In this document: positions 1 through 64,000 of the stretch, in pieces | How the letters are laid out: the number at the start of each line of letters is the position of its first letter | Numbering within the stretch: position 1 is the first letter of the stretch | Assembly: GCF_004340525.1 (NCBI RefSeq) | Contig: NZ_SLWX01000004.1 | Location: 186,001-250,000, forward strand | Reading direction: 5' to 3' | Source: Chromatocurvus halotolerans | GTDB taxonomy: Bacteria; Pseudomonadota; Gammaproteobacteria; Pseudomonadales; Halieaceae | Length of the DNA stretch: 64,000 nt | Translations under genes and position numbers: made by a program | Notes under the pieces: model-generated | Told to the model about the DNA's origin: nothing | Databases searched by the model: none | The model's input: only the letters and a program-made list of their open reading frames with translations

Positions 1-633
1 CGACACTCCGTCGGGCTGCGCGATGACAGTGGCGAGTATCTGGGCCGGGTGTGGTTTTTCCGCGATATCACCGCACGCAAGTCCGATGAGGCCGCGCTGC
101 GCCATCTCGCCATGCACGACTCCCTGACCGGGGTAATGAACAGAAACCAGTTCTTCGAACGCGCGGGCGAGGAGCTGCGGCGCGCGCAACGCTACCGGAA
201 ACCGCTGGCCATGCTGATGCTGGACCTCGATCACTTCAAGAGGATCAACGATGTGCACGGGCATGGCGCGGGAGATGCCGTGCTGACGACAACCTGCCAA
301 CTCTGGATGAGTGAATTGCGCAGCGTCGACCTACTGGCGCGCATCGGCGGTGAGGAGTTTGCCCTGCTCATGCCGGACAGCCCGCTGAGCGCTGCGCAGG
401 TGGCCGCAGAGCGCCTGCGGGCGCTGACCAGCGCTGCGGTTGTTACGTTCCAGGACCGGGAGATCCGATTTACCGTCAGCGGCGGCATTGCGATGGTGGA
501 TCCTGATGATTCAACCATCGAGGCCGCACTGCACCGGGCCGACCTGGCGCTTTACCGGGCCAAGAAAGCCGGCAGGAATCGAATGGAGATCGCACCCGAT
601 CCGCCAGGGGGCGAGGATGCCGCGCCTGACTGA
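1..633 (+). CDS. PAS-GGDEF diguanylate cyclase, C-terminal part (5' end outside window)
   Basis: The reading frame is open from the first base, so the gene begins before the window. The first ~25 codons (ending WFFRDITARK) are the end of a PAS domain. A GGDEF domain follows, making cyclic di-GMP from two GTP. The active-site motif is GGEEF, within RIGGEEFALLMP. The RxxD inhibitory site (RSVD) lies five residues before it, so product feedback inhibition is expected. The end reads ALYRAKKAGRNR, typical of GGDEF C-termini. The cyclase identity is secure. The sensory input cannot be judged because the N-terminus is missing. Confidence 0.93.
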   Translation, partial: RHSVGLRDDSGEYLGRVWFFRDITARKSDEAALRHLAMHDSLTGVMNRNQFFERAGEELRRAQRYRKPLAMLMLDLDHFKRINDVHGHGAGDAVLTTTCQLWMSELRSVDLLARIGGEEFALLMPDSPLSAAQVAAERLRALTSAAVVTFQDREIRFTVSGGIAMVDPDDSTIEAALHRADLALYRAKKAGRNRMEIAPDPPGGEDAAPD

Positions 634-722
634 TTTTTTGCTGTCGTTCATGATCAGCGAGGACATTTGCGCCCGTCTCCGTTAACTTACCGGTTCCATC
701 CAGCTTTTGCAGGGACACCACG

Positions 723-2468
723 ATGATGACAAGGTCTTTCAACAGTCGCCCCCCAGCGGGCCCTGGGGTTGCGGGACTGGCTCTGTGTGCCGTTTTGCTC
801 AGCGCCTGCGGCGGGGAGTCGCGGGACGAAACGGCCAGTCAGGCCATGCCGCCAGCGGCGGGCGTTGAGGCGGGCGCCGACCAGAGAGCGCTGGATGTCG
901 GACTGGCCGCCCTCTCCGCCGACCGCGCGCTGACCCGCATCAACACACTGGCATCGGACGAATTCGGTGGTCGCCAGCCCGGCACGCAGGGCGAGGAACT
1001 GACGCTGAACTACCTCGTCGAGGAATTCCGCGCCATGGGACTGGAGCCGGGCAATCCCGACGGCAGCTACCTGCAGAAAGTGCCCCTGGTCGGCATCACC
1101 GCAGACCCATCCATGCAGCTGACCCTGTCCCATGAAGACAGCCAGCTGACACCTTCCTATGGCGATGACTACGTGGCCTGGACCTCCCGCGTGACCGATA
1201 CCGTCAGCGTCGACGCCGAGCTGGTATTCGCCGGCTACGGGGTGCAGGCACCAGAATTCGACTGGGATGACTTCAAGGATGTCGACGTGCGCGACAAGGT
1301 TATCGTCGTGCTCATCAACGACCCCCCACTGGCGGATGAAGACATGTTCGGCGGCCCGGCCATGACCTACTACGGCCGCTGGACCTACAAGTTCGAAAAG
1401 GCGGCGGAGCTCGGGGCAGCAGGCGTCATGATCATTCACGAGACCGGTCCGGCCGGCTACCCCTGGGAGGTGATTGGCGGCAGCGGTCCCCGGGAACGCT
1501 TCGATCTGGTCACCCAGGACCGCAACATGGACAACGCCGCGGTCGAGGGCTGGCTGACAGTCGAGCAGGCCGAAGCCGTGTTCGATCTGGCGGGGCAGGA
1601 TCTGAATGCTCTCAAGGCCGCCGCACTGCAGCGCGACTTCCGCCCGGTGCCCCTTGGCGTCAACGCACAACTCACCCTGGACAACAGCCTGCGCGAGGTG
1701 GATTCCTACAACGTGGTAGCGCGGCTTCCCGGCAGTGACCCGGCCTTGAAGGATGAATACGTGGCCTACATGGCGCACTGGGATCATGTGGGAACGCGGG
1801 AAGTGGACGGTGAAACGGTGATCTACAACGGCGCGGTCGACAATGCCTCGGGCACCGCCGGCGTGCTGGAAGTCGCCCAGGGCTTTGCCGCCATGCCCGA
1901 GGCGCCGGCGCGCTCGCTGCTGTTCATCGCGGTAACCGCGGAAGAGCAGGGCCTGCTGGGCTCACGCCACTACGGTGAAAATCCCCTGTATCCCCTGGCA
2001 GACACCCTCGCCGTAATCAATCTCGACGGCATGAACGTGCTGGGGCCGACAACCGACCTGGTCATCGTGGGCCTTGGCAACTCCACCCTGGATGACGTGG
2101 CCGATGCGGTCGCGGCTGAGACCGGTCGTACCCTGAAGCCAGACCCCGAGCCGGAAAAAGGCTACTTTTACCGCTCGGATCACTTCAGCCTTGCGAAATT
2201 CGGTGTGCCGGCCCTGTTTCCCAATGCAGGCGTCGAGTTTATCGACCGGCCTGAGGGCTGGGGTGTAGAGATGCGGGAACGTTACACCGCCGAGGACTAT
2301 CACAAGCCGTCGGATACCGTGCGCGACAACTGGAACCTGGAGGGGCTGGTGGAGGACGCCCGGTTCTTCCTGCGCCTCGGGTATCGCGTAGCCAATGATC
2401 CTGTCAAACCCGAGTGGAAACCCGGCACGGAGTTTCGTGCAATTCGTGAGGCTTCCCTTCAAGAGTGA
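723..2468 (+). CDS. M28-family zinc aminopeptidase, lipoprotein, with PA domain
   Basis: The 581-residue protein begins with a lipoprotein signal peptide: hydrophobic GLALCAVLL followed by lipobox LSAC at about residue 29. It is therefore likely anchored on the periplasmic face of a membrane. A protease-associated insert covers roughly residues 140-280. The M28 metal ligands are visible: AHWDHVG, GAVDNASGTAG, TAEEQGLLGS (the EE includes the catalytic base), INLDGMN and YRSDHFSLAKFGVPA. This arrangement fits cocatalytic two-zinc exopeptidases that trim peptides. Two ATGs are adjacent (723 and 726), with AGGGA about ten bases upstream. It is a single gene, convergent with the Fic gene to the right. 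The substrate is not predictable. Confidence 0.92.
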   Translation: MMTRSFNSRPPAGPGVAGLALCAVLLSACGGESRDETASQAMPPAAGVEAGADQRALDVGLAALSADRALTRINTLASDEFGGRQPGTQGEELTLNYLVEEFRAMGLEPGNPDGSYLQKVPLVGITADPSMQLTLSHEDSQLTPSYGDDYVAWTSRVTDTVSVDAELVFAGYGVQAPEFDWDDFKDVDVRDKVIVVLINDPPLADEDMFGGPAMTYYGRWTYKFEKAAELGAAGVMIIHETGPAGYPWEVIGGSGPRERFDLVTQDRNMDNAAVEGWLTVEQAEAVFDLAGQDLNALKAAALQRDFRPVPLGVNAQLTLDNSLREVDSYNVVARLPGSDPALKDEYVAYMAHWDHVGTREVDGETVIYNGAVDNASGTAGVLEVAQGFAAMPEAPARSLLFIAVTAEEQGLLGSRHYGENPLYPLADTLAVINLDGMNVLGPTTDLVIVGLGNSTLDDVADAVAAETGRTLKPDPEPEKGYFYRSDHFSLAKFGVPALFPNAGVEFIDRPEGWGVEMRERYTAEDYHKPSDTVRDNWNLEGLVEDARFFLRLGYRVANDPVKPEWKPGTEFRAIREASLQE

Positions 2469-2647
2469 TCAAACGCAGCACCGGCCGGTAGCGCTCGGTA
2501 GTTGAAGTGCAGCTGGAGCCGCGGTGAGTTGATGCGGAAACCCTCGCAGTCCGGCCGGCCTCGCGGTTACGTGACGCATTCAGCTCGTCCTCCCTGTCAT
2601 ATTTGCCGATACAGGCGGATCAGCGGGGCTCCGGATTAGGGGCAGGG

Positions 2648-3784
2648 TTAAACCCTGACGAGTTGCATCAGCGGCTCAAAGCGGTAGGTCGCGGCGCGTC
2701 TACCGGAGGCCTCGCGGACAACCTGCAGCAAGCCCTCCTGTAATAGCACCCGGCTGAACCGGGCCGCCGTCTGCTCGGGAATGCCGGCGGTTTTCGTAAA
2801 CCGACTGTTGCTGAATACGGGCGATGTGAAGAGATAATCCAGGGCTGCAACGGCATATTTCGAGGCGAGAAGTTCGGTGAACTGCTGTTTCATGTCGTCG
2901 TAGAATTGCCGGATAGTGTTTGCGACATCAAGGTTGGCGATCGCCTGCTGCTCCACCGCAGCAAGGAAGAACAGACACCACCCCTCCCAGTCGTCGTTTG
3001 CTGAGACGTCTCTCAAAGCATTGAGATATTGATCTTTATTGTCCTCAAAGAATCGGCTTATGTAGAAGTGAGGGGCTGAAAAAGCTCCACTCTGCCAAAG
3101 CATGAGAGTGATCAGCATGCGACTCACCCGCCCATTTCCATCCTCAAACGGGTGAAGTGCTTCAAATTCCGCGTGTGCGAGGGCTGCACGAAGTAACACC
3201 GGCAGGTCGTTGTCAGCCATTAACTCGAATAGCTTTTCCATGCCCGCAGCCAGGTGCTCAGGCGCCACCGGGACAAAACTCACCACGCGACTCCCTCTAG
3301 CGCCAATATAGTTCTGCTCGCGCCTGTACAAACCAGGAGACTTGGCCGCCCCTCGGCCAAGTGATAGCAGCTGTCGGTGCACACTCTTGATGAGGGATTC
3401 CGACAATGGCTGTCCACGTTCGATTGAAAACTGAGCCGTATTCAATGCCCGTCGGTAGAGTATGGTTTCGATAACGTCAGACCGATACTCAGCGGCTGCG
3501 CCCTCATCGTCCTCCCCAAACTCCGCTTCAAGCTGGAGAATCTCGTCCAGCGTGCTGATCGTGCCTTCCATGCGCGACGAGATCACTGCCTCCTGGCCGC
3601 GAAGCGGCGCGAGGAACAGTTCACTGTTGTGCATTCCCTTTAGCATCTGGTCATATCGTGCCAGCGCGTCAGTCGCAGCCAGCATCCCAGGCAGCAGCCG
3701 CTGATACTCCAGCTGTTGCGGCGGGAACTTACCCAGGTGGTAGTAGGCTGCCGAGCCAAAGTCGAGTTCAGGTTTGCGATACAT
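2648..3784 (-). CDS. Fic family protein (class II, winged-helix C-terminus)
   Basis: The 378-residue protein has a Fic_N region (about residues 30-110), a Fic core (about 125-275) and a C-terminal winged-helix-like region (about 310-378). The catalytic motif HPFEDGNGRVSR starts at His211, as in enzymes that transfer AMP from ATP to protein hydroxyls. The inhibitory motif SSRMEG (residues 69-74, pattern S/TxxxEG) lies N-terminal, which places it in autoinhibited class II. Such proteins have been described as self-AMPylating regulators. The winged helix suggests DNA binding. The ATG at 3784 has only a weak ribosome site. The 170 bases upstream hold a repeated TTTGTYRTTAATR motif, which could be its own operator (inference). 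The target protein is unknown. Confidence 0.93.
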   Translation of the reverse strand: MYRKPELDFGSAAYYHLGKFPPQQLEYQRLLPGMLAATDALARYDQMLKGMHNSELFLAPLRGQEAVISSRMEGTISTLDEILQLEAEFGEDDEGAAAEYRSDVIETILYRRALNTAQFSIERGQPLSESLIKSVHRQLLSLGRGAAKSPGLYRREQNYIGARGSRVVSFVPVAPEHLAAGMEKLFELMADNDLPVLLRAALAHAEFEALHPFEDGNGRVSRMLITLMLWQSGAFSAPHFYISRFFEDNKDQYLNALRDVSANDDWEGWCLFFLAAVEQQAIANLDVANTIRQFYDDMKQQFTELLASKYAVAALDYLFTSPVFSNSRFTKTAGIPEQTAARFSRVLLQEGLLQVVREASGRRAATYRFEPLMQLVRV

Positions 3785-3801
3785 TCAGCTATCCACGCGA
3801 C

Positions 3802-3955
3802 TTTGTCATTAATATTCTTAAGAAAATAATATACAAGCAGCATAGACGTTAATGCCTGAGAGACAAAAGTAGTTGTGCTTAACGATATGCAGATTCGTTA
3901 ACGTCAAAGACGTTTGTTGTTAATGCAGGAACACGCACCAGCTTTGTCGTTAATA
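3802..3955. repeat. Cluster of repeated TTTGTYRTTAATR motifs upstream of the Fic gene
   Basis: Three direct copies of a 13-mer fitting TTTGTYRTTAATR lie at 3802-3814, 3913-3925 and 3943-3955. A fourth, inverted relative lies at 3896-3909 (CTTTGACGTTAACG on the minus strand). A looser copy with core ACGTTAATG lies at 3846-3854. The segment is markedly AT-rich compared with its surroundings and sits just upstream of the Fic start at 3784. The spacing and repetition look like binding sites for a transcription factor, possibly the winged helix of the Fic protein. No promoter elements could be fixed with certainty. Confidence 0.5.
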
Positions 3956-4073
3956 AAAGCCCTTAAACCAACAACAAATAAACCCAGGAATACTGCATAC
4001 CAGATCTCCGCCTGCCCCGACCCTTTTCTCCATACAGGCCAGCATCTCAGCCATGGGCGAACCCGGAGACCCT

Positions 4074-4811
4074 TCAAAGCGGCCCAATCAGAGGGGGCGC
4101 AAGATTATTCCACCAGTCAGAGCGGGCAATAAACGCGCTGCTTAGATGCAGCGGCACCAGCAACGCTACACACGTCAGCGTCGCAGGGTGAAACCGGCCA
4201 AGACTGCGCCGGTCGAACAGGGCGAGCGCTATCAGGAATGGATAGATCACCAGATAAGCGGTCATATCGAGGATGAAGGGGTCAACGCCCGGCACTTTCA
4301 ACGTCCAGCGCGTCGCCGCGGGTGCGACAAGAGCCAGCGCAGCCACATAGGTCAGCCGACGGTGCCATTCCTTATGCCGGCTCACCAGCAGTATTGAGGC
4401 GATCATCAACAACGAGAAGATGCTGATATCGGCAAAATTGTACCAGGTGAACTCGTAGGGACGCTCCATTCCCTCGGCCATACGAATAGCAGCCGAGCGC
4501 TGTGCCGTCCAGTAACCCAGCGGGATAAGAATACCGGTGAGCGCGAAGCCGGCCAGGCCGAGTTCGCGGTGACGCGCGAGGCGCCCCCCGGCCATCAAAT
4601 GCACCTGCCAGGCATAAAGCCCGATCCACGCAAAACACGTGGCCGCATGAATATGCAGCAAGGCCTGAAATTGGCGGGAGCCGGTGGCGACCGGCAGGTA
4701 ATAGGTCAGCGGGAAGCTGAGAAGTACGATGGCCGCCATCGCGATGGCAGTTCTGGCAAAGAACGGTGACCGTTCAGCGGGAGACGATGCCGAGCTGGCT
4801 TCCAGCGTCAT
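4074..4811 (-). CDS. Seven-helix integral membrane protein of unknown function
   Basis: This is a 245-residue protein if translation starts at the ATG at 4811 (MTLEASSASS). The frame stays open upstream to 4901 without a better start. About seven hydrophobic helices can be seen, for example AIAMAAIVLLSFPLTYY, ATCFAWIGLYAWQ, SIFSLLMIASILL and YLVIYPFLIALAL. Histidines sit near membrane ends (LLHIHAATCFAW, ARHRELG, SRHKEWHRRL), somewhat like haem- or metal-binding membrane proteins. I do not recognise the family. Its neighbours give no functional link. Confidence 0.72.
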   Translation of the reverse strand: MTLEASSASSPAERSPFFARTAIAMAAIVLLSFPLTYYLPVATGSRQFQALLHIHAATCFAWIGLYAWQVHLMAGGRLARHRELGLAGFALTGILIPLGYWTAQRSAAIRMAEGMERPYEFTWYNFADISIFSLLMIASILLVSRHKEWHRRLTYVAALALVAPAATRWTLKVPGVDPFILDMTAYLVIYPFLIALALFDRRSLGRFHPATLTCVALLVPLHLSSAFIARSDWWNNLAPPLIGPL

Positions 4812-4929
4812 GAAAAATCTCACAGCGACATCCAGGTTGTACCCTGGTTCATGGTTTGTGACCCTTTTTGGAATCAAGTGGCCTGAACGAGCCGCCAGCA
4901 TAGGCCTACTTCAATGACAGAGCTACTCT

Positions 4930-5232
4930 ATGCAAGAGCACAGCAAGCGGAGAAAAACCTTGAAAAAACCACTATCGGACGTGACGACGTTATCGAAAGA
5001 ACAGCAGGACGAGCTTGGCCAGGCTCTCTATGTGAGTCTGAATCACAAGGTTGACCGGCTTTCGCGTCGCTACGGAATTAATGATCAGGTGGCTACTGAC
5101 TACTTGCTTGCCAGCGCACTGCTGACCGCGGCGAGTCGGTACGACCTGCCTCTGGAAACGATGCCGGAAGTAGCCGAAGGGATTGTAGCGATGCTACAGG
5201 GGTGGGCACCGGGTACGGATACGGTTCAGTAA
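4930..5232 (+). CDS. Small hypothetical protein (about 90-100 aa)
   Basis: The frame gives 100 residues from the ATG at 4930. A TTG at 4960 (giving LKKPLSDVTTLSKEQ) has a better-placed GCGGAG ribosome site seven bases upstream and may be the true start. The product is helical and soluble, with a basic N-terminus and an acidic middle (DLPLETMPEVAEGI). No catalytic motif was recognised. Hydrophobic heptad-like patterns suggest a small helical bundle, perhaps an adaptor or regulator. Divergently oriented from the membrane protein on its left. Confidence 0.55.
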   Translation: MQEHSKRRKTLKKPLSDVTTLSKEQQDELGQALYVSLNHKVDRLSRRYGINDQVATDYLLASALLTAASRYDLPLETMPEVAEGIVAMLQGWAPGTDTVQ

Positions 5233-5313
5233 TAAGCTGGGGGCTCGTGGTGACGCGGTAAAATAGAGAAACCAGTCCAGGCACTGCTACTACAGTTGGT
5301 CTTAGGTCATGGT

Positions 5314-6318
5314 TTAGTCTTTGCCACCTGCCGGGTCCTTGAGCAGGATGAAATGCTCGATCAATCGGATCATCAGGGCTTTCTGATCCGGCAGGCTCTC
5401 CGCCACCAGCAGGGCCAGGGCCACCAGGGTGTTGTCGTTGATCAACTGTTCTACCGGCTTGGCCAGCAGCGCCTGATTCCGCCGCAGGTACCACAAAAAC
5501 AGAAATGAACCGCAGCGCTTGTTGCCATCGGCCAGAGGGTGGTTCTTGATCACGAAATAGAGCAGATGCGCAGCGCGGCTGGCGATATTGGGATAAAACA
5601 ACTCGTCGCCAAACCCCTGTTCAATAGTCGCCAGCGCCGAGGCGAGCCCATCCCCGCGTACCTGACCGAACAGCTCCGTCGCCTCGCCTTTGGCGATGAG
5701 AGTCTGCTTGAGTTCCGCGATTCCAGCTGACGCCTCTTCCAGCGACAGCACGCGCATGTCGGGTTGTTTGAGGCCGACCTCGGCCAGATGCTGCTCATCG
5801 TAGCCCTGCAGCAGGCTCCAGGAGCGGGCGTAATCACTGATGACGCTGGCCACTGCTTCGCCTTCTGCGGAAACCAGCCCCTGACTGGTCAGGGTGCGTC
5901 TGAGAAGGTCTACCGCCTGCTCGAACTCGATGCCGCGTTCGGCCAGTCGACGTTGATTCAGCGTATAGCCCTGGACCAGGTGGTCCTTGAGAACGCGCGT
6001 TGCCCACTGACGGAACTGCACCCCGCGTGGGGACTTCACGCGGTAGCCTACGGAGATGATGACATCGAGGTTGAAGTGGTCGACCTGGTAGATTTTGCCA
6101 TCCTCTGCAGTATGTGCAAATTTTGCACATACTGACCCGCGATCAAGCTCACCTTCTTTGAAAATATTACGAATGTGTTTTGTGACTACCGAACGCTCGC
6201 GGCCAAAGAGGATGCACATCTGCGATTGAGTCAACCAGACAGTTTCCTCCTCCAGAGCTACCTCAAGCTCTGCCTGCCCGTCCGCGGAAGTAAACAGCTG
6301 AACCTGTAAGCCAGTCAC
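5314..6318 (-). CDS. RhuM-type N-domain fused to Fic/Doc domain
   Basis: The N-terminal half matches RhuM/virulence-type proteins: LEEETVWLTQSQMCILFGRERSVVTKHI-like text, then IYQVDHFNLDVIISVGYRV and QFRQWAT. The C-terminal third is a Doc-like Fic domain with motif HPLADGNKR at about residue 260. The ending NKR rather than NGR is as in Doc, which phosphorylates elongation factor Tu. The frame opens at 6333, but AGGAGG inside that extension lies six bases before a GTG at 6318, so I take GTG as the start (334 residues). A perfect 7-bp-arm palindrome lies just upstream. No separate antitoxin gene such as Phd is next to it. The substrate is unknown. Confidence 0.87.
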   Translation of the reverse strand: MTGLQVQLFTSADGQAELEVALEEETVWLTQSQMCILFGRERSVVTKHIRNIFKEGELDRGSVCAKFAHTAEDGKIYQVDHFNLDVIISVGYRVKSPRGVQFRQWATRVLKDHLVQGYTLNQRRLAERGIEFEQAVDLLRRTLTSQGLVSAEGEAVASVISDYARSWSLLQGYDEQHLAEVGLKQPDMRVLSLEEASAGIAELKQTLIAKGEATELFGQVRGDGLASALATIEQGFGDELFYPNIASRAAHLLYFVIKNHPLADGNKRCGSFLFLWYLRRNQALLAKPVEQLINDNTLVALALLVAESLPDQKALMIRLIEHFILLKDPAGGKD

Positions 6319-6337
6319 CCGCCACCTCCTCATGTGC

Positions 6338-6353
6338 CTGATCGAACGATCAG
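6338..6353. promoter_or_regulatory. Palindrome upstream of the RhuM-Fic gene, candidate operator
   Basis: CTGATCG-AA-CGATCAG is a perfect inverted repeat with 7-base arms and a 2-base centre. It lies 20 bases before the chosen GTG start at 6318 and immediately before the Shine-Dalgarno sequence. The position suits an autoregulatory operator, but no known regulator motif was matched. Confidence 0.4.
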
Positions 6354-6492
6354 AGCACAGTCACAGGAACTTTCCAACGTCATTGCTGCAGAAAATTAGA
6401 GCGTAGACGAGTCTGAAAGAAAATAATTACGGCGACAGAGACTCCCCCTAGTATGGGGTAGAGCCCCAATGTGCCGAGAAAGCACGTGATGA

Positions 6493-6569
6493 TGGTCGGT
6501 GTGAGAGGATTCGAACCTCCGACCCCTTCCTCCCGAAGGAAGTGCGCTACCAGGCTGCGCTACACACCG
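6493..6569 (-). tRNA. tRNA-Pro (anticodon CGG)
   Basis: The minus strand folds as a 77-base tRNA including encoded CCA. The acceptor stem is CGGTGTG/CACACCG, the D arm contains GCGCAGCCTGGTAGCGC, and the anticodon stem is CTTCC/GGAAG around loop TTCGGGA, so the anticodon is CGG (reads CCG). The T arm is GGAGG-TTCGAAT-CCTCT. The sequence is very close to E. coli proK. It stands alone between the RhuM-Fic gene and the YdjM-like gene. No integrase or duplicated tRNA 3' end was found beside it. Confidence 0.97.
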
Positions 6570-6682
6570 AGTGACAGGCTTGCTGAGCCGCGAATCATAC
6601 CAAAGCCGTCGCGGACCGCCAACGACCACTTCTGCTATTATTCGACAGCGTTGTCAGCCATTGTCGTTTAAAGGTCAACCAT

Positions 6683-7684
6683 TTGGATCCAATCACCCAG
6701 GGCCTCGCCGGCGCCGCCCTGCCGCAGTCGGTCGCGCGTCGGAAAACCGTGGCGATTGCCGGCCTGCTCGGCTTTCTCGCCGGCATGACACCGGATCTTG
6801 ACGTCCTGATCCGCTCCGATAATGATCCGCTGCTGTTCCTCGAGTATCACCGCCAGTTCACCCACTCGCTGATATTCATCCCGCTGGGTGGACTGATCTG
6901 TGCGCTGCTGCTGCATCCCCTGCTGGCACGTCGCCAGGGGCTGGCATTCAAATCCACCTGGATATTCTGCACCCTGGGCTACGCGACTCACGGCCTGCTG
7001 GACGCCTGTACCACCTACGGCACGTTGCTGTTCTGGCCGTTTTCAGATGTGCGTATTGCCTGGAACACCATCTCCATCATCGATCCGCTGTTCAGCCTGC
7101 CCATTCTCGCCTTTCTCATCACCGGCACGCTGCGCAAGCGGCCGGCCTGGGCACGCCTCGCCATGATCTGGGGTCTCGCCTACCTGTGCCTGGGCATCTG
7201 GCAGCGCGACGTTGCCCGCGACCTCGGCGCGGCGATCGCCATCACACGCGGTCACACACCGCTGGAGCTGGATGCGAAACCCAGCTTTGGCAACATCCTG
7301 GTGTGGAAAATCGTCTACCGAACGGAAGAGCGCTTTTACGTAGACGCGGTTCGCACGGGCCCCAATCCCCGAATCTACCCCGGAGAAAGCCTGCCGGTGC
7401 TCGATATTGACCGCGATCTCCCCTGGCTGGACCCGCAGTCGCAGCAGGCGAGAGACATCGAGCGTTTCCGCTGGTTCAGCATGGGCTATATCACCCAGGA
7501 CCCCGACAACCCAAACCGTATTATCGACATACGCTACTCGCTGCTGCCAAACGAGATGAAAGCCCTCTGGAGCATCCAGCTCGACCCGGCAGCGGGCCCC
7601 GGGGATCATGCGGATTACCGCACCCACCGGGGGGACAGCAAAGCGGCGCTGGCCAGCCTTTGGCGGCTGATCAGCGCACCGTAA
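6683..7684 (+). CDS. YdjM-type membrane-bound metal-dependent hydrolase
   Basis: The 333-residue protein begins MDPITQGLAGAALPQS and continues GFLAGMTPDLDVLI and HRQFTHSLIF, the histidine/aspartate signature of the YdjM (COG1988) family of inner-membrane metal-dependent hydrolases. Four or five hydrophobic segments follow in the first 170 residues. The C-terminal ~150 residues are soluble. Translation starts at TTG (6683), with AAGGT about eight bases upstream. E. coli ydjM is LexA-regulated, but no SOS box was seen here. The natural substrate of the family is not established. Confidence 0.87.
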   Translation: MDPITQGLAGAALPQSVARRKTVAIAGLLGFLAGMTPDLDVLIRSDNDPLLFLEYHRQFTHSLIFIPLGGLICALLLHPLLARRQGLAFKSTWIFCTLGYATHGLLDACTTYGTLLFWPFSDVRIAWNTISIIDPLFSLPILAFLITGTLRKRPAWARLAMIWGLAYLCLGIWQRDVARDLGAAIAITRGHTPLELDAKPSFGNILVWKIVYRTEERFYVDAVRTGPNPRIYPGESLPVLDIDRDLPWLDPQSQQARDIERFRWFSMGYITQDPDNPNRIIDIRYSLLPNEMKALWSIQLDPAAGPGDHADYRTHRGDSKAALASLWRLISAP

Positions 7685-7772
7685 GTACGACACTGCGCCA
7701 GGCGTCGGTCTCCGACGCGGGTTCACCCAGACAGGGCAGTGAGACGGCGACGCATGCCAGAGAAGAGCTGTT

Positions 7773-9332
7773 TCAGCTCAGCCAGATACGATAGTGCTTT
7801 GGCCCTTTTTCAAAGCTCATGATTTCGCGGGGAGAGACGCCACGGGCCCGGATATCTTCCATGATGGCCGGCAGATCCCAGTCGCTGGATTCCCGCAGAT
7901 AGACCAGCGTCTCTTCCGGGATGAGCTCTTCCAGCCGCAGCACGGCTTCTGCGGGCATGGACAGATCCACAACAGTCTCATGGCCCTGCGACACTTTCAC
8001 CCGCAGATGATCCGCGAGTCGCACCGAGGAAATAATCTGCCGGGCCATGGCAGCGGTTTCGGGGCTGACTGCCGGAATCGCCATGTCCCGAGCCTCGGCA
8101 ATCAGCGCCGGGGGTAGGACTTCCTGCATCACTTCCCACCAGGACAGGCCGGTCCGAAGCTCGTGAATCTGCTGGGTCAGCCCAAAAAAACTGCGCAGCA
8201 ATAAAATGTGCGACGGTGGACCCGACGCCCGGAACCACCAGCGATTTTCACCGAGCAGACTCTCGAAGCGCGCCTTGAAGTTCCAGTGCTGGATAAAGAA
8301 CTTCTGGTCCTGCTTGAAGGGCGAGAACAGGATGTGAGCCAGGGTGCCGAGAGCACCCGAAATCAGCGCCAGCTTCCCGGCGTCAAATCCCATCGCGGCG
8401 AAGGCGTTGAGCGCGTTCAGGTCCTCACCCTCGCGCACCGCGATAATGGTCCTCAGCAGGGCCAGCCGCTCGGCTCTGGCGACCGGCACCGTGCAGCCAA
8501 AATCCATGAGCACCACCTCGGGGGAACCATCAGCCCGCTTGCGAAACGCATAGTTGCCAGCATGTGGGTCGCCGTGAACCTCGCCAACCCCGATCATGCT
8601 GGCGAGCAGTGTACCGAGCAGGATCCGTGCGATCCCGGATCGTGCCTGCTGGGGCCAGCCAGCCGCCTGCGACAGCGGTACGCCGCTCTCCCAGGCCTGC
8701 GTCAGCACCCGCGCTGTGGTCAGCTCGGTAAAGACCCGAGGCACCACGAGGCCCGGCACGCGCACCGCTTCCCGGAACCGTGTCTGGCGCTCTGCTTCAT
8801 TCCGGTAATCCAGCTCCCGCGCCATGTTCGCTTTCAGCGCCCGTTTGTAGCCCTCGAGGTCGAAGCCCCATTTGCGCACAGGGCCAACGCCGGGCATCAG
8901 GCCAAACAGGCGCATTTCGGCATCAATGGCTCCGGCAATAAAAGGGTATTGAACCTTCACCGCAACATCAGTGCCGTCCAGCAGTTTCGCGCGATGCACC
9001 TGCCCGAGCGAGGCCGCGTGCCCGGATTCATGAATCTCCGCGAAAACCTGCTCGATGGGTTGACCAAGCTCCGCCTCGATGACGGGCAGCATCTCGGCCA
9101 GGGGCAGCGGCTCGATACTCTGCACCAGATCCCTGAAGGCTTCGCCGTTTTCGCCGGCGGCCATCAGCTGACCGAACTTCATGGTCACACCACGGGAATC
9201 AGCGAACATCGTTGCCAGGGCACGACGCGCCTTTTCACGAGTCTCCTGATCGTCGGCCTTTCTGAGATTACGGGCCGCCATGCCGATTCTGGCAACGCGA
9301 ACACCCCGACCAATGACATTGGAAGTCGACAT
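7773..9332 (-). CDS. ABC1/AarF-family atypical kinase (UbiB-like paralogue)
   Basis: This 519-residue protein has the ABC1 hallmarks: the KxGQ motif (VTMKFGQLMAAG, about residue 52), ASLGQVHRAKLLDG with AVKVQYP (nucleotide-binding lysine), HGDPHAGNYAF (catalytic loop) and VLMDFGC (metal-binding DFG). ABC1 proteins are ATPases or kinases linked to lipid and quinone metabolism. It is distinct from the true ubiB at 58.7 kb: it has no C-terminal membrane helices and is not near ubiE. It ends six bases after the unknown gene at 9339-10106, so the two probably form one transcript. Its lipid target is unknown. Confidence 0.9.
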   Translation of the reverse strand: MSTSNVIGRGVRVARIGMAARNLRKADDQETREKARRALATMFADSRGVTMKFGQLMAAGENGEAFRDLVQSIEPLPLAEMLPVIEAELGQPIEQVFAEIHESGHAASLGQVHRAKLLDGTDVAVKVQYPFIAGAIDAEMRLFGLMPGVGPVRKWGFDLEGYKRALKANMARELDYRNEAERQTRFREAVRVPGLVVPRVFTELTTARVLTQAWESGVPLSQAAGWPQQARSGIARILLGTLLASMIGVGEVHGDPHAGNYAFRKRADGSPEVVLMDFGCTVPVARAERLALLRTIIAVREGEDLNALNAFAAMGFDAGKLALISGALGTLAHILFSPFKQDQKFFIQHWNFKARFESLLGENRWWFRASGPPSHILLLRSFFGLTQQIHELRTGLSWWEVMQEVLPPALIAEARDMAIPAVSPETAAMARQIISSVRLADHLRVKVSQGHETVVDLSMPAEAVLRLEELIPEETLVYLRESSDWDLPAIMEDIRARGVSPREIMSFEKGPKHYRIWLS

Positions 9333-9338
9333 CTGGGC

Positions 9339-10106
9339 TCAGCGCCGAGCCAGCGTATCGCGCCAGGCCGACTCGAACGCGGTTTCGGGAAAATGGGTCT
9401 GCGCAGCGACGCGCTCCCGGGGGGCAAAATAGTCGATGTATTGAGACGTCCAGTGATCCCAAAGTCGCGGATCATCACGCCCCCAATCCCGGTAACAGGC
9501 CTTCAGCGCATCGAAGATTTCCGGCGCCGGGGCCACATCGGCGATTGGCACGGTGGCCTCGTACAGTGGCGGTCCCTTGCCCCGATACGGGTCCACATAC
9601 ACGGTCACCCGCTGCGGCGCAGACACGGTGTCGCCCGTGACGTCGGCCTCGAAAACGATGTCCAGTCTGTCGCGATGGCGCCGCTTCGCATTGACACGGC
9701 CGAAGCTCAGTATGACGCCCTCGCGCAGGCCGCTTTCGGCCTCAGCCTCATGGAAGAAGAGAAAACCCATCAGGCGGTCTCGCGCCGCCGGCTGATCTGA
9801 CAACAGCTCGTCGATGAATGTCTGAACCTCGGCGTCAAAGGCAAAAACCGGCGCGGCGAGCACAGCGCGCGCGTAGCCTGCCATATCTCCATCGTTGCGG
9901 CAGTCCAGTCGATAGCTCTGGAAGGTTCGTATGCCGTACTTGTTCCAGGGGCGTGACCAGCCTATCTTTCTCGCCGCACGGTAAGCCTCGAAGGCATTCA
10001 TGATTCTTCGCAGCACGGCCGGTGGCTGTGAGCGCCTGTTAAGCGTGGTCATCGCCTCCCGGTAGGCATCACCATTTTTGATTTCGTAAGCGACTGCTCC
10101 ACGCAT
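9339..10106 (-). CDS. Hypothetical soluble protein upstream of the ABC1 kinase
   Basis: The 255-residue protein has no signal peptide or membrane helix. Features include an Arg-rich helical N-terminus (PAVLRRIMNAFEAYRAARKIG), a central beta-rich part (DRLDIVFEADVTGD, RVTVYVDPYRG) and a C-terminus rich in Trp/Asp (CYRDWGRDDPRLWDHWTSQY). I do not recognise the family. It is immediately upstream of, and almost touching, the ABC1 kinase gene, which implies co-expression and perhaps a joint role. Confidence 0.7.
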   Translation of the reverse strand: MRGAVAYEIKNGDAYREAMTTLNRRSQPPAVLRRIMNAFEAYRAARKIGWSRPWNKYGIRTFQSYRLDCRNDGDMAGYARAVLAAPVFAFDAEVQTFIDELLSDQPAARDRLMGFLFFHEAEAESGLREGVILSFGRVNAKRRHRDRLDIVFEADVTGDTVSAPQRVTVYVDPYRGKGPPLYEATVPIADVAPAPEIFDALKACYRDWGRDDPRLWDHWTSQYIDYFAPRERVAAQTHFPETAFESAWRDTLARR

Positions 10107-10286
10107 GCGCCGGCCCCCCCCGATCTGTGTCTTTCAGGCGTCCGAGTTTACGCGCGCTTGTGGTGCGGTCAAACAGAATGCCCAGGAAGGCGACATTTGC
10201 CCGCAGGAGGCGCCCCGCAAACGCCAGAATCGACGAATTTGCGCGCATAGTCTGGATCGGTCTAAAGACGCCAGCAAAAGCCTTAA

Positions 10287-10333
10287 GCACTATATATAGT
10301 ATTGACATGGAATATTTTCTCTAAATACGGTGT
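10287..10333 (+). promoter_or_regulatory. Promoter of nrdJa with tandem NrdR-like boxes
   Basis: A perfect 12-bp palindrome ACTATATATAGT lies at 10289-10300 inside a 16-base box (10287-10302) of NrdR type. A second, weaker 16-base box ending CGGTGT lies at 10318-10333. The box centres are 31 bases apart, about three helical turns, the usual NrdR spacing. A consensus -35 TTGACA (10302-10307) abuts box 1, so repressor binding would block RNA polymerase. The -10 is poorly defined (TAAATA at 10322 is one candidate). NrdR represses ribonucleotide reductase operons when dATP is plentiful. Confidence 0.6.
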
Positions 10334-10412
10334 CTAGCTATTGCGGTCACCCCTGACCTTGCCGCAGACTACGTCCTCGCAACAATCATCGCTACCGTGG
10401 AGGCACAGCCCA

Positions 10413-13400
10413 ATGGGAGAAGCCGTACAGGCCCTGACGGCCGGACTGGACATCGATCTGCAGCCGGCATCGCTGGACATCTGGGACAAGAAGTACCGAC
10501 TCAAGGATCGCGCAGGCTCGCCTGTCGACAGGGAAATCATCGACACCTACAAGCGCGTCGCCCGTGCACTGGCTGACGCCGAGGACAGCGACGACAAGCG
10601 CAAGCAGTGGTACCAGCGCTTTGTCTGGGCACTGCAGAACGGCGCCCTGCCCGCCGGCCGCATTATCTCCAATGCCGGCGCCCAGGCCTACAAGCCCGCC
10701 ACCTCCACCATCAACTGCACGGTTTCCGGCTCCATTGTCGATTCCATGGACGATATCCTGAACAAGAACCACGAGGCCGGCATGACCCTGAAGGCGGGCT
10801 GCGGCATCGGCTACGAGTTCTCCACGCTGCGCCCCCGGGGTGCCTACGTCAGCGGGGCAGGTGCGTATACCTCCGGCCCGCTGTCGTTCATGGATATCTA
10901 CGACAAGATGTGTTTCACGGTGTCCTCCGCCGGCGGCCGCCGCGGCGCGCAGATGGCAACCTTCGACATCAACCATCCGGACGTACTCGACTTCATCCGC
11001 GCCAAGCGCGAGAACGGCCGCCTGCGCCAGTTCAACCTCAGCCTGCTGATCACCACCGAGTTCATCGAGGCGGTGAAGGCCGGTACCGACTGGCCACTGA
11101 GCTTCCCGATGACGGAGAAGGAGGCCACGGAATCCGGCTTCGACCTGAACGATCCGACCCAGGTGGTCTGGCGCCCGTTCCCCGTAAAGAAGGATTACCT
11201 GTGCAACGACACCGGCGATGTCGCCTGCCGCGTGTACAAGACGGTCCCGGCGCAGCGCCTGTGGGACATGATCATGGCCTCCACCTACGACTTCGCCGAG
11301 CCGGGATTCATCCTGATCGACAAGGTCAATGAAATGAACAACAACTGGTGGCAGGAGAGCATCCGCGCCACCAACCCCTGCGTAACCGCTGATATCTGGG
11401 TGCAGACTGCCGAGGGGCCGCAGCAGGTCGCTGACCTGGTCGGCCAGCCTTTCCAGGCGCGGGTCGATGGCGAGGATCACGCCAGCGGTGCCGAGGGCTT
11501 TTTCCGCACCGCCACCAAGGACGTGGTTCGCCTGCAGACCCGTGAAGGACACGCCCTGCGGCTGACGAGCGATCACCGCGTTCGTCGCGTTTCCACGCTC
11601 ACCCGCTGGCGTCTGGAAACGGAATGGTGTGAGGCAGGCCAGCTGCGCGCCGGTGACCAGGTATTGCTGAACAATCACCGGGATGCCGCCACCTGGGCGG
11701 GTCGCTACGGATTTGACGAGGGCTATCTCACGGGCCTGCTGATTGGCGATGGCACGCTGCAGGAAGACAAGGCCGTGCTGTCAGTCCGGACACAGGCTGC
11801 AGCCGTCAACGACAGCGGCACCAGCGACGGGACCGACGGGATCATGGCGGCGGCGCTGGCCGCAGCGCAACGCCTGCCCCAACACTCCGACCTTGCCGGC
11901 TGGCAGAAAGTCGGCGGCAGTCACGACTACAGCCTGGCGACCGGCGCATTGCGCGAGCTCGCAGCAGAGCTCGGCATGGCGCCCGAGCGCCAGCACATTA
12001 CACAGAAGGCAGAGCGCAGCTCCAGCGATTTCCACCGCGGCCTGCTGCGCGGCCTGTTCGACGCCAGGGGTTTTGTGGGCGGTGATGGCTTTGTTGGCAG
12101 CGAAGGCTTTGTCCAGGGCAATCGCAAGCAGGGTGTCAGCATCCGCCTGTCGCAGTCCAGTCTTACCACGCTGAAAGCCGCACAGCGCATGCTTTTGCGC
12201 CTGGGAATCAACTCCACGCTGCACCGGGAGGAGCGCCAGCCCGAGGGCGAGGCGCAGCTGTCAGGCGGTCACGACGGCTCGGCGAACCCTGCCGCAGCGG
12301 AAACGCACGAACTGGTGATATCCGGCGACAATATCGCCACCTATGCCGAGTCCGTGGGCTTTGCCGACACGGCCAAGCAGGACCTTCTGGAGCAGGCCCT
12401 GGCGGGCTACCCCCGACAGCTCAGCCGCGAGCGTTTTGTCGCCACCGTTGCCGGCGTCCAGGCCGATGGCGTTGAGGACGTGTTCGACGTGCAGGTTCCC
12501 GGCATCAACACCTTTGACGCCAACGGCCTGCATGCGCACAACTGCGGTGAGCAGCCCCTGCCCCCCTACGGCAGCTGCCTGCTGGGCTCCATCAACCTGA
12601 CCAAGCTGGTGCTGGACCCGTTCACCGACAAGGCGCGCTTTGACTGGGATCGCTATCGCGAGGTGGTTGCGGTATTCACCCGCATGCTCGACAACGTGGT
12701 AGAGATCAACGGCCTGCCGCTGCCCGAGCAGCGCCACGAGATCACTTACAAGCGACGCCACGGCATGGGCTTTCTGGGCCTGGGCTCCACGCTGACCATG
12801 CTCGGCATGCGCTACGGCGATGACGAGTCGGTGGAGTTCACCGAGGAAGTCTCCCGGGAGATGGCCATCACCGGCTGGCAGCAGGCGCTGGAACTGTCGC
12901 GGGAAAAGGGTGCCGCGCCGATCATGGACGACACCTTCGAAGTCACTCCCGCCATGCTGGAACTGCGCCCGGAAATGGTTGCCGACGGCATCAAGGCCGG
13001 TGACAAGCTGCCCGGCAAGGTACTGCACGCGCGCTACAGCCGCTACATGCAGCGCGTTGCCGAGGTGGCGCCGGAACTGGTGGAAGAGCTTGCCGCCGAG
13101 GGCGCGCGCTTCACCCACCACTCATCCATCGCGCCCACCGGCACGATTTCCCTGTCGCTGGCCAACAACGCCAGCAACGGCATCGAGCCCAGCTTTGCGC
13201 ATCACTATTCGCGCAACGTCATTCGCGAGGGCCGCAAGAGCAAGGAAAAGGTGGATGTGTTCTCCTTCGAGCTGCTCGCCTATCGCGAGCGCATCAACCC
13301 CCGGGCCATGCCCTACACCGAGGACGCGGCAGAGCAGCTGCCGGATTATTTCTCGGTGGCGGACGATGTCACGCCCAAGCAGCACGTGGATATCCAGGCA

Positions 13401-13724
13401 GCGGCACAGAAATGGGTGGACTCCTCCATCTCCAAGACCGCCAACGTGCCCACGGACTACCCGTTCGAGGACTTCAAGAACATCTACCTGTACGCCCACG
13501 AGAAGGGACTGAAAGGCTGCACCACCTTCCGCTTCAACCCGGAAGCCTTCCAGGGGGTACTGGTGAAGGAATCCGACCTGGAGAACACCCGCTACCAGTT
13601 CACGCTGGAAGACGGCTCCACGGTGGAAGTGAACGGCAATGAGGAAGTCGAATACGACGGCGAGATGCACTCCGCCGCCAACCTGTTCGACGCGTTGAAA
13701 GAAGGCTACTACGGCAAATTCTGA
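10413..13724 (+). CDS. nrdJa: Adenosylcobalamin-dependent ribonucleotide reductase NrdJa, intein-containing
   Basis: Class II RNR catalytic subunit that reduces ribonucleotides using B12 to create the active-site thiyl radical. The 1103-residue precursor starts at ATG 10413 (GTGGAGG nine bases upstream). After removal of a 388-residue intein (residues 323-710) the enzyme has 715 residues. Host motifs include NAGAQAYKPATSTINC, LKAGCGIGYEFS, FNLSLL, the split motif NP|CGEQPLPPYGSCLLGSI and HHSSIAPTGTISL. The intein interrupts directly before the radical cysteine, so without splicing the enzyme cannot work. The downstream nrdJb supplies the missing C-terminal part, as in Pseudomonas. The frame is intact through the intein. 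Confidence 0.95.
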   Translation: MGEAVQALTAGLDIDLQPASLDIWDKKYRLKDRAGSPVDREIIDTYKRVARALADAEDSDDKRKQWYQRFVWALQNGALPAGRIISNAGAQAYKPATSTINCTVSGSIVDSMDDILNKNHEAGMTLKAGCGIGYEFSTLRPRGAYVSGAGAYTSGPLSFMDIYDKMCFTVSSAGGRRGAQMATFDINHPDVLDFIRAKRENGRLRQFNLSLLITTEFIEAVKAGTDWPLSFPMTEKEATESGFDLNDPTQVVWRPFPVKKDYLCNDTGDVACRVYKTVPAQRLWDMIMASTYDFAEPGFILIDKVNEMNNNWWQESIRATNPCVTADIWVQTAEGPQQVADLVGQPFQARVDGEDHASGAEGFFRTATKDVVRLQTREGHALRLTSDHRVRRVSTLTRWRLETEWCEAGQLRAGDQVLLNNHRDAATWAGRYGFDEGYLTGLLIGDGTLQEDKAVLSVRTQAAAVNDSGTSDGTDGIMAAALAAAQRLPQHSDLAGWQKVGGSHDYSLATGALRELAAELGMAPERQHITQKAERSSSDFHRGLLRGLFDARGFVGGDGFVGSEGFVQGNRKQGVSIRLSQSSLTTLKAAQRMLLRLGINSTLHREERQPEGEAQLSGGHDGSANPAAAETHELVISGDNIATYAESVGFADTAKQDLLEQALAGYPRQLSRERFVATVAGVQADGVEDVFDVQVPGINTFDANGLHAHNCGEQPLPPYGSCLLGSINLTKLVLDPFTDKARFDWDRYREVVAVFTRMLDNVVEINGLPLPEQRHEITYKRRHGMGFLGLGSTLTMLGMRYGDDESVEFTEEVSREMAITGWQQALELSREKGAAPIMDDTFEVTPAMLELRPEMVADGIKAGDKLPGKVLHARYSRYMQRVAEVAPELVEELAAEGARFTHHSSIAPTGTISLSLANNASNGIEPSFAHHYSRNVIREGRKSKEKVDVFSFELLAYRERINPRAMPYTEDAAEQLPDYFSVADDVTPKQHVDIQAAAQKWVDSSISKTANVPTDYPFEDFKNIYLYAHEKGLKGCTTFRFNPEAFQGVLVKESDLENTRYQFTLEDGSTVEVNGNEEVEYDGEMHSAANLFDALKEGYYGKF
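11379..12542 (+). mobile_element. LAGLIDADG intein inserted at the active-site Cys of NrdJa
   Basis: The 388-residue protein-splicing element starts with Cys1 (CVTADIWVQTAEG, block A). Block B is LRLTSDHRV (TxxH). The C-terminus is INTFDANGLHAHN, with penultimate His and terminal Asn, followed by host Cys+1 of CGEQP. These residues support autocatalytic splicing. Two LAGLIDADG-like motifs, LTGLLIGDGTL (about 11731) and LRGLFDARGFV (about 12045), define a homing endonuclease with both acidic residues kept. RNR genes are a favoured home of inteins. An 18-bp triplication follows the second motif and may alter the endonuclease. Confidence 0.95.
12069..12122 (+). repeat. Three imperfect 18-bp tandem units inside the intein endonuclease
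   Basis: Units at 12069-12086, 12087-12104 and 12105-12122 each encode G-F-V plus three variable residues (GFVGGD, GFVGSE, GFVQGN). They directly follow the second LAGLIDADG motif. The repeat keeps the frame, so splicing is probably unaffected. Confidence 0.85.
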
Positions 13725-13741
13725 AGGCCGGGGAGAGACAC

Positions 13742-14452
13742 ATGGCAGTCAAGATCGACGGCAAGATCGTCAGTTACAAGGTTCTCGAGAAGGAAGATCC
13801 GGCTGCGGTGGTGGATACCGCCGCGCCGGCCAACGAAGAAGGTGATGTCGTGCACATGCACGAGTCCTTCCAGCGCCCAGAGCGCCTGGTGGGGTCCACC
13901 TACAAGGTGAAAACACCGATGTCGGAGCATGCGCTGTATATCACCGTGAACGATGTCATTCTCAATGAGGGCACCGAGCACGAACTGCGGCGGCCATTCG
14001 AGGTGTTCATCAACTCCAAGAACATGGAGCACTTCCAGTGGGTGGTTGCGCTGACGCGGCTGATCTCGGCGATTTTCCGCAAGGGCGGGGATGCGACCTT
14101 CCTGGTGGAGGAACTGAAAGCGGTATTCGACCCCCGCGGCGGCTACTTCAAGAAGGGTGGCGTATTCATGCCCTCGATCGTGGCCGAGATCGGCTACGCC
14201 ATCGAGGATCACATGAAGCACATCGGCCTGATCGAGAGCAAACTCGACCGGCACCAGCAGGACTTTCTCGAACAGAAGCGCCGGGAAATGGGTGGAGCCG
14301 ATGTAAAAAAGCCACAGGGCGCTGAGGAGGAGCAGACCGAGTCCGATTTCCCTCCCAGCGCCAGCCTGTGCATGAAGTGCCATACCAAGGCCGTAGTGCT
14401 GATGGATGGGTGCATGACGTGTTTGAACTGTGCGGATTCGAAATGCGGTTGA
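13742..14452 (+). CDS. nrdJb: NrdJb, C-terminal subunit of split class II ribonucleotide reductase
   Basis: The 236-residue protein begins 17 bases after nrdJa. It contains the TSCPD-type domain (ALYITVNDVILNEG, FEVFINSKNMEHFQWV, LTRLISAIFRKGGD) that forms the C-terminal part of undivided class II reductases. The tail carries cysteines in CMKCHTKAVV and CMTCLNCADSKCG, which may shuttle reducing equivalents to the active site or bind zinc. In Pseudomonas aeruginosa NrdJa and NrdJb are also separate and both are required. A GC-rich hairpin (14467-14485) follows the stop but lacks a T run, so termination there is uncertain. Confidence 0.92.
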   Translation: MAVKIDGKIVSYKVLEKEDPAAVVDTAAPANEEGDVVHMHESFQRPERLVGSTYKVKTPMSEHALYITVNDVILNEGTEHELRRPFEVFINSKNMEHFQWVVALTRLISAIFRKGGDATFLVEELKAVFDPRGGYFKKGGVFMPSIVAEIGYAIEDHMKHIGLIESKLDRHQQDFLEQKRREMGGADVKKPQGAEEEQTESDFPPSASLCMKCHTKAVVLMDGCMTCLNCADSKCG

Positions 14453-14864
14453 GACACGCCTGACCCGGGGCGGCGCCGACGCCCCGCCAGCTCCGCCCCT
14501 TGCCGAAATCATCACGAAACGCCACTGACCGCATGCCGCAAAAACCATCTGCGAGCTGTACAAGGCCCATCCGGTCGGTCTCCAGGACCCGGACTGGCTA
14601 ATATCCCAATGCCTTTGTTCCTCGCGCCCTATATAACCTGAAAGCGCGGAAACGTCACTTCGCATCAAGGTCGGACACCCTCGGGTTCAACACTGCCGAC
14701 ATAGCAGGCAGTTTCGTTCCTGCAGCACTTGGAGGGCGGAAGCCTCCGCATTCGCTCCGGCATCGTGGTTGCCGGGTTGGCTGTACGTACGCTGCAATAA
14801 AACAGTAAGGGCAGTTGGCGGTTACACCGCCACTAGCTTAAACGTTGGCAGTACTTCATCCACA
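14453..14864. other. Intergenic stretch between nrdJb and the brnT remnant
   Basis: About 410 bases with no convincing gene. It contains a GC hairpin at 14467-14485 and a short hairpin (TGGCGG/CCGCCA, about 14816-14832). Just before the toxin remnant comes the text CTTAAACGTTGGC (14837-14849), which resembles the 3' end of an integron attC site. Both base composition and the abrupt start of BrnT similarity at about 14865 point to a recombination junction here. Nothing else could be supported. Confidence 0.4.
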
Positions 14865-15050
14865 CCGCTAATCGCGGATCCCAATCATTCAGATGAGGAA
14901 GATCGGTTCATTTTGCTAGGCACCAGTATTCACTCTCGCCTGTTGGTTGTTTGTCACTGCGTAAGGTCGGGAGAGACTATACCGATTGTTTCGGCGCGCA
15001 GGGCTGATAAGCGAGAGAGAAAGGTTTATGAGGGATACCGACATGCGTGA
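14865..15050 (+). pseudogene. BrnT-like toxin, N-terminally truncated remnant
   Basis: The 61 codons ending at TGA 15050 match the C-terminal two thirds of BrnT ribonuclease toxins: PNHSDEEDRFILLG, RLLVVCHCV, IPIVSARRADKRERKVYEG. The usual start (FEWD...KHGVSF, about 35-40 residues) is missing in all frames upstream, so the active-site region is incomplete and the toxin should be dead. The frame remains open upstream to TTG 14769, but that extension is unrelated to the family. It overlaps the intact antitoxin gene downstream, as in normal brnTA operons. Confidence 0.75.
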
Positions 15051-15252
15051 TCACTACGATTTTTCGACTTCAGTCAAGAATCCATACGCCAAGAAGCTAA
15101 AAAAACAAGTCACGATTCGGCTGGACGAAGATACCATCGAATACTTCAAGAATCTTGCTGAGGAAAAAGGCCTTCCTTATCAGAGTCTAATTAATTTGTA
15201 TCTTCGTGATTGTGCTCAATCGCATAAGGATCTCAAGCTGGAGTGGCAGTAA
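15043..15252 (+). CDS. BrnA-type antitoxin (ribbon-helix-helix)
   Basis: The protein has 69 residues from ATG 15043 (an in-frame ATG at 15028 is the alternative). It contains NPYAKKLKKQVTIRLDED, the ribbon strand and helix of a MetJ/CopG-type DNA-binding fold, then YFKNLAEEKGLPYQSLIN and LYLRDC, characteristic of the BrnA/CopG antitoxins often found in integron cassettes. It overlaps the brnT remnant stop by eight bases. With the toxin broken, it may persist as a stand-alone DNA-binding protein or as decaying debris. Confidence 0.85.
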   Translation: MRDHYDFSTSVKNPYAKKLKKQVTIRLDEDTIEYFKNLAEEKGLPYQSLINLYLRDCAQSHKDLKLEWQ

Positions 15253-15254
15253 CT

Positions 15255-15337
15255 GTTAACAAGGCCAGACACAGCGACGGCTTTTCCGTCTCGGCTGCGC
15301 CTTCAATACAAAACCGCGCGGGCTGGCGGCGTTATTG
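15255..15337. repeat. attC-like imperfect inverted repeat after brnA
   Basis: The segment opens with GTTAACAAGGCCAG (15255-15268) and closes with CTGGCGGCGTTA (15323-15334). The arms pair in 9 of 12 positions, and an internal hairpin GACGG-CTTTT-CCGTC lies at 15276-15290. The TAAC...GTTA ends, length of about 80 bases and position just after a toxin-antitoxin stop codon resemble integron attC sites. The core GTTATTG departs from GTTRRRY and there is no integrase nearby, so this is tentative. Confidence 0.4.
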
Positions 15338-15425
15338 AGCGCTGCCACCAAGGAGTCGAGTAATGGAGTTCACGACAAGTCAGGCGCATCGATCAAGGAA
15401 TCCGACCTCAGGAGTTTTGCGTGGC

Positions 15426-15659
15426 TTATATCTTAGCGGCTCCATTCCTGGTGGCGTTTATAACCCAAAAACGTCTCCGCGGAGACGTGACTTCGTCTTC
15501 CAGAGTCCTGCCTGACGCGGTATATGCCAGAGAGTACAAAATCGAGCGCGGCTCCAGGCGTGCTCTGTGCAGAGCCTGCTGCCAGGCAGCAGGCTCGATC
15601 GCCGATCCTGCTCCGGCCAGAACAGCAACCGTACGAACACGAGCATGAATGGTAAAATC
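15426..15659 (-). pseudogene. truD C-terminal fragment (decayed)
   Basis: The minus-strand frame encodes VLAGAGSAIEPAAWQ followed by QALHRARLE, which aligns with VLAGDGSGIEPVAWQ and LALERARVE of the intact TruD at 21972-22985 (18 of 24 positions identical). Upstream FTIHARVRTVA fits the preceding part. Downstream the match fades (RTLEDEVTS against RELTDEGVS), and the conserved ending FATSVLRE is lost. It is in the same orientation as intact truD, 6 kb away. I interpret it as a displaced or duplicated 3' end, not a gene. Confidence 0.55.
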
Positions 15660-15703
15660 CTGACTGAGGTGTTCGATAAGAAAACCATGCGGGTCATTTT
15701 TCA

Positions 15704-18700
15704 ATGAAACACGACAATTACCTGAAAACCGAGCTGTATGAGCAAATCAGGAAAGATGACGACCTCTTTGACTTCATTCAGGACACCTGCCTTGATGGCC
15801 TGTGGTACTGGGATCTGGAACACCCGGAAAACGAATGGATGAATGCGCGTTTCTGGCGCGTGCTGGGGTATGACCCCGACGAAATGCCGGATTCACCGGA
15901 CGCCTGGCAGGGGATCGTCAATGAAAGCGATCTTGCTGCCACCACCGAAAACTTCAACCGGCATCTGGAGAACGGGAACTATCCGTTTGACCAGACCATA
16001 AGATACCGACACCGGGATGGCAGCACCGTCTGGATCCGCTGCCACGGGAAAGCGATTCGCGACAGCAACGGCAAGCCGCTGAGAATGCTCGGTGTGCACA
16101 AGGATGTCACCGAATTCAAGGCGGCGGAAAACAAGCTGACCAAGGCCGTCGAACAGACACGGCAGAATGTCATTGACCTCGAAAAAACGACGACGCTGCT
16201 CAATTACGCACAACAGGTATCGAACATTGGTGCCTGGGAACTTGATATCGCGACCGGGGAGACATCCTGGACCGATCAGGTATATGCGATTCATGAAGTC
16301 GAAAAAGACTTTGATCACAACCGCGTGAACGGTACCGCGTTCTATCATCCTGAAGATCAGCCTGTTATCAACGCAGCTGTCGCCAGGGCCATCACCGATG
16401 GGACTCCGTTTGATGTCATCTGCAGGTTTATCACCGCCAGGGGCAACCACCGCTGGGTGCGTGCCTCTGGCTCGCCAATCCTGTCGCAAGGCGAAATCTC
16501 CCGTTTATTCGGAATGATTCAGGACGTGACCGCAGAAAAAGAGGCGGAGAGAGAGCGGCAGATTCTGACGGAACGCCTGGCCCTGGCTACGGAATCCGCC
16601 GGCCTCGGCATCTGGGACTATGACGTGAGCAGTGGCCATCTTGAGTGGGACGAGGGTATGTTCCGTCTTTTTGGGGCGGATCCGGCCAATTTTGGCAACC
16701 GCTTTGAAGATTTCGAGCGTCAGTTGGTGGGAGAGTCCCGCTACCAGACCGTGAGCCGGTTCCAGGCAGCCCTCATGTCGGGCACTGAGTTTGAGACCAA
16801 GCTGCTGATACGTCGCGCTGATGATGGTGCCCTGCGCACGCTGGGCGGCCAGGGCACAGTCATCCGCGACAGTGCGGGGGCAGCGGTGCGCGTGGTCGGT
16901 ATCAATCAGGATATCACCGCGGATGAGGACAATCGCAGCCGACTCGCCGCAGAAGAGGCAAAATTCAGGGGGCTGTTCGAGCTGTCACCGGTGGGTATTG
17001 CCATGAATGACTACGCCACGGGGGAGTTTCTTGAGTTCAATAACGCCGTCATCGCACCTACCGGCTACACGCGAGAAGAATTCAAGACCCTGAGCTACTG
17101 GCAAGTGACGCCCGAGAGCTACCTGGCGGAAGAACAGAACGCGCTCTTGTCCCTGGAGCGGACGGGGCACTACGGCCCATTCGAAAAGGAGTACATCCGC
17201 AAGGACGGCTCGCGCTACCCGGTTCTGCTGCATGGTTTCAAGACGACATCAGCAGAAGGTCGCAAAGTCATCTGGTCCATTATCCAGGATATCTCCGAGC
17301 AGCGTGCCGCCTACGAGGCCGTGCGCGTTGCCAAAGAACGTTTCGGCGGTATCTTCGAGCAAACAGGGAGTGGCGTCGCCGTTTATCGCCCCACCGACGA
17401 CGGCTCGGATTTTATCTTCATCGACTACAATCCTGCAGCTGCCCAGATTGACCGCCTCGAACGTGATACGGTCCTGGGACGACGCCTTACCGACTGTTTT
17501 CCAGCTGCCAGTGAAATGGGGCTGCTGCAGGCCCTGCAAAGGGTGGCACTCACCGGCGAGGCAGAAAAGCTTCCCGTTGCCGAATACAGAGACGAGCGCA
17601 TTCTGGGTTGGCGGGAAAACCGTATTTTCCGGCTCTCGTCCGGAGAGGTGGTTGCGGTTTATGATGATCTGACAGAAATCAAACAAGCGCAGCAGCTTTC
17701 AGAGGACGCGTTGCGATCCGCGGAACGGGCCAACCAGGCCAAAAGCGACTTCCTGGCCAACATGAGCCACGAAATCCGGACGCCGATGAACGCGATTATC
17801 GGACTGAGCCAGCTTCTACAGCAAACGCGCCTGGATGAAAAACAGTTTGATTATCTGAACAAGATCCACAACGCATCGCGGATGCTGCTTGGCATTCTCA
17901 ACGACATCCTCGACTTTTCAAAAATCGAGGCAGGACGCCTGGAGCTGGAGTCCCGCGCCTTTGACCTGCATGATACGGTTGACCAGGTGGCCGTGATGTT
18001 TGGCGGTACCGCCAACGCCGCAAAGCTGGAATTCATCTACAACATTCAGCCCGACCTTCCCGCCTGTCTGGTCGGGGATTCCCTGCGCCTGTCCCAGGTG
18101 CTGACAAATCTTCTCAGTAATGCCTTCAAGTTTACCGAGGAGGGCGGACTCGTCGAGCTTGGCATCCATAGCGTCCGACCTGTGTCCGATGGCAACGCGA
18201 GGCTGCGCTTCAGCGTTCGCGACACCGGTATTGGCATCAGCGAAGACGCACAATCCAGACTGTTCAAGGCGTTCAGCCAGGCTGATAGTTCGACCACCCG
18301 TCGCTACGGTGGATCCGGACTGGGGCTGGTCATCAGCCGGCGACTGGTGGAAGCCATGGGAGGAGAATTGCGGGTAAGCTCGCGGCCCGGCGAAGGAAGC
18401 CGGTTCTACTTCACCCTGGATATGGATGTCGCGCCCGGGGCCGGATCGTCGAGAGACTGCGTGAGGCTGCAGGGGCGCCGCACACTGATTGTCGACGATC
18501 AGCCGGACAGCCGGGCGGCCATCCGCCAGTTGCTGCACCACTACGGCTGCTCCACCCATGAGGCTGACTGCGGTGAGAACGCCATTGCATCCGTCATGAC
18601 TGCCGAAAAAGAAAACAGGCCCTTCGACTTCATCCTGATTGACTGGCTGATGCCGGGCGGAATGAACGGCGCCGAAACCTGTGAAAAGCTCGAACGCATG

Positions 18701-19948
18701 CGCTGCAGTGGCCAGCTGCGGCAAGTGCGGCCGCCACTGCTGATGGTGAGCGCTTATCAGAAAGACGAGGTCACATTACCCGACGGCGTGGCCATCGAGT
18801 TCCTGCCCAAGCCCGTCGACGCTTCCAGCCTTTACGATGCATTGATCCGCGCCGAAACGCGCGGGAAGCCAGCGCATACTCAGCCCATGCTAACTGCCAG
18901 CAAACCGCCCGACCTGGCCGGCCACGAGCTGCTACTGGTGGAGGACAATGAAATCAACCAGGAGGTGGCCCAGCTGCTGCTGGAGTCTACCGGCGCCCGC
19001 GTGCGCACGGTCAACAATGGCCTCGAGGCGGTTGAGGCTGTCAGCGAACGGACCCCCGATCTCATTTTTATGGATCTGCAGATGCCCGTGATGGATGGCT
19101 TTGAGGCCACACGGATACTGCGCCAAACCGGCTATAGCGGTCCCGTTGTCGCACTGTCAGCCGCGGTGATGGATGACGACCGGGAACGCGCGAAAGCGGC
19201 GGGAATGGATGCCCATCTGGGCAAGCCTATCGACACCCTGGAACTTTACGCGGTGTTACTTGAGCAGCTGGCAACCGTGGGGACCGCGCGCCGCCGGTCG
19301 CGGGCACCGCAGGCACAGAGTGCTGGCCGCCATGCTGACTCCAGTAAAGGACGGGGAACAGCTGATGTGCTGCCAGCGCACCTGCCCGGCTTCGACCTTG
19401 ATAAGGGACTCGAAAGACTCGCGGGTAACGAGGCGCTATATGTCAGCCTTCTGCTGGACCTGCACCGAAAACTGCAAACCGACTACGCCCAGCTTGGCAG
19501 CCATTTACGATCTGGAAATACGCAGGCCGCGGGGCACCTCGCGCATGCCCTCCGCGGGGTAGCCGGCACTCTCGCCGCGGTGAGTCTGCAGAGCCTGGCG
19601 GGGGACATCGATGAGGCTCTCAAACAGGGGCAAGCCGTGGAAGAAACCCGGATTGAGGCCCTGGAGCAGGCGCTGGAAGACAGCGAACAGGCGCTCCGGG
19701 CGCTGGCGTCTGCTGAAGAGCAGACACCTTCACAGACGGGCTCGGCAGGGGCGGTGCCGGAGCTGCGGCGCCTCCTGGAAAACAGCGAGCTGGTAGAGGA
19801 TGCCGTCTTGCAGGAGGCGCTGGCCTGGCTACGCAGTCACAACCACAACTGCAGTGAACTTGAAGCACAGGTGGCCCAGTTCGAGTTTGAGCAGGCCCTG
19901 CAGACACTCGACGCGATGACAATATCAACGCTGGACCGTATCCCATGA
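15704..19948 (+). CDS. Cytosolic hybrid sensor histidine kinase with five PAS domains, two receivers and Hpt
   Basis: The 1414-residue protein has no membrane segment, so it senses internal signals. In order: PAS domains (about residues 15-145, 160-285, 290-410, 420-540, 545-665), HisKA with His689 in FLANMSHEIRTPMNAI, HATPase (N box LTNLLSNAFKF at about 800, DTGIGIS, GSGLGLVISRRL), receiver 1 (Asp980 in LIDWLMPGG), receiver 2 (Asp1124 in FMDLQMPVMDG) and Hpt (His1281 in LAHALRGVAG). This is a full internal phosphorelay. Its stop overlaps the start of a REC-GGDEF gene (ATGA), the obvious output. The ATG at 15704 itself overlaps the stop of a 20-codon ORF (15645-15707), suggesting coupled translation, since no ribosome site is visible. 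Confidence 0.95.
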   Translation: MKHDNYLKTELYEQIRKDDDLFDFIQDTCLDGLWYWDLEHPENEWMNARFWRVLGYDPDEMPDSPDAWQGIVNESDLAATTENFNRHLENGNYPFDQTIRYRHRDGSTVWIRCHGKAIRDSNGKPLRMLGVHKDVTEFKAAENKLTKAVEQTRQNVIDLEKTTTLLNYAQQVSNIGAWELDIATGETSWTDQVYAIHEVEKDFDHNRVNGTAFYHPEDQPVINAAVARAITDGTPFDVICRFITARGNHRWVRASGSPILSQGEISRLFGMIQDVTAEKEAERERQILTERLALATESAGLGIWDYDVSSGHLEWDEGMFRLFGADPANFGNRFEDFERQLVGESRYQTVSRFQAALMSGTEFETKLLIRRADDGALRTLGGQGTVIRDSAGAAVRVVGINQDITADEDNRSRLAAEEAKFRGLFELSPVGIAMNDYATGEFLEFNNAVIAPTGYTREEFKTLSYWQVTPESYLAEEQNALLSLERTGHYGPFEKEYIRKDGSRYPVLLHGFKTTSAEGRKVIWSIIQDISEQRAAYEAVRVAKERFGGIFEQTGSGVAVYRPTDDGSDFIFIDYNPAAAQIDRLERDTVLGRRLTDCFPAASEMGLLQALQRVALTGEAEKLPVAEYRDERILGWRENRIFRLSSGEVVAVYDDLTEIKQAQQLSEDALRSAERANQAKSDFLANMSHEIRTPMNAIIGLSQLLQQTRLDEKQFDYLNKIHNASRMLLGILNDILDFSKIEAGRLELESRAFDLHDTVDQVAVMFGGTANAAKLEFIYNIQPDLPACLVGDSLRLSQVLTNLLSNAFKFTEEGGLVELGIHSVRPVSDGNARLRFSVRDTGIGISEDAQSRLFKAFSQADSSTTRRYGGSGLGLVISRRLVEAMGGELRVSSRPGEGSRFYFTLDMDVAPGAGSSRDCVRLQGRRTLIVDDQPDSRAAIRQLLHHYGCSTHEADCGENAIASVMTAEKENRPFDFILIDWLMPGGMNGAETCEKLERMRCSGQLRQVRPPLLMVSAYQKDEVTLPDGVAIEFLPKPVDASSLYDALIRAETRGKPAHTQPMLTASKPPDLAGHELLLVEDNEINQEVAQLLLESTGARVRTVNNGLEAVEAVSERTPDLIFMDLQMPVMDGFEATRILRQTGYSGPVVALSAAVMDDDRERAKAAGMDAHLGKPIDTLELYAVLLEQLATVGTARRRSRAPQAQSAGRHADSSKGRGTADVLPAHLPGFDLDKGLERLAGNEALYVSLLLDLHRKLQTDYAQLGSHLRSGNTQAAGHLAHALRGVAGTLAAVSLQSLAGDIDEALKQGQAVEETRIEALEQALEDSEQALRALASAEEQTPSQTGSAGAVPELRRLLENSELVEDAVLQEALAWLRSHNHNCSELEAQVAQFEFEQALQTLDAMTISTLDRIP

Positions 19949-20871
19949 ACTCGGCAGAGCCAAAAACGACTATCCTGGTCGTTGACGACGAATCCACCAA
20001 CGTGCGGGCGCTGGGAAACCTGTTAAAAGACGACTACCGCATCCAGGTTGCCAACAGCGGCGAGAGGGCCCTGGCAGTCGCGCAGGGCACCGTTCAGTCG
20101 CAGCCGGACCTGATATTGCTCGATATCCAGATGCCCGGGCTGGACGGCTATGAGGTTTGCCGGCGTCTCAAGGAAAACCCGGCTACCAGTGCGATCGCCA
20201 TAATCTTCGTCACGGCCCTCGATGCCATCAGCGACGAAGAGCGCGGGTTGAAACTTGGGGCCGTGGATTACATCACCAAGCCGTTCTCACCAGCCATCGT
20301 GCGTGCACGGGTCAACACGCATCTCCAGCTCAAGCGCAAGACAGACCTGCTCGAGCAACATGCCATGCTCGACGGCCTGACCGGCATTCCCAACCGACGC
20401 CTGTTCGACGAGGAGCTGGATGCCGGGATCAGGCATAGCCTGCGCGAAGGCCAGCCGCTGTCTGTCATCATGATGGATGTGGACCACTTCAAACCCTTCA
20501 ACGATCACTACGGCCACGGTGAGGGGGACCACTGCCTGAGGGAGGTATCTGCGGCCTTGATCAACACGGCAAAACGTCCTGCTGACCGGGTATGCCGGTT
20601 CGGGGGGGAGGAATTCGTGGCTCTGCTGCCCAATACGGACGCCGCAGGTGCGGGAAACCTGGCGGAAAAAATGCGGGCCTGCGTCGAAGAACTTGCGATC
20701 AGGCATGCCTACTCCAGCGCTGGCCCCGTCGTCACCATCAGCCTGGGTACCGCCACCTTCGATCCAGCGGACGACGAAAATCCGTCTTCCCTGATTCAAC
20801 GGGCAGACAGGGCGCTATATGAAGCAAAAAGAGCGGGTCGAAACAGGGTCCGGGAATCGCCAGCTCATTGA
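19945..20871 (+). CDS. Response regulator diguanylate cyclase (REC-GGDEF)
   Basis: The 308-residue protein has an N-terminal receiver (VVDDESTNVRAL; phospho-acceptor Asp in LILLDIQMPGLDG; conserved Thr and Lys in FVTALD and ITKPF) and a C-terminal GGDEF domain (LDGLTGIPNRRLFDE; active site FGGEEFVALLP). An RPAD inhibitory site lies five residues before GGEEF, so feedback by cyclic di-GMP is likely. The ATG overlaps the stop of the upstream hybrid kinase by four bases. The pair forms a phosphorelay that turns an intracellular signal into cyclic di-GMP. Confidence 0.95.
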   Translation: MNSAEPKTTILVVDDESTNVRALGNLLKDDYRIQVANSGERALAVAQGTVQSQPDLILLDIQMPGLDGYEVCRRLKENPATSAIAIIFVTALDAISDEERGLKLGAVDYITKPFSPAIVRARVNTHLQLKRKTDLLEQHAMLDGLTGIPNRRLFDEELDAGIRHSLREGQPLSVIMMDVDHFKPFNDHYGHGEGDHCLREVSAALINTAKRPADRVCRFGGEEFVALLPNTDAAGAGNLAEKMRACVEELAIRHAYSSAGPVVTISLGTATFDPADDENPSSLIQRADRALYEAKRAGRNRVRESPAH

Positions 20872-20918
20872 AGAGCGAGGGAGACCATTATCTGAGAGGT
20901 GACTTGGCACCGCTTGGA

Positions 20919-20945
20919 CCTATAAACCGCGTCGCGGTTTGTAGG
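20919..20945. repeat. Strong hairpin after the REC-GGDEF gene
   Basis: CCTATAAACCGC and GCGGTTTGTAGG form a 12-base stem (one G-U pair in RNA) with loop GTC. It lies 48 bases after the stop codon. There is no T run on either side, so it may be a rho-assisted terminator, an mRNA-stabilising structure or a REP-like element. Confidence 0.5.
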
Positions 20946-20994
20946 CCCGTTGCGGCAGCATTATGCGGCCTCTTTCCAGGCTCAGAGCAAGCCC

Positions 20995-21033
20995 TTGACA
21001 TACCATAAATGGTATATATACTAAATTTAGTAT
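20995..21033 (+). promoter_or_regulatory. higBA promoter with two palindromic operators
   Basis: A near-consensus promoter, TTGACA (20995-21000), 16-base spacer, TATACT (21017-21022), overlaps two palindromes: ATACCAT-AA-ATGGTAT (21000-21015) and the perfect 16-mer ATACTAAATTTAGTAT (21018-21033). The second palindrome runs into the higB start codon at 21032. HigA-type antitoxins repress by binding such sites. Transcription would start at about 21029, leaving almost no 5' leader. Confidence 0.65.
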
Positions 21034-21310
21034 GTGGGAGATCCTCGAACACAGGCGTATCGATAAAGCCTTGGCGGCGGCGCCAGCTGAGGTCCAGCAA
21101 CGCTATGAAAAATGGAAAGATATTGTGAGAATCTCTGGCCCGCAGGGATTGAAACTGATCAAGGGCTTCAAAGACGAAGCGTTGTCCGGAAACTGGAAAG
21201 GTTTTCGGTCCTCTCGCTTGAGTATCCAATATAGAGTGATTTACAAGATTCAAAAAAATCAGGTGCTGGTAGAGGTTGAGCGAGTTACTCCCCATGATTA
21301 CCGGAGGTAG
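21032..21310 (+). CDS. higB: HigB-type toxin, RelE/ParE superfamily
   Basis: The 92-residue basic protein has the RelE fold signatures: IDKALAAAPAEVQQRYEKW, GLKLIKGFKDEAL, GNWKGFRSSRLSIQYRVIY and VEVERVTPHDYRR. HigB toxins cut mRNA at the ribosome. The catalytic-type arginines and the C-terminal HDYRR are present. It precedes its antitoxin by three bases (toxin first, the HigBA order). The start codon lies inside an operator palindrome, and the predicted transcript is nearly leaderless. This module type is common in integron cassettes and genomic islands. Confidence 0.9.
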   Translation: MWEILEHRRIDKALAAAPAEVQQRYEKWKDIVRISGPQGLKLIKGFKDEALSGNWKGFRSSRLSIQYRVIYKIQKNQVLVEVERVTPHDYRR

Positions 21311-21313
21311 AGA

Positions 21314-21574
21314 ATGAGCGATTATCGTAAAGCTACTAAAAGAATTGATGTATCATCAGGCGGTTCAGTTCGTATATTGCGTGAACTTCAGGAGATGAGC
21401 CAGAATGATCTGGCAGCTGCGACCGGTATACCACAATCAACAATTTCTGCCATTGAGAACGACCGTGTTCGCCTTGGCGTGGATCGCGCAAAAGTACTCG
21501 CCAAAGCGCTGCGGTGTCATCCAGCCGTATTGGTATTTCCAGGTTGGGATGTTGAGCATGAGTCAGCCGCATAA
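21314..21574 (+). CDS. higA: HigA-type antitoxin, XRE-family helix-turn-helix
   Basis: The 86-residue protein has a central helix-turn-helix: RILRELQEMSQNDLAAATG followed by IPQSTISAIENDRVRLG. The C-terminal part (AKVLAKALRCHPAVLVFPGW) would hold the toxin. It neutralises HigB and represses the promoter through the palindromes at 21000-21033. ATG follows GGAGGT seven bases upstream. An attC-like repeat begins at its stop codon. Confidence 0.92.
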   Translation: MSDYRKATKRIDVSSGGSVRILRELQEMSQNDLAAATGIPQSTISAIENDRVRLGVDRAKVLAKALRCHPAVLVFPGWDVEHESAA

Positions 21575-21647
21575 TCAGGCGCATCAATCGCCGCCTGCGG
21601 CGACTGGGACGCTCGCAAGTTCGCGTCCTTTTGCGCTGCGTTAAGGG
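21569..21647. repeat. attC-like imperfect inverted repeat after higA
   Basis: The left arm TAATCAGGCGCA (21572-21583, overlapping the higA stop) pairs with TGCGCTGCGTTA (21632-21643), best with one bulged base per arm. Inside are hairpins TCGCCGC-CT-GCGGCGA (21588-21603) and GGACGC/GCGTCC (21607-21628). The end GTTAAGG is close to the GTTRRRY core. Position and size suit a cassette recombination site, but two separate inner hairpins are not typical. Confidence 0.4.
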
Positions 21648-21971
21648 GTGCTGAAGCGGACGCCAGCATCTGCTGCAACCAAAATTCGGATTCGTTACCC
21701 GTGTTAGTCTAGGCTATCCATAAATTACTGCAGGCTGTACTCCACAAAGCCGCTTTCCTCACCTTGAATCAGGGCCGCGCGCGGTCGCCGAATCTAAGAT
21801 TCTTGTTCTTCCGGGAGTCGCAGCCCGGCTCTAACAACCTCGCTCGCGCTCCCCTCGACACTTCAAGGCGGCAAGGGCGCTTCGCGCCGGTACGCCGGAG
21901 TCGGGAATGCTCCACCAGAGCTGCCTGATTCAATCTATCGCAAACTTTATTTCAGACCTTGTCGAATCTTC
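21648..21971. other. Gene-free stretch between higA and truD
   Basis: Apart from the ParD-like remnant at 21725-21793, no coding signal was found. A short hairpin GGCGC-TTC-GCGCC lies at about 21869-21881. The sequence is a patchwork in composition, as expected for decayed cassettes. Confidence 0.4.
21725..21793 (-). pseudogene. ParD/CopG-like antitoxin C-terminal remnant
   Basis: The minus strand between stops at 21796 and 21727 reads RAALIQGEESGFVEYSL plus Q. This matches the conserved C-terminal segment (ALIxGExSGxxEYS) of ParD-type antitoxins. Nothing matching the N-terminal DNA-binding part or a ParE toxin is next to it, so it is debris. It lies between the attC-like repeat and truD. 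Confidence 0.45.
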
Positions 21972-22985
21972 TCAGTGGTCGCCGCGAATCTCTGACGCAG
22001 GGTGCATGACCCTTGTTTCACACACCTCCCGCAACACCGACGTCGCAAACGCCCCCCGATCCAGCGTAAAGCACAGCGACACGCCCTCATCCGTCAGTTC
22101 ACGGCTCAGCTCCCGTACCGGCAACCGCAAACTCCGCTGCCCCGACTCAACCCGCGCCCGTTCCAGCGCCAGCTGCCAGGCGACGGGCTCGATCCCGGAG
22201 CCATCTCCGGCCAGGACGATGGCGGGGTGCACATCCATCCCCGCGCAGCGCTGACGTACCGTGTCATCGACCTCGGCAACCTCGAACACGCTGCCCGTGC
22301 CGTCAAGGTTCGCAAAATCACCCGCGACCAGCTGATTCCAGGTGCCCTCGCGAACTCGCTTCGCCAGCGCCTGGTTGAACACAAAGGATCGCACGGTGGA
22401 AATCGCCAGGCTGCGCTTCGGCCGGGGCAGACGCTTGCCCGCCGCCCAGGCATCCGCCAGCTGCAGGTTACTGCCCTGGCGCCCGAAGCGCTGCTCGCCG
22501 TAGTAGTTGGGTACGCCCTGCTCGCGAATCACCGCCAGGCGCGCCTCCAGGGCGGCGGCATCCACCGGCCCATCGCAGCGCAGCAGAATCCGAAAGGCAT
22601 TGGCCCGGTGCGCGCCGCGGCGCAGCTTCCGCAGGTGTCGCTGGACATCAACGATCCGCACGCCCTCGGCGCTGAAGGCGTTCCAGTCCGGCGCGTGCCA
22701 GCGCGGCACGCTGAACCACTGCCATGTGATGGCATGGCGATCTTTTAATCCCGCATAGCCAACGTCTTTGGCCGCTACGCCGGCGTGCGCCGCCAGCTGC
22801 CGCGACATCCACTCCGTGTTGGCGCCAATCTTTTCCACCCACAGGTAATCGTGCTCGCCGTCGCCGCTGAATTCCCAGCCTAGCTGCTCCGTGACCTGAA
22901 AGTCCTGGGGCAGCGTGCGCAGGGCGGCGGCAAACAGGGCGTCACCGTGGGCGCGGGGCCACTCGGGCAGGCGGGACACCGCCAC
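21972..22985 (-). CDS. truD: tRNA pseudouridine(13) synthase TruD
   Basis: The 337-residue protein isomerises U13 of tRNA-Glu to pseudouridine. The catalytic Asp82 lies in VGYAGLKDRHAITWQWFS, the TruD signature. Other family segments are PQDFQVTE, VPNYYGEQRFG, RSLAISTVRSFVFNQALA and FATSVLREV. Length and ends fit the family. The neighbours are a MOSC gene upstream on the same strand (21 bases away) and accessory debris downstream. A decayed copy of its C-terminal part is at 15426-15659. Confidence 0.95.
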   Translation of the reverse strand: MAVSRLPEWPRAHGDALFAAALRTLPQDFQVTEQLGWEFSGDGEHDYLWVEKIGANTEWMSRQLAAHAGVAAKDVGYAGLKDRHAITWQWFSVPRWHAPDWNAFSAEGVRIVDVQRHLRKLRRGAHRANAFRILLRCDGPVDAAALEARLAVIREQGVPNYYGEQRFGRQGSNLQLADAWAAGKRLPRPKRSLAISTVRSFVFNQALAKRVREGTWNQLVAGDFANLDGTGSVFEVAEVDDTVRQRCAGMDVHPAIVLAGDGSGIEPVAWQLALERARVESGQRSLRLPVRELSRELTDEGVSLCFTLDRGAFATSVLREVCETRVMHPASEIRGDH

Positions 22986-23006
22986 TAGCGGGCGGCCGTA
23001 AAAAGG

Positions 23007-23543
23007 TCAGGCATCGAAAAGGTCCGCCGTGGTGCCTTCGCTAAGGACACGCACCTCATCACCTGTCCGCAGTTCGCCGCCGCGCAATACACGACAGCAC
23101 AGACCGCCGTGGCCCAGCATGGCTGCTACGCCACCGCGACCCAGGGCGGATTCCATGCGTGAGCAGGGGTGGCAGAGCGCGTTGGCTTCCAGCGTGACCT
23201 CACCGATGTCAAAGCGCTGGTGGCGCAGGGCATGCAGATTGATGCCCGAGACCACGAGATTCCGGCGCAGCAACGTGGGATCAATATCGTCCCGTCCCAG
23301 GAAGTGCGCCGTCTGGTCGATGAATTCCCGGGATATAACCGTCACCTGCCGCCCCGAGCCGGGCGTCTTTTCTACCCGGTGATCCCCCTCAAGGCCACGA
23401 TCGACAATGGCCCGCGCGCTCTTGACGACCGTCATGGGTTCACGACGGGCGTTGCGCAGTCCGATCCACTCCAGACGGCCCGGGGGAAGATCCCGGGCAA
23501 AGCGATCCAGCGGGTTGGTGCGTTTGACTGACGTGACGCTCAG
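23007..23543 (-). CDS. MOSC domain protein, probable CTG start
   Basis: MOSC (molybdenum cofactor sulfurase C-terminal) domain. Segments NLVVSGINLHALR, FDIGEV and LCHPCSRMESALG (conserved Cys) are present. From the first ATG (23435) the protein would lack the conserved start. Upstream in frame the text LPPGRLEWIGLRNARREP matches family N-termini. No ATG, GTG or TTG exists there, but a CTG at 23543 overlaps the DUF3094 stop (CTGA), exactly where a coupled start would lie. I therefore call 178 residues from CTG. The domain is thought to bind sulfur or molybdenum cofactor. The substrate is unknown. Confidence 0.78.
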   Translation of the reverse strand: MSVTSVKRTNPLDRFARDLPPGRLEWIGLRNARREPMTVVKSARAIVDRGLEGDHRVEKTPGSGRQVTVISREFIDQTAHFLGRDDIDPTLLRRNLVVSGINLHALRHQRFDIGEVTLEANALCHPCSRMESALGRGGVAAMLGHGGLCCRVLRGGELRTGDEVRVLSEGTTADLFDA

Positions 23544-23749
23544 TACACACCCGCCCAGCGCGCCAGCACCTGACTGAACAGACTGAGTGCCGCCACAACC
23601 ACCACCAGCAGAATCAGCAGGCGAATCGGCTTGAAGGGCTTGCGCTCCACCGAGTTCACCCCGCGCTTGACAAATTCATCCACTTTTTTCTGGTCTTCGG
23701 GCTTCAGGCGCGGCGTGTACTCATCATCGCGCTCGGTTGAATCACTCAT
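23540..23749 (-). CDS. DUF3094 family small membrane protein
   Basis: The 69-residue protein starts at ATG 23749 (MSDSTERDDEY; upstream in-frame starts overlap the divergent promoter and are less likely). It has a hydrophilic N-terminus, LKPEDQKKVDEFVKRGVNSV and ERKPFKPIR, then one membrane helix LLILLVVVVAALSLFS near the C-terminus. The pattern is that of DUF3094, found in Pseudomonas relatives. It is followed by the MOSC gene with a four-base overlap. Function unknown. Confidence 0.8.
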   Translation of the reverse strand: MSDSTERDDEYTPRLKPEDQKKVDEFVKRGVNSVERKPFKPIRLLILLVVVVAALSLFSQVLARWAGVY

Positions 23750-23889
23750 TCCAGCCTCCCATGGACAATTGTCTGCTATTGTCCGCACCGCGCGGCGTCG
23801 TGTCACGTGTATTCGCCAGCAGCGCCCGGGCCGTCAGCGGACGACACGGTGCGTTATCATTCACACGACAATCTGACGGGAGAGCCATT

Positions 23890-25428
23890 TTGCATCCTCA
23901 AGCCACACGCGGACTCACCCTGGTATTCGGCGCCAGCGGCTATGTCGGCAGCAACCTCGTTGCCAGCCTGCGCGAACGCGAGATCCCGGTGAGAGCGGCG
24001 GCGCGCAGTGCCGATGTCCTGCTCGCCCGAGAGTGGGACCGCGTGGAACTGGTGCAGGCAGATGCGCTGGAGCCGGACAGCCTCGAAGAGGCGCTGGCAG
24101 GCGTGGAGACCGCCTACTATCTGGTCCACTCAATGGCGGCCGGACGGCATTTCGCGGCACTGGACCTTGAGGCGGCGGCAAACTTCGCGGATGCCGCGGC
24201 CAGGGCCGGCGTGAAGCGTATTGTCTACCTCGGCGGCCTGGTGCCGGATGCGGCCAGCGGCGCGCATATCACCTCGCGCAGGGAGACCGGAGAAGTGCTG
24301 CGGGCAGGCAGCGTTCCCGTCACCGAAGTCCGGGCCGGCATCATTATAGGCGCCGGCTCCGCGGCCTTCGAGGTCATGCGCGATCTGGCGCTCAACCTGC
24401 CGGTGATGATCACGCCGCGCTGGGTGCGCGCGAAATCCCCGCCGATCGCCCTGGAAAACCTGCTGCACTACCTGATCGAAGTGGCGGCGATAGACGAGAC
24501 CGCCGGCGCCGTTCTGGATGCCGCCGGGCCCGAGCAGGTCAGTTATGACCAGATGATGCGCTGGGTGGCCGAGGTTGCGGGCAAGCGCGCGCCGCGCATA
24601 CTCCCGGTCCCGGTGCTCACGCCGCGCCTGTCCTCCTATTGGCTTGGGCTCACGACTGCCGTGCCGGCGTCCGTGGCCCGCGCCCTGATCACCGGTCTGC
24701 GCCACGATTTCGAGGCGGACGATGCGGTGCTGCGCCGGCTCGTTCCCCAGCGGCTGCTCAGCGTGCGCGAGGCGATCGCCGCGGCGTTCGCCGCCGAGCG
24801 CGGTCATGCGGTGGCGGCGCGCTGGAACGAAGGCGCCTTCGCCCGGCGCGGCTTCCGGCACGACACCGCCTTCTACGCCAAGAAAGCCAGCGGTAGCGCC
24901 GTTGCCAACGCCTCGCCCGAGGCGGTGTGGCGGCACGTGTCGCGCATCGGCGGCAGGAATCGCTACTACTACATGAACTGGCTCTGGACCCTGCGCGAGT
25001 TCATGGACTGGTGCATTGGCGGCCCCGGATTCACCCGCGGCCGCCGCGACCCGGACCACCTGCGCCTGGGGGACATGATCGACTACTGGACCGTGATCGG
25101 CATTCGTCCCGAGGAGCACCTGGCGCTGAATTTCGGCCTGAAGGCCCCGGGCTCCGGCATCCTTGAGTTCAATCTCGAGCCCATCGGGCACGGGCAGACC
25201 CGCATCACGATTACGGCCTACTGGCACCCCCGGGGGATCTGGGGCCTCGCTTACTGGTATGTGCTGGTGCCGGCACACCTGTTTCTGTTCCGTGGCTGGA
25301 GCCATGCCATTGCGCGCAGAGCAGAAGCCGATGCCGATGCCGATGCCGATGCCGATGCCGATGCCGATATCGGTACCCAGGCCAGCCCCGCGATGGATCA
25401 CAACCACCATCGAGCGCGCGGGGAATGA
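23890..25428 (+). CDS. NAD(P)-binding SDR-like oxidoreductase with DUF2867 C-terminus
   Basis: The 512-residue protein has an atypical short-chain dehydrogenase N-terminal half: Rossmann motif VFGASGYVGSNLV, AYYLVHSMAAG, KRIVYLGGLVP. The C-terminal half (about residues 310-490) matches DUF2867 (GRNRYYYMNWLWTLREFMDW, GDMIDYWTVIGI, RITITAYWHPRG). The open frame extends upstream, but a TTG at 23890 preceded by GGGAG gives the start just before the Rossmann fold. Near the end, seven GCCGAT repeats encode an Ala-Asp run. The stop overlaps the next start (ATGA). The substrate is unknown. Confidence 0.85.
   Translation: MHPQATRGLTLVFGASGYVGSNLVASLREREIPVRAAARSADVLLAREWDRVELVQADALEPDSLEEALAGVETAYYLVHSMAAGRHFAALDLEAAANFADAAARAGVKRIVYLGGLVPDAASGAHITSRRETGEVLRAGSVPVTEVRAGIIIGAGSAAFEVMRDLALNLPVMITPRWVRAKSPPIALENLLHYLIEVAAIDETAGAVLDAAGPEQVSYDQMMRWVAEVAGKRAPRILPVPVLTPRLSSYWLGLTTAVPASVARALITGLRHDFEADDAVLRRLVPQRLLSVREAIAAAFAAERGHAVAARWNEGAFARRGFRHDTAFYAKKASGSAVANASPEAVWRHVSRIGGRNRYYYMNWLWTLREFMDWCIGGPGFTRGRRDPDHLRLGDMIDYWTVIGIRPEEHLALNFGLKAPGSGILEFNLEPIGHGQTRITITAYWHPRGIWGLAYWYVLVPAHLFLFRGWSHAIARRAEADADADADADADADIGTQASPAMDHNHHRARGE
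25327..25368 (+). repeat. Hexanucleotide microsatellite (GCCGAT)7
   Basis: Seven perfect GCCGAT units code for (Ala-Asp)7 in the tail of the SDR/DUF2867 protein. Unit gain or loss would keep the frame but change the length of an acidic linker. Confidence 0.97.
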
Positions 25429-26186
25429 AGCTGCCAGGATTTATTCCGGCGGAACTCCGGGAGCTGGCCAGTTTCGTGCCCGCGAGCGGCTGGGATGCGG
25501 TGGAGTGGCGGCCGCTGCTGGCCGCCATGCGCGCCATGAGCCTGCAACTGGTGACGGGGCGCGGTGTCTCGACGCTCAGCCGGGTCACCGGCGAGGCGGC
25601 GGGCAAGGGCATCACCCTGGTGCGCGATCTGGACCAGGGCGTTCCGCTGGCTGAGGTGAGCACGTCGCGTCAGCGCAAACAGCTGGGCAATGCCCTGCTG
25701 GCGTTCTACTTCGGGCAGTGGCTTGTCGATGACGGCCTCTTCCTGGACCTGCGCCCCTCGCGCTTCGCCGCAGAGGGCAACGCACTGCTGTACCAGCCCA
25801 ACGGGCTATGGATTCAACTGCGCCCCGAGTTTCGCAGCGGCATGCTGGCCCTGTACCGGTCCTTCTACAATGCCGATGACGCAGCGTTTGAGGCCGCGCT
25901 GCGACAGATGGGCATGCTGCGGCCCGAGCTGGATGACGCAGCCTCCGAGGAACTCAAGGGTCTGCTGAGGACGCATTTCGGGATGGATCAGCGCGCGCAG
26001 CATTTCCGCATCGAGGAGTTCCGCGAATCCTTCGATGACCTGTTCCGGTTTTTCGTCGCCCACGATTACAAGCTGCACAGCGACTTCGTGTTTGTCGGCT
26101 TTTACCTGATCACCCTGTACCTGGCGCTGGAAGCGCTGGGCGAGCCACTCGACACGCGAGCCATCTGTTCGCGGGCGCTGGGCTGA
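25425..26186 (+). CDS. Conserved protein, possibly degenerate ABC1/UbiB-like pseudokinase
   Basis: The 253-residue protein is translated from an ATG overlapping the upstream SDR stop (ATGA), so the two are probably coupled. The middle, QWLVDDGLFLDLRPSRF, then GNALLYQPNGLWIQLRPEF, follows the spacing of the ABC1 catalytic loop (DGLFHxDxHPGN...IDFG). The histidine, Asn and DFG residues are replaced. The helical C-terminus after NADDAAFEAALRQMGML also resembles ABC1 proteins. The N-terminal kinase lobe is short. The reading as an inactive relative is my inference from pattern; other origins are possible. Confidence 0.65.
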   Translation: MKLPGFIPAELRELASFVPASGWDAVEWRPLLAAMRAMSLQLVTGRGVSTLSRVTGEAAGKGITLVRDLDQGVPLAEVSTSRQRKQLGNALLAFYFGQWLVDDGLFLDLRPSRFAAEGNALLYQPNGLWIQLRPEFRSGMLALYRSFYNADDAAFEAALRQMGMLRPELDDAASEELKGLLRTHFGMDQRAQHFRIEEFRESFDDLFRFFVAHDYKLHSDFVFVGFYLITLYLALEALGEPLDTRAICSRALG

Positions 26187-26213
26187 CGCACCCAGCACCC
26201 GCGGCGCCAGGAT

Positions 26214-28010
26214 CTAGACCGCGAACAGGGCCTCGGGCATGTCCATAAGGTTGCCGGCACCGGACAGGAGTGCCTGGCGATGCGCCTGTGCCCTGGGCAG
26301 AAGCCGGTCGAAGTAGAAACTCGCGGTCATCAGCTTGGCGTCGTAGAAGGCGGTATCATCCTCGCCCGCCGCAATTTTCGCCCGCGCCACCACGGCCATG
26401 CGCGCCCAGAAATAGGCCAGGGTCACGTAGCCGCTGTACATCAGGTAATCGACAGCGGCGGCACCGGCCTCGTCGGGGTTCTGCATCGCCTTCTCGCCGA
26501 TCTGCAGTGACATTTCCAGCCACTCGTCCTTGTAGGCGGCAAGCGGCGTGATGTAGCGGGCATCCGCGTCGTCGGCGTTGGCCTGGCAGAAGTCGTCGAC
26601 CAGCTGGGTGAAGCCCATCAGCAGCTTGCCGCCGGACCCGAGCACCTTGCGGCCGATCAGATCCAGCGCCTGGATGCCCGTGGTGCCTTCATAGAGCGTT
26701 GCAATGCGGGCGTCGCGAACAATCTGCTCCATGCCCCATTCGCGGATAAAGCCATGACCGCCGTAGATCTGCACACCGTGGTTGGCGGCCTCCAGGCCGA
26801 CCTCCGTGACGAAGGCCTTGGCAATCGGCGTCAGCAGCGCCATGAGATCATCCGCCGCCTTGACGCGCTCGACATCGTCGGACCGGTCGACGATGTCGCC
26901 CAGCTGTGCGAGGTAATACAGCATCGCGCGGCTGCCCTCGGCGAAGGCTTTCTGCGTGAGCAGCATGCGGCGCACATCGGGGTGCACGATGATGGGGTCG
27001 GCAGGACCCTCGGGATTCTTCGGCCCTGTGAGACTGCGCATGGCGAGGCGCTCTCGCGCATACTCGAGTGCGCCCTGATAGGACAGCTCCGCATGCGCCA
27101 GACCCTGAATGGCAGTACCGATGCGCGCCGTGTTCATAAAAGTGAACATGAGGTTGAGGCCGCGATGGGGCTCACCGATGAGGTAGCCGCGGGCGCCATC
27201 GAAGTTCATGACGCAGGTCGCGGAGGCCTTGATCCCCATCTTCTTCTCGATCGAGGCACAGCGCACGGCGTTGCGCTCGCCGGCCACGCCATCCTCATCG
27301 ACGTTGAATTTCGGGACCACGAAGAGCGAAATACCCTTGGTGCCCTCGGGGGCGTCGGGCAGCCGTGCGAGCACAATGTGCACGATGTTCTCCGCCATGT
27401 CGTGATCGCCGGCGGAAATGAAGATCTTGGTGCCGGTAATGGCATAGCTGCCGTCCGCCTGCGGCTCGGCCTTCGTGCGCAGCAGACCGAGATCGGAGCC
27501 ACACTGGGACTCGGTAAGACACATGGTGCCCGTCCACTCACCGGCGACCAGCTTCGGCAGATAGCGTGCCTTCTGTTCATCGCTGCCGTGAGCCTCCAGG
27601 GTCTTGATGCAGCCGTGCGAAAGCCCGGGATACATCAGCCAGGACCAGTTGGCGGTGCCGATCATCTCGTTGACGGCGATGCCGAGCAGGTTCGGCATGC
27701 CCTGGCCGCCGAACTCGGGCTCTGCCGACAGGGCCGGCCAGCCATTGTCGACAAACTGGCGATAGGCCTCGGGGAATCCGGCCGGGGTTTTCACGCCGGC
27801 CTCGGACCAGCGACAGCCCTCCTCATCGCCCGACTGATTGAGCGGAGACAGGACGTTTTCGGCAAATTTCGCACCCTCCTCGATGATTGCCGTCATCAGG
27901 TCGGAGGTCGCCTCCTCGTAACCGCGCAGACCGGCGTACACCGCATCGCTGTCGAGAACGTCATTGAGCACGAACTGCATATCGCGCTGGGGGGCTTTGT
28001 ACTGGGGCAT
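26214..28010 (-). CDS. Acyl-CoA dehydrogenase, long form (about 600 aa)
   Basis: The 598-residue flavoprotein has the extended C-terminal domain seen in FadE/DmdC-like dehydrogenases. Visible motifs are AEPEFGGQGMPN, MCLTESQCGSDLGLLRTKA (flavin contact), GTKIFISAGDHD and IATLYEGTTGIQALDLIG (catalytic Glu region). These enzymes put a 2,3-trans double bond into acyl-CoA thioesters. The first residues MPQYKAPQRDMQFVLNDVL are typical of the subgroup that includes 3-methylthiopropanoyl-CoA dehydrogenase; the substrate cannot be fixed. It follows bioB on the same strand after 150 bases. Confidence 0.93.
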   Translation of the reverse strand: MPQYKAPQRDMQFVLNDVLDSDAVYAGLRGYEEATSDLMTAIIEEGAKFAENVLSPLNQSGDEEGCRWSEAGVKTPAGFPEAYRQFVDNGWPALSAEPEFGGQGMPNLLGIAVNEMIGTANWSWLMYPGLSHGCIKTLEAHGSDEQKARYLPKLVAGEWTGTMCLTESQCGSDLGLLRTKAEPQADGSYAITGTKIFISAGDHDMAENIVHIVLARLPDAPEGTKGISLFVVPKFNVDEDGVAGERNAVRCASIEKKMGIKASATCVMNFDGARGYLIGEPHRGLNLMFTFMNTARIGTAIQGLAHAELSYQGALEYARERLAMRSLTGPKNPEGPADPIIVHPDVRRMLLTQKAFAEGSRAMLYYLAQLGDIVDRSDDVERVKAADDLMALLTPIAKAFVTEVGLEAANHGVQIYGGHGFIREWGMEQIVRDARIATLYEGTTGIQALDLIGRKVLGSGGKLLMGFTQLVDDFCQANADDADARYITPLAAYKDEWLEMSLQIGEKAMQNPDEAGAAAVDYLMYSGYVTLAYFWARMAVVARAKIAAGEDDTAFYDAKLMTASFYFDRLLPRAQAHRQALLSGAGNLMDMPEALFAV

Positions 28011-28162
28011 GGTTGTCTCCTGCGGTCGCTGGATGCGACGGCATGTGTTCAGCGTTTACATTGGCGCAAAGTATAGCGCAAAAACCGTACACGGCAAGGC
28101 ATGGCGGGTCATCCCGGCTGATGCCAGCGGGAGAGCGTGCAGAGTAAGCGCTGGCTGACGCG

Positions 28163-29209
28163 CTAGGCTTCGTAGAACCGGGCGCCCCGTGCAGAGGCCG
28201 GCAGGCTGTCCGGCGACGCCGCGCGCATGCCAAGGCGCTCGAGGAGCGCCATGTCTGCGTTCGAGGCGGGGTTGGGCGTGGTCAGCAGGCGCTCCCCATA
28301 GAAGATGGAGTTGGCGCCCGCCAGGAAAGCCAGCGCCTGCAGCTCGTCGCTCATGCCCTCGCGGCCTGCCGACAGGCGCACACAGGACGCCGGCATGAGA
28401 ATGCGGGCCACAGCCACCGTGCGCACAAACGCAAGCGGATCGAGATCGTCCTCATCGCCAAGCGGCGTCCCCGCCACGCGCACCAGCAGGTTGATAGGCA
28501 CGCTTTCCGGATGCACCGGGAGATTCGCCAGCTCCTGCAGCAGACCGACACGATCGCGCTGCGTCTCGCCCATGCCGACAATGCCGCCGCAGCAGACCTT
28601 CATGCCGGCTTCACGCACGCTGGCCAGGGTGTCCAGGCGATCCTGATAAGTGCGTGTGGTGATGACCTCGCCGTAGTGCTCGGGCGAGGTGTCGAGGTTG
28701 TGGTTGTAGTAGTCCAGACCCGCCTGTGCGAGACGCTCTGCCTGGGGCTGCGTGAGCATGCCCAGCGTCATGCAGCTCTCCAGCCCCAGCGCCTTCACGC
28801 CCTCGATCATGGCCACCAGCTGCGGCAGGTCCCGATCCTTGGGTGAGCGCCAGGCGGCACCCATGCAGAAGCGGCTCGCACCGGCCGCCTTTGCGGCTGC
28901 CGCCTCCGCGAGCACGGCATCAACATCCATCAGTGGCTCGATCTCCAGCCCCGTGTCAAAGCGCTTGCTCTGCGGGCAGTAGGCGCAATCCTCGGGGCAG
29001 GCTCCGGTTTTGATGGAAAGCAGCGTGCTCACCTGCACGGCATTGGGGTCAAAATAGGTGCGATGTACCGATTGCGCCGCAAACAGCAGGTCCATAAAAG
29101 GATGCTCGAACAAGGCCTGAATCTCGTGGCGGGTCCAGTCATGTCGCGTCGACGGCGGAGCGCTGGCAGCGATGCCGGTGGCAGGGTCAGTGTTCGTGGC
29201 GACGGTCAT
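28163..29209 (-). CDS. bioB: Biotin synthase
   Basis: This 348-residue radical-SAM enzyme inserts sulfur into dethiobiotin. The SAM-cluster motif is CPEDCAYC (Cys71, 75, 78 from this start). [21 protein letters not shown] (auxiliary cluster Cys/Asn region) and [10 protein letters not shown] follow. The start is ATG 29209 with GGAGGA eight bases upstream; a longer in-frame extension would cross the operator. A BirA-type operator lies at 29258-29292. The rest of the biotin genes are not in the window. Confidence 0.97.
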
Positions 29210-29257
29210 GTGTGATCCTCCGATGAAAGCACGCGGGATACTAACCGCGGCGGCGAC

Positions 29258-29292
29258 CATGTCAACCTTTGATACAGAGAATGGTTGACATG
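29258..29292. promoter_or_regulatory. BirA-type biotin operator between bioB and comF
   Basis: CATGTCAACC and GGTTGACATG are perfect 10-base inverted arms with a 15-base spacer. This fits the TTGTnAACC-spacer-GGTTnACAA pattern bound by the BirA repressor-ligase, apart from the outermost base pair. It lies between divergent bioB and comF and overlaps the first possible comF start codons, so it may control both. Confidence 0.72.
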
Positions 29293-30015
29293 CTGGGCCG
29301 CGCCCTTCTCAACGGCCTGTTTCCGCCAACCTGTCAGCTCTGCCTGCAGGTGGTGGAACGCGACATTGCCCTCTGCCGCTACTGCGAGCGGTCGCTGACA
29401 CACAATCACCACCCCTGTGCCTGCTGCGCTCTGCCCCTGCGTGACCCGCACTCGGGCGAGGGCCTGTGCATTGCCTGCCAGGAAGCCAGTTTCGACTTCG
29501 ACCGCGTGGTAGCACCGTTTCTGTATGACACCGCGCTGGCGCAGATGATCGGCCGCTGGAAATATGCCGGTGACCATCGGCTGACGCCGCTGCTTGGCGA
29601 CCTGTGGCTGTCCCGGGCCTGCCCCGGCCCGCTGCCCGACCTGCTGGTGCCGGTGCCGCTGCACTGGCGCCGCCAGCTGCTGCGCGGATTCAACCAGGCG
29701 GAGCTTCTGGCGCGCCACCTGGTCACGCGTCACCCCCGACTGCAGGCCAGGCAGCTGCGGCCGGGGCTGTTGACGCGTCAGCGCGCGGCGCGGGTTCAGG
29801 CGGGCCTCGGCGCCAGCGGACGCGGCGAGAATGCCAGCGGCGCCTTTACTCTCAATGGGAGCTGTGACAATCTCCACGTCGCGTTAGTTGATGATGTATG
29901 CACAACCGGGGCGACTGCCGATGCGGCGTCCAGATTGCTGCGCGCCGGCGGAGCCCGCGCAGTTGATGTCTGGTGCCTGGCGCGCACCCCGGGGCCCATC
30001 CCGGGCATCGGGTAA
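29281..30015 (+). CDS. comF: ComF family phosphoribosyltransferase-like protein
   Basis: The 244-residue protein has N-terminal zinc-ribbon cysteines ([27 protein letters not shown]) and a C-terminal PRPP loop [39 protein letters not shown] is also typical. ComF homologues act in DNA uptake and single-strand DNA handling; in gammaproteobacteria the exact role is less clear. Possible starts are TTG 29269, ATG 29281 and ATG 29290, all within or next to the biotin operator. Type IV pilus genes elsewhere in the window could provide the uptake machinery. Confidence 0.9.
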
Positions 30016-30040
30016 CTCTCTCGACAACGCAGGTTTTCGC

Positions 30041-31021
30041 ATGAACAGCCATCCCTATGACGCATTGACGCCGGATGCGATTATCCAGGCCGTGGAATCC
30101 GCAGGCTTCTACAGCGATGCCCGCCTGCTGGCCCTTAACAGCTACGAAAACCGCGTCTACCAGGTCGGCATCGAGGACGCCACGCCGGTCATCGCCAAGT
30201 TCTACCGCCCCGAGCGCTGGCGACGTGAACAGATCGAGGAAGAGCACCGCTTCTCCCGGGAACTCGCGGACGCCGATATCTCGGTGGTCGCGCCGATTGC
30301 CAACGACGACGGCGAAACCCTGCATGAATTCGAGGGCTTTCTGTTTGCGCTGTTTCCCAGGCGCGGTGGCTATCCCCCCGAGCTGGATAACCTCGACAAC
30401 CTGCTGGTGCTGGGGCGCACCATCGGCCGCATTCACCGGGTCGGCGCTGCCACCGCCTTCCAGCACCGACCGGTCATGCACCCCCAGGACATGCTGGTCG
30501 AAAACCGCGACTACCTGCTGGAGCGCTTCATCCCGGACTATCTTCGCGATGCCTATGCCACCCTGACCCGCGACCTGATCGATCGCATTCTGCCGCTGTG
30601 GGAGGACGTCAGGCCCGAAGATCTCATTCGGACCCACGGCGACTGCCACGTGGGCAATATTCTCTGGCGGGATGACTGTGCGCACATTGTCGACCTGGAC
30701 GACTGCTGCATGGCACCCGCCATCCAGGACCTGTGGATGATGCTCAGCGGCGAGCGCCACGAACGCCAGCTGCAGCTGGCGGAGATTGTTGCCGGCTACG
30801 ACGAGTTCGGCAATTTCGAGCCTAGGCAGCTGCGCTGGCTCGAGGCCCTGCGCACCATGCGCATTGTTCGCTACGCGGCGTGGCTGGCGCGGCGCTGGGA
30901 CGATCCGGCGTTTCCGCGGAGTTTTCCCTGGTTCAATACCGAGCGCTACTGGGCCGATCACGTGCTGGAGCTGCGCGAACAGCTTGGCGCACTGGACGAG
31001 CCGCCGCTGCAGCTGCTCTGA
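30041..31021 (+). CDS. srkA: Stress response kinase A (YihE/RdoA)
   Basis: The 326-residue protein resembles choline-kinase-fold Ser/Thr kinases. The N-terminal SYENRVYQVG and IAKFYRPERW carry the glycine-poor nucleotide loop and the lysine. HGDCHVGNILW (catalytic loop) and HIVDLDDCCMAP (metal-binding Asp) are the key motifs. The C-terminus matches SrkA (ALRTMRIVRYAAWLARRW). In E. coli it counters stress-induced death by unknown phosphorylation. The ATG at 30041 is 25 bases after comF. The longer frame to 29888 overlaps comF and is discarded. Confidence 0.92.
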   Translation: MNSHPYDALTPDAIIQAVESAGFYSDARLLALNSYENRVYQVGIEDATPVIAKFYRPERWRREQIEEEHRFSRELADADISVVAPIANDDGETLHEFEGFLFALFPRRGGYPPELDNLDNLLVLGRTIGRIHRVGAATAFQHRPVMHPQDMLVENRDYLLERFIPDYLRDAYATLTRDLIDRILPLWEDVRPEDLIRTHGDCHVGNILWRDDCAHIVDLDDCCMAPAIQDLWMMLSGERHERQLQLAEIVAGYDEFGNFEPRQLRWLEALRTMRIVRYAAWLARRWDDPAFPRSFPWFNTERYWADHVLELREQLGALDEPPLQLL

Positions 31022-31030
31022 CGGCGCAGG

Positions 31031-31756
31031 TCAGCGCATCCGCGATCGCGGATAGACCACCGAGACAAGCCAGCGCAGCAGGGAGTTCTGGGCCAGCACC
31101 TCGCGGTCCACCGCATCAAAAAATGCCGCCATGCCCTGGGGGTCGGCAAAGTAGTCCATACGCGTTCGCAGGGCCCGCTCCGGATCCAGCTCCCGGACCA
31201 CCCGTGCCGGGTTGCCGGCAACGATAACGTTGGCCGGGACATCGCGGGCGACCACGGAACGCGCGCCGATTACCGCGTTGTCGCCAATGGTGACGCCCTT
31301 GAGCACTGTTGCGTGGTCGCCAAGCCAGACATTGCGGCCGAGTCGGACCGGCGTCACCCGGTCGTCGCGCGCGGTGCGATCGTAAATGCCGTGCCAGTCG
31401 GAGTCGGTGATATAGCTGCCGTTGGCCAGCATGCTGCCATCACCGATCTCGATCTCGTCGCTGGCGCTGATACGACTCCCGGGGCTCATCAGCACACAGT
31501 CGCCGATCTGCACGCGACCCGCTCCGGGTTCGCGCCCCCAGACCCCGATTTCCACCCGATGCATCGGCTCGGCAATCGCGGTAAAGCACTCTCCGATATG
31601 AATGTTGGGCCCGGAAATCGTGACGTACCAGGGCTTCATGAAGGTGGCATGGGCCCCCAGCGAGGCGCACTCCGGTCGCAGGAAGTAGTCACTGTAGGCC
31701 TTTCGCAGGCGCAGGTGGGTTTTCTTGACCCAGTAAGGTCGCAGGTCGTCTCGCAT
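31031..31756 (-). CDS. Hexapeptide-repeat acyltransferase
   Basis: The 241-residue protein (ATG 31756) has left-handed beta-helix repeats: ISGPNIHIGECF, VQIGDCVLMSPGSRI, IEIGDGSMLANGSYI, VRLGRNVWLGDHATVLKGVTI and IGDNAVIGARSVVARDVP. It ends VIVAGNPARVVREL, typical of acetyl- or succinyltransferases of the LbH class. The C-terminal ~50 residues are helical. It is convergent with srkA. The acceptor molecule is unknown; cell-surface sugar modification is one option. Confidence 0.87.
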   Translation of the reverse strand: MRDDLRPYWVKKTHLRLRKAYSDYFLRPECASLGAHATFMKPWYVTISGPNIHIGECFTAIAEPMHRVEIGVWGREPGAGRVQIGDCVLMSPGSRISASDEIEIGDGSMLANGSYITDSDWHGIYDRTARDDRVTPVRLGRNVWLGDHATVLKGVTIGDNAVIGARSVVARDVPANVIVAGNPARVVRELDPERALRTRMDYFADPQGMAAFFDAVDREVLAQNSLLRWLVSVVYPRSRMR

Positions 31757-31837
31757 GCCGCTATGATCCCCCGTCGCGAGCGCGGCAACAAGCCCGACGC
31801 CGCGCGTCTCCATGTCGCAGCGCAGGAAGCCCACCCC

Positions 31838-32506
31838 ATGCAGGCCAACTCGCGTCCGGTCAGCAGTCGTCAGCAGCAGGTGCACCAGGACCTGCCGCGG
31901 CTGGTGAGGCGCCATCTTGAAAGCCGCTGGCAGCGTCCGCCGCACAGCCTGACATCAGAGGTGCGCGACTCCCTGGCCAACGCACTGGCGCAGGACAGCC
32001 CCCTGGTGCTGGACTCGTTCTGCGGCACCGGTCACAGCACCCGGCTGCTGGCGCGGGACCACCCGGACTGCACGGTGATCGGCGTCGACAAGTCCGCTGC
32101 CCGCCTGTCCCGTCACGGCGAGCGCGACGGCGACAATTACCGGCTGCTGCGGGCGCAGTGCGAAGAGGTGTGGGCCTGGCTGGCAGATCAGGGCGTGCAG
32201 CTGCAGGCCCACTACCTGCTTTACCCCAACCCCTGGCCAAAGCCGGCGCAGCTCAAACGGCGTGTGCAGGGCCACCCCGGATTTCCCCTGCTGTTGAAGC
32301 TCGGCGGCCGACTGGAGCTGCGCTGCAACTGGCGGGTCTATGCCGAGGAGTTCGGCGTGGCACTCGCCATCGCCGGCCAGCGGCCGGCGGTCGCCGTGGT
32401 CGCCGTGGTCGACGACGGTGAGCCGCTGAGCCTGTTCGAGCGCAAGTACCGCGACAGCGGCCACACGCTGTGGCGCTGCACGGCTCAAGTGACCTGTCAC
32501 GGCTAA
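31838..32506 (+). CDS. TrmB-like tRNA (guanine-N7) methyltransferase
   Basis: The 222-residue SAM-dependent enzyme has motif I LDSFCGTGHSTRLLA, IGVDKSAARL, and the TrmB-specific YLLYPNPWPKPAQLKRR (PNPWPK motif). Canonical TrmB modifies G46 of tRNA. The protein lacks some usual surrounding motifs (for example the final GTKFExR form reads SLFERKYRDSG), so it may be a paralogue with a different site. The ATG at 31838 starts the conserved part. The open frame to 31313 overlaps the divergent acyltransferase and is discarded. Confidence 0.82.
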   Translation: MQANSRPVSSRQQQVHQDLPRLVRRHLESRWQRPPHSLTSEVRDSLANALAQDSPLVLDSFCGTGHSTRLLARDHPDCTVIGVDKSAARLSRHGERDGDNYRLLRAQCEEVWAWLADQGVQLQAHYLLYPNPWPKPAQLKRRVQGHPGFPLLLKLGGRLELRCNWRVYAEEFGVALAIAGQRPAVAVVAVVDDGEPLSLFERKYRDSGHTLWRCTAQVTCHG

Positions 32507-32541
32507 TGGGTTACAGTCGCGGCCTAGCAGGAGGTCGGCCC

Positions 32542-33333
32542 ATGCCCGAACAGAACAACGATCCCGTCTGGCAGCGTATTCTTGAAGAAACCGCCTCCCA
32601 TGCGGCGGAGGAGCCCATCCTCGCGAGCTACCTGCACGCCACCATACTCAATCATCGGCACCTGGAGCAGGCGCTCAGCTTCCACCTTGCCAATCAGCTG
32701 GACAGCCCCACGCTATCTTCCCTGCTGCTGCGCGACGTCATGCTCGACGCCTTTCGCAGCGACCCGGACATTCTCCAGGCCGTGCGCGCCGACCTTCTCG
32801 CCGTCCTCGACCGCGACTCGGCCTGCAGTGAACTCTATGTGCCCTTTCTCTACTACAAGGGCTTCCATGCGCTGGAGGTTCACCGGGTATCGCACTGGCT
32901 GTGGAAGCAGGGACGCCGGTCGCTGGCGCTGTTCTTCCAGAACCGCATGAGTTCGAAGTTTGCCGTGGATATCCATCCCGCCGCACGCCTCGGTCGCGGC
33001 ATCATGCTGGATCACGCCACGGGACTGGTGATCGGCGAGACCACGGTAGTGGGCAACAACGTATCCATCCTGCAGTCGGTAACCCTCGGCGGTACCGGCA
33101 AGGAAGAGGGCGACCGGCACCCGAAAATCAGCGACGGCGTCCTGATCAGCGCCGGCGCGAAGATTCTGGGGAACATCTGTATTGGCGAGGGCGCCAAGAT
33201 CGGCGCCGGCAGCGTCGTGCTGCAGCCGGTGCCGCCGCATACCACCGCGGCGGGTGTGCCGGCGAAAATCGTCGGCCGGCCCGAGTGTGACCAGCCGGCC
33301 CTGATGATGGACCACGGGTTTATCTGCGAATAG
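32542..33333 (+). CDS. cysE: Serine O-acetyltransferase
   Basis: The 263-residue enzyme makes O-acetylserine for cysteine synthesis. It has an N-terminal helical domain (DPVWQRILEETASHAAEEP) and a hexapeptide beta helix: DIHPAARLGRGIMLDHATG, LVIGETTVVGNNVSILQ, VTLGGTGKEEGDRHP and GAKIGAGSVVL. The His and Asp of LDHATG are catalytic. ATG 32542 has GGAGG nine bases upstream. It is convergent with hemE, with a perfect hairpin between them. Confidence 0.95.
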   Translation: MPEQNNDPVWQRILEETASHAAEEPILASYLHATILNHRHLEQALSFHLANQLDSPTLSSLLLRDVMLDAFRSDPDILQAVRADLLAVLDRDSACSELYVPFLYYKGFHALEVHRVSHWLWKQGRRSLALFFQNRMSSKFAVDIHPAARLGRGIMLDHATGLVIGETTVVGNNVSILQSVTLGGTGKEEGDRHPKISDGVLISAGAKILGNICIGEGAKIGAGSVVLQPVPPHTTAAGVPAKIVGRPECDQPALMMDHGFICE

Positions 33334-33340
33334 GAAGAAT

Positions 33341-33363
33341 ACCGGCAGCCCGGGGCTGCCGGT
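33341..33363. terminator. Bidirectional hairpin between cysE and hemE
   Basis: ACCGGCAGCC-CGG-GGCTGCCGGT is a perfect 10-base stem with a 3-base loop, centred between two convergent stop codons. On the minus strand it is followed by ATTCTTCC, a weak pyrimidine tract. There is no T run on the plus side. Confidence 0.65.
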
Positions 33364-33380
33364 CAGTGCAGAGCCCCGCC

Positions 33381-34451
33381 TCAGTCGTCGACGTGATACT
33401 GCGGCGACAGCTCCTGAACCGCGTCGACAAACGCCGTCACGTGATCCGGGTTGACGCCCGGCGTGATACCGTGACCGAGGTTGAACACGTGGCCGGGGCC
33501 GTGACCGTAACCCTCCAGAATGCTCGCTACCTCCTCGCGTATGCGCGCCGGCGAGGCAAACAGCATGGACGGATCCATATTGCCCTGCAGGGCAACCCGG
33601 TCACCCACCGCGGCACGGGCACTGGCGATATCGGTGGTCCAGTCGATGCCGACGGCCTGGGCGCCACAGTCGGCGATGGCGGGCAGCCACTGTCCGCCGC
33701 CTTTGGTAAACACCACAGCCGGCACCCGGCGACCATCGACCTCACTGGGCAGGCGCGAAATAATGCGCTGCATGTACTTGAGCGAGAACTCCTTGTAGGC
33801 CGCAGCACTCAGCGCGCCCCCCCAGGTATCGAAGATCTGCACGGCCTGGGCGCCGGCATCGATCTGCGCACACAGGTAATCCGCGACCGCATCCGCCAGC
33901 AGTGACAGCAGGTTGTGCATGAGCTCAGGCTGGTCGTAGGCCATGGCCTTGACCCGCGCATGGTCCTTCGAGCCGCCGCCCTCTACCATGTAGGTGGCCA
34001 GCGTCCAGGGGCTGCCGGAAAAGCCGATCAGCGGCACGGAACCGTTGAGTTCGCGCCGTATCGTGCGCACCGCATTCATGACGTAATCGAGGTCATCCTC
34101 GGCCTTGATCGTGTTCAGTGCGGCGAGGTCTTCTTCGCTGCGCACCGTCTTGCGAAAGCGCGGGCCTTCGCCGGTTTCGAAATACAGCCCCAGACCCAGG
34201 GCGTCGGGTATGGTGAGAATGTCAGAAAACAGGATCGCGGCATCCATGGGATAGCGGCGCAACGGCTGCAGCGTGACCTCGCAGGCGAGCTCGGCGTTCT
34301 TGCACAGATCCAGGAAGGAACCCGCCTGTTCGCGAGTCGCCCGGTACTCGGGCAGGTAGCGCCCCGCCTGCCGCATCATCCAGATGGGCGTACGGTCAAC
34401 GCTCTGGCGCAGGAGCGCGCGCAGGAAACGGTCGTTTTTCAGTTCAGTCAT
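33381..34451 (-). CDS. hemE: Uroporphyrinogen decarboxylase
   Basis: The 356-residue cytosolic enzyme removes four carboxyls from uroporphyrinogen III to give coproporphyrinogen III in haem synthesis. Signatures: [19 protein letters not shown] near residue 20, [17 protein letters not shown] and [18 protein letters not shown]. Length is standard. It lies eight bases after gltD in the conserved gltB-gltD-hemE order and ends against cysE. Confidence 0.97.
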
Positions 34452-34459
34452 GTAAATCC

Positions 34460-35920
<1,461 letters not shown>

Positions 35921-38900
35921 TCAGTCGGTATCGCGCAGACGGGTCAGGAGCTGATTGAGATCGGCGGCCTTGGGCTTGACCAGCCAGAACTTGCCCACGT
36001 AATCCTCGAAGTTGTCGCTCACCTCGGCGCCCCAGGCTGAATCGGTCTCGTCGACGTATTCCGCAAGGATGCCCCGCAGGTGGGTGCGATGCGCCTCCAT
36101 GTTCTCGGAACTCACGCGGTGTATCTCCACCAGCTCGCTGTTGTAACGATCGATAAAGCGTCGGTCCTGGTCGAGCACGTAGGCGAAACCACCGGTCATG
36201 CCGGCGCCGAAATTTACGCCGGTTTCACCGAGCACCGTGATACAGCCACCGGTCATGTATTCACAGCAGTGATCACCGGCACCCTCGACCACCGCATGGG
36301 CGCCGGAGTTGCGCACGCCGAAGCGCTCGCCGGCCGTACCGGCCGCGAACAGTTTACCGCCAGTCGCGCCGTAGAGGCAGGTATTGCCGACAATGGACGC
36401 TTCCTGCGAGCGGAACTCGCTGTCGCGGGGTGGATAGACCACCAGCTTGCCGCCGGCCATGCCCTTGCCGACATAATCGTTGCAGTCGCCCTCGAGATAC
36501 ATGTGCAGACCGCCGGCGTTCCAGACGCCGAAACTCTGACCGGCAGTGCCCGTCAGGCGCAGCGTGATTGGCGCGTTCTCCATGCCGGTATTGCCATGCC
36601 GGCGGGCGATTTCGCCCGAGAGTCGCGCACCTATCGAGCGATCGCAGTTGGTCAGGTGGAAGGTGAACTCGCCGCCGCTGAGGGCCTCGATGGCCGGCAG
36701 GGTGGCCGCGACCATGGCCTCGGCCTTGTCACCGCGATCGAAGGGCACGTTCCTGGCCACCTCGCAGAACTGCGGCTGGCCCTCGCTGTCGGCATCCTTG
36801 TGCAGCAGGGGACTGAGATCAAGCCGCGCCTGCTTGTCCGTTTCACCCGGCAGCCGCTCCAGCAGGTCGGTGCGCCCGATCAGCTCTTCCAGCGACGCAA
36901 CCCCCAGCCGCGACAGCCACTCCCGGGTTTCGGTGGCGACAAAGGTGAAGAAATTCACCACCATCTCCACTGTGCCGTTGAAGTGGTCGTCGCGCAGGCG
37001 CTCGTTCTGGGTAGCGACGCCGGTGGCGCAGTTGTTGAGGTGGCAGATGCGCAGGTACTTGCAGCCCAGGGCCACCATGGGGGCAGTGCCGAAGCCGAAG
37101 CTTTCGGCGCCGAGTATCGCCGCCTTGATGACGTCGAGACCGGTTTTCATACCGCCGTCGGTCTGCAGACGGATATTGCCGCGCAGGCGGTTGCCGCGCA
37201 GGGTCTGCTGTACCTCGGCCAGCCCCAGCTCCCAGGGCGACCCCGCGTAGCGGATGGACGTCAGCGGGCTGGCAGCCGTGCCGCCATCGTAGCCGCTGAT
37301 GGTGATCAGGTCGGCGTAGGCCTTGGCAACGCCGGCGGCTACCGTACCAACCCCGGGCTCGGACACCAGCTTCACCGACACCAGTGCCTCGGGATTGACC
37401 TGCTTGAGGTCGAAAATCAGCTGCGCCAGATCCTCAATGGAGTAGATATCGTGGTGCGGCGGCGGTGAAATCAGGGTGACGCCGGGCACCGAATAGCGCA
37501 GGCGGGCGATCAGCTCATTCACCTTGCCGCCCGGGAGCTGACCGCCCTCACCGGGTTTTGCTCCCTGGGCCACCTTGATCTGCAGCACCTCGGCGTTGAC
37601 CAGATAGTGCGGCGTGACACCGAAGCGGCCAGAGGCGATCTGCTTGATCTTGGAAACACGCTCAGTCCCGAATCGCTCGGGATCCTCACCACCCTCACCG
37701 GAGTTGGAGCGCGCGCCGATGCGGTTCATCGCCGCCGCCAGCGATTCATGGGCCTCGGGGCTCAGGGCCCCCAGTGACATGCCGGCGGAATCAAAGCGCT
37801 GAAAGATCTTCTCGATCGGCTCTACCGCGTCCAGAGGCAGCGCCGTCCCGGCCAGGCGCGGACGCAGCAGATCGCGCAGCGTCGCCACCGGGCGCTCATT
37901 GACCAGGGTCGCGTAGCGCTGATAGACGGCGTAATCGCCGGTGGCGACCGCCTGCTGCAGCGTTGTCACGACATCGGGATTGAAGGCGTGGTACTCCTGC
38001 CCGTGAACGTATTTCAGCAGCCCCCCCTGCTGGATGAACTTGCGCTGGCTCCAGGCATCCCGCGCCAGGCGCTTCTGGTCCGCCTCAAGTTCGTCAAAGC
38101 CGGCACCCTCGATGCGGGAGGTCACGCCGCAAAAAGCCGTGTTCACCACCTCGCTGCCCAGCCCCACCGCCTCGAACAGCTGTGCGCCACGATAGGAGCT
38201 GACCGCGGATATGCCCATCTTGGACATGATTTTCAGCAGGCCCTTGTTCACGCCGCGACGGTAATTCTTGTAGCAGGCACCCGGCTCGCCCAGCAATTCG
38301 CCGACGCGCAGCAGATCTTCGAGCACGCTGTAGGCCAGGTAGGGATATACCGCAGTGGCGCCAAACCCCAGCAGACAGGCGATCTGGTGTGAATCCCTCG
38401 CGCTGGCAGATTCGACGACGATATTGGCGTTGCAGCGCAGGCCACAACCGATCAGGTGATGGTGCACGGCGCCTGTCGCCAGCAGGCTGTGTATCGGCAG
38501 GCGGCCGCCCTCGATATTGCGGTCCGTCAGCACCAGTATGGTGAAGCCCGCGCGTATCTGAGACTCGGCCTCCGCCACCAGTGCGGCAATCGCCTCACGC
38601 AGGGACTGCTCGGAGGGTGCATAGCTGCAGTCGATGTCGCAGGCGAGAAAGCCCGGTCGCTGCAGGTTGATGAGGGTATTGAACTTGCCCTGGGACAGTA
38701 CCGGCGAGGACAGAATGACGCGGTCGGCGTGCTCCGGGCCCTGCTCGAAAATGTTCTTCTCCACGCCGAGCACGGTTTCCAGCGACATGACAATCGCCTC
38801 GCGCAGGGGGTCGATAGCCGGGTTGGTGACCTGGGCGAACTTCTGGCGGAAATAGTCGTACAGCGACCGCGCCTGGCGCGACAGCACGGCCATGGGGGTG

Positions 38901-40363
38901 TCGTCGCCCATGGAACCCACCGCCTCGTTGCCGGACTCGGCCAGGGGCCGCAGCACCTGGTCGCGCTCCTCGTAGCTGACCTGGAACATTTTCATGTACG
39001 GATCGAGGCGCGCCGCGTCGATGCCGGGCGCCACTTCACCATCGAAACTGCCAACCACCCGCTCTGCGTTCTCCTTCAGCCAGCGCTTGTAAGGCTTGCT
39101 GCTCTTGAGGCGGTTGTCGATTTCATCACTCTGCAGCACTTCGCCGGTCTGGGTGTCGACCATGAGGATCTCGCCGGGACCCACGCGACCCTTGGCGATC
39201 ACGTCCTCGCTGCGATAATCATGGGTACCCACTTCGGAGGCGAGCGTGATAAAACCATCCTTGGTTCGCACCCAGCGCGCCGGTCGCAGCCCATTGCGAT
39301 CCAGAAGACAGGCGGCGTAGCGCCCGTCGGTGAGAACGATGCCGGCTGGCCCATCCCAGGGCTCCATGTGCATGGAGTGGTACTCAAAAAAGGCCTTCAG
39401 GTCCGGATCGATATCCTCCTTGTTCTGCCACGCCGGGGGTATGAGCATGCGCAGCGCCCGCGCCATGTCCACCCCCCCGGTCAGCAGCACATCCAGCATG
39501 TTGTCCAGACTGGAGGAGTCGGAGCCGGTGCGATTGACCAGCGGCGTTATCTCGCTGATGTTGGGCAGGGATTCAGTTTCGAACAGGGCGGCACGCGCCT
39601 GTGCCCAGTTGCGATTGCCCTCGATGGTATTGATCTCACCGTTGTGGGCCAGCAGCCGGAATGGCTGCGCCAGTGGCCAGCGCGGCATGGTATTGGTGGA
39701 GAAGCGCTGGTGAAAGACGCAGATCGCCGTGGTCAGGCGCTCGTCGCCGAGATCCCGGTAGAAGCGCGGCAGGTCGACCGGCATCACCAGCCCCTTGTAG
39801 GCGATGACCCGGGCCGACAGGCTGCACAGGTAGAAATCGCGGTCGCCTTCGTTGGCGATCTCCGCCTTGCGGCGGGCAATGAAAAGCGCCGTCGCCACCT
39901 GCGCATCGCTGAGATCGGCGGTGTCCACAAAGACCTGCTCGATGCGTGGCAGGGAGGCAAGCGCGATCTCGCCGCACACACTGCTGTCGGTCGGCACCAC
40001 GCGCCAGCCCACGACGCGCAGACCCTGATCCTCGATCGCCTTCTGCGTTCTGGCGCGCTGTGACTCCGCGCGCGGCGTCTCGGCGCTGAGGAAGACCTGG
40101 CCCACGGCGAAGGCGTTCGGCAGTGGCGTACCGAGGCTTTCCTGCGCCACGGCGCGCAGGAAACTCTGGGGCATCTGCAGTAACAGCCCACAACCGTCGC
40201 CAGTTTTCCCGTCCGCGGCAATGCCGCCCCGATGCGTCATGCAGGTGAGCGATTCAATGGCCACCTGCAACAGGCGGTGACTGGCGTCGCCCGCCGTATG
40301 GGCAATCAGGCCAAATCCGCAGTTGTCGCGAAACTCGTCAGGGCTGTACAGGCCTGCGCTCAT
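35921..40363 (-). CDS. gltB: Glutamate synthase large subunit
   Basis: The 1480-residue enzyme has four domains. The N-terminal glutaminase has nucleophile Cys15 ([11 protein letters not shown]), exposed after removal of a 14-residue propeptide. A central domain is followed by the FMN-binding synthase domain ([34 protein letters not shown] with cluster cysteines) and the C-terminal beta-helix GXGXG domain ([29 protein letters not shown]). Size is standard. A possible promoter is at 40452-40480. The damX-like gene often found between aroB and gltB in related bacteria is absent. Confidence 0.98.
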
Positions 40364-40451
40364 AGAAAGTCCAAAAGTGATAATTGATTCAGCGGGTTAC
40401 CGCGGCACACCCACTGTTAGGGCAGATGGCCATGACGTCGGGGGGCCGGTA

Positions 40452-40480
40452 ATTTTACACAGTTGCCGATGCCGGAACAA
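40452..40480 (-). promoter_or_regulatory. Candidate sigma-70 promoter of gltBD-hemE
   Basis: On the minus strand TTGTTC, a 17-base spacer and TAAAAT lie 89 bases before the gltB start. Spacing is ideal and the -10 has five of six consensus bases. No regulator site could be assigned. Confidence 0.4.
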
Positions 40481-40498
40481 ACCGCGCAGGCTCCCAGC

Positions 40499-41587
40499 TC
40501 AGGCGCCCCGGGCGACCGCCCCGAGCAGGTCGGTGATTTCCCGGGCGTCGGCGTCGTCAACGACAAGCGCCTGTCCGAGTGGCCGCAGCAGAACTAGACG
40601 CATGCGACCATCCACCGCTTTCTTGTCCCGGGCCATATGCTGTACAAAGGTGGCCGCCGACATGTCGGCTGGTGGCCGCAGCGGCAGCCCGGCCCTTGCC
40701 AGCCAGGCAGCCAGTGTCTCCACCTCGTCGTCGGCCACCCAGCCGCGCCGCGCCGACAGGCGCATGGCGAGCAGCATGCCAACGGCCACGGCTTCGCCGT
40801 GCAGCCAGTTGCCATAGCCCTGGGCCGCCTCTATCGCATGGCCGAAGGTATGGCCCAGATTGAGTATGGCGCGCACACCGCCCTCCCGCTCATCGGCGGC
40901 CACGACATCCGCTTTGATCGCACAGCTGCGTTCGATCGCCTCGGCGAGAACCGCCTCTTCCCGCGCCAGCAGCCGGGGCAGTTCTTCCTGTAGCCAGGCG
41001 TAAAAGCCGATGTCGCGGATCAGCCCGTACTTGATCACCTCTGCCAGGCCGGCGGCGAACTCGCGCGCCGGCAGGGACTGCAGCACCTGGGTATCGATTA
41101 GCACCGCCCGCGGCTGGTGGAACGCGCCGATCATGTTCTTCCCCAGCGGGTGATTGACGCCCGTCTTGCCGCCCACCGAGGAATCGACCTGGGACAGCAG
41201 GGTGGTCGGCACCTGTATGAAGACCACGCCGCGCTGGTAACAGGCCGCCGCAAAGCCGGCCATGTCACCTACCACGCCACCACCCAGCGCAATGAAGGTG
41301 GTCGTGCGATCGTGGCCGGCCGCCAGTACGCGGTCGAAGATCTGCTGCACGGTTGCCAGCGTCTTGTAAGCCTCGCCATCGGGAAGAATGACCTCGGTCA
41401 CGGCCAGATCGCTGCCAAGTGACTGCCGGAGGCGGTCCATGTACAGCGGCGCCACCGTCGTGTTGCTGATAATGACAACCTGGCGACCGGCAATGCAGGG
41501 ACGCAGGCAGGCGGCATCAGCGAGCAGATCGCGTCCGATGAAAATGGGATAGCTGCGATCACCGAGATCGACGCGCAGCGTGTGCAT
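40499..41587 (-). CDS. aroB: 3-dehydroquinate synthase
   Basis: The 362-residue enzyme (ATG 41587) turns DAHP into 3-dehydroquinate, step two of the shikimate pathway, using NAD and a divalent metal. Motifs: [23 protein letters not shown] (NAD loop), [20 protein letters not shown], and the metal ligands [12 protein letters not shown] and [10 protein letters not shown]. It follows aroK by 55 bases, in the conserved pilMNOPQ-aroKB block. Confidence 0.97.
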
Positions 41588-41642
41588 GAGTGTGGCGGGC
41601 ATGGTGTGGGCGATGCGTCCGGCCTGCGGTTACGGCCGGCCT

Positions 41643-42158
41643 TTATGCGTCACGCAGTTCCTTCAACAGTCGTTGGGCAACAGTCTTGGGGCTGCTGTCG
41701 TCCGTGTCAATCACATGATCGGCGATTTCCCGGTACAGCGGATCGCGCACGGCCATCAGATCCCGAAGGGTGCCCTCGGGATCATTGCCGTGCAGCAGGG
41801 GCCGGTTGCTGGTCTTGCGCGTGCGTCGAACCTGTTCCTCCAGCGTGGCATGCAGATAGACCACGAAGCCGCGCTCCGCCAGAAACTGCCGGTTTGCCTC
41901 CCGGACAACGACGCCACCGCCGGTCGCCAGTACCGTGTCCTCCCAGGTAGTCATCTCCTGCACCACCTGCGCTTCGCGGTCGCGGAATCCTTCCTCGCCC
42001 TCAACATCGAAGATCCACGGAATATCGGCACCGGTGCGTCGCTCCACCTCGGCGTCGGTATCCGCGAAACCGAGACCCAGCCCCTGTGCCAGGAACTTGC
42101 CGATCGTGGTCTTGCCAGCACCCATGGGGCCGACCAGAAAAACGCGCCGCACTGCCAC
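41643..42158 (-). CDS. aroK: Shikimate kinase
   Basis: The 171-residue kinase phosphorylates shikimate at O3. Walker A GPMGAGKTTIGKFLA starts near residue 10. DTDAEVERRTG and IPWIFDVEGEEGFRDRE (substrate binding), VLATGGGVV and RPLLHG (lid Arg) are all present. It lies three bases after pilQ and is co-transcribed with the pilus genes. Confidence 0.97.
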   Translation of the reverse strand: MAVRRVFLVGPMGAGKTTIGKFLAQGLGLGFADTDAEVERRTGADIPWIFDVEGEEGFRDREAQVVQEMTTWEDTVLATGGGVVVREANRQFLAERGFVVYLHATLEEQVRRTRKTSNRPLLHGNDPEGTLRDLMAVRDPLYREIADHVIDTDDSSPKTVAQRLLKELRDA

Positions 42159-42161
42159 GCC

Positions 42162-44282
42162 CTAATCCAGCAGGGCGTCGGCAAGGATGCGCGGCGTGAT
42201 GAAGATCAGCGTCTCGGTCTTGGTGCGCTGGGTGGACTCGTTGCGAAAGAGCGCGCCCACGTAGGGGATGTCGCCGAAGAACGGCACCTTGCGGCGAGTC
42301 TCGAGCAGCTCTGTGCGGAACACGCCGCCCAGCACCACCGTTTCACCATTGCCGACCAGCACCTGCGTGGTCAGTTCCGTGGTATCAATGGCGGGAATCA
42401 GGCCGCCCTGGCCGCTCGGCACGAGGTCGCCGACGGAATCCTGGTTGATCACAAGGTCCAGCAGGATGCGATCGTCCGGGGTGATATTCGGGGTGACATC
42501 CAGAGACAGCACCGCCTCCTTGAACTGCACCGCGGTGGCGCCGCTGGCCGCTGCCTGCTGGAAGGGAATCTCGGTGCCCGACTTGATATTCGCTTTCTGC
42601 TTGTCGCCGGTAATCACCTTGGGCTGGGACACCACCTCACTCTTGCCGGCGGATTCGAGCGCCGACAGCTCGGCGGTCAGAAAGAGGTCGTTGGAGGTAA
42701 AGCCCACCGCGAAGCCGCTTGCGGCGTCACTGACTCCCAGGTCGACCAGCAGGGCGCCGGGATAGCTCAGGTCGGGCTGCGTGCCGTTGATCACCGAGTT
42801 ATTGAGCCCGACTACGTTGGCGGTGTTGCCGGACACAGACAGAATGTTGCCGTCGGCATCGGGATTCAGATACCCACCACCCCAGTTGATGCCCAGTTCT
42901 TTCTCGAGATCGGACTGGGCGATGACAATGCGCGCCTCGATCATTACCTGGCGGATGGGAATATCCACCTGGTCGATAAGCAGGCGTATTTCCTCAAGCT
43001 TGTCGGAGGTTTCCGTCAGGATAAGGGAGTTGGTGCGTTGATCGACGATCACCGAGCCGCGGGAGGAGATCAGCGTGCCGCCGTCCTCCGATCCGGCGTT
43101 GAACAGATTGACCACCTCGCTCGCCTTGGCGTAGCGGATGCGGATGAACTCGGAGCGCAGCGGCGCCAGCTCCGCGATCTGCTTGTTGGCCTCGATCTCC
43201 TGCCGCTCCCGCTCGGCGATTTCCGCGGCCGGGGCCACCATCAACACGTTGCCCACCTGGCGCTTGTCCAGGCCCTTGGTCTTGAGCACCAGCTCCAGCG
43301 CCTGATCCCAGGGCACGTTCTTCAGGCGCAGGGTAATGCGCCCGGAAACCGTATCACTGGCGACGAGATTAAGCTCGGTGAAATCGGCAATGAGCTGGAG
43401 CACGGCGCGCACTTCGATGTCCTGGAAGTTGAGCGATATCCGCTCGCCGACAAAGTCGAATTCGTTGCGCCTCGCATCCTGCTCTTCCTTGCTCAGCGGC
43501 TTGACGCTGACCACGTACTCATTGTCGGCCTGATAGGCGAGGTAGTCGAACTCACCCGACGTTTTCAGCGTCATGGTGGTGCCGCGTTCGGTCGAGTTCA
43601 CCGAGACCGACTGCACCGGCGTCGCAAAATCGACCACGTTGTAGTTGCGCAGCAGGCGCTCCGGGATATCGGTATCAATGAACTCGATCTTCACGTCGCC
43701 GCGTTCGCTGAAGACGTTCACATCCACCGAGGGATCGGACAGCTCCAGGACCAGCCGACCCTCGCCTTCGGTTCCCCGCTGAAACTGCAGATCGCGGATG
43801 GTGGATTTGACGGACAGGACCTCCTCCACACGGGTCTGCACACGATTCGGATCGCTGCCGGGCTTGAAATAATTGCCCTGGGAATCCTCGCCCACAGTGA
43901 CGAACAGGCTGTTGCCCTCCACACGCGTTTCGTAGGGAGCCAGCTTCACCAGGTTGATTACCAGGCGCGTGCGGTCACCCGCCTCAAGCACCATGGCACC
44001 GGTGGCGTTGCCGTAGGAGAGGCTGTAGCGCTTGCGATCCAGCCGGCTTGCGGTGTCGGGAAAATCGATGGCAATGCGGGCCGGTTTTTCGATGGTGTAG
44101 GATTTCAGGTCCGTGGGTGGCGCCTGATCAAACCCCAGGCGCAGCTCGAATTTGCCACCGGGCCGCGAGCTGAACTCGATATCCGTGACACTGGTAACCG
44201 CCTGGGCCGCCAGAGAGCAGAAAGCGGCTGCCATCCCCAACAGCAGGCGACCGAATCTTCGTTGTTGCCTTGCGGACGTCAT
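42162..44282 (-). CDS. pilQ: Type IV pilus secretin PilQ
   Basis: The 706-residue outer-membrane secretin forms the pore for the pilus fibre. The ATG at 44282 has GGAG upstream and gives a clean signal peptide (RRFGRLLLGMAAAFCSLAAQA); the longer frame to 44339 is less likely. AMIN domains that bind peptidoglycan cover about residues 30-260, an STN domain (ISLNFQDIEVRAVLQLIAD) about 300-370, N1 (VLSV-type repeats near RIRYAKASEVVNLF), then the secretin domain (GKSEVVSQPKVIT, LLDLVINQDSVGD, VVLGGVFRTE). Confidence 0.96.
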   Translation of the reverse strand: MTSARQQRRFGRLLLGMAAAFCSLAAQAVTSVTDIEFSSRPGGKFELRLGFDQAPPTDLKSYTIEKPARIAIDFPDTASRLDRKRYSLSYGNATGAMVLEAGDRTRLVINLVKLAPYETRVEGNSLFVTVGEDSQGNYFKPGSDPNRVQTRVEEVLSVKSTIRDLQFQRGTEGEGRLVLELSDPSVDVNVFSERGDVKIEFIDTDIPERLLRNYNVVDFATPVQSVSVNSTERGTTMTLKTSGEFDYLAYQADNEYVVSVKPLSKEEQDARRNEFDFVGERISLNFQDIEVRAVLQLIADFTELNLVASDTVSGRITLRLKNVPWDQALELVLKTKGLDKRQVGNVLMVAPAAEIAERERQEIEANKQIAELAPLRSEFIRIRYAKASEVVNLFNAGSEDGGTLISSRGSVIVDQRTNSLILTETSDKLEEIRLLIDQVDIPIRQVMIEARIVIAQSDLEKELGINWGGGYLNPDADGNILSVSGNTANVVGLNNSVINGTQPDLSYPGALLVDLGVSDAASGFAVGFTSNDLFLTAELSALESAGKSEVVSQPKVITGDKQKANIKSGTEIPFQQAAASGATAVQFKEAVLSLDVTPNITPDDRILLDLVINQDSVGDLVPSGQGGLIPAIDTTELTTQVLVGNGETVVLGGVFRTELLETRRKVPFFGDIPYVGALFRNESTQRTKTETLIFITPRILADALLD

Positions 44283-44342
44283 GTTGCCTGCTCCCCGTGT
44301 ATTATCGCTGTTGCCCATGGTCCCGCCATACCCGAGCACGGC

Positions 44343-44873
44343 CTAGAGGCCGCTCAGTTCTATGGTTCTCGGGCGTTCTACCCAGCCGTCGGCCGTGCCA
44401 TCCGTGACGATCTCCACCACGGCAATGTAGGTGTCCTCGAGCTCCACAATTTTGCCGTGGTTGCGCCCCAGGTAGTTGCCCTGGGTCACGCGATGAATCC
44501 CCCCGTCGGGATCGCGCACCAGCGCCCACTCGCGCCCGTCACGCGCCAGCGTGCCGACCATGGCCAGCGAGTCAAAAGTATACTGCTCAAGAAACTCCTT
44601 GGCCCGGTTATCGTCCGGCCTGATTGTGCTGACTGACTGCAGCTGTGCGATTTCCCGCACCTCGATCGGCCGATCAAAGGGGCTGCGCATGCGCGTGGCG
44701 CTGTAGGCGAAAGCCTCGTAGGCCTTGAAGGTCGGAATCGGGGCAATCACTCCGCCGGGCCGGGCATTCTTTTCGTCCATGAAACGGTCGAGGTCAGACA
44801 TATCGCTGTCGCTGCAGGCAGACAGCGCCGCCATCAGGCAGACCAGTGTCACTGTCCTTGCACAGCGGCCCAT
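44343..44873 (-). CDS. pilP: Type IV pilus assembly lipoprotein PilP
   Basis: The 176-residue lipoprotein has signal peptide TVTLVCLMAALSAC with the lipid-modified Cys near residue 19. Its periplasmic body (MRSPFDRPIEV, YLGRNHGKIVELEDTYIAV) is the PilP beta fold that links the PilNO inner-membrane pair to PilQ. The start is ATG 44873, overlapping nothing and directly after the pilO stop; a TTG two codons earlier is possible. Confidence 0.94.
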   Translation of the reverse strand: MGRCARTVTLVCLMAALSACSDSDMSDLDRFMDEKNARPGGVIAPIPTFKAYEAFAYSATRMRSPFDRPIEVREIAQLQSVSTIRPDDNRAKEFLEQYTFDSLAMVGTLARDGREWALVRDPDGGIHRVTQGNYLGRNHGKIVELEDTYIAVVEIVTDGTADGWVERPRTIELSGL

Positions 44874-44875
44874 GC

Positions 44876-45490
44876 TCAACTGTCTCCATCCTTGTAGCGA
44901 TAGGTCTTGGCGGTGATCGACAGCTTGAGATCGCTGGCGTTGTCCCCGCTGCCGCTGATGGTAAAGTCGTGCAGCGTGACGATCCGCGGCAAGCCTGCCA
45001 TGCCGCTGATGAATGCCCCCAGATCGTGATAGGACCCCGCGGCCTCGATGGCGATGGGCAGTTCCACGTAAAACTCGCGGCTGACCTCGGGCTGCAGGTT
45101 GATCGACGCGATATTCAGGCCATTGAGAAGGCCCTTGTTGGTGATATCCTCGAGCAGGCCGGGGACTTCCGTGTCGCTGGGCAACTGGCTGATGAGGGCA
45201 CCGAACGACTCCTCCATCTCGACCATCTGCCGCCGGTAGGCCTCGAGGTTGGCGACCTGAAAGGCCTTCTTTTCATATTCCTGCTTCAGCGTGCTCTCTC
45301 TGGCAACCTCGCGGTCAAACTGCAGGCGCAGGTCTTCCACATGGAAGTAGTAGCCGCCCGCCAGCACCGCAGCAAACAGCAGCACACCGATAATGACCTT
45401 GAGCACCATCGGCAGGGTGCCGAGGTTGTCGACACTGAGATCGTTGAGATCGAATTCCCGGAGTGCCCGCAGCGAGTCTTCCATTGCCAT
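44876..45490 (-). CDS. pilO: Type IV pilus inner-membrane protein PilO
   Basis: The 204-residue bitopic protein has one membrane helix near residues 25-50 (VLKVIIGVLLFAAVLAGGYYF), then a coiled coil (LKQEYEKKAFQVANLEAYRR) and a ferredoxin-like periplasmic domain (INLQPEVSREFYVELPIAIEA). It pairs with PilN to align the motor with the secretin. Spacing in the operon is three bases on either side. Confidence 0.94.
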   Translation of the reverse strand: MAMEDSLRALREFDLNDLSVDNLGTLPMVLKVIIGVLLFAAVLAGGYYFHVEDLRLQFDREVARESTLKQEYEKKAFQVANLEAYRRQMVEMEESFGALISQLPSDTEVPGLLEDITNKGLLNGLNIASINLQPEVSREFYVELPIAIEAAGSYHDLGAFISGMAGLPRIVTLHDFTISGSGDNASDLKLSITAKTYRYKDGDS

Positions 45491-45493
45491 GCG

Positions 45494-46056
45494 CTATTCC
45501 TCGCCCTCACTGTCCTGCGGCAGGCTCACCATCACCTTCAGGTCGAAGGTAGCGGCCTGGTCGCCGTACATGGTCGCGGCGCGCACGGAATCCAGGTTGG
45601 GGTCCTGCAGCCAGTCGGAAGCGTCCAGCCGGCGCATGAGGCTGGACACCCGGTTATTAGACTCGGCGACGCCCGTGATGGACAGGGTTTTCTCCTTCGC
45701 CTCTACTTTCGTGTAGAAGACGCCGTCGGGAACCGTACGCACCAGCTGATCGAGCACGCGGACAATGACCGGGCGATTGCCCTGCAGCTCCTGGATCACG
45801 CGCATCCGGTCAATGAGCTGATTGCGCTTGCGCTGCAGATCCTTGATTTCCGCCACCTGGGCATCCAGCACCCTGATGTTCTGCGACAGATAATCGTTGC
45901 GCGCCCTCTGGTCGTCAATCTGACCGTTCACCACGCGATCGGCCAGCACCACCAGCATGATGGCCGCCACCACTACCAGCCCCAGAATACTCAGAAACTG
46001 TCGCTTGAGCTCTTCACGGCGCGCCTCGCGCCAGGGCAGCAGGTTGATGTGCGCCA

Positions 46057-46057
<1 letters not shown>
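45494..46057 (-). CDS. pilN: Type IV pilus inner-membrane protein PilN
   Basis: The 187-residue protein starts MAHINLLPWREARREE. The motif INLLPWR is the cytoplasmic tail that docks into PilM. One membrane helix (FLSILGLVVVAAIMLVVLA), a coiled coil and a periplasmic domain follow. The gene overlaps pilM by one base. Confidence 0.96.
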
Positions 46058-47298
<1,241 letters not shown>

Positions 47299-49788
47299 TT
47301 GAAATTCCTGCGCTGGCTACTGCGCCTCACATTGCTTGGCAGTCTCGCCGCCGTCTGGTTACTGGCCGGCGTCTACCTGTACCTGAGTCCGAAATTGCCG
47401 GATGTGGAAACGCTGCGCGATGTCCAGCTACAGACGCCCATGCGGGTATATACCGCGAGCGGTGATCTGATCGGCCAGTTCGGCGAACAGAAGCGCAACC
47501 CACTGGATTACAGCGAGATACCCGATACCTTTGTCAAGGCGCTGCTGGCCGCGGAGGACGACGGCTTCTTCCGGCACAGTGGCATCGACCTGATGGGCCT
47601 CGGGCGGGCCGTGTCAGAACTCATGCTGACCGGCGCCAAGGGCTCCGGCGGAAGCACGCTGACCATGCAGGTGGCGCGCAACTACTTTCTCAGCCTGGAC
47701 CGCACTTTTACGCGCAAATTCAACGAGATACTGCTGGCGATAGAGATAGAGCGCCGGCTCAGCAAGCAGGAGATCTTCGAACTTTATGTGAACCGGGTGT
47801 TTCTCGGGCACCGCGCCTACGGCTTCGAGGCGGCGGCCCAGACCTACTACGGCAAAAGCCTGCAGGAACTCAGTCTGGCACAGCATGCGATGCTCGCCGG
47901 TATCCCGAAAGCCCCATCTCGCAACAACCCACTAAGCTCGCCGGACAACGCCCGGGAAAGACGCGACTGGATACTCGGGCGCATGCATCTGCTCGGTTAT
48001 GTCGACGAGATGGCCTACCAGGCGGCGCTGGTTGAGCCGGTGGAGGTACGTCACCACGGCGCCAGGATCACACTGGACGCCCAGCATGCCGCGGAAATGG
48101 TGCGCCGCGAGATGCTCGAGCGCTACGGTATTGGCATCTACAACGACGGTTACCAGGTATACACCACCCTCGACTCGCGCCTGCAGAGCGCCGCGCAGTC
48201 GTCCCTGGAGACCGGCCTGATCACCTACGATCAGCGGCACGGCTACCGTGGGCCGGAACAGCGGCTGGCGGATCCACGCCCACTGACGCAACCTTCCGAA
48301 GCCACTGCCAGCGTGGCACCCCCAGCCTGGCTGGCAACCCTCGCGGAAATCCCCGTGGTCGGAGGCCTCACGCCCGCCGTGATCACCCGCGTGGATGATG
48401 CAGGCGCGCGCTTTGTCATTGCCGATGGCAGCGAACATGAGCTGCTCTGGGAAAACGGCCTGCGCCAGGCAAACCCCTATCTTAACGAAAACGCCCGCGG
48501 TCGCGCGCCCGGCAGTCCTGCGGACGTGGTGACCCGCGGTGATGTCGTGCGCGTCAACCGTCCGCAGGGCGAAGCATGGCATCTGGCCCAGATCCCGGCG
48601 GCGCAGGCCGCGCTGATCGCACTGAAACCGGACAATGGCGCCATTCTCAGTCTGGTGGGAGGCTTCGGCTTCGAACAGAGCAAGTTCAATCGTGCGACCC
48701 AGGCCCAGCGTCAGCCCGGCTCGAACTTCAAGCCCTTCATCTACAGCGCAGCGCTCGCCGCGGGCTACACGCCGGCCAGCATCATCAATGACGCCCCGAT
48801 CGTGCTTGAAGATACCTCGCTGGAAGGCATCTGGCGGCCCGAAAACGACGGCGGCAAATTCTACGGACCCACCCGGCTGCGCTGGGCGCTGACACAGTCG
48901 CGGAACCTGGTGTCCATTCGTCTGCTGCAGCAGATGGGAGTGGGAACGGTCATCGACTATGCGCAACAACTCGGCTTCGATACTGCGGATTTTCCCCGCA
49001 ACCTCTCGCTGGCGCTGGGCACCCAGTCCATGTCACCGCTGAACGTCGCGCGCGGCTACGCCATTCTGGCCAACGGCGGCTATGCTGTGGAACCCCACAT
49101 CATCAGCAGGATCGAGGACAGTGACGGCAACCTGCTGTTCGAGGCCCGACCTGCCACTGTATGCCGCGATTGCGCCGCTGACTCCGGTGACGATACGGCC
49201 GGGAATGGCTTGCAGCGGCGCGGCGACGCGGCGGCGCTGCCAACCTCAGCGCGCGGGATCGCGGACAGCGGCGTCGGGGCGCAGCCACTGCCGCCGGCGC
49301 CCAGAGTCATGGAGGAACGGGTAAATTTTCTGATCAATGACATCCTGCAGGACGTGATCAAAGCGGGTACGGGACGCCGGGCCCTGGTGCTGAAGCGTGG
49401 CGATATTGCCGGGAAAACCGGCACCACCAACGGACCGATGGATGCCTGGTTCTCGGGTTACAACCGGGACGTGGTTGCCACCAGCTGGGTAGGCTTTGAC
49501 GGCTACACCCCGCTGGGTCGCCGGGAGTTCGGTGGCACGGCGGCACTACCGATCTGGATTTCCTTCATGCGCGAGGCGCTGCGGGACCGGCCGGAGCAAA
49601 GCCTGCCGATACCCAACGGTATTACCAGTGTGAGAATTGATCCCGAGACGGGACTGCTGGCAGGGTCCGCGCAGGAAAATGCGCTGTTTGAATATTTTCG
49701 TGCCGAGAATGTGCCAACGGATTACGCTGATGGAACGCTGACACCGGGCAAGACCGGCACCGACGACCTGATCAACGATATTTTCTGA
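47299..49788 (+). CDS. mrcA: Penicillin-binding protein 1A, bifunctional
   Basis: The 829-residue inner-membrane enzyme polymerises and cross-links peptidoglycan. An N-terminal membrane helix (LLRLTLLGSLAAVWLLAGVY) is followed by the GT51 domain (catalytic Glu in LLAAEDDGFFRHSGID; GSGGSTLTMQVARNYF) and the transpeptidase with nucleophile Ser in QPGSNFKPF (SxxK), SRN in TQSRNLVSI and KTGTTNG. An OB-like insert lies between (about residues 330-420). Divergent from the pilus operon, as in Pseudomonas (ponA). The start is TTG 47299, with GGAGG ten bases upstream. Confidence 0.97.
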   Translation: MKFLRWLLRLTLLGSLAAVWLLAGVYLYLSPKLPDVETLRDVQLQTPMRVYTASGDLIGQFGEQKRNPLDYSEIPDTFVKALLAAEDDGFFRHSGIDLMGLGRAVSELMLTGAKGSGGSTLTMQVARNYFLSLDRTFTRKFNEILLAIEIERRLSKQEIFELYVNRVFLGHRAYGFEAAAQTYYGKSLQELSLAQHAMLAGIPKAPSRNNPLSSPDNARERRDWILGRMHLLGYVDEMAYQAALVEPVEVRHHGARITLDAQHAAEMVRREMLERYGIGIYNDGYQVYTTLDSRLQSAAQSSLETGLITYDQRHGYRGPEQRLADPRPLTQPSEATASVAPPAWLATLAEIPVVGGLTPAVITRVDDAGARFVIADGSEHELLWENGLRQANPYLNENARGRAPGSPADVVTRGDVVRVNRPQGEAWHLAQIPAAQAALIALKPDNGAILSLVGGFGFEQSKFNRATQAQRQPGSNFKPFIYSAALAAGYTPASIINDAPIVLEDTSLEGIWRPENDGGKFYGPTRLRWALTQSRNLVSIRLLQQMGVGTVIDYAQQLGFDTADFPRNLSLALGTQSMSPLNVARGYAILANGGYAVEPHIISRIEDSDGNLLFEARPATVCRDCAADSGDDTAGNGLQRRGDAAALPTSARGIADSGVGAQPLPPAPRVMEERVNFLINDILQDVIKAGTGRRALVLKRGDIAGKTGTTNGPMDAWFSGYNRDVVATSWVGFDGYTPLGRREFGGTAALPIWISFMREALRDRPEQSLPIPNGITSVRIDPETGLLAGSAQENALFEYFRAENVPTDYADGTLTPGKTGTDDLINDIF

Positions 49789-49833
49789 GTGGCAGGCCGG
49801 ATCTACCGGACCCGCCAGCGTCGTGCGAAAACC

Positions 49834-50049
49834 CTAGCGCTTGCTGCCACGGTTGCCGAAACGCTTGTTGAAGCGATCCACGCGGCCGCCGCTGTCAACG
49901 ATCTTCTGCTTGCCGGTAAAGAAAGGGTGACATTCCGAGCACACGTCGATCGTGAAATCCTCGGTAAAGGTCGAGCGGGTCTTGATCACGTTACCGCAGC
50001 TGCATGTCGCGGTGACCGCCTCGTACTTGGGGTGAATCTCGTTCTTCAT
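49834..50049 (-). CDS. rpmE: 50S ribosomal protein L31 (zinc-binding form)
   Basis: The 71-residue protein [19 protein letters not shown] has zinc cysteines in TCSCG and [10 protein letters not shown], so it is the C+ form that binds zinc. The basic C-terminus is [17 protein letters not shown] 50049 has GAGCAGGA about nine bases upstream. The longer frame to 50199 is not used. It is convergent with ponA and divergent from priA, the same order as in Pseudomonas. Confidence 0.97.
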
Positions 50050-50237
50050 GATGGTCCTGCTCCTGCTGAGGGACACCGCAACCCGATCCCTGCCGGGCAC
50101 CGTATCCAGGGATGACAGGCACAGCAGCGCTGTGCTTGGCAAAAATAGGCGCGCATAGTACCAGAAGTGCCGTACTGCGCAAGGCCCGGGGCCAGGCATT
50201 TGTTAGACTGGCCAGCCATGCCGTGTGATCATGTCTG

Positions 50238-52430
50238 ATGCCGACCTACCTGCGCATTGCCGTTCCCTCCCCCCTGCGCCGCCTGTTCGACTATCTGCCC
50301 CCGGCAGACGAGGATCCTGACACCGCGCTGTCGCTACCGTCGGGAATCCGCGTCAGGGTCCCCTTCGGACGGCGATCCGTGGTCGGCGTGCTGATCGCCA
50401 CGGCAACCCGGAGCGAGGTGCCACTTTCCCGGCTGAAATCTGCAGACGCGATCCTGGACACCGTACCACTGCTCTCGCCCGCCGTTTTCGACCTGTGTCG
50501 ATGGGCGTCCGGGTATTACCTGCACCCGCCGGGCGAGGTCTTTACCGCCGCGCTCAGCAAGCGCCTTCGCGAGGGCCGGGCACCGCTGCAGGATGCCTGG
50601 CGGCTCACCGCGCGCGGCCAGGGCCTGGGTGAGGAAGCGCTGGCCCGGGCACCGCGCCAGCAGGCAGCGCTGCGCGCTCTGTCGGGCGGACATGCGGTCG
50701 AGGCCAGCGCACTCAAATCGCAGGGCATGACAAGCCCCGTACTGCGTGAACTGGAAAAGAAAGGCCTGGTGGAACGCTGTGAGTCGGCGCTCCAACTGCC
50801 GCCGGCCGCGGGCGCAGACGGGCCGCGACTGGGCGACGCGCAGGCAAGCGCGGTCAGGCAGATCATCGCCGACGCGGGCAGCTTCCACTGCCACCTGCTC
50901 GAGGGTGTCACCGGGAGCGGCAAGACCGAGGTGTATCTGCGCGCCATCAGCCACTGCCTGCAACAGGGCCGCCAGGCACTGGTGCTGGTTCCGGAAATCG
51001 GGCTCACGCCACAGACCGTGGCGCGTTTTCGCGAACGTTTCGATACGCCCATCGCCCTGCTGCACTCGGGCCTGACCGATGCCGAGCGCAGCCAGTCCTG
51101 GGATCGGGCGCGACGCGGCGATGCGGCCATCATTCTGGGCACACGCTCCGCCGTGTTTGCCTCCTGCCCGCGCCTCGGCATCATCATTGTCGATGAAGAG
51201 CACGATGCCTCCTATAAACAGCAGGACGGGTTTCGCTATTCCGCCCGGGACGTCGCCGTCAAGCGCGCACAGCTGGAGGCCTGCCCCGTTGTGCTGGGCA
51301 GCGCCACGCCCTCGCTGGAAAGCACGTTCAACGCGCTGCGTGACCGCTACCGGCACCACCGTCTTGAGCAGCGTGCCGGCGGTCGGGCAATGCCTCGATT
51401 GAGCGCTATTGATGTCCGCCGTCAGCCACTCACCGCTGGTCTGTCGCCGGTCCTGCTCGAGCACACGGGTCAGGCGCTTGCAGAGGGACGCCAGGTGCTG
51501 CTATTCCTCAACCGCCGAGGTTTCGCCGCCTCGCTGCAGTGCCACGACTGCGGCTGGATTGCCGACTGTGAGCACTGCGATGCGCGCATGACGGTGCATC
51601 GCCGCCGGCGCCAGCTGCGCTGTCACCACTGCAGCGCACGGCGTCGTCTCCCGGAGGCCTGCCCGCAATGTGGCAGCACCTCACTGATCGCCAATGGCCT
51701 CGGCACAGAGCAGGCAGAGGACTTTCTGCAGCAGCATTTCGACCGCTGGCCGGTATATCGCGTGGACAGCGACAGCGTCACGGGGCATGCGGATATGGCG
51801 ACGCTGGTCAGCGATATCCACCGCGGCGATCCCTGCATACTTCTGGGCACCCAGATGCTGACCAAGGGACACCACTTTCCCGGCGTCGGTCTGGTGGGCG
51901 TGATCGACAGCGACGCCCTTCTGTTCAGTGCGGATTTTCGCGGCGAGGAACGCCTGGCCCAGCTGCTGACCCAGGTCGCCGGCCGTGCCGGACGCGGTGA
52001 CCTGCCCGGCGAGATGCTTCTGCAGACACACTACCCCGATCACCCGCTGATGCAGGCGCTGCTCACCCGGCCCTATGCCGAGATCGCCGCAGATCTGCTC
52101 CTGCAGCGCCAGGAACGCGGCCTGCCGCCCGCGGGACATATCGCGCTTCTGCGCACCGACGCACGCGCCGAGGGAGAGGGCGAAACCTTCCTTCAGGACG
52201 TGCGCAGACACGCGGCGCCGCGGATTGACGCCGCCTCGCAGTTGATCGGCCCCCTGCCGTCCGCGATGCCGCGCCGCGCCGGCAAGCACCGCAGCCAGCT
52301 CATCTGCCTGAGCACGGACCGTGCCAGCGCGGCGGCCTCTGCCGCGACCCTGGTGGCCGCCACAGAGGCATTGAAAGCGCCCGCGGGGCTGCACTGGTTT
52401 ATTGATATCGACCCGCTGGACACGCTCTAG
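50238..52430 (+). CDS. priA: Primosomal protein N' (replication restart helicase)
   Basis: The 730-residue 3'-5' helicase reloads the replisome at stalled forks. It has an N-terminal DNA-binding domain, Walker [13 protein letters not shown] at about residue 228, DEEH box [13 protein letters not shown], and FSATP-like [12 protein letters not shown]. The zinc cysteines [17 protein letters not shown] and CPQCG lie between helicase lobes, then [15 protein letters not shown] and QVAGRAGRG. Length is standard. Confidence 0.97.
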
Positions 52431-52525
52431 TCAGCCGCCACACCACGCGCTATCTGGCCATCACCGCGACGAACAGGGATAATGGCCGCAGTTCTCATTC
52501 GCCTTGCAGATCAGGTCAACCCGCT

Positions 52526-54211
52526 ATGAAAGAACACGTGTCCCTGCTGATTCAACAGGGGCTGGACCGCCTTATTCAACAGGGCCAGCTGGAGGCCGGG
52601 ACGTCCGCGGCCGTGCAGGTCGAGCGCACCCGCGACCCGGCCCACGGCGATCTCGCCACCAACGTCGCGCTGGCACTGGCAAAGCAGGCAAAGATGCCGC
52701 CACGGCAGCTGGCCGAGCTGCTCTGCGAGCACCTCCCGAAAAGCGAACTGATTGCCCGCACCGAGATTGCCGGTCCAGGCTTCATCAATTTTTTCCTGTC
52801 GACGGACAGCAGCGTTGCCGTGATTGGAGACATTCTCTCCCGGGGGGCCCGCTTTGGTGAGAGCGACAGCGGCCAGGGCCGCAAGGTGCAGGTGGAGTTT
52901 GTCTCCGCCAACCCCACGGGCCCGCTGCACGTGGGCCACGGTCGCGGTGCCGCCATCGGCGACAGCCTGTGCCGTCTGCTCGCGGCCACTGGCTGGGAGG
53001 TATCGCGCGAATTCTACTATAACGACGCCGGCCAGCAGATCAACAATCTGGCGCTGTCGGTGCAGGCACGCTGCCGGGGCATCGAGCCCGGCAATGAAGA
53101 CTGGCCCGCCGACGGCTACCGCGGCGACTATATCGCCGAGCTCGCGAAGGCCTACCTGCGCGGCGACAGCGTGAGCGCCAAGGACCAGCAGGTAGAGGCC
53201 AGCGGCAACCCCGATGACCTCGACGCCATCCGTCGCTTCGCCGTGGCCTACCTGCGCCACGAACAGGACCTGGACCTGCGCGAGTTTGCCGTGGATTTTG
53301 ACCACTACTTCCTTGAGTCATCACTGTACAGCTCGGGTGAAGTGGAGGCCACGGTCGACATGCTGGTGCAGGGCGGCAAGACTTACGAGGAAGACGGTGC
53401 GCTGTGGCTGCGCACTACCGATTTCGGCGATGACAAGGACCGCGTCATGCGCAAGCGCGATGGCGGCTACACCTACTTTCTGCCGGATGTCGCCTACCAC
53501 CTGAACAAGTGGCGCCGCGGTTTCGTGCGCGTCATCAACGAGCAGGGCGCCGACCACCACAGCACCGTTACCCGCGTGCGCGCGGGTCTGCAGGCGCTGG
53601 AGCAGGGCATCCCCAAGGGCTGGCCCGACTACGTGCTGCATCAGATGGTGACCGTCATGCGCGACGGCGAGGAGGTCAAGCTGTCGAAACGCGCGGGCAG
53701 CTACCTCACGCTGCGCGACCTGATAGAGGAGGTGGGCCGTGACGCCACGCGCTACTTCCTGGTCGCCAGGGCGCCCAGCTCACAGCTGACCTTTGATATC
53801 GACCTGGCACTGTCGCGCAGCAACGACAACCCCGTGTACTACCTGCAGTACGCCCACGCCCGGGTGTGCAGCGTACACCGCAGACTGGCCGAGCAGGGCA
53901 TCTCCTGGGACGCAGCATCCTGCCGGTCGCACCTCGCACGGCTGCAGAGCGCCGAGGAAAAGGCGCTGCTGAAAAGTCTCGCTGAATACCCGGAGGTCGT
54001 GGAGAAGGCAGCACAGGCAGCAGAGCCCCACGCCGTGGCAAATTACCTGCGCGACCTCGCCGGCCACTTCCACACTTTCTATAATGCACACAAGGTGCTC
54101 GTCGAGGACGCCGAACTGCGCTCGGCCCGGGTCGCACTGAGTGAATCCGTGCGCCAGGTGATCAGCAACGGCCTGAATCTGCTTGGCGTTTCCGCACCGG
54201 AGTCGATGTAG
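52526..54211 (+). CDS. argS: Arginyl-tRNA synthetase
   Basis: The 561-residue class I synthetase charges tRNA-Arg. The HIGH-type motif is [17 protein letters not shown] near residue 130. The KMSKS equivalent is [13 protein letters not shown]. The N-terminal tRNA-binding domain and C-terminal DALR domain ([10 protein letters not shown]-type segment, then [15 protein letters not shown]) are complete. It lies 95 bases after priA and two bases before the SPOR gene. Confidence 0.97.
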
Positions 54212-54212
54212 C

Positions 54213-54782
54213 ATGGCTGCGAGCGGCACCGCAAAGTCACGCAGCGGGCAGCGCCGTCAGGGCGCCAGCCGCGGCAATGGCGATACCACGGACAGCATGT
54301 CCCGGGTCCTGCGCTGGTATGCCGGCGGTGTCGCCAGTGGCATGTTTCTCAGCTTCATGTTCTATCTGGTGACGCTGCCACCGTCGGAGCCTGCGGCCGA
54401 CGGCAATGACCTGGTCAATGCCGTTCCCTCCGGCAGCGCTGAACAGCAGCCGCGCTTCGATTTTTTCGAGATGCTGCCGCAGCAGCGTATTGAGGTTGAG
54501 GTGGCTCCCGGCGACCTGCCCGGCAGCCGTGATCAACCCGATGGGTCCACCTACCTGCTGCAGGCCGGCTCGTTCCGGCATGCGGAGGATGCGGACCGTC
54601 GCCGCGCCGAGCTGCTGCTGCTGGGCCTGGAGCCCCGCGTGGAGGAAACGAGCGGCAGCAACGGCCGCTGGTTCCGCGTCATCATGGGACCCTTCGACTC
54701 GCGCTCAAAGATGGCTGCGGCGCGCAGCCTCACCGCGCAGCAGAGCATCGACACCCTGCTGCTGAAACGCAGCGCACCCTGA
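54213..54782 (+). CDS. SPOR domain protein (FtsN-like)
   Basis: The 189-residue protein has a short basic cytoplasmic tail, one membrane helix (GGVASGMFLSFMFYLVTL), a linker, and a C-terminal SPOR domain (YLLQAGSFRHAEDADRR, RVEETSGSNGRWFRVIMGPF) that binds denuded peptidoglycan at the division site. The position between argS and hslV is where Pseudomonas carries its FtsN-like SPOR protein. The start at ATG 54213 is right after argS. Confidence 0.92.
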   Translation: MAASGTAKSRSGQRRQGASRGNGDTTDSMSRVLRWYAGGVASGMFLSFMFYLVTLPPSEPAADGNDLVNAVPSGSAEQQPRFDFFEMLPQQRIEVEVAPGDLPGSRDQPDGSTYLLQAGSFRHAEDADRRRAELLLLGLEPRVEETSGSNGRWFRVIMGPFDSRSKMAAARSLTAQQSIDTLLLKRSAP

Positions 54783-54927
54783 GCGCGCCGGACTCGCGCA
54801 CCTCGCAGCCACCTCATTAAAGGCCCGCCGGGCGAATGGACCATGCCGCCGGCAGAGCGGCAGTTGGCGCTTGAATTCACCGGGTCGAGGACCCATAACC
54901 CTTACCTTGACCTGAAGGAGGCAGCAC

Positions 54928-55473
54928 GTGGAACAGTTTCGAGGCACTACCATCCTATGCGTTCGCCGGGGAAACAGCGTTGTTATCGGCGGCGACGGCC
55001 AGGTATCCATGGGCAACACCATCATGAAGGGCAATGCGCGCAAGGTCCGCCGTCTCTACAAGGAGCAGGTCATCGCCGGCTTCGCCGGCGGGACGGCGGA
55101 CGCCTTCACCCTGTTCGAGCTGTTCGAAAATCACCTGGAAAAGCATCAGGGACAGCTGGTGCGCGCCGCGGTGGAGCTGGCCAAGGCCTGGCGCACCGAG
55201 CGCTCGCTGCGCCAGCTGGAAGCCCTGCTGGCGGTGGCCGACCGGACCACCTCGCTGGTGATCAGCGGCAATGGCGATGTCATCGAGCCCGAGGACAACC
55301 TCATCGCCATCGGTTCCGGTGGCTCCTTTGCTCAGGCCGCCGCCCGCGCACTGCTCGACAATACCGAGCTGAGCGCCCGGGATGTCGTGGAGAAAGGCCT
55401 GAATATCGCCGGTGACATCTGCATCTATACCAATCACAACCAGACCATCGAACAACTGGATTATCAGGACTGA
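54928..55473 (+). CDS. hslV: ATP-dependent protease subunit HslV
   Basis: The 181-residue peptidase of the HslVU (ClpQY) complex. The start is GTG 54928, with AAGGAGG upstream. It encodes a six-residue leader (MEQFRG) that must be removed to expose Thr7 of [10 protein letters not shown] as the N-terminal nucleophile. [20 protein letters not shown] and [18 protein letters not shown] are family hallmarks. One base separates it from hslU. Confidence 0.97.
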
Positions 55474-55474
55474 T

Positions 55475-56797
55475 ATGTCAAACATGACCCCACGCGAGAT
55501 TGTCCATGCCCTGGACAAGCACATCATCGGCCAGTCCGAGGCCAAGCGGGCCGTCGCCATCGCCCTGCGCAACCGCTGGCGGCGCATGCAGGTGGCGGAA
55601 GACCTGCGCGCCGAGATCACGCCCAAGAACATTCTCATGATCGGACCCACCGGCGTCGGCAAGACCGAAATCGCCCGCCGCCTTGCGCGACTGGCAAACG
55701 CGCCCTTTATCAAGGTGGAAGCCACCAAGTTCACGGAAGTGGGCTATGTCGGCCGCGATGTCGAGTCCATTATCCGCGACCTGGTAGAGACGTCGGTGAA
55801 AATGTATCGCGAGCAGGAGGTGCAGCGGGTGCGCGCCCGGGCAGAGGAAGCGGCGGAGGAGCGCATTCTGGACATTCTGCTGCCCCCGGCCCGCAACGGC
55901 GACGGCGAGCAGGGCGCCGGCACGCGCCAGCTGCTGCGCAAGAAACTTCGCGAGGGCCAGCTGGACGACAAGGAAATCGAGGTGGAACTCAGCAACCCCG
56001 CGGGTTCGATGGATATCGTGGCGCCCCCAGGCATGGAGGAGATGACCAACCAGCTGCAAAGCATGTTCTCCAACCTGTCCCGGCAGCAGTCGAAAACACG
56101 CAAGCTGCCGGTAAAAGCCGCCTTTGAAGCGCTCTGCGAGGAGCAGGCGGCGCGCATGGTGAACGAAGAGGAACTCAAGCAGACGGCGATAGAAGCGGCG
56201 GAGCAGAATGGCATCGTTTTTCTCGACGAGCTGGACAAGGTGGCCAAGCGCGGCGAGACGGCCGGTGCCGATGTGTCCCGCGAGGGCGTGCAGCGCGACC
56301 TGCTGCCGCTGATCGAGGGCTCCACCGTGAGCACGAAGTACGGCATGATCAAGACCGATCACATCCTGTTCATTGCCTCCGGCGCCTTCCACCTGTCCAA
56401 GCCCTCGGACCTCATTCCCGAACTGCAGGGCCGCCTGCCCATCCGCGTGGAGCTTTCCGCGCTGACGCCGGAGGACTTCAAGCGCATTCTCTCCGAGCCG
56501 GATGCCTCCCTGACACGACAGTACCAGGCGCTGCTCGCGACCGAGGGCCTGACGGTGGAGTTCACCGACGACGGACTGACGCGACTGGCGGAAATCGCCT
56601 GGCAGCTGAACGAGAACACGGAGAATATCGGCGCGCGGCGCCTGCACACCGTCATGGAGCGGCTGCTGGAGGAAGCCTCCTACGCGGCAGCGGACAGCAC
56701 TACGGAGACACCGAAGCTCGTGGTGGATGCCGCCTATGTCGACAGCCAGCTCGGGGAACTCAGCCTCGACGACGATCTGTCGCGCTTCATTCTATAG
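55475..56797 (+). CDS. hslU: ATP-dependent protease ATPase subunit HslU
   Basis: The 440-residue AAA+ unfoldase feeds substrates to HslV. The start ATG 55475 follows the hslV stop. Walker [16 protein letters not shown] is near residue 55, pore loop region [15 protein letters not shown] at 80-95, the I domain (about 110-245) has acidic/basic helices, Walker [13 protein letters not shown], and the C-terminal tail [10 protein letters not shown] docks into HslV. Confidence 0.97.
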
Positions 56798-56815
56798 ACC
56801 CAACCGGAGCAGGCC

Positions 56816-57208
56816 ATGGCCAACGACACCATCCGCCCCACGGGCGTGAAACTCCGCAAACAGTCCCGGGTACTGGAGCTGACCTACCCGGGGGAGGCGC
56901 CCTGCCAGCTGGACTGGGAATACCTGCGGGTCCATTCCCCCTCCGCCGAGGTGCGCGGCCACGGCCGGGGCCAGGAAACCCTGCAGACCGGCAAGAAGAG
57001 TGTGGTTCTGGAATCCGTCATCCCGGTGGGCCACTACGCACTGCAGCTGGTGTTTGACGACGGTCACGACACCGGGATCTACCCCTGGGGCTACCTGCGC
57101 GAGCTCTGCCTCAACCGCGAGCGCTGGTGGCAGGACTACCTCGATCGCCTGCAGGCCGCCGGCGCCAGCCGCGACCCGGATACCCAGGTCATACAGTTTC
57201 AGCCCTGA
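56816..57208 (+). CDS. DUF971 family protein
   Basis: The 130-residue protein (RPTGVKLRKQSRVLELTYP, DWEYLRVHSPSAEVRG, VIPVGHYALQLVFDDGHDTG, IYPWGYLRELC) is a DUF971 domain, related to the N-terminal domain of gamma-butyrobetaine hydroxylase but without the oxygenase part. It follows hslU by 18 bases, as in Pseudomonas. The function is not established; iron-sulfur or metal handling has been suggested for relatives. Confidence 0.92.
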   Translation: MANDTIRPTGVKLRKQSRVLELTYPGEAPCQLDWEYLRVHSPSAEVRGHGRGQETLQTGKKSVVLESVIPVGHYALQLVFDDGHDTGIYPWGYLRELCLNRERWWQDYLDRLQAAGASRDPDTQVIQFQP

Positions 57209-57277
57209 AACGCCGGCCACCGCGCCTGTGACACTGACCCCTGCGCGGCATCGCGCTACAATATCGCTCCAGCAGGC

Positions 57278-58042
57278 ATGGCAGACAGCGCAATGAGTGA
57301 CAGGGAAACAACACATTTCGGTTACCGTGAAGTCGATAAAGACGCCAAGGCGGGCATGGTTGGCGATGTCTTCGACTCGGTCGCGACACGCTACGATCTC
57401 ATGAACGACCTGATGTCGGCAGGCATCCATCGCCTGTGGAAGCGCTTCACAATAGAGCTCAGCGGCGTGCGCAGCGGCAATTCGGTGCTCGACATCGCCG
57501 GCGGCACCGGCGATCTGGCGGAAAAGTTCAGCCAGCTGGTCGGCGACGGTGGCCGCGTGGTACTCGCGGACATCAATGCCTCGATGCTGCGGGTCGGACG
57601 CGACCGGCTGCTCGATACGGGCGTGCAGGCCAATCTGGAGTTCGTGCAGGCCGACGCACAGTACCTGCCATTTCCCGATGACAGCTTCGACTGCATTACC
57701 ATCGCCTTCGGCCTGCGCAACGTCACCGACAAGGACCTGGCGCTGCGGGCCATGCTGCGCGTGCTCAAGCCCGGCGGGCGCCTGCTGGTGCTGGAATTCT
57801 CCAAGCCGACCAACCCGCTGCTGGGCAAGGCCTACGACGCCTATTCCTTCAGCATACTGCCACTGATGGGCCGCCTCATTGCGCGGGATGCCGACAGCTA
57901 CAAGTACCTTGCGGAGTCCATCCGTATGCACCCGGACCAGGAAACCCTGCGCGGCATGATGGAGGAGGCGGGATTCAGCCGCTGTGAGTACCACAACATG
58001 ACCGGCGGCGTGGTTGCCGTGCATCGTGGCATCAAGGCCTGA
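57278..58042 (+). CDS. ubiE: Ubiquinone/menaquinone C-methyltransferase UbiE
   Basis: The 254-residue SAM-dependent enzyme methylates the benzoquinol ring. Signatures: [52 protein letters not shown] (motif I) and [15 protein letters not shown] second ATG at 57293 is an alternative start. First of ubiE-ubiJ-ubiB, with one base between its stop and ubiJ. Confidence 0.97.
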
Positions 58043-58043
58043 C

Positions 58044-58736
58044 ATGGCGCTCGACCCTGCCCTGCACAGCGCCGTCCTCGCCGCCCTGGAGCGCGCTGCC
58101 AACACCGCGCTCGACCTGTCGCCGCACAGCCGTCGCGAGCTGGCGGCGCTCGATGAGGTGGTCATCGGTATCGAGTGCACGGCGCCGGCCTTTTCCGTCT
58201 ATGTCCAGCCAACCCGTACCGGGGCCATCCGCCTGCTGGGTTACCACGAGGGCCCGCTGGCAACCCGGGTGCGCGGCAGCAGTAGCGATTTTGCCGAGCT
58301 GGCCAATGCCGCAGACCCCACGGCGACCTTGATCAACGGTGGGCTTGAGCTCAAGGGCAGCAGCGCACCGCTGATCGCCCTGCAGGGCGTCGTCGCCGGG
58401 CTGGATGTCGACTGGGAAGCCCCGCTGGTGGACACCCTTGGCGACGTCGCCGGGCATCAGCTGGCAGAGATACTGCGCGGCCTGTTCCGCTGGGGCCGGT
58501 ACGCCGGCAGCAGTCTCACCCGGCAGCTGGATGAATTCATCCACGAAGAAGCGCGGCTGACGCCGCCGCGCGCCGAAGTCGAGGATTTCTACTCCGACAT
58601 TCAGAAGCTGACTCAGCAGGCAGACCGCCTGCAGAGTCGGCTGCAGCGCGCCCGCGCCCGCGCGGACCGCCTGCTGGCGGCGCAGCCCACCACTGCAGCC
58701 AACGGCCCGGCATCGCGCAACAGCGAACCCGGCTGA
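58044..58736 (+). CDS. ubiJ: Ubiquinone biosynthesis accessory factor UbiJ (SCP2 domain)
   Basis: The 230-residue protein has an N-terminal SCP2-like lipid-binding domain ([36 protein letters not shown]) and a C-terminal coiled coil ([19 protein letters not shown]). UbiJ helps hold hydrophobic intermediates in the soluble Ubi complex. It sits between ubiE and ubiB, its stop sharing one base with the ubiB ATG. Confidence 0.93.
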
Positions 58737-60379
58737 TGTCGCGCCTGCTCAGACTCGGCCGCATCCTCAAGGTCGTCGGCCGCCACCGCCTTGACGACAT
58801 TATTGACGCTGACCGGGTCCCCCGGGGGGTCCGCCTCGCCCTGCACCTGAATCCGTTCCGGCTCGGCGCCCGCGCGGAGGCGCAACGCGCCCGGCGCTTG
58901 CGGCAGGCCCTCGAAGAGCTCGGCCCGGTATTCATCAAGTTCGGGCAGATGCTGTCGACACGCCGCGACCTGATGCCCGAGGATATCGCCGACGAACTGG
59001 CCCGGCTGCAGGACCAGGTGCCGGCATTTCCGGCGCCCCAGTCCCGGGACATCATTGAAAAGGCCCTCGGTGAGCCCGTGGACCGGCTGTTCGCGCGCTT
59101 CGACGCCACTCCCATGGCGTCGGCCTCGGTGGCACAGGTGCACGCAGCACAGCTGCAGGACGGGCGCGAAGTCGTGATCAAGGTACTTCGCCCGGATATC
59201 GAGCCGGTCATCCGCCAGGATATCGCCCTGCTGTTTCTGCTGGCACGTCTTGCGGAACGCTTCCTGCGCGACGGCTGGCGCCTGCGCCCCGTCGCCCTGG
59301 TGGCAGACTACGAGCAGGTCATTCTGGACGAGCTCGACCTCGGTCGCGAGGCGGCCAACGCGTCGCAGCTGCGGCGGAACTTTGCCGACGGCAGGCTGGT
59401 CTACGTGCCGGAGGTGCACTGGGCCTACACGCGCCGCAACGTCTACGTCATGGAGCGCATCCATGGCATCCCTGTCACCGACCTCGATACCCTGCGGCAG
59501 CGCGGCACCAACCTGAAGCTGCTTGCCGAGCGCGGCGTCGAGATCTTCTTTACCCAGGTGTTCCGCGACAGCTTTTTTCATGCGGACATGCACCCGGGCA
59601 ACATCTTCATCAATGCCGACGACCCGGCGGATCCACGCTATATTGCGATTGACTGCGCCATTATCGGCAGTCTCAGCGAGGCAGATCAGTACTACCTTGC
59701 CCGCAACCTGCTGGGCATTTTCCAGCGCGATTACCACGAGGTTGCACGCCTGCACGTGGAGTGCGGCTGGGTGCCGCCGGAAACCCGCGTCGAGGACTTC
59801 GAAGCCGCGATGCGCGCGGTGTGCGAACCGATTTTCGAGAAACCGATCAGCGAGATCTCCTTCGGACAGCTGCTGGTCTACCTGTTCAGCACGGCGCGCC
59901 GTTTCGACATGGAGGTGCAGCCGTCCCTGATTCTGCTGCAGAAAACCCTGCTCAACATCGAAGGCCTGGGCAGGCAGCTGTACCCACAGCTGAACCTCTG
60001 GGACACCGCCCAGCCCTTTCTGGAAAACTGGCTGCGCGAGCGCTACTCGCCGCAGCAGATGGTGAAGCGACTGCAGTATCATGTGCCGTCATGGCTCGAG
60101 AGGCTGCCTCAGGTGCCGGACGCCGTGTTTGAGCAGCTGCTGGGCAACAGGCAGGTCCCGGCCGCGAACCGGCGTTCCAGTGATGGCGCGATGCGACGAC
60201 AGCAACAGCGTCTGGCAGCCCGTCGCCAGCGGCGGCAGGTCGCCGGCGTGGCCTGTGCCGGCGGCGCTTTACTCACCGTGCCGTCAGTTCAGCCCCTGCT
60301 GTCGACGCTGACACCGGCGGGCTGGTTCCTGATTGCGCTCGCCGTCGTGCTGCTCTGGCCACGCGCGCAGGAAGACTGA
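58736..60379 (+). CDS. ubiB: Ubiquinone biosynthesis ABC1 kinase UbiB
   Basis: The 547-residue membrane-anchored ATPase supports ubiquinone synthesis. KxGQ motif [16 protein letters not shown] is near residue 65, then [18 protein letters not shown] (Lys), [11 protein letters not shown] and [10 protein letters not shown] (DCA in place of DFG, known in UbiB). Two membrane helices close the protein ([18 protein letters not shown] and [14 protein letters not shown]). True orthologue by context, unlike the soluble ABC1 paralogue at 7773-9332. Confidence 0.97.
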
Positions 60380-60440
60380 AGTTACGCACCGCGTGTGCCA
60401 TAATCCGCCACCCCGCAGGGATGGCCAGCAGGTAGTGCGA

Positions 60441-60875
60441 ATGCCGTCAGCAACAGACATCGAGACAGACAGTATTCAGTGGAACGAGCAGGGGCTGGTG
60501 GCCGCTATCGCGCAGGACTGGCAGAGCGGCGAGGTACTCATGCTGGCCTGGATGAATCGCGAGGCGCTGCAGTGCACAACGGCGGAGCAGCGCGCGGTGT
60601 ACTGGTCGCGATCGCGGGGCGCACTCTGGCGCAAGGGCGAGAACTCGGGCAACGTGCAGCGCCTGAAGGAACTGCGGATCGACTGCGACGGCGACGCGCT
60701 GTTGCTGAAGGTCGAGCAGATCGGCGGCATCGCCTGCCACACCGGTCGCCGGCACTGCTTCTATCGTCGCCTTGACGGTAATCGCTGGGTCGAGACAGAT
60801 GCCGTGCTGCGCGACCCGAAGGACATGTACGGCGAGTCTCAGGGCCATGGCGGTAACGGCGGCCCGCAGGAGTGA
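60441..60875 (+). CDS. hisI: Phosphoribosyl-AMP cyclohydrolase
   Basis: The 144-residue zinc enzyme opens the adenine ring of PR-AMP in histidine synthesis. Motifs: [43 protein letters not shown], and zinc cysteines in DCDGD, IACHTG and RRHCFYR. The ATG at 60441 starts it; the frame to 60333 overlaps ubiB. It is separate from hisE here, as in Pseudomonas. Confidence 0.96.
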
Positions 60876-60913
60876 CTGGCCAGATGACAGCAGCACCACG
60901 GGAAGGACAGGCG

Positions 60914-61255
60914 ATGACCACCGACAGCATACTCGACGAACTGACCCGCCTCATCGCGGCACGCAGACAGGCAGAACCTGACGACAGCTACGTCGCCAGC
61001 CTGCACGCGGCGGGTCTCAATCGCATTCTTGAAAAAGTCGGCGAAGAGGCGACAGAAGTCATCATCGCCGCCAAGGACACGGCGGCGGACGCGGATCGCT
61101 CTGCACTGGTTGCTGAGGTGGCGGACCTGTGGTTCCACTGCATGGTCATGCTTTCGCATCTGGACACCGACGCCGGAGCGGTGATGGAATGCTTGCAACA
61201 GCGGCTAGGGCTGTCCGGCCACGCCGAAAAAGCGTCGCGCTCAGACGCACACTGA
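60914..61255 (+). CDS. hisE: Phosphoribosyl-ATP pyrophosphatase
   Basis: The 113-residue all-helical enzyme (MazG-like fold) removes pyrophosphate from PR-ATP. The signature is [22 protein letters not shown] with metal-binding acidic residues, then [19 protein letters not shown] 60914 has GGAAGGA eight bases upstream. It lies 38 bases after hisI. Confidence 0.96.
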
Positions 61256-61269
61256 CAGAGGAAGACACC

Positions 61270-61578
61270 ATGGGTATTGGCGGTATCAGCGTATGGCAGT
61301 TGTTGATTGTTCTGGCGATCGTGATCATGCTTTTCGGCACCAAACGACTGCGCACCCTCGGCGGCGATCTTGGCAGCGCCATCAAGGGCTTCAAGAAGAG
61401 CATGCAGGACGATGACGACAAGGCCGACTCCGATGAGGACGCCGCGGAGGACAGCAGCCGAAGCTCGGCTTCCCTGCAGCGGGATGAGTCGGCGCCGCTG
61501 AAACGCGAGCACAGTCACGATGGCACGCGCAGTGACAATGCCACCGTCGACAGCGATGACGGCGAGCGGAAACCCTAG
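61270..61578 (+). CDS. tatA: Sec-independent translocase TatA
   Basis: The 102-residue protein has one N-terminal helix ([21 protein letters not shown]), the amphipathic helix [18 protein letters not shown] and a long acidic/Ser-rich tail. It forms the protein-conducting part of the twin-arginine pathway. ATG 61270; the longer frame overlaps hisE. First of tatABC. Confidence 0.96.
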
Positions 61579-61583
61579 CGGCC

Positions 61584-61931
61584 ATGTTTGACATCGGCTT
61601 TGCCGAACTGGTGATCATCAGCGTGGTCGGCCTGCTGGTGATTGGCCCCGAACGCCTGCCCGGGGCCATACGTACTGCCAGCGTCTGGCTCGGCCGGCTG
61701 CGGCGGGGCTTCAACGACATCAAGCGCGAGGTCCAGCAGGAACTGCACAACGACGAGGTCATGCAGGAACTGCGACGGACCGGGGAACAGGTTAAGCAGC
61801 AGACAGAGGATCTGCGTAGGGGGCTTTCCGGAGAGGCAGACGAGAAAGCACCGACCGACGACACGAGTGGGCCAGCCGCCACGCCCACAGACAGCGACGA
61901 CCGGGAAAAGGCGGACAAGACCACACCATGA
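61584..61931 (+). CDS. tatB: Sec-independent translocase TatB
   Basis: The 115-residue protein reads MFDIGFAELVIISVVGLLVIGPERLP, the TatB membrane helix and hinge (Glu8, Pro22-type GPERLP), then amphipathic helix GFNDIKREVQQEL and a charged tail. It forms the receptor with TatC. Its stop overlaps the tatC start (ATGA). Confidence 0.96.
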   Translation: MFDIGFAELVIISVVGLLVIGPERLPGAIRTASVWLGRLRRGFNDIKREVQQELHNDEVMQELRRTGEQVKQQTEDLRRGLSGEADEKAPTDDTSGPAATPTDSDDREKADKTTP

Positions 61932-62689
61932 GCGACTCATCCAGCGATCCGGCGCTGCCGCTGGTCGCACACCTGAAGGAACTGCGGGATCGTCTGCTGC
62001 GCGCCATTCTGGCGGTACTGATAGTCTTCATTGTCCTGTTCCCGTTTGCCAATGACATCTACGCCTTTGTCTCGGAACCGCTGCGCTCCATTCTGCCGCC
62101 CGGCGCGAGCATGATCGCCACCGAGGTAGCCTCACCCTTCCTGACGCCATTCAAGCTGACCCTGTTTGCGGCAATTTTCATCGCCGTGCCCTATGTGCTC
62201 TACCAGGCCTGGAGCTTCATCGCCCCCGGCATGTACCGGCACGAGAAGCGCCTGGCAATCCCGTTGCTGGTGTCCAGCATCGCACTTTTCTATGCCGGCG
62301 CGGCTTTCGCCTATTTCGTGGTTTTTCCGCTGATTTTCGCGTTTTTTACCAGCGTAGGACCAGAAGATGTCGCCATCATGACCGACATCAACCGCTACCT
62401 CGACTTTGTGCTGAAGCTCTTTTTTGCCTTCGGTCTGGCCTTCGAGATTCCGATTGCCGCGGTGATCATGATCTGGGCCGGCATCACCACGCCGGAGGAC
62501 CTGGCGAAAAAACGGCCTTACATCATTGTCGGCTGTTTTGTCCTCGGCATGCTGCTCACGCCGCCGGACATCATCTCGCAGTCTCTGCTGGCGCTGCCCA
62601 TGTGGCTGCTGTTCGAAATCGGCATCGTCTGCGGCCGCATGCTGATCCGGCGCCGGGACGAGAAAGCCGCCGACGACAGCGTGGACTGA
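61928..62689 (+). CDS. tatC: Sec-independent translocase TatC
   Basis: The 253-residue protein has six membrane helices. LVAHLKELRDRLLRAIL is the conserved cytoplasmic start, SPFLTPFKLTLFAAIF and YQAWSFIAPGMYRHEKR (signal-peptide binding region) follow, and FGLAFEIPIAAVIM completes the family pattern. It reads twin-arginine signals together with TatB. Confidence 0.97.
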   Translation: MSDSSSDPALPLVAHLKELRDRLLRAILAVLIVFIVLFPFANDIYAFVSEPLRSILPPGASMIATEVASPFLTPFKLTLFAAIFIAVPYVLYQAWSFIAPGMYRHEKRLAIPLLVSSIALFYAGAAFAYFVVFPLIFAFFTSVGPEDVAIMTDINRYLDFVLKLFFAFGLAFEIPIAAVIMIWAGITTPEDLAKKRPYIIVGCFVLGMLLTPPDIISQSLLALPMWLLFEIGIVCGRMLIRRRDEKAADDSVD

Positions 62690-62692
62690 GCC

Positions 62693-64000
62693 ATGGCAAC
62701 CCGGCCCAAAACCCGCAAACTCGCTCCACTGCTTACCGTTGCGGGCTATCTGCGCCCCTATGGCTGGCGGGTGGCCGGCGCCTCCGCGGCGCTGCTGCTC
62801 ACCGCGGGCGCCACGCTGTCTCTCGGCCGCGGCATCCAGATACTGATTGATCGCGGCCTGACCGGTGGCACGGTTGAGGATCTGCGCTTTGCCGTACTCG
62901 TCATGCTCGCCATCAGCGCGGTCATCGCAGTTGGCACGTTCACGCGCTTCTACCTGGTTTCCTGGCTTGGCGAGCGGGTCAGCGCCGATCTGCGCAAGGC
63001 GGTGTTCGACAATGTGGTGCACCTGCATCCGGGCTTCTTTGAAGCCAATCGCGCCGGCGAGATCATGTCCCGGCTGACCACCGACACCACGCTGCTGCAG
63101 ACGATCATTGGCTCATCCCTGAGCATGGCCCTGCGCAGCGGCCTCACACTGACCGGGGCCCTGGTGCTCATGTTTCTCACCAACCTCAAGCTCAGCCTGA
63201 TCATTGTCGCCAGCGTACCGCTGGTCCTGCTGCCGATCATCATCTTCGGTCGCCGCGTACGTCGCCTGTCCACGGCCAGCCAGGACAGCATTGCCAACGT
63301 CGGCAGCTATGCCGGCGAAATCATCCAGAACATCAAGGTAGTGCAGAGCTACAACCGCGAGAATTTCGAAAGCGAGGCCTTCACCGGCGAAGTGGAGCAG
63401 GCCTTTGCCATCGCCCGGCGCCGCATCCGCCAGCGCTCCCTGCTGATCGGCGGTGCCATCATCCTGCTGTTCAGCGGCATGGCGGTGATGCTGTGGGCGG
63501 GCGGCAGCGATGTCATTGCGGGCAACATGAGCGGCGGTGAACTGGCCGCATTCGGCTTTTACGCCATCATGGTCGGCAGTGGCTTCGCCACCCTGTCGGA
63601 GGTCTGGAGCGAAGTGCAGCGCGCAGCGGGTGCCGCGGAACGCCTGCTGGAGCTGTCAGGAGAGCAGAGCGCCGTAACGGACGGCAGCGGCCAGGTGCAG
63701 GCGAAAGCCGGGGAACCCGCCAGCATGACCCTGAAAGACCTGGTATTCCACTATCCCTCGAGGCCCGATAACCCGGCGCTTGACGGCTTTACGCTGGAAG
63801 CGGCGGCCGGCCGCAGCCTGGCGCTGGTGGGCCCCTCTGGCGCGGGCAAGAGCACGGTTTTCGAGCTGCTGCAGCGTTTCTACGATCCGGACAGCGGCAG
63901 CATCATGCTGGATGGCAGGGATATTCGCGAACTCAGCCTGCAGGCGTTGCGCTCACAGATTGCCCTGGTGCCACAGCAGCCGGCCCTGTTCACCGGCAGC
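62693..64000 (+). CDS. MsbA-like ABC exporter, permease-ATPase fusion (3' end outside window)
   Basis: The 436 residues present start at ATG 62693, three bases after tatC. A six-helix exporter domain covers about residues 20-310 (LLLTAGATLSLGRGIQILID, VRRLSTASQDSIANVGSY, IQNIKVVQSYNRE). The ATPase domain begins near 345, with Walker A LVGPSGAGKSTVFELLQRF and the Q-loop LVPQQPALF. The gene is cut before the signature motif. Lipid A or phospholipid export is the usual role of the family, but drug or peptide export cannot be excluded. Confidence 0.93.
   Translation, partial: MATRPKTRKLAPLLTVAGYLRPYGWRVAGASAALLLTAGATLSLGRGIQILIDRGLTGGTVEDLRFAVLVMLAISAVIAVGTFTRFYLVSWLGERVSADLRKAVFDNVVHLHPGFFEANRAGEIMSRLTTDTTLLQTIIGSSLSMALRSGLTLTGALVLMFLTNLKLSLIIVASVPLVLLPIIIFGRRVRRLSTASQDSIANVGSYAGEIIQNIKVVQSYNRENFESEAFTGEVEQAFAIARRRIRQRSLLIGGAIILLFSGMAVMLWAGGSDVIAGNMSGGELAAFGFYAIMVGSGFATLSEVWSEVQRAAGAAERLLELSGEQSAVTDGSGQVQAKAGEPASMTLKDLVFHYPSRPDNPALDGFTLEAAAGRSLALVGPSGAGKSTVFELLQRFYDPDSGSIMLDGRDIRELSLQALRSQIALVPQQPALFTGS

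Follow-up and report, generated by a model that had tools for sequence, protein, structure and literature searches.

A rir1-b Intein with a Probably Decayed Endonuclease Domain in the Split Class II Ribonucleotide Reductase of Chromatocurvus halotolerans

1. Inteins of Ribonucleotide Reductases and the Homing Cycle

Class 1 inteins have a Cys or Ser at position 1, a TxxH motif in block B, a C-terminal His-Asn pair and a Cys, Ser or Thr at position +1. An active LAGLIDADG endonuclease has two motifs, each with a catalytic acidic residue at position 8. The RIR1 mini-intein of Methanothermobacter (Mth), 134 residues long and located in a class II ribonucleotide reductase (RNR), lacks an endonuclease. 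The NCBIfam model PRK08332 (NF006207) of vitamin B12-dependent RNR represents Pyrococcus, whose protein is longer and contains at least two inteins.

According to the homing-cycle model, the endonuclease is freed from selection once the element is fixed, whereas splicing continues to be selected for (PMC1654191; PMC3229294). The rir1-b allele was reported in 2014 from 15 halobacterial, 55 bacterial and 5 other euryarchaeal sequences, and Table 3 of that report includes Methylobacter marinus, Thioalkalivibrio and Halomonas among its members (PMC4071816). MTH652 is given as the only Methanothermobacter protein encoded with an intein (PMC3087415). The R2 subunit (NrdB) of Aquifex aeolicus also carries a LAGLIDADG intein that separates residues of the active centre and splices to a functional subunit, but this subunit is the small one of a class I enzyme and the site is different (PMC8772380).

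The element described here lies in a 64,000-nucleotide stretch of the genome of Chromatocurvus halotolerans that was analysed as a whole (hereafter the window). It is very probably a class 1 cis-splicing intein of the rir1-b family in NrdJa of a split adenosylcobalamin-dependent RNR, which would have reached the endonuclease-decay stage of the homing cycle and kept its splicing activity.

2. Organization of the nrdJab Locus

A single open frame of 1103 aa (10413–13724, + strand) encodes NrdJa and reads through a 388-aa insert that separates exteins of 322 and 393 aa (715 aa altogether). The features of the locus are as follows; a slash marks a splice junction.

10413–11378 (+): N-extein of NrdJa, 322 aa, ending in IRATNP (Pfam Ribonuc_red_lgN and lgC, NCBIfam TIGR02504)
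11379–12542 (+): intein, 388 aa, site family rir1-b (junctions NP/C...HN/CGEQP, relatives, conserved columns)
11379–11693 (+): N-terminal splicing part, residues 1–105, with Cys1, T63-x-x-H66 and ETEWCEAG (1 of 46 conserved columns broken)
11565–11576 (+): block B TSDH, T63–H66 (motif reading, alignment)
11628–11630 (+): Cys84, the only intein cysteine other than Cys1 (conserved in all 38 sequences)
11694–12413 (+): LAGLIDADG endonuclease domain, apparently degenerate, residues 106–345 (PF14528; 19 of 87 conserved columns broken; branch dN/dS about 0.65)
11727–11753 (+): first LAGLIDADG motif LTGLLIGDG, residues 117–125, acidic D124 kept (alignment)
12045–12071 (+): second LAGLIDADG motif LRGLFDARG, with Arg instead of Asp at position 8 (alignment)
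12066–12101 (+): 36-nt in-frame insertion in the second motif, residues 230–241 (alignment; block pLDDT 53)
12414–12542 (+): C-terminal splicing part, residues 346–388, with D370, His387 and Asn388 (1 of 23 conserved columns broken)
12543–13724 (+): C-extein of NrdJa, 393 aa and stop; its first residue, Cys+1, pairs in the alignment with residue 322 of Thermotoga maritima NrdJ
13742–14452 (+): nrdJb, TSCPD domain (PF12637) and C-terminal cysteines, partner in the split class II RNR (Pfam/NCBIfam profiles)

The boundaries between splicing and endonuclease parts (residues 105/106 and 345/346) were set by our own choice. NrdJa scores 549 bits with TIGR02504, the model of adenosylcobalamin-dependent RNR (cut-off 400). 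The enzyme is of the split class II type, as a catalytic chain, NrdJa, is followed by NrdJb with its TSCPD domain and C-terminal cysteines. The sequence-only reading had located the insertion at the radical cysteine, and this is borne out, as the counterpart of Cys+1 in T. maritima NrdJ (PDB 1xje) is residue 322, the thiyl-radical cysteine. A split NrdJa-NrdJb enzyme has been described for Pseudomonas aeruginosa (PMC4520616).

Some features of the surroundings may be mentioned. The palindromic GCACTATATATAGTAT lies at 10287–10302, about 110 bases 5' of the nrdJa start, and differs by 2 mismatches from the NrdR-box consensus. This one palindromic site is counted on both strands, the expected number is 0.22, and 7 of 100 shuffles reach 2. 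A tRNA (6496–6569) is all that the window yields at the gathering level of Rfam, and no B12 riboswitch was found upstream of nrdJa. Adjoining nrdJab, a frame of 1414 aa (15704–19948) resembles, from its translation, a PAS-rich hybrid histidine kinase.

3. Identity of the Intein and Its Splicing Domain

The splicing residues of the insert are complete (C1, T63-S-D-H66, H387, N388 and C+1), as the sequence-only reading had stated, and they are those of a class 1 intein. Generic intein profiles stay under their curated cut-offs (PF14890, 29 versus 35.8 bits; TIGR01445, 20.5 versus 24.5 bits). LAGLIDADG_3 (PF14528) gives 68 bits for a cut-off of 22.5, which indicates LAGLIDADG ancestry, and tblastn E-values of 2e-90 to 2e-167 against 35 relative loci rule out a chance match. 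An AlphaFold2 model built from 29 sequences has a mean pLDDT of 85.4, and its best Foldseek matches in the PDB are intein-plus-endonuclease structures, namely TliVMA (7qsu, by its title an engineered variant; 2.8e-17), PI-SceI (1vde; 1.8e-12) and PI-PfuI (1dq3; 9.4e-12), which share the two-domain fold at an identity of just 11–13%. On these sequence and model grounds, the 388-residue insert is an intein, and its limits, already proposed at 11379–12542, are correct: both junctions are common to 32 of the 35 loci and relatives have empty sites.

Two known elements bear on its ends. NrdJa residues 364–1042 align with positions 941–1555 of PRK08332, across the C-terminal junction; because this alignment runs from the intein through the junction into the C-extein, an intein in the model ends at the same place. 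NrdJa differs from this model, however, in scoring 268 bits where the cut-off is 2400. With the Mth RIR1 mini-intein, of the same enzyme class, identity is 43% over 99 and over 35 positions of the alignment. Unlike the window intein, the mini-intein has no endonuclease and may represent the end state that the window intein is approaching.

Only 2 of 68 conserved columns are broken in the splicing domain, and its branch dN/dS is 0.07 (exteins, 0.19). The intein should thus still splice. An N-S shift at Cys1, transfer to Cys+1, cyclisation of Asn388 and an S-N shift would excise it after translation. Splicing would join NP to CGEQP, which puts the radical cysteine back into a complete N-P-C-G-E active-site loop; the precursor should have no activity until it is spliced.

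4. Site Family, Distribution and History

A scan of a genome collection with the intein yielded 35 loci with relatives. According to record titles, the relatives belong to Haliea, Sedimenticola, Thioalkalivibrio, Methylobacter, Hahella, Luteimonas and other gammaproteobacteria, one Trueperaceae MAG and one unclassified bacterial MAG. NP/C and HN/CGE are both common to 32 of these loci, and the other three (L032, L034 and L035), which are incomplete, keep the one junction that they cover. The nrdJ intein of Methylobacter marinus A45 (L016) lies at NP/C...HN/CGEQP and aligns over its full length with that of the window. As M. marinus is listed among the rir1-b inteins (PMC4071816), the window site is the known rir1-b allele, an assignment based on this shared species and not on compared accessions or site coordinates. 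The novelty of the site was therefore not upheld; the window adds one more member, which differs from the rir1-b intein of L016 by its degenerate endonuclease. A search of the open-licence literature by subject found no report on this particular gene.

Intein carriers are rare in the host family (5 of 140 genomes). A sixth candidate, G033 (E-value 4.5e-4), was dropped, as no intein features were visible in the frames at its locus. Exact empty sites, detected with a DNA pattern for NPCGEQ, occur in 19 of 58 genomes, including 11 of the 36 other genomes of the family; all 19 have NrdJ context on both sides, the NPCGEQ itself being demanded by the pattern. In the extein tree (6 of 54 rows with short exteins dropped; L034, L035, L065 and L066 outside it), the closest NrdJ is the empty one of G013, the sister of the window protein (100/98; 88% identity). 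Together with the empty G009 and the occupied L039 (Haliea sp. E1-2-M8) and G026, they form a five-member clade. The intein tree also groups the window with L039 and G026, though at a weak fork (82/57) that contains the long-branched L036. Between the window and L039, dS is 0.97 for the endonuclease, 0.84–0.99 for the exteins and 1.74 for the short splicing parts. The simplest reading of these sequence comparisons would be an intein in the common ancestor followed by precise losses in G013 and G009, the alternatives being separate gains or gene replacement.

Synteny was rejected as a proof of orthology. nrdJa and nrdJb are adjacent in G013, G009, G026 and G016, and none of 8 neighbouring frames of the window has a close match within 15–17 kb around these pairs (two signalling-type frames match weakly, at 27–36%). 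Since synteny gave no close neighbour matches, the case for vertical descent is the one made by the trees and dS. The nrdJa-nrdJb pair (10413–14452) is flanked by differing neighbours in four relatives (L061–L064), a picture that relocation of the pair or rearrangement around it would give.

Phages and plasmids were also considered as sources. Just 17 of 50,697 phage records match, remotely (20–22% identity; 14 are from Bacillus phages, and several carry the annotation RNR alpha subunit), and 2 of 72,556 plasmids match, at 27.6% and 20.2% identity. Recent transfer by phages or plasmids thus finds no support.

5. Decay of the Endonuclease Domain

What distinguishes the window intein is that its DNA-cutting half appears broken and its self-removal half intact. 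Both LAGLIDADG motifs had been described as present. This holds for the first, LTGLLIGDG, but the second reads LRGLFDARG and contains an insertion of 12 extra residues (230–241), so that only one of the two catalytic acidic residues is in place. This insertion displaces the catalytic Asp and occurs in the window only (1 of 38 distinct sequences); a possible reading of it, taken together with 12102–12119, is a row of three diverged 18-nt units (RGFVGG, DGFVGS and EGFVQG). A catalytic acidic residue is lost in 4 of 38 sequences, those of the window, L016, L022 and L023. In the three relatives, Asp-to-Asn changes are seen at the catalytic positions, in the first motif of L016 (3001–4131) and in the second motif of L022 and L023 (3001–4131 in each).

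The damage extends beyond the motif. A column was considered conserved if at least 90% of the other rows (35 rows) agree; this count and the intein tree exclude the incomplete L032, L034 and L035 as well as L065 (identical to L039), and the count giving 1/46 N-terminal and 1/23 C-terminal broken columns omits L004 (identical to L006). The window has lost 19 of 87 such columns in the endonuclease versus 2 of 68 in the splicing domain (Fisher p 6e-4). Its nearest kin have hardly any broken endonuclease columns (L039, 0/85; G026, 0/85; L006, 1/86). The remote L036 has 21 of 90 broken, yet 11 of 72 splicing columns are broken there too.

Substitution rates point in the same direction. The three-taxon branch dN of the endonuclease is 0.234 for the window (bootstrap 0.186–0.294), versus 0.058 for L039 and 0.041 for G026; those of the splicing domain are 0.074, 0.056 and 0.058, respectively. 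The endonuclease-to-splicing ratio of the window thus exceeds that of its sisters 3.7-fold (1.8–8.4). Because the window exteins have evolved fast as well (dN 0.083 versus 0.030 and 0.030), the endonuclease-over-extein excess is only 1.7-fold (1.06–2.9). Endonuclease branch dN/dS is about 0.65 for the window (bootstrap 0.36–2.0), versus 0.10 for L039 and 0.08 for G026, and thus does not indicate purifying selection; these ratios are approximate because dS approaches saturation, ranging from 0.84 to >2 when the window is paired with its two nearest kin and being infinite in some other pairs.

Structure models add some detail. Residues 281–310 of the window model have block pLDDT values of 38–58, whereas the matching part of L039 forms strands at about 82–90, and the motif helix of the window stops two residues before that of the L039 model. 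The latter is itself poor at its C-terminus (pLDDT below 50 at 366–375), which weakens the structural comparison, and the Foldseek scores of the two models are similar (7qsu, 2.8e-17 and 9.4e-17).

It is quite unlikely that the endonuclease is still active and that the 12-residue insert and the substitutions alter its specificity only. In favour of activity, the frame is uninterrupted, the first motif retains its acidic residue, the EG pair after the insert could replace DG, the fold search does not separate the window model from that of an intact relative, and the lower bootstrap bound of dN/dS would allow some constraint. Against this stand the uniqueness of the insert, the number of conserved columns lost and a dN/dS several times that of L039 and G026. 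The domain has thus probably lost selection, and it would have been inactivated by the insertion at the second Asp and the loss of many conserved residues.

The window intein fits the homing-cycle model closely. It was presumably gained through homing in an ancestor; its endonuclease would then have lost selection and probably died, and the element would now be passed on with its host gene.

6. Predicted Dependence of the Host on Splicing

The genome of C. halotolerans (99.99% complete draft, 45 contigs) contains a single match to PF02867, nrdJa itself, and searches of this genome with the PF00268 (small subunit) and PF13597 (class III) profiles gave none. The same profiles matched in 11 (PF02867), 7 (PF00268) and 6 (PF13597) of 14 known control genomes. 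NrdJ is therefore the sole RNR found, on strong though not absolute evidence, the genome being a 45-contig draft. Because no other RNR was found, dNTP synthesis should need splicing; the dependence of DNA precursor supply on splicing that had been suggested from the window is strengthened in this way, as far as gene content can indicate it.

Among 12 family genomes checked, that of the window (G000), G013 and G036 have no PF00268 match and one PF02867 match; in the remaining nine, PF00268 is present and PF02867 matches twice. Class I RNR was thus probably lost in the lineage of these three, the nine other members having class I and class II enzymes. The other four intein-bearing genomes of the family (G016, G026, G063 and G068) have PF00268.

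This contrast suggested that reliance on a single RNR drives endonuclease decay, an idea that was tried and rejected as a general rule. Among the 35 locus genomes, the catalytic Asp is changed in 2 of 25 without PF00268 (L016 and L023) versus 1 of 10 with it (L022), and the PF00268 absences are soft, as 31 of the 35 are MAGs according to their record titles.

7. Possible Roles of the Retained Intein

The sequence-only reading had raised a redox-sensitive intein that links RNR activity to the redox state of the cell. Oxidation of Cys1, Cys84 or Cys+1, the cysteines at hand, for example as a Cys1-Cys84 disulfide, would stall splicing. Cys84, in ETEWCEAG, is indeed kept in all 38 sequences, and we know of no role for it in splicing. 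However, its neighbours E80–G87 are invariant in 29 sequences, so that it may be structural, and the Mth RIR1 mini-intein shows a gap instead of a Cys at this position. A disulfide of a catalytic cysteine that stalls splicing on oxidation has been published for the class 3 intein DnaBi1 (PMC6195587). In the window, 51 residues separate the junction from the nearest N-extein cysteine, while in 27 of 34 occupied alleles there is a cysteine at -9. The redox link received no positive support and is very unlikely.

A wider form of this proposal is held to be very improbable as well. It views the intein as domesticated: after the loss of mobility, and in a cell that has a single RNR, splicing would act as a post-translational gate, through redox state or maturation, on all dNTP synthesis and would have been kept while the sister lineage purged the intein.

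Very little credence is given to a role in maturation, in which the intein would, for example, prevent the active-site loop from closing before cofactor binding or folding is complete and would have been retained for this after the death of the endonuclease. The A. aeolicus R2 intein separates metal ligands, and the protein made with it is reported to contain more iron and to have twice the activity (PMC8772380); the window intein does persist although its endonuclease looks dead. However, such retention is expected anyway, as loss must be precise (PMC3229294), and the closest NrdJ, that of G013, and the NrdJ of G009 do without an intein.

Finally, it is barely conceivable that the splicing domain is dead and NrdJ unused, as nothing but the weak generic profile scores speaks for this, against complete splicing residues, low dN/dS in splicing domain and exteins and the lack of any other RNR found in the genome.

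8. Conclusions

An intein whose endonuclease has probably died and whose splicing domain is predicted to work makes the window a clear snapshot of the middle of the homing cycle. A single NrdJ clade holds an intact-looking endonuclease (L039 and G026), a wrecked one (the window) and empty alleles (G013 and G009). Because NrdJ is the sole RNR found in the host, C. halotolerans would be a clean natural system in which to ask whether placing an intein at a catalytic radical residue burdens growth or controls it.
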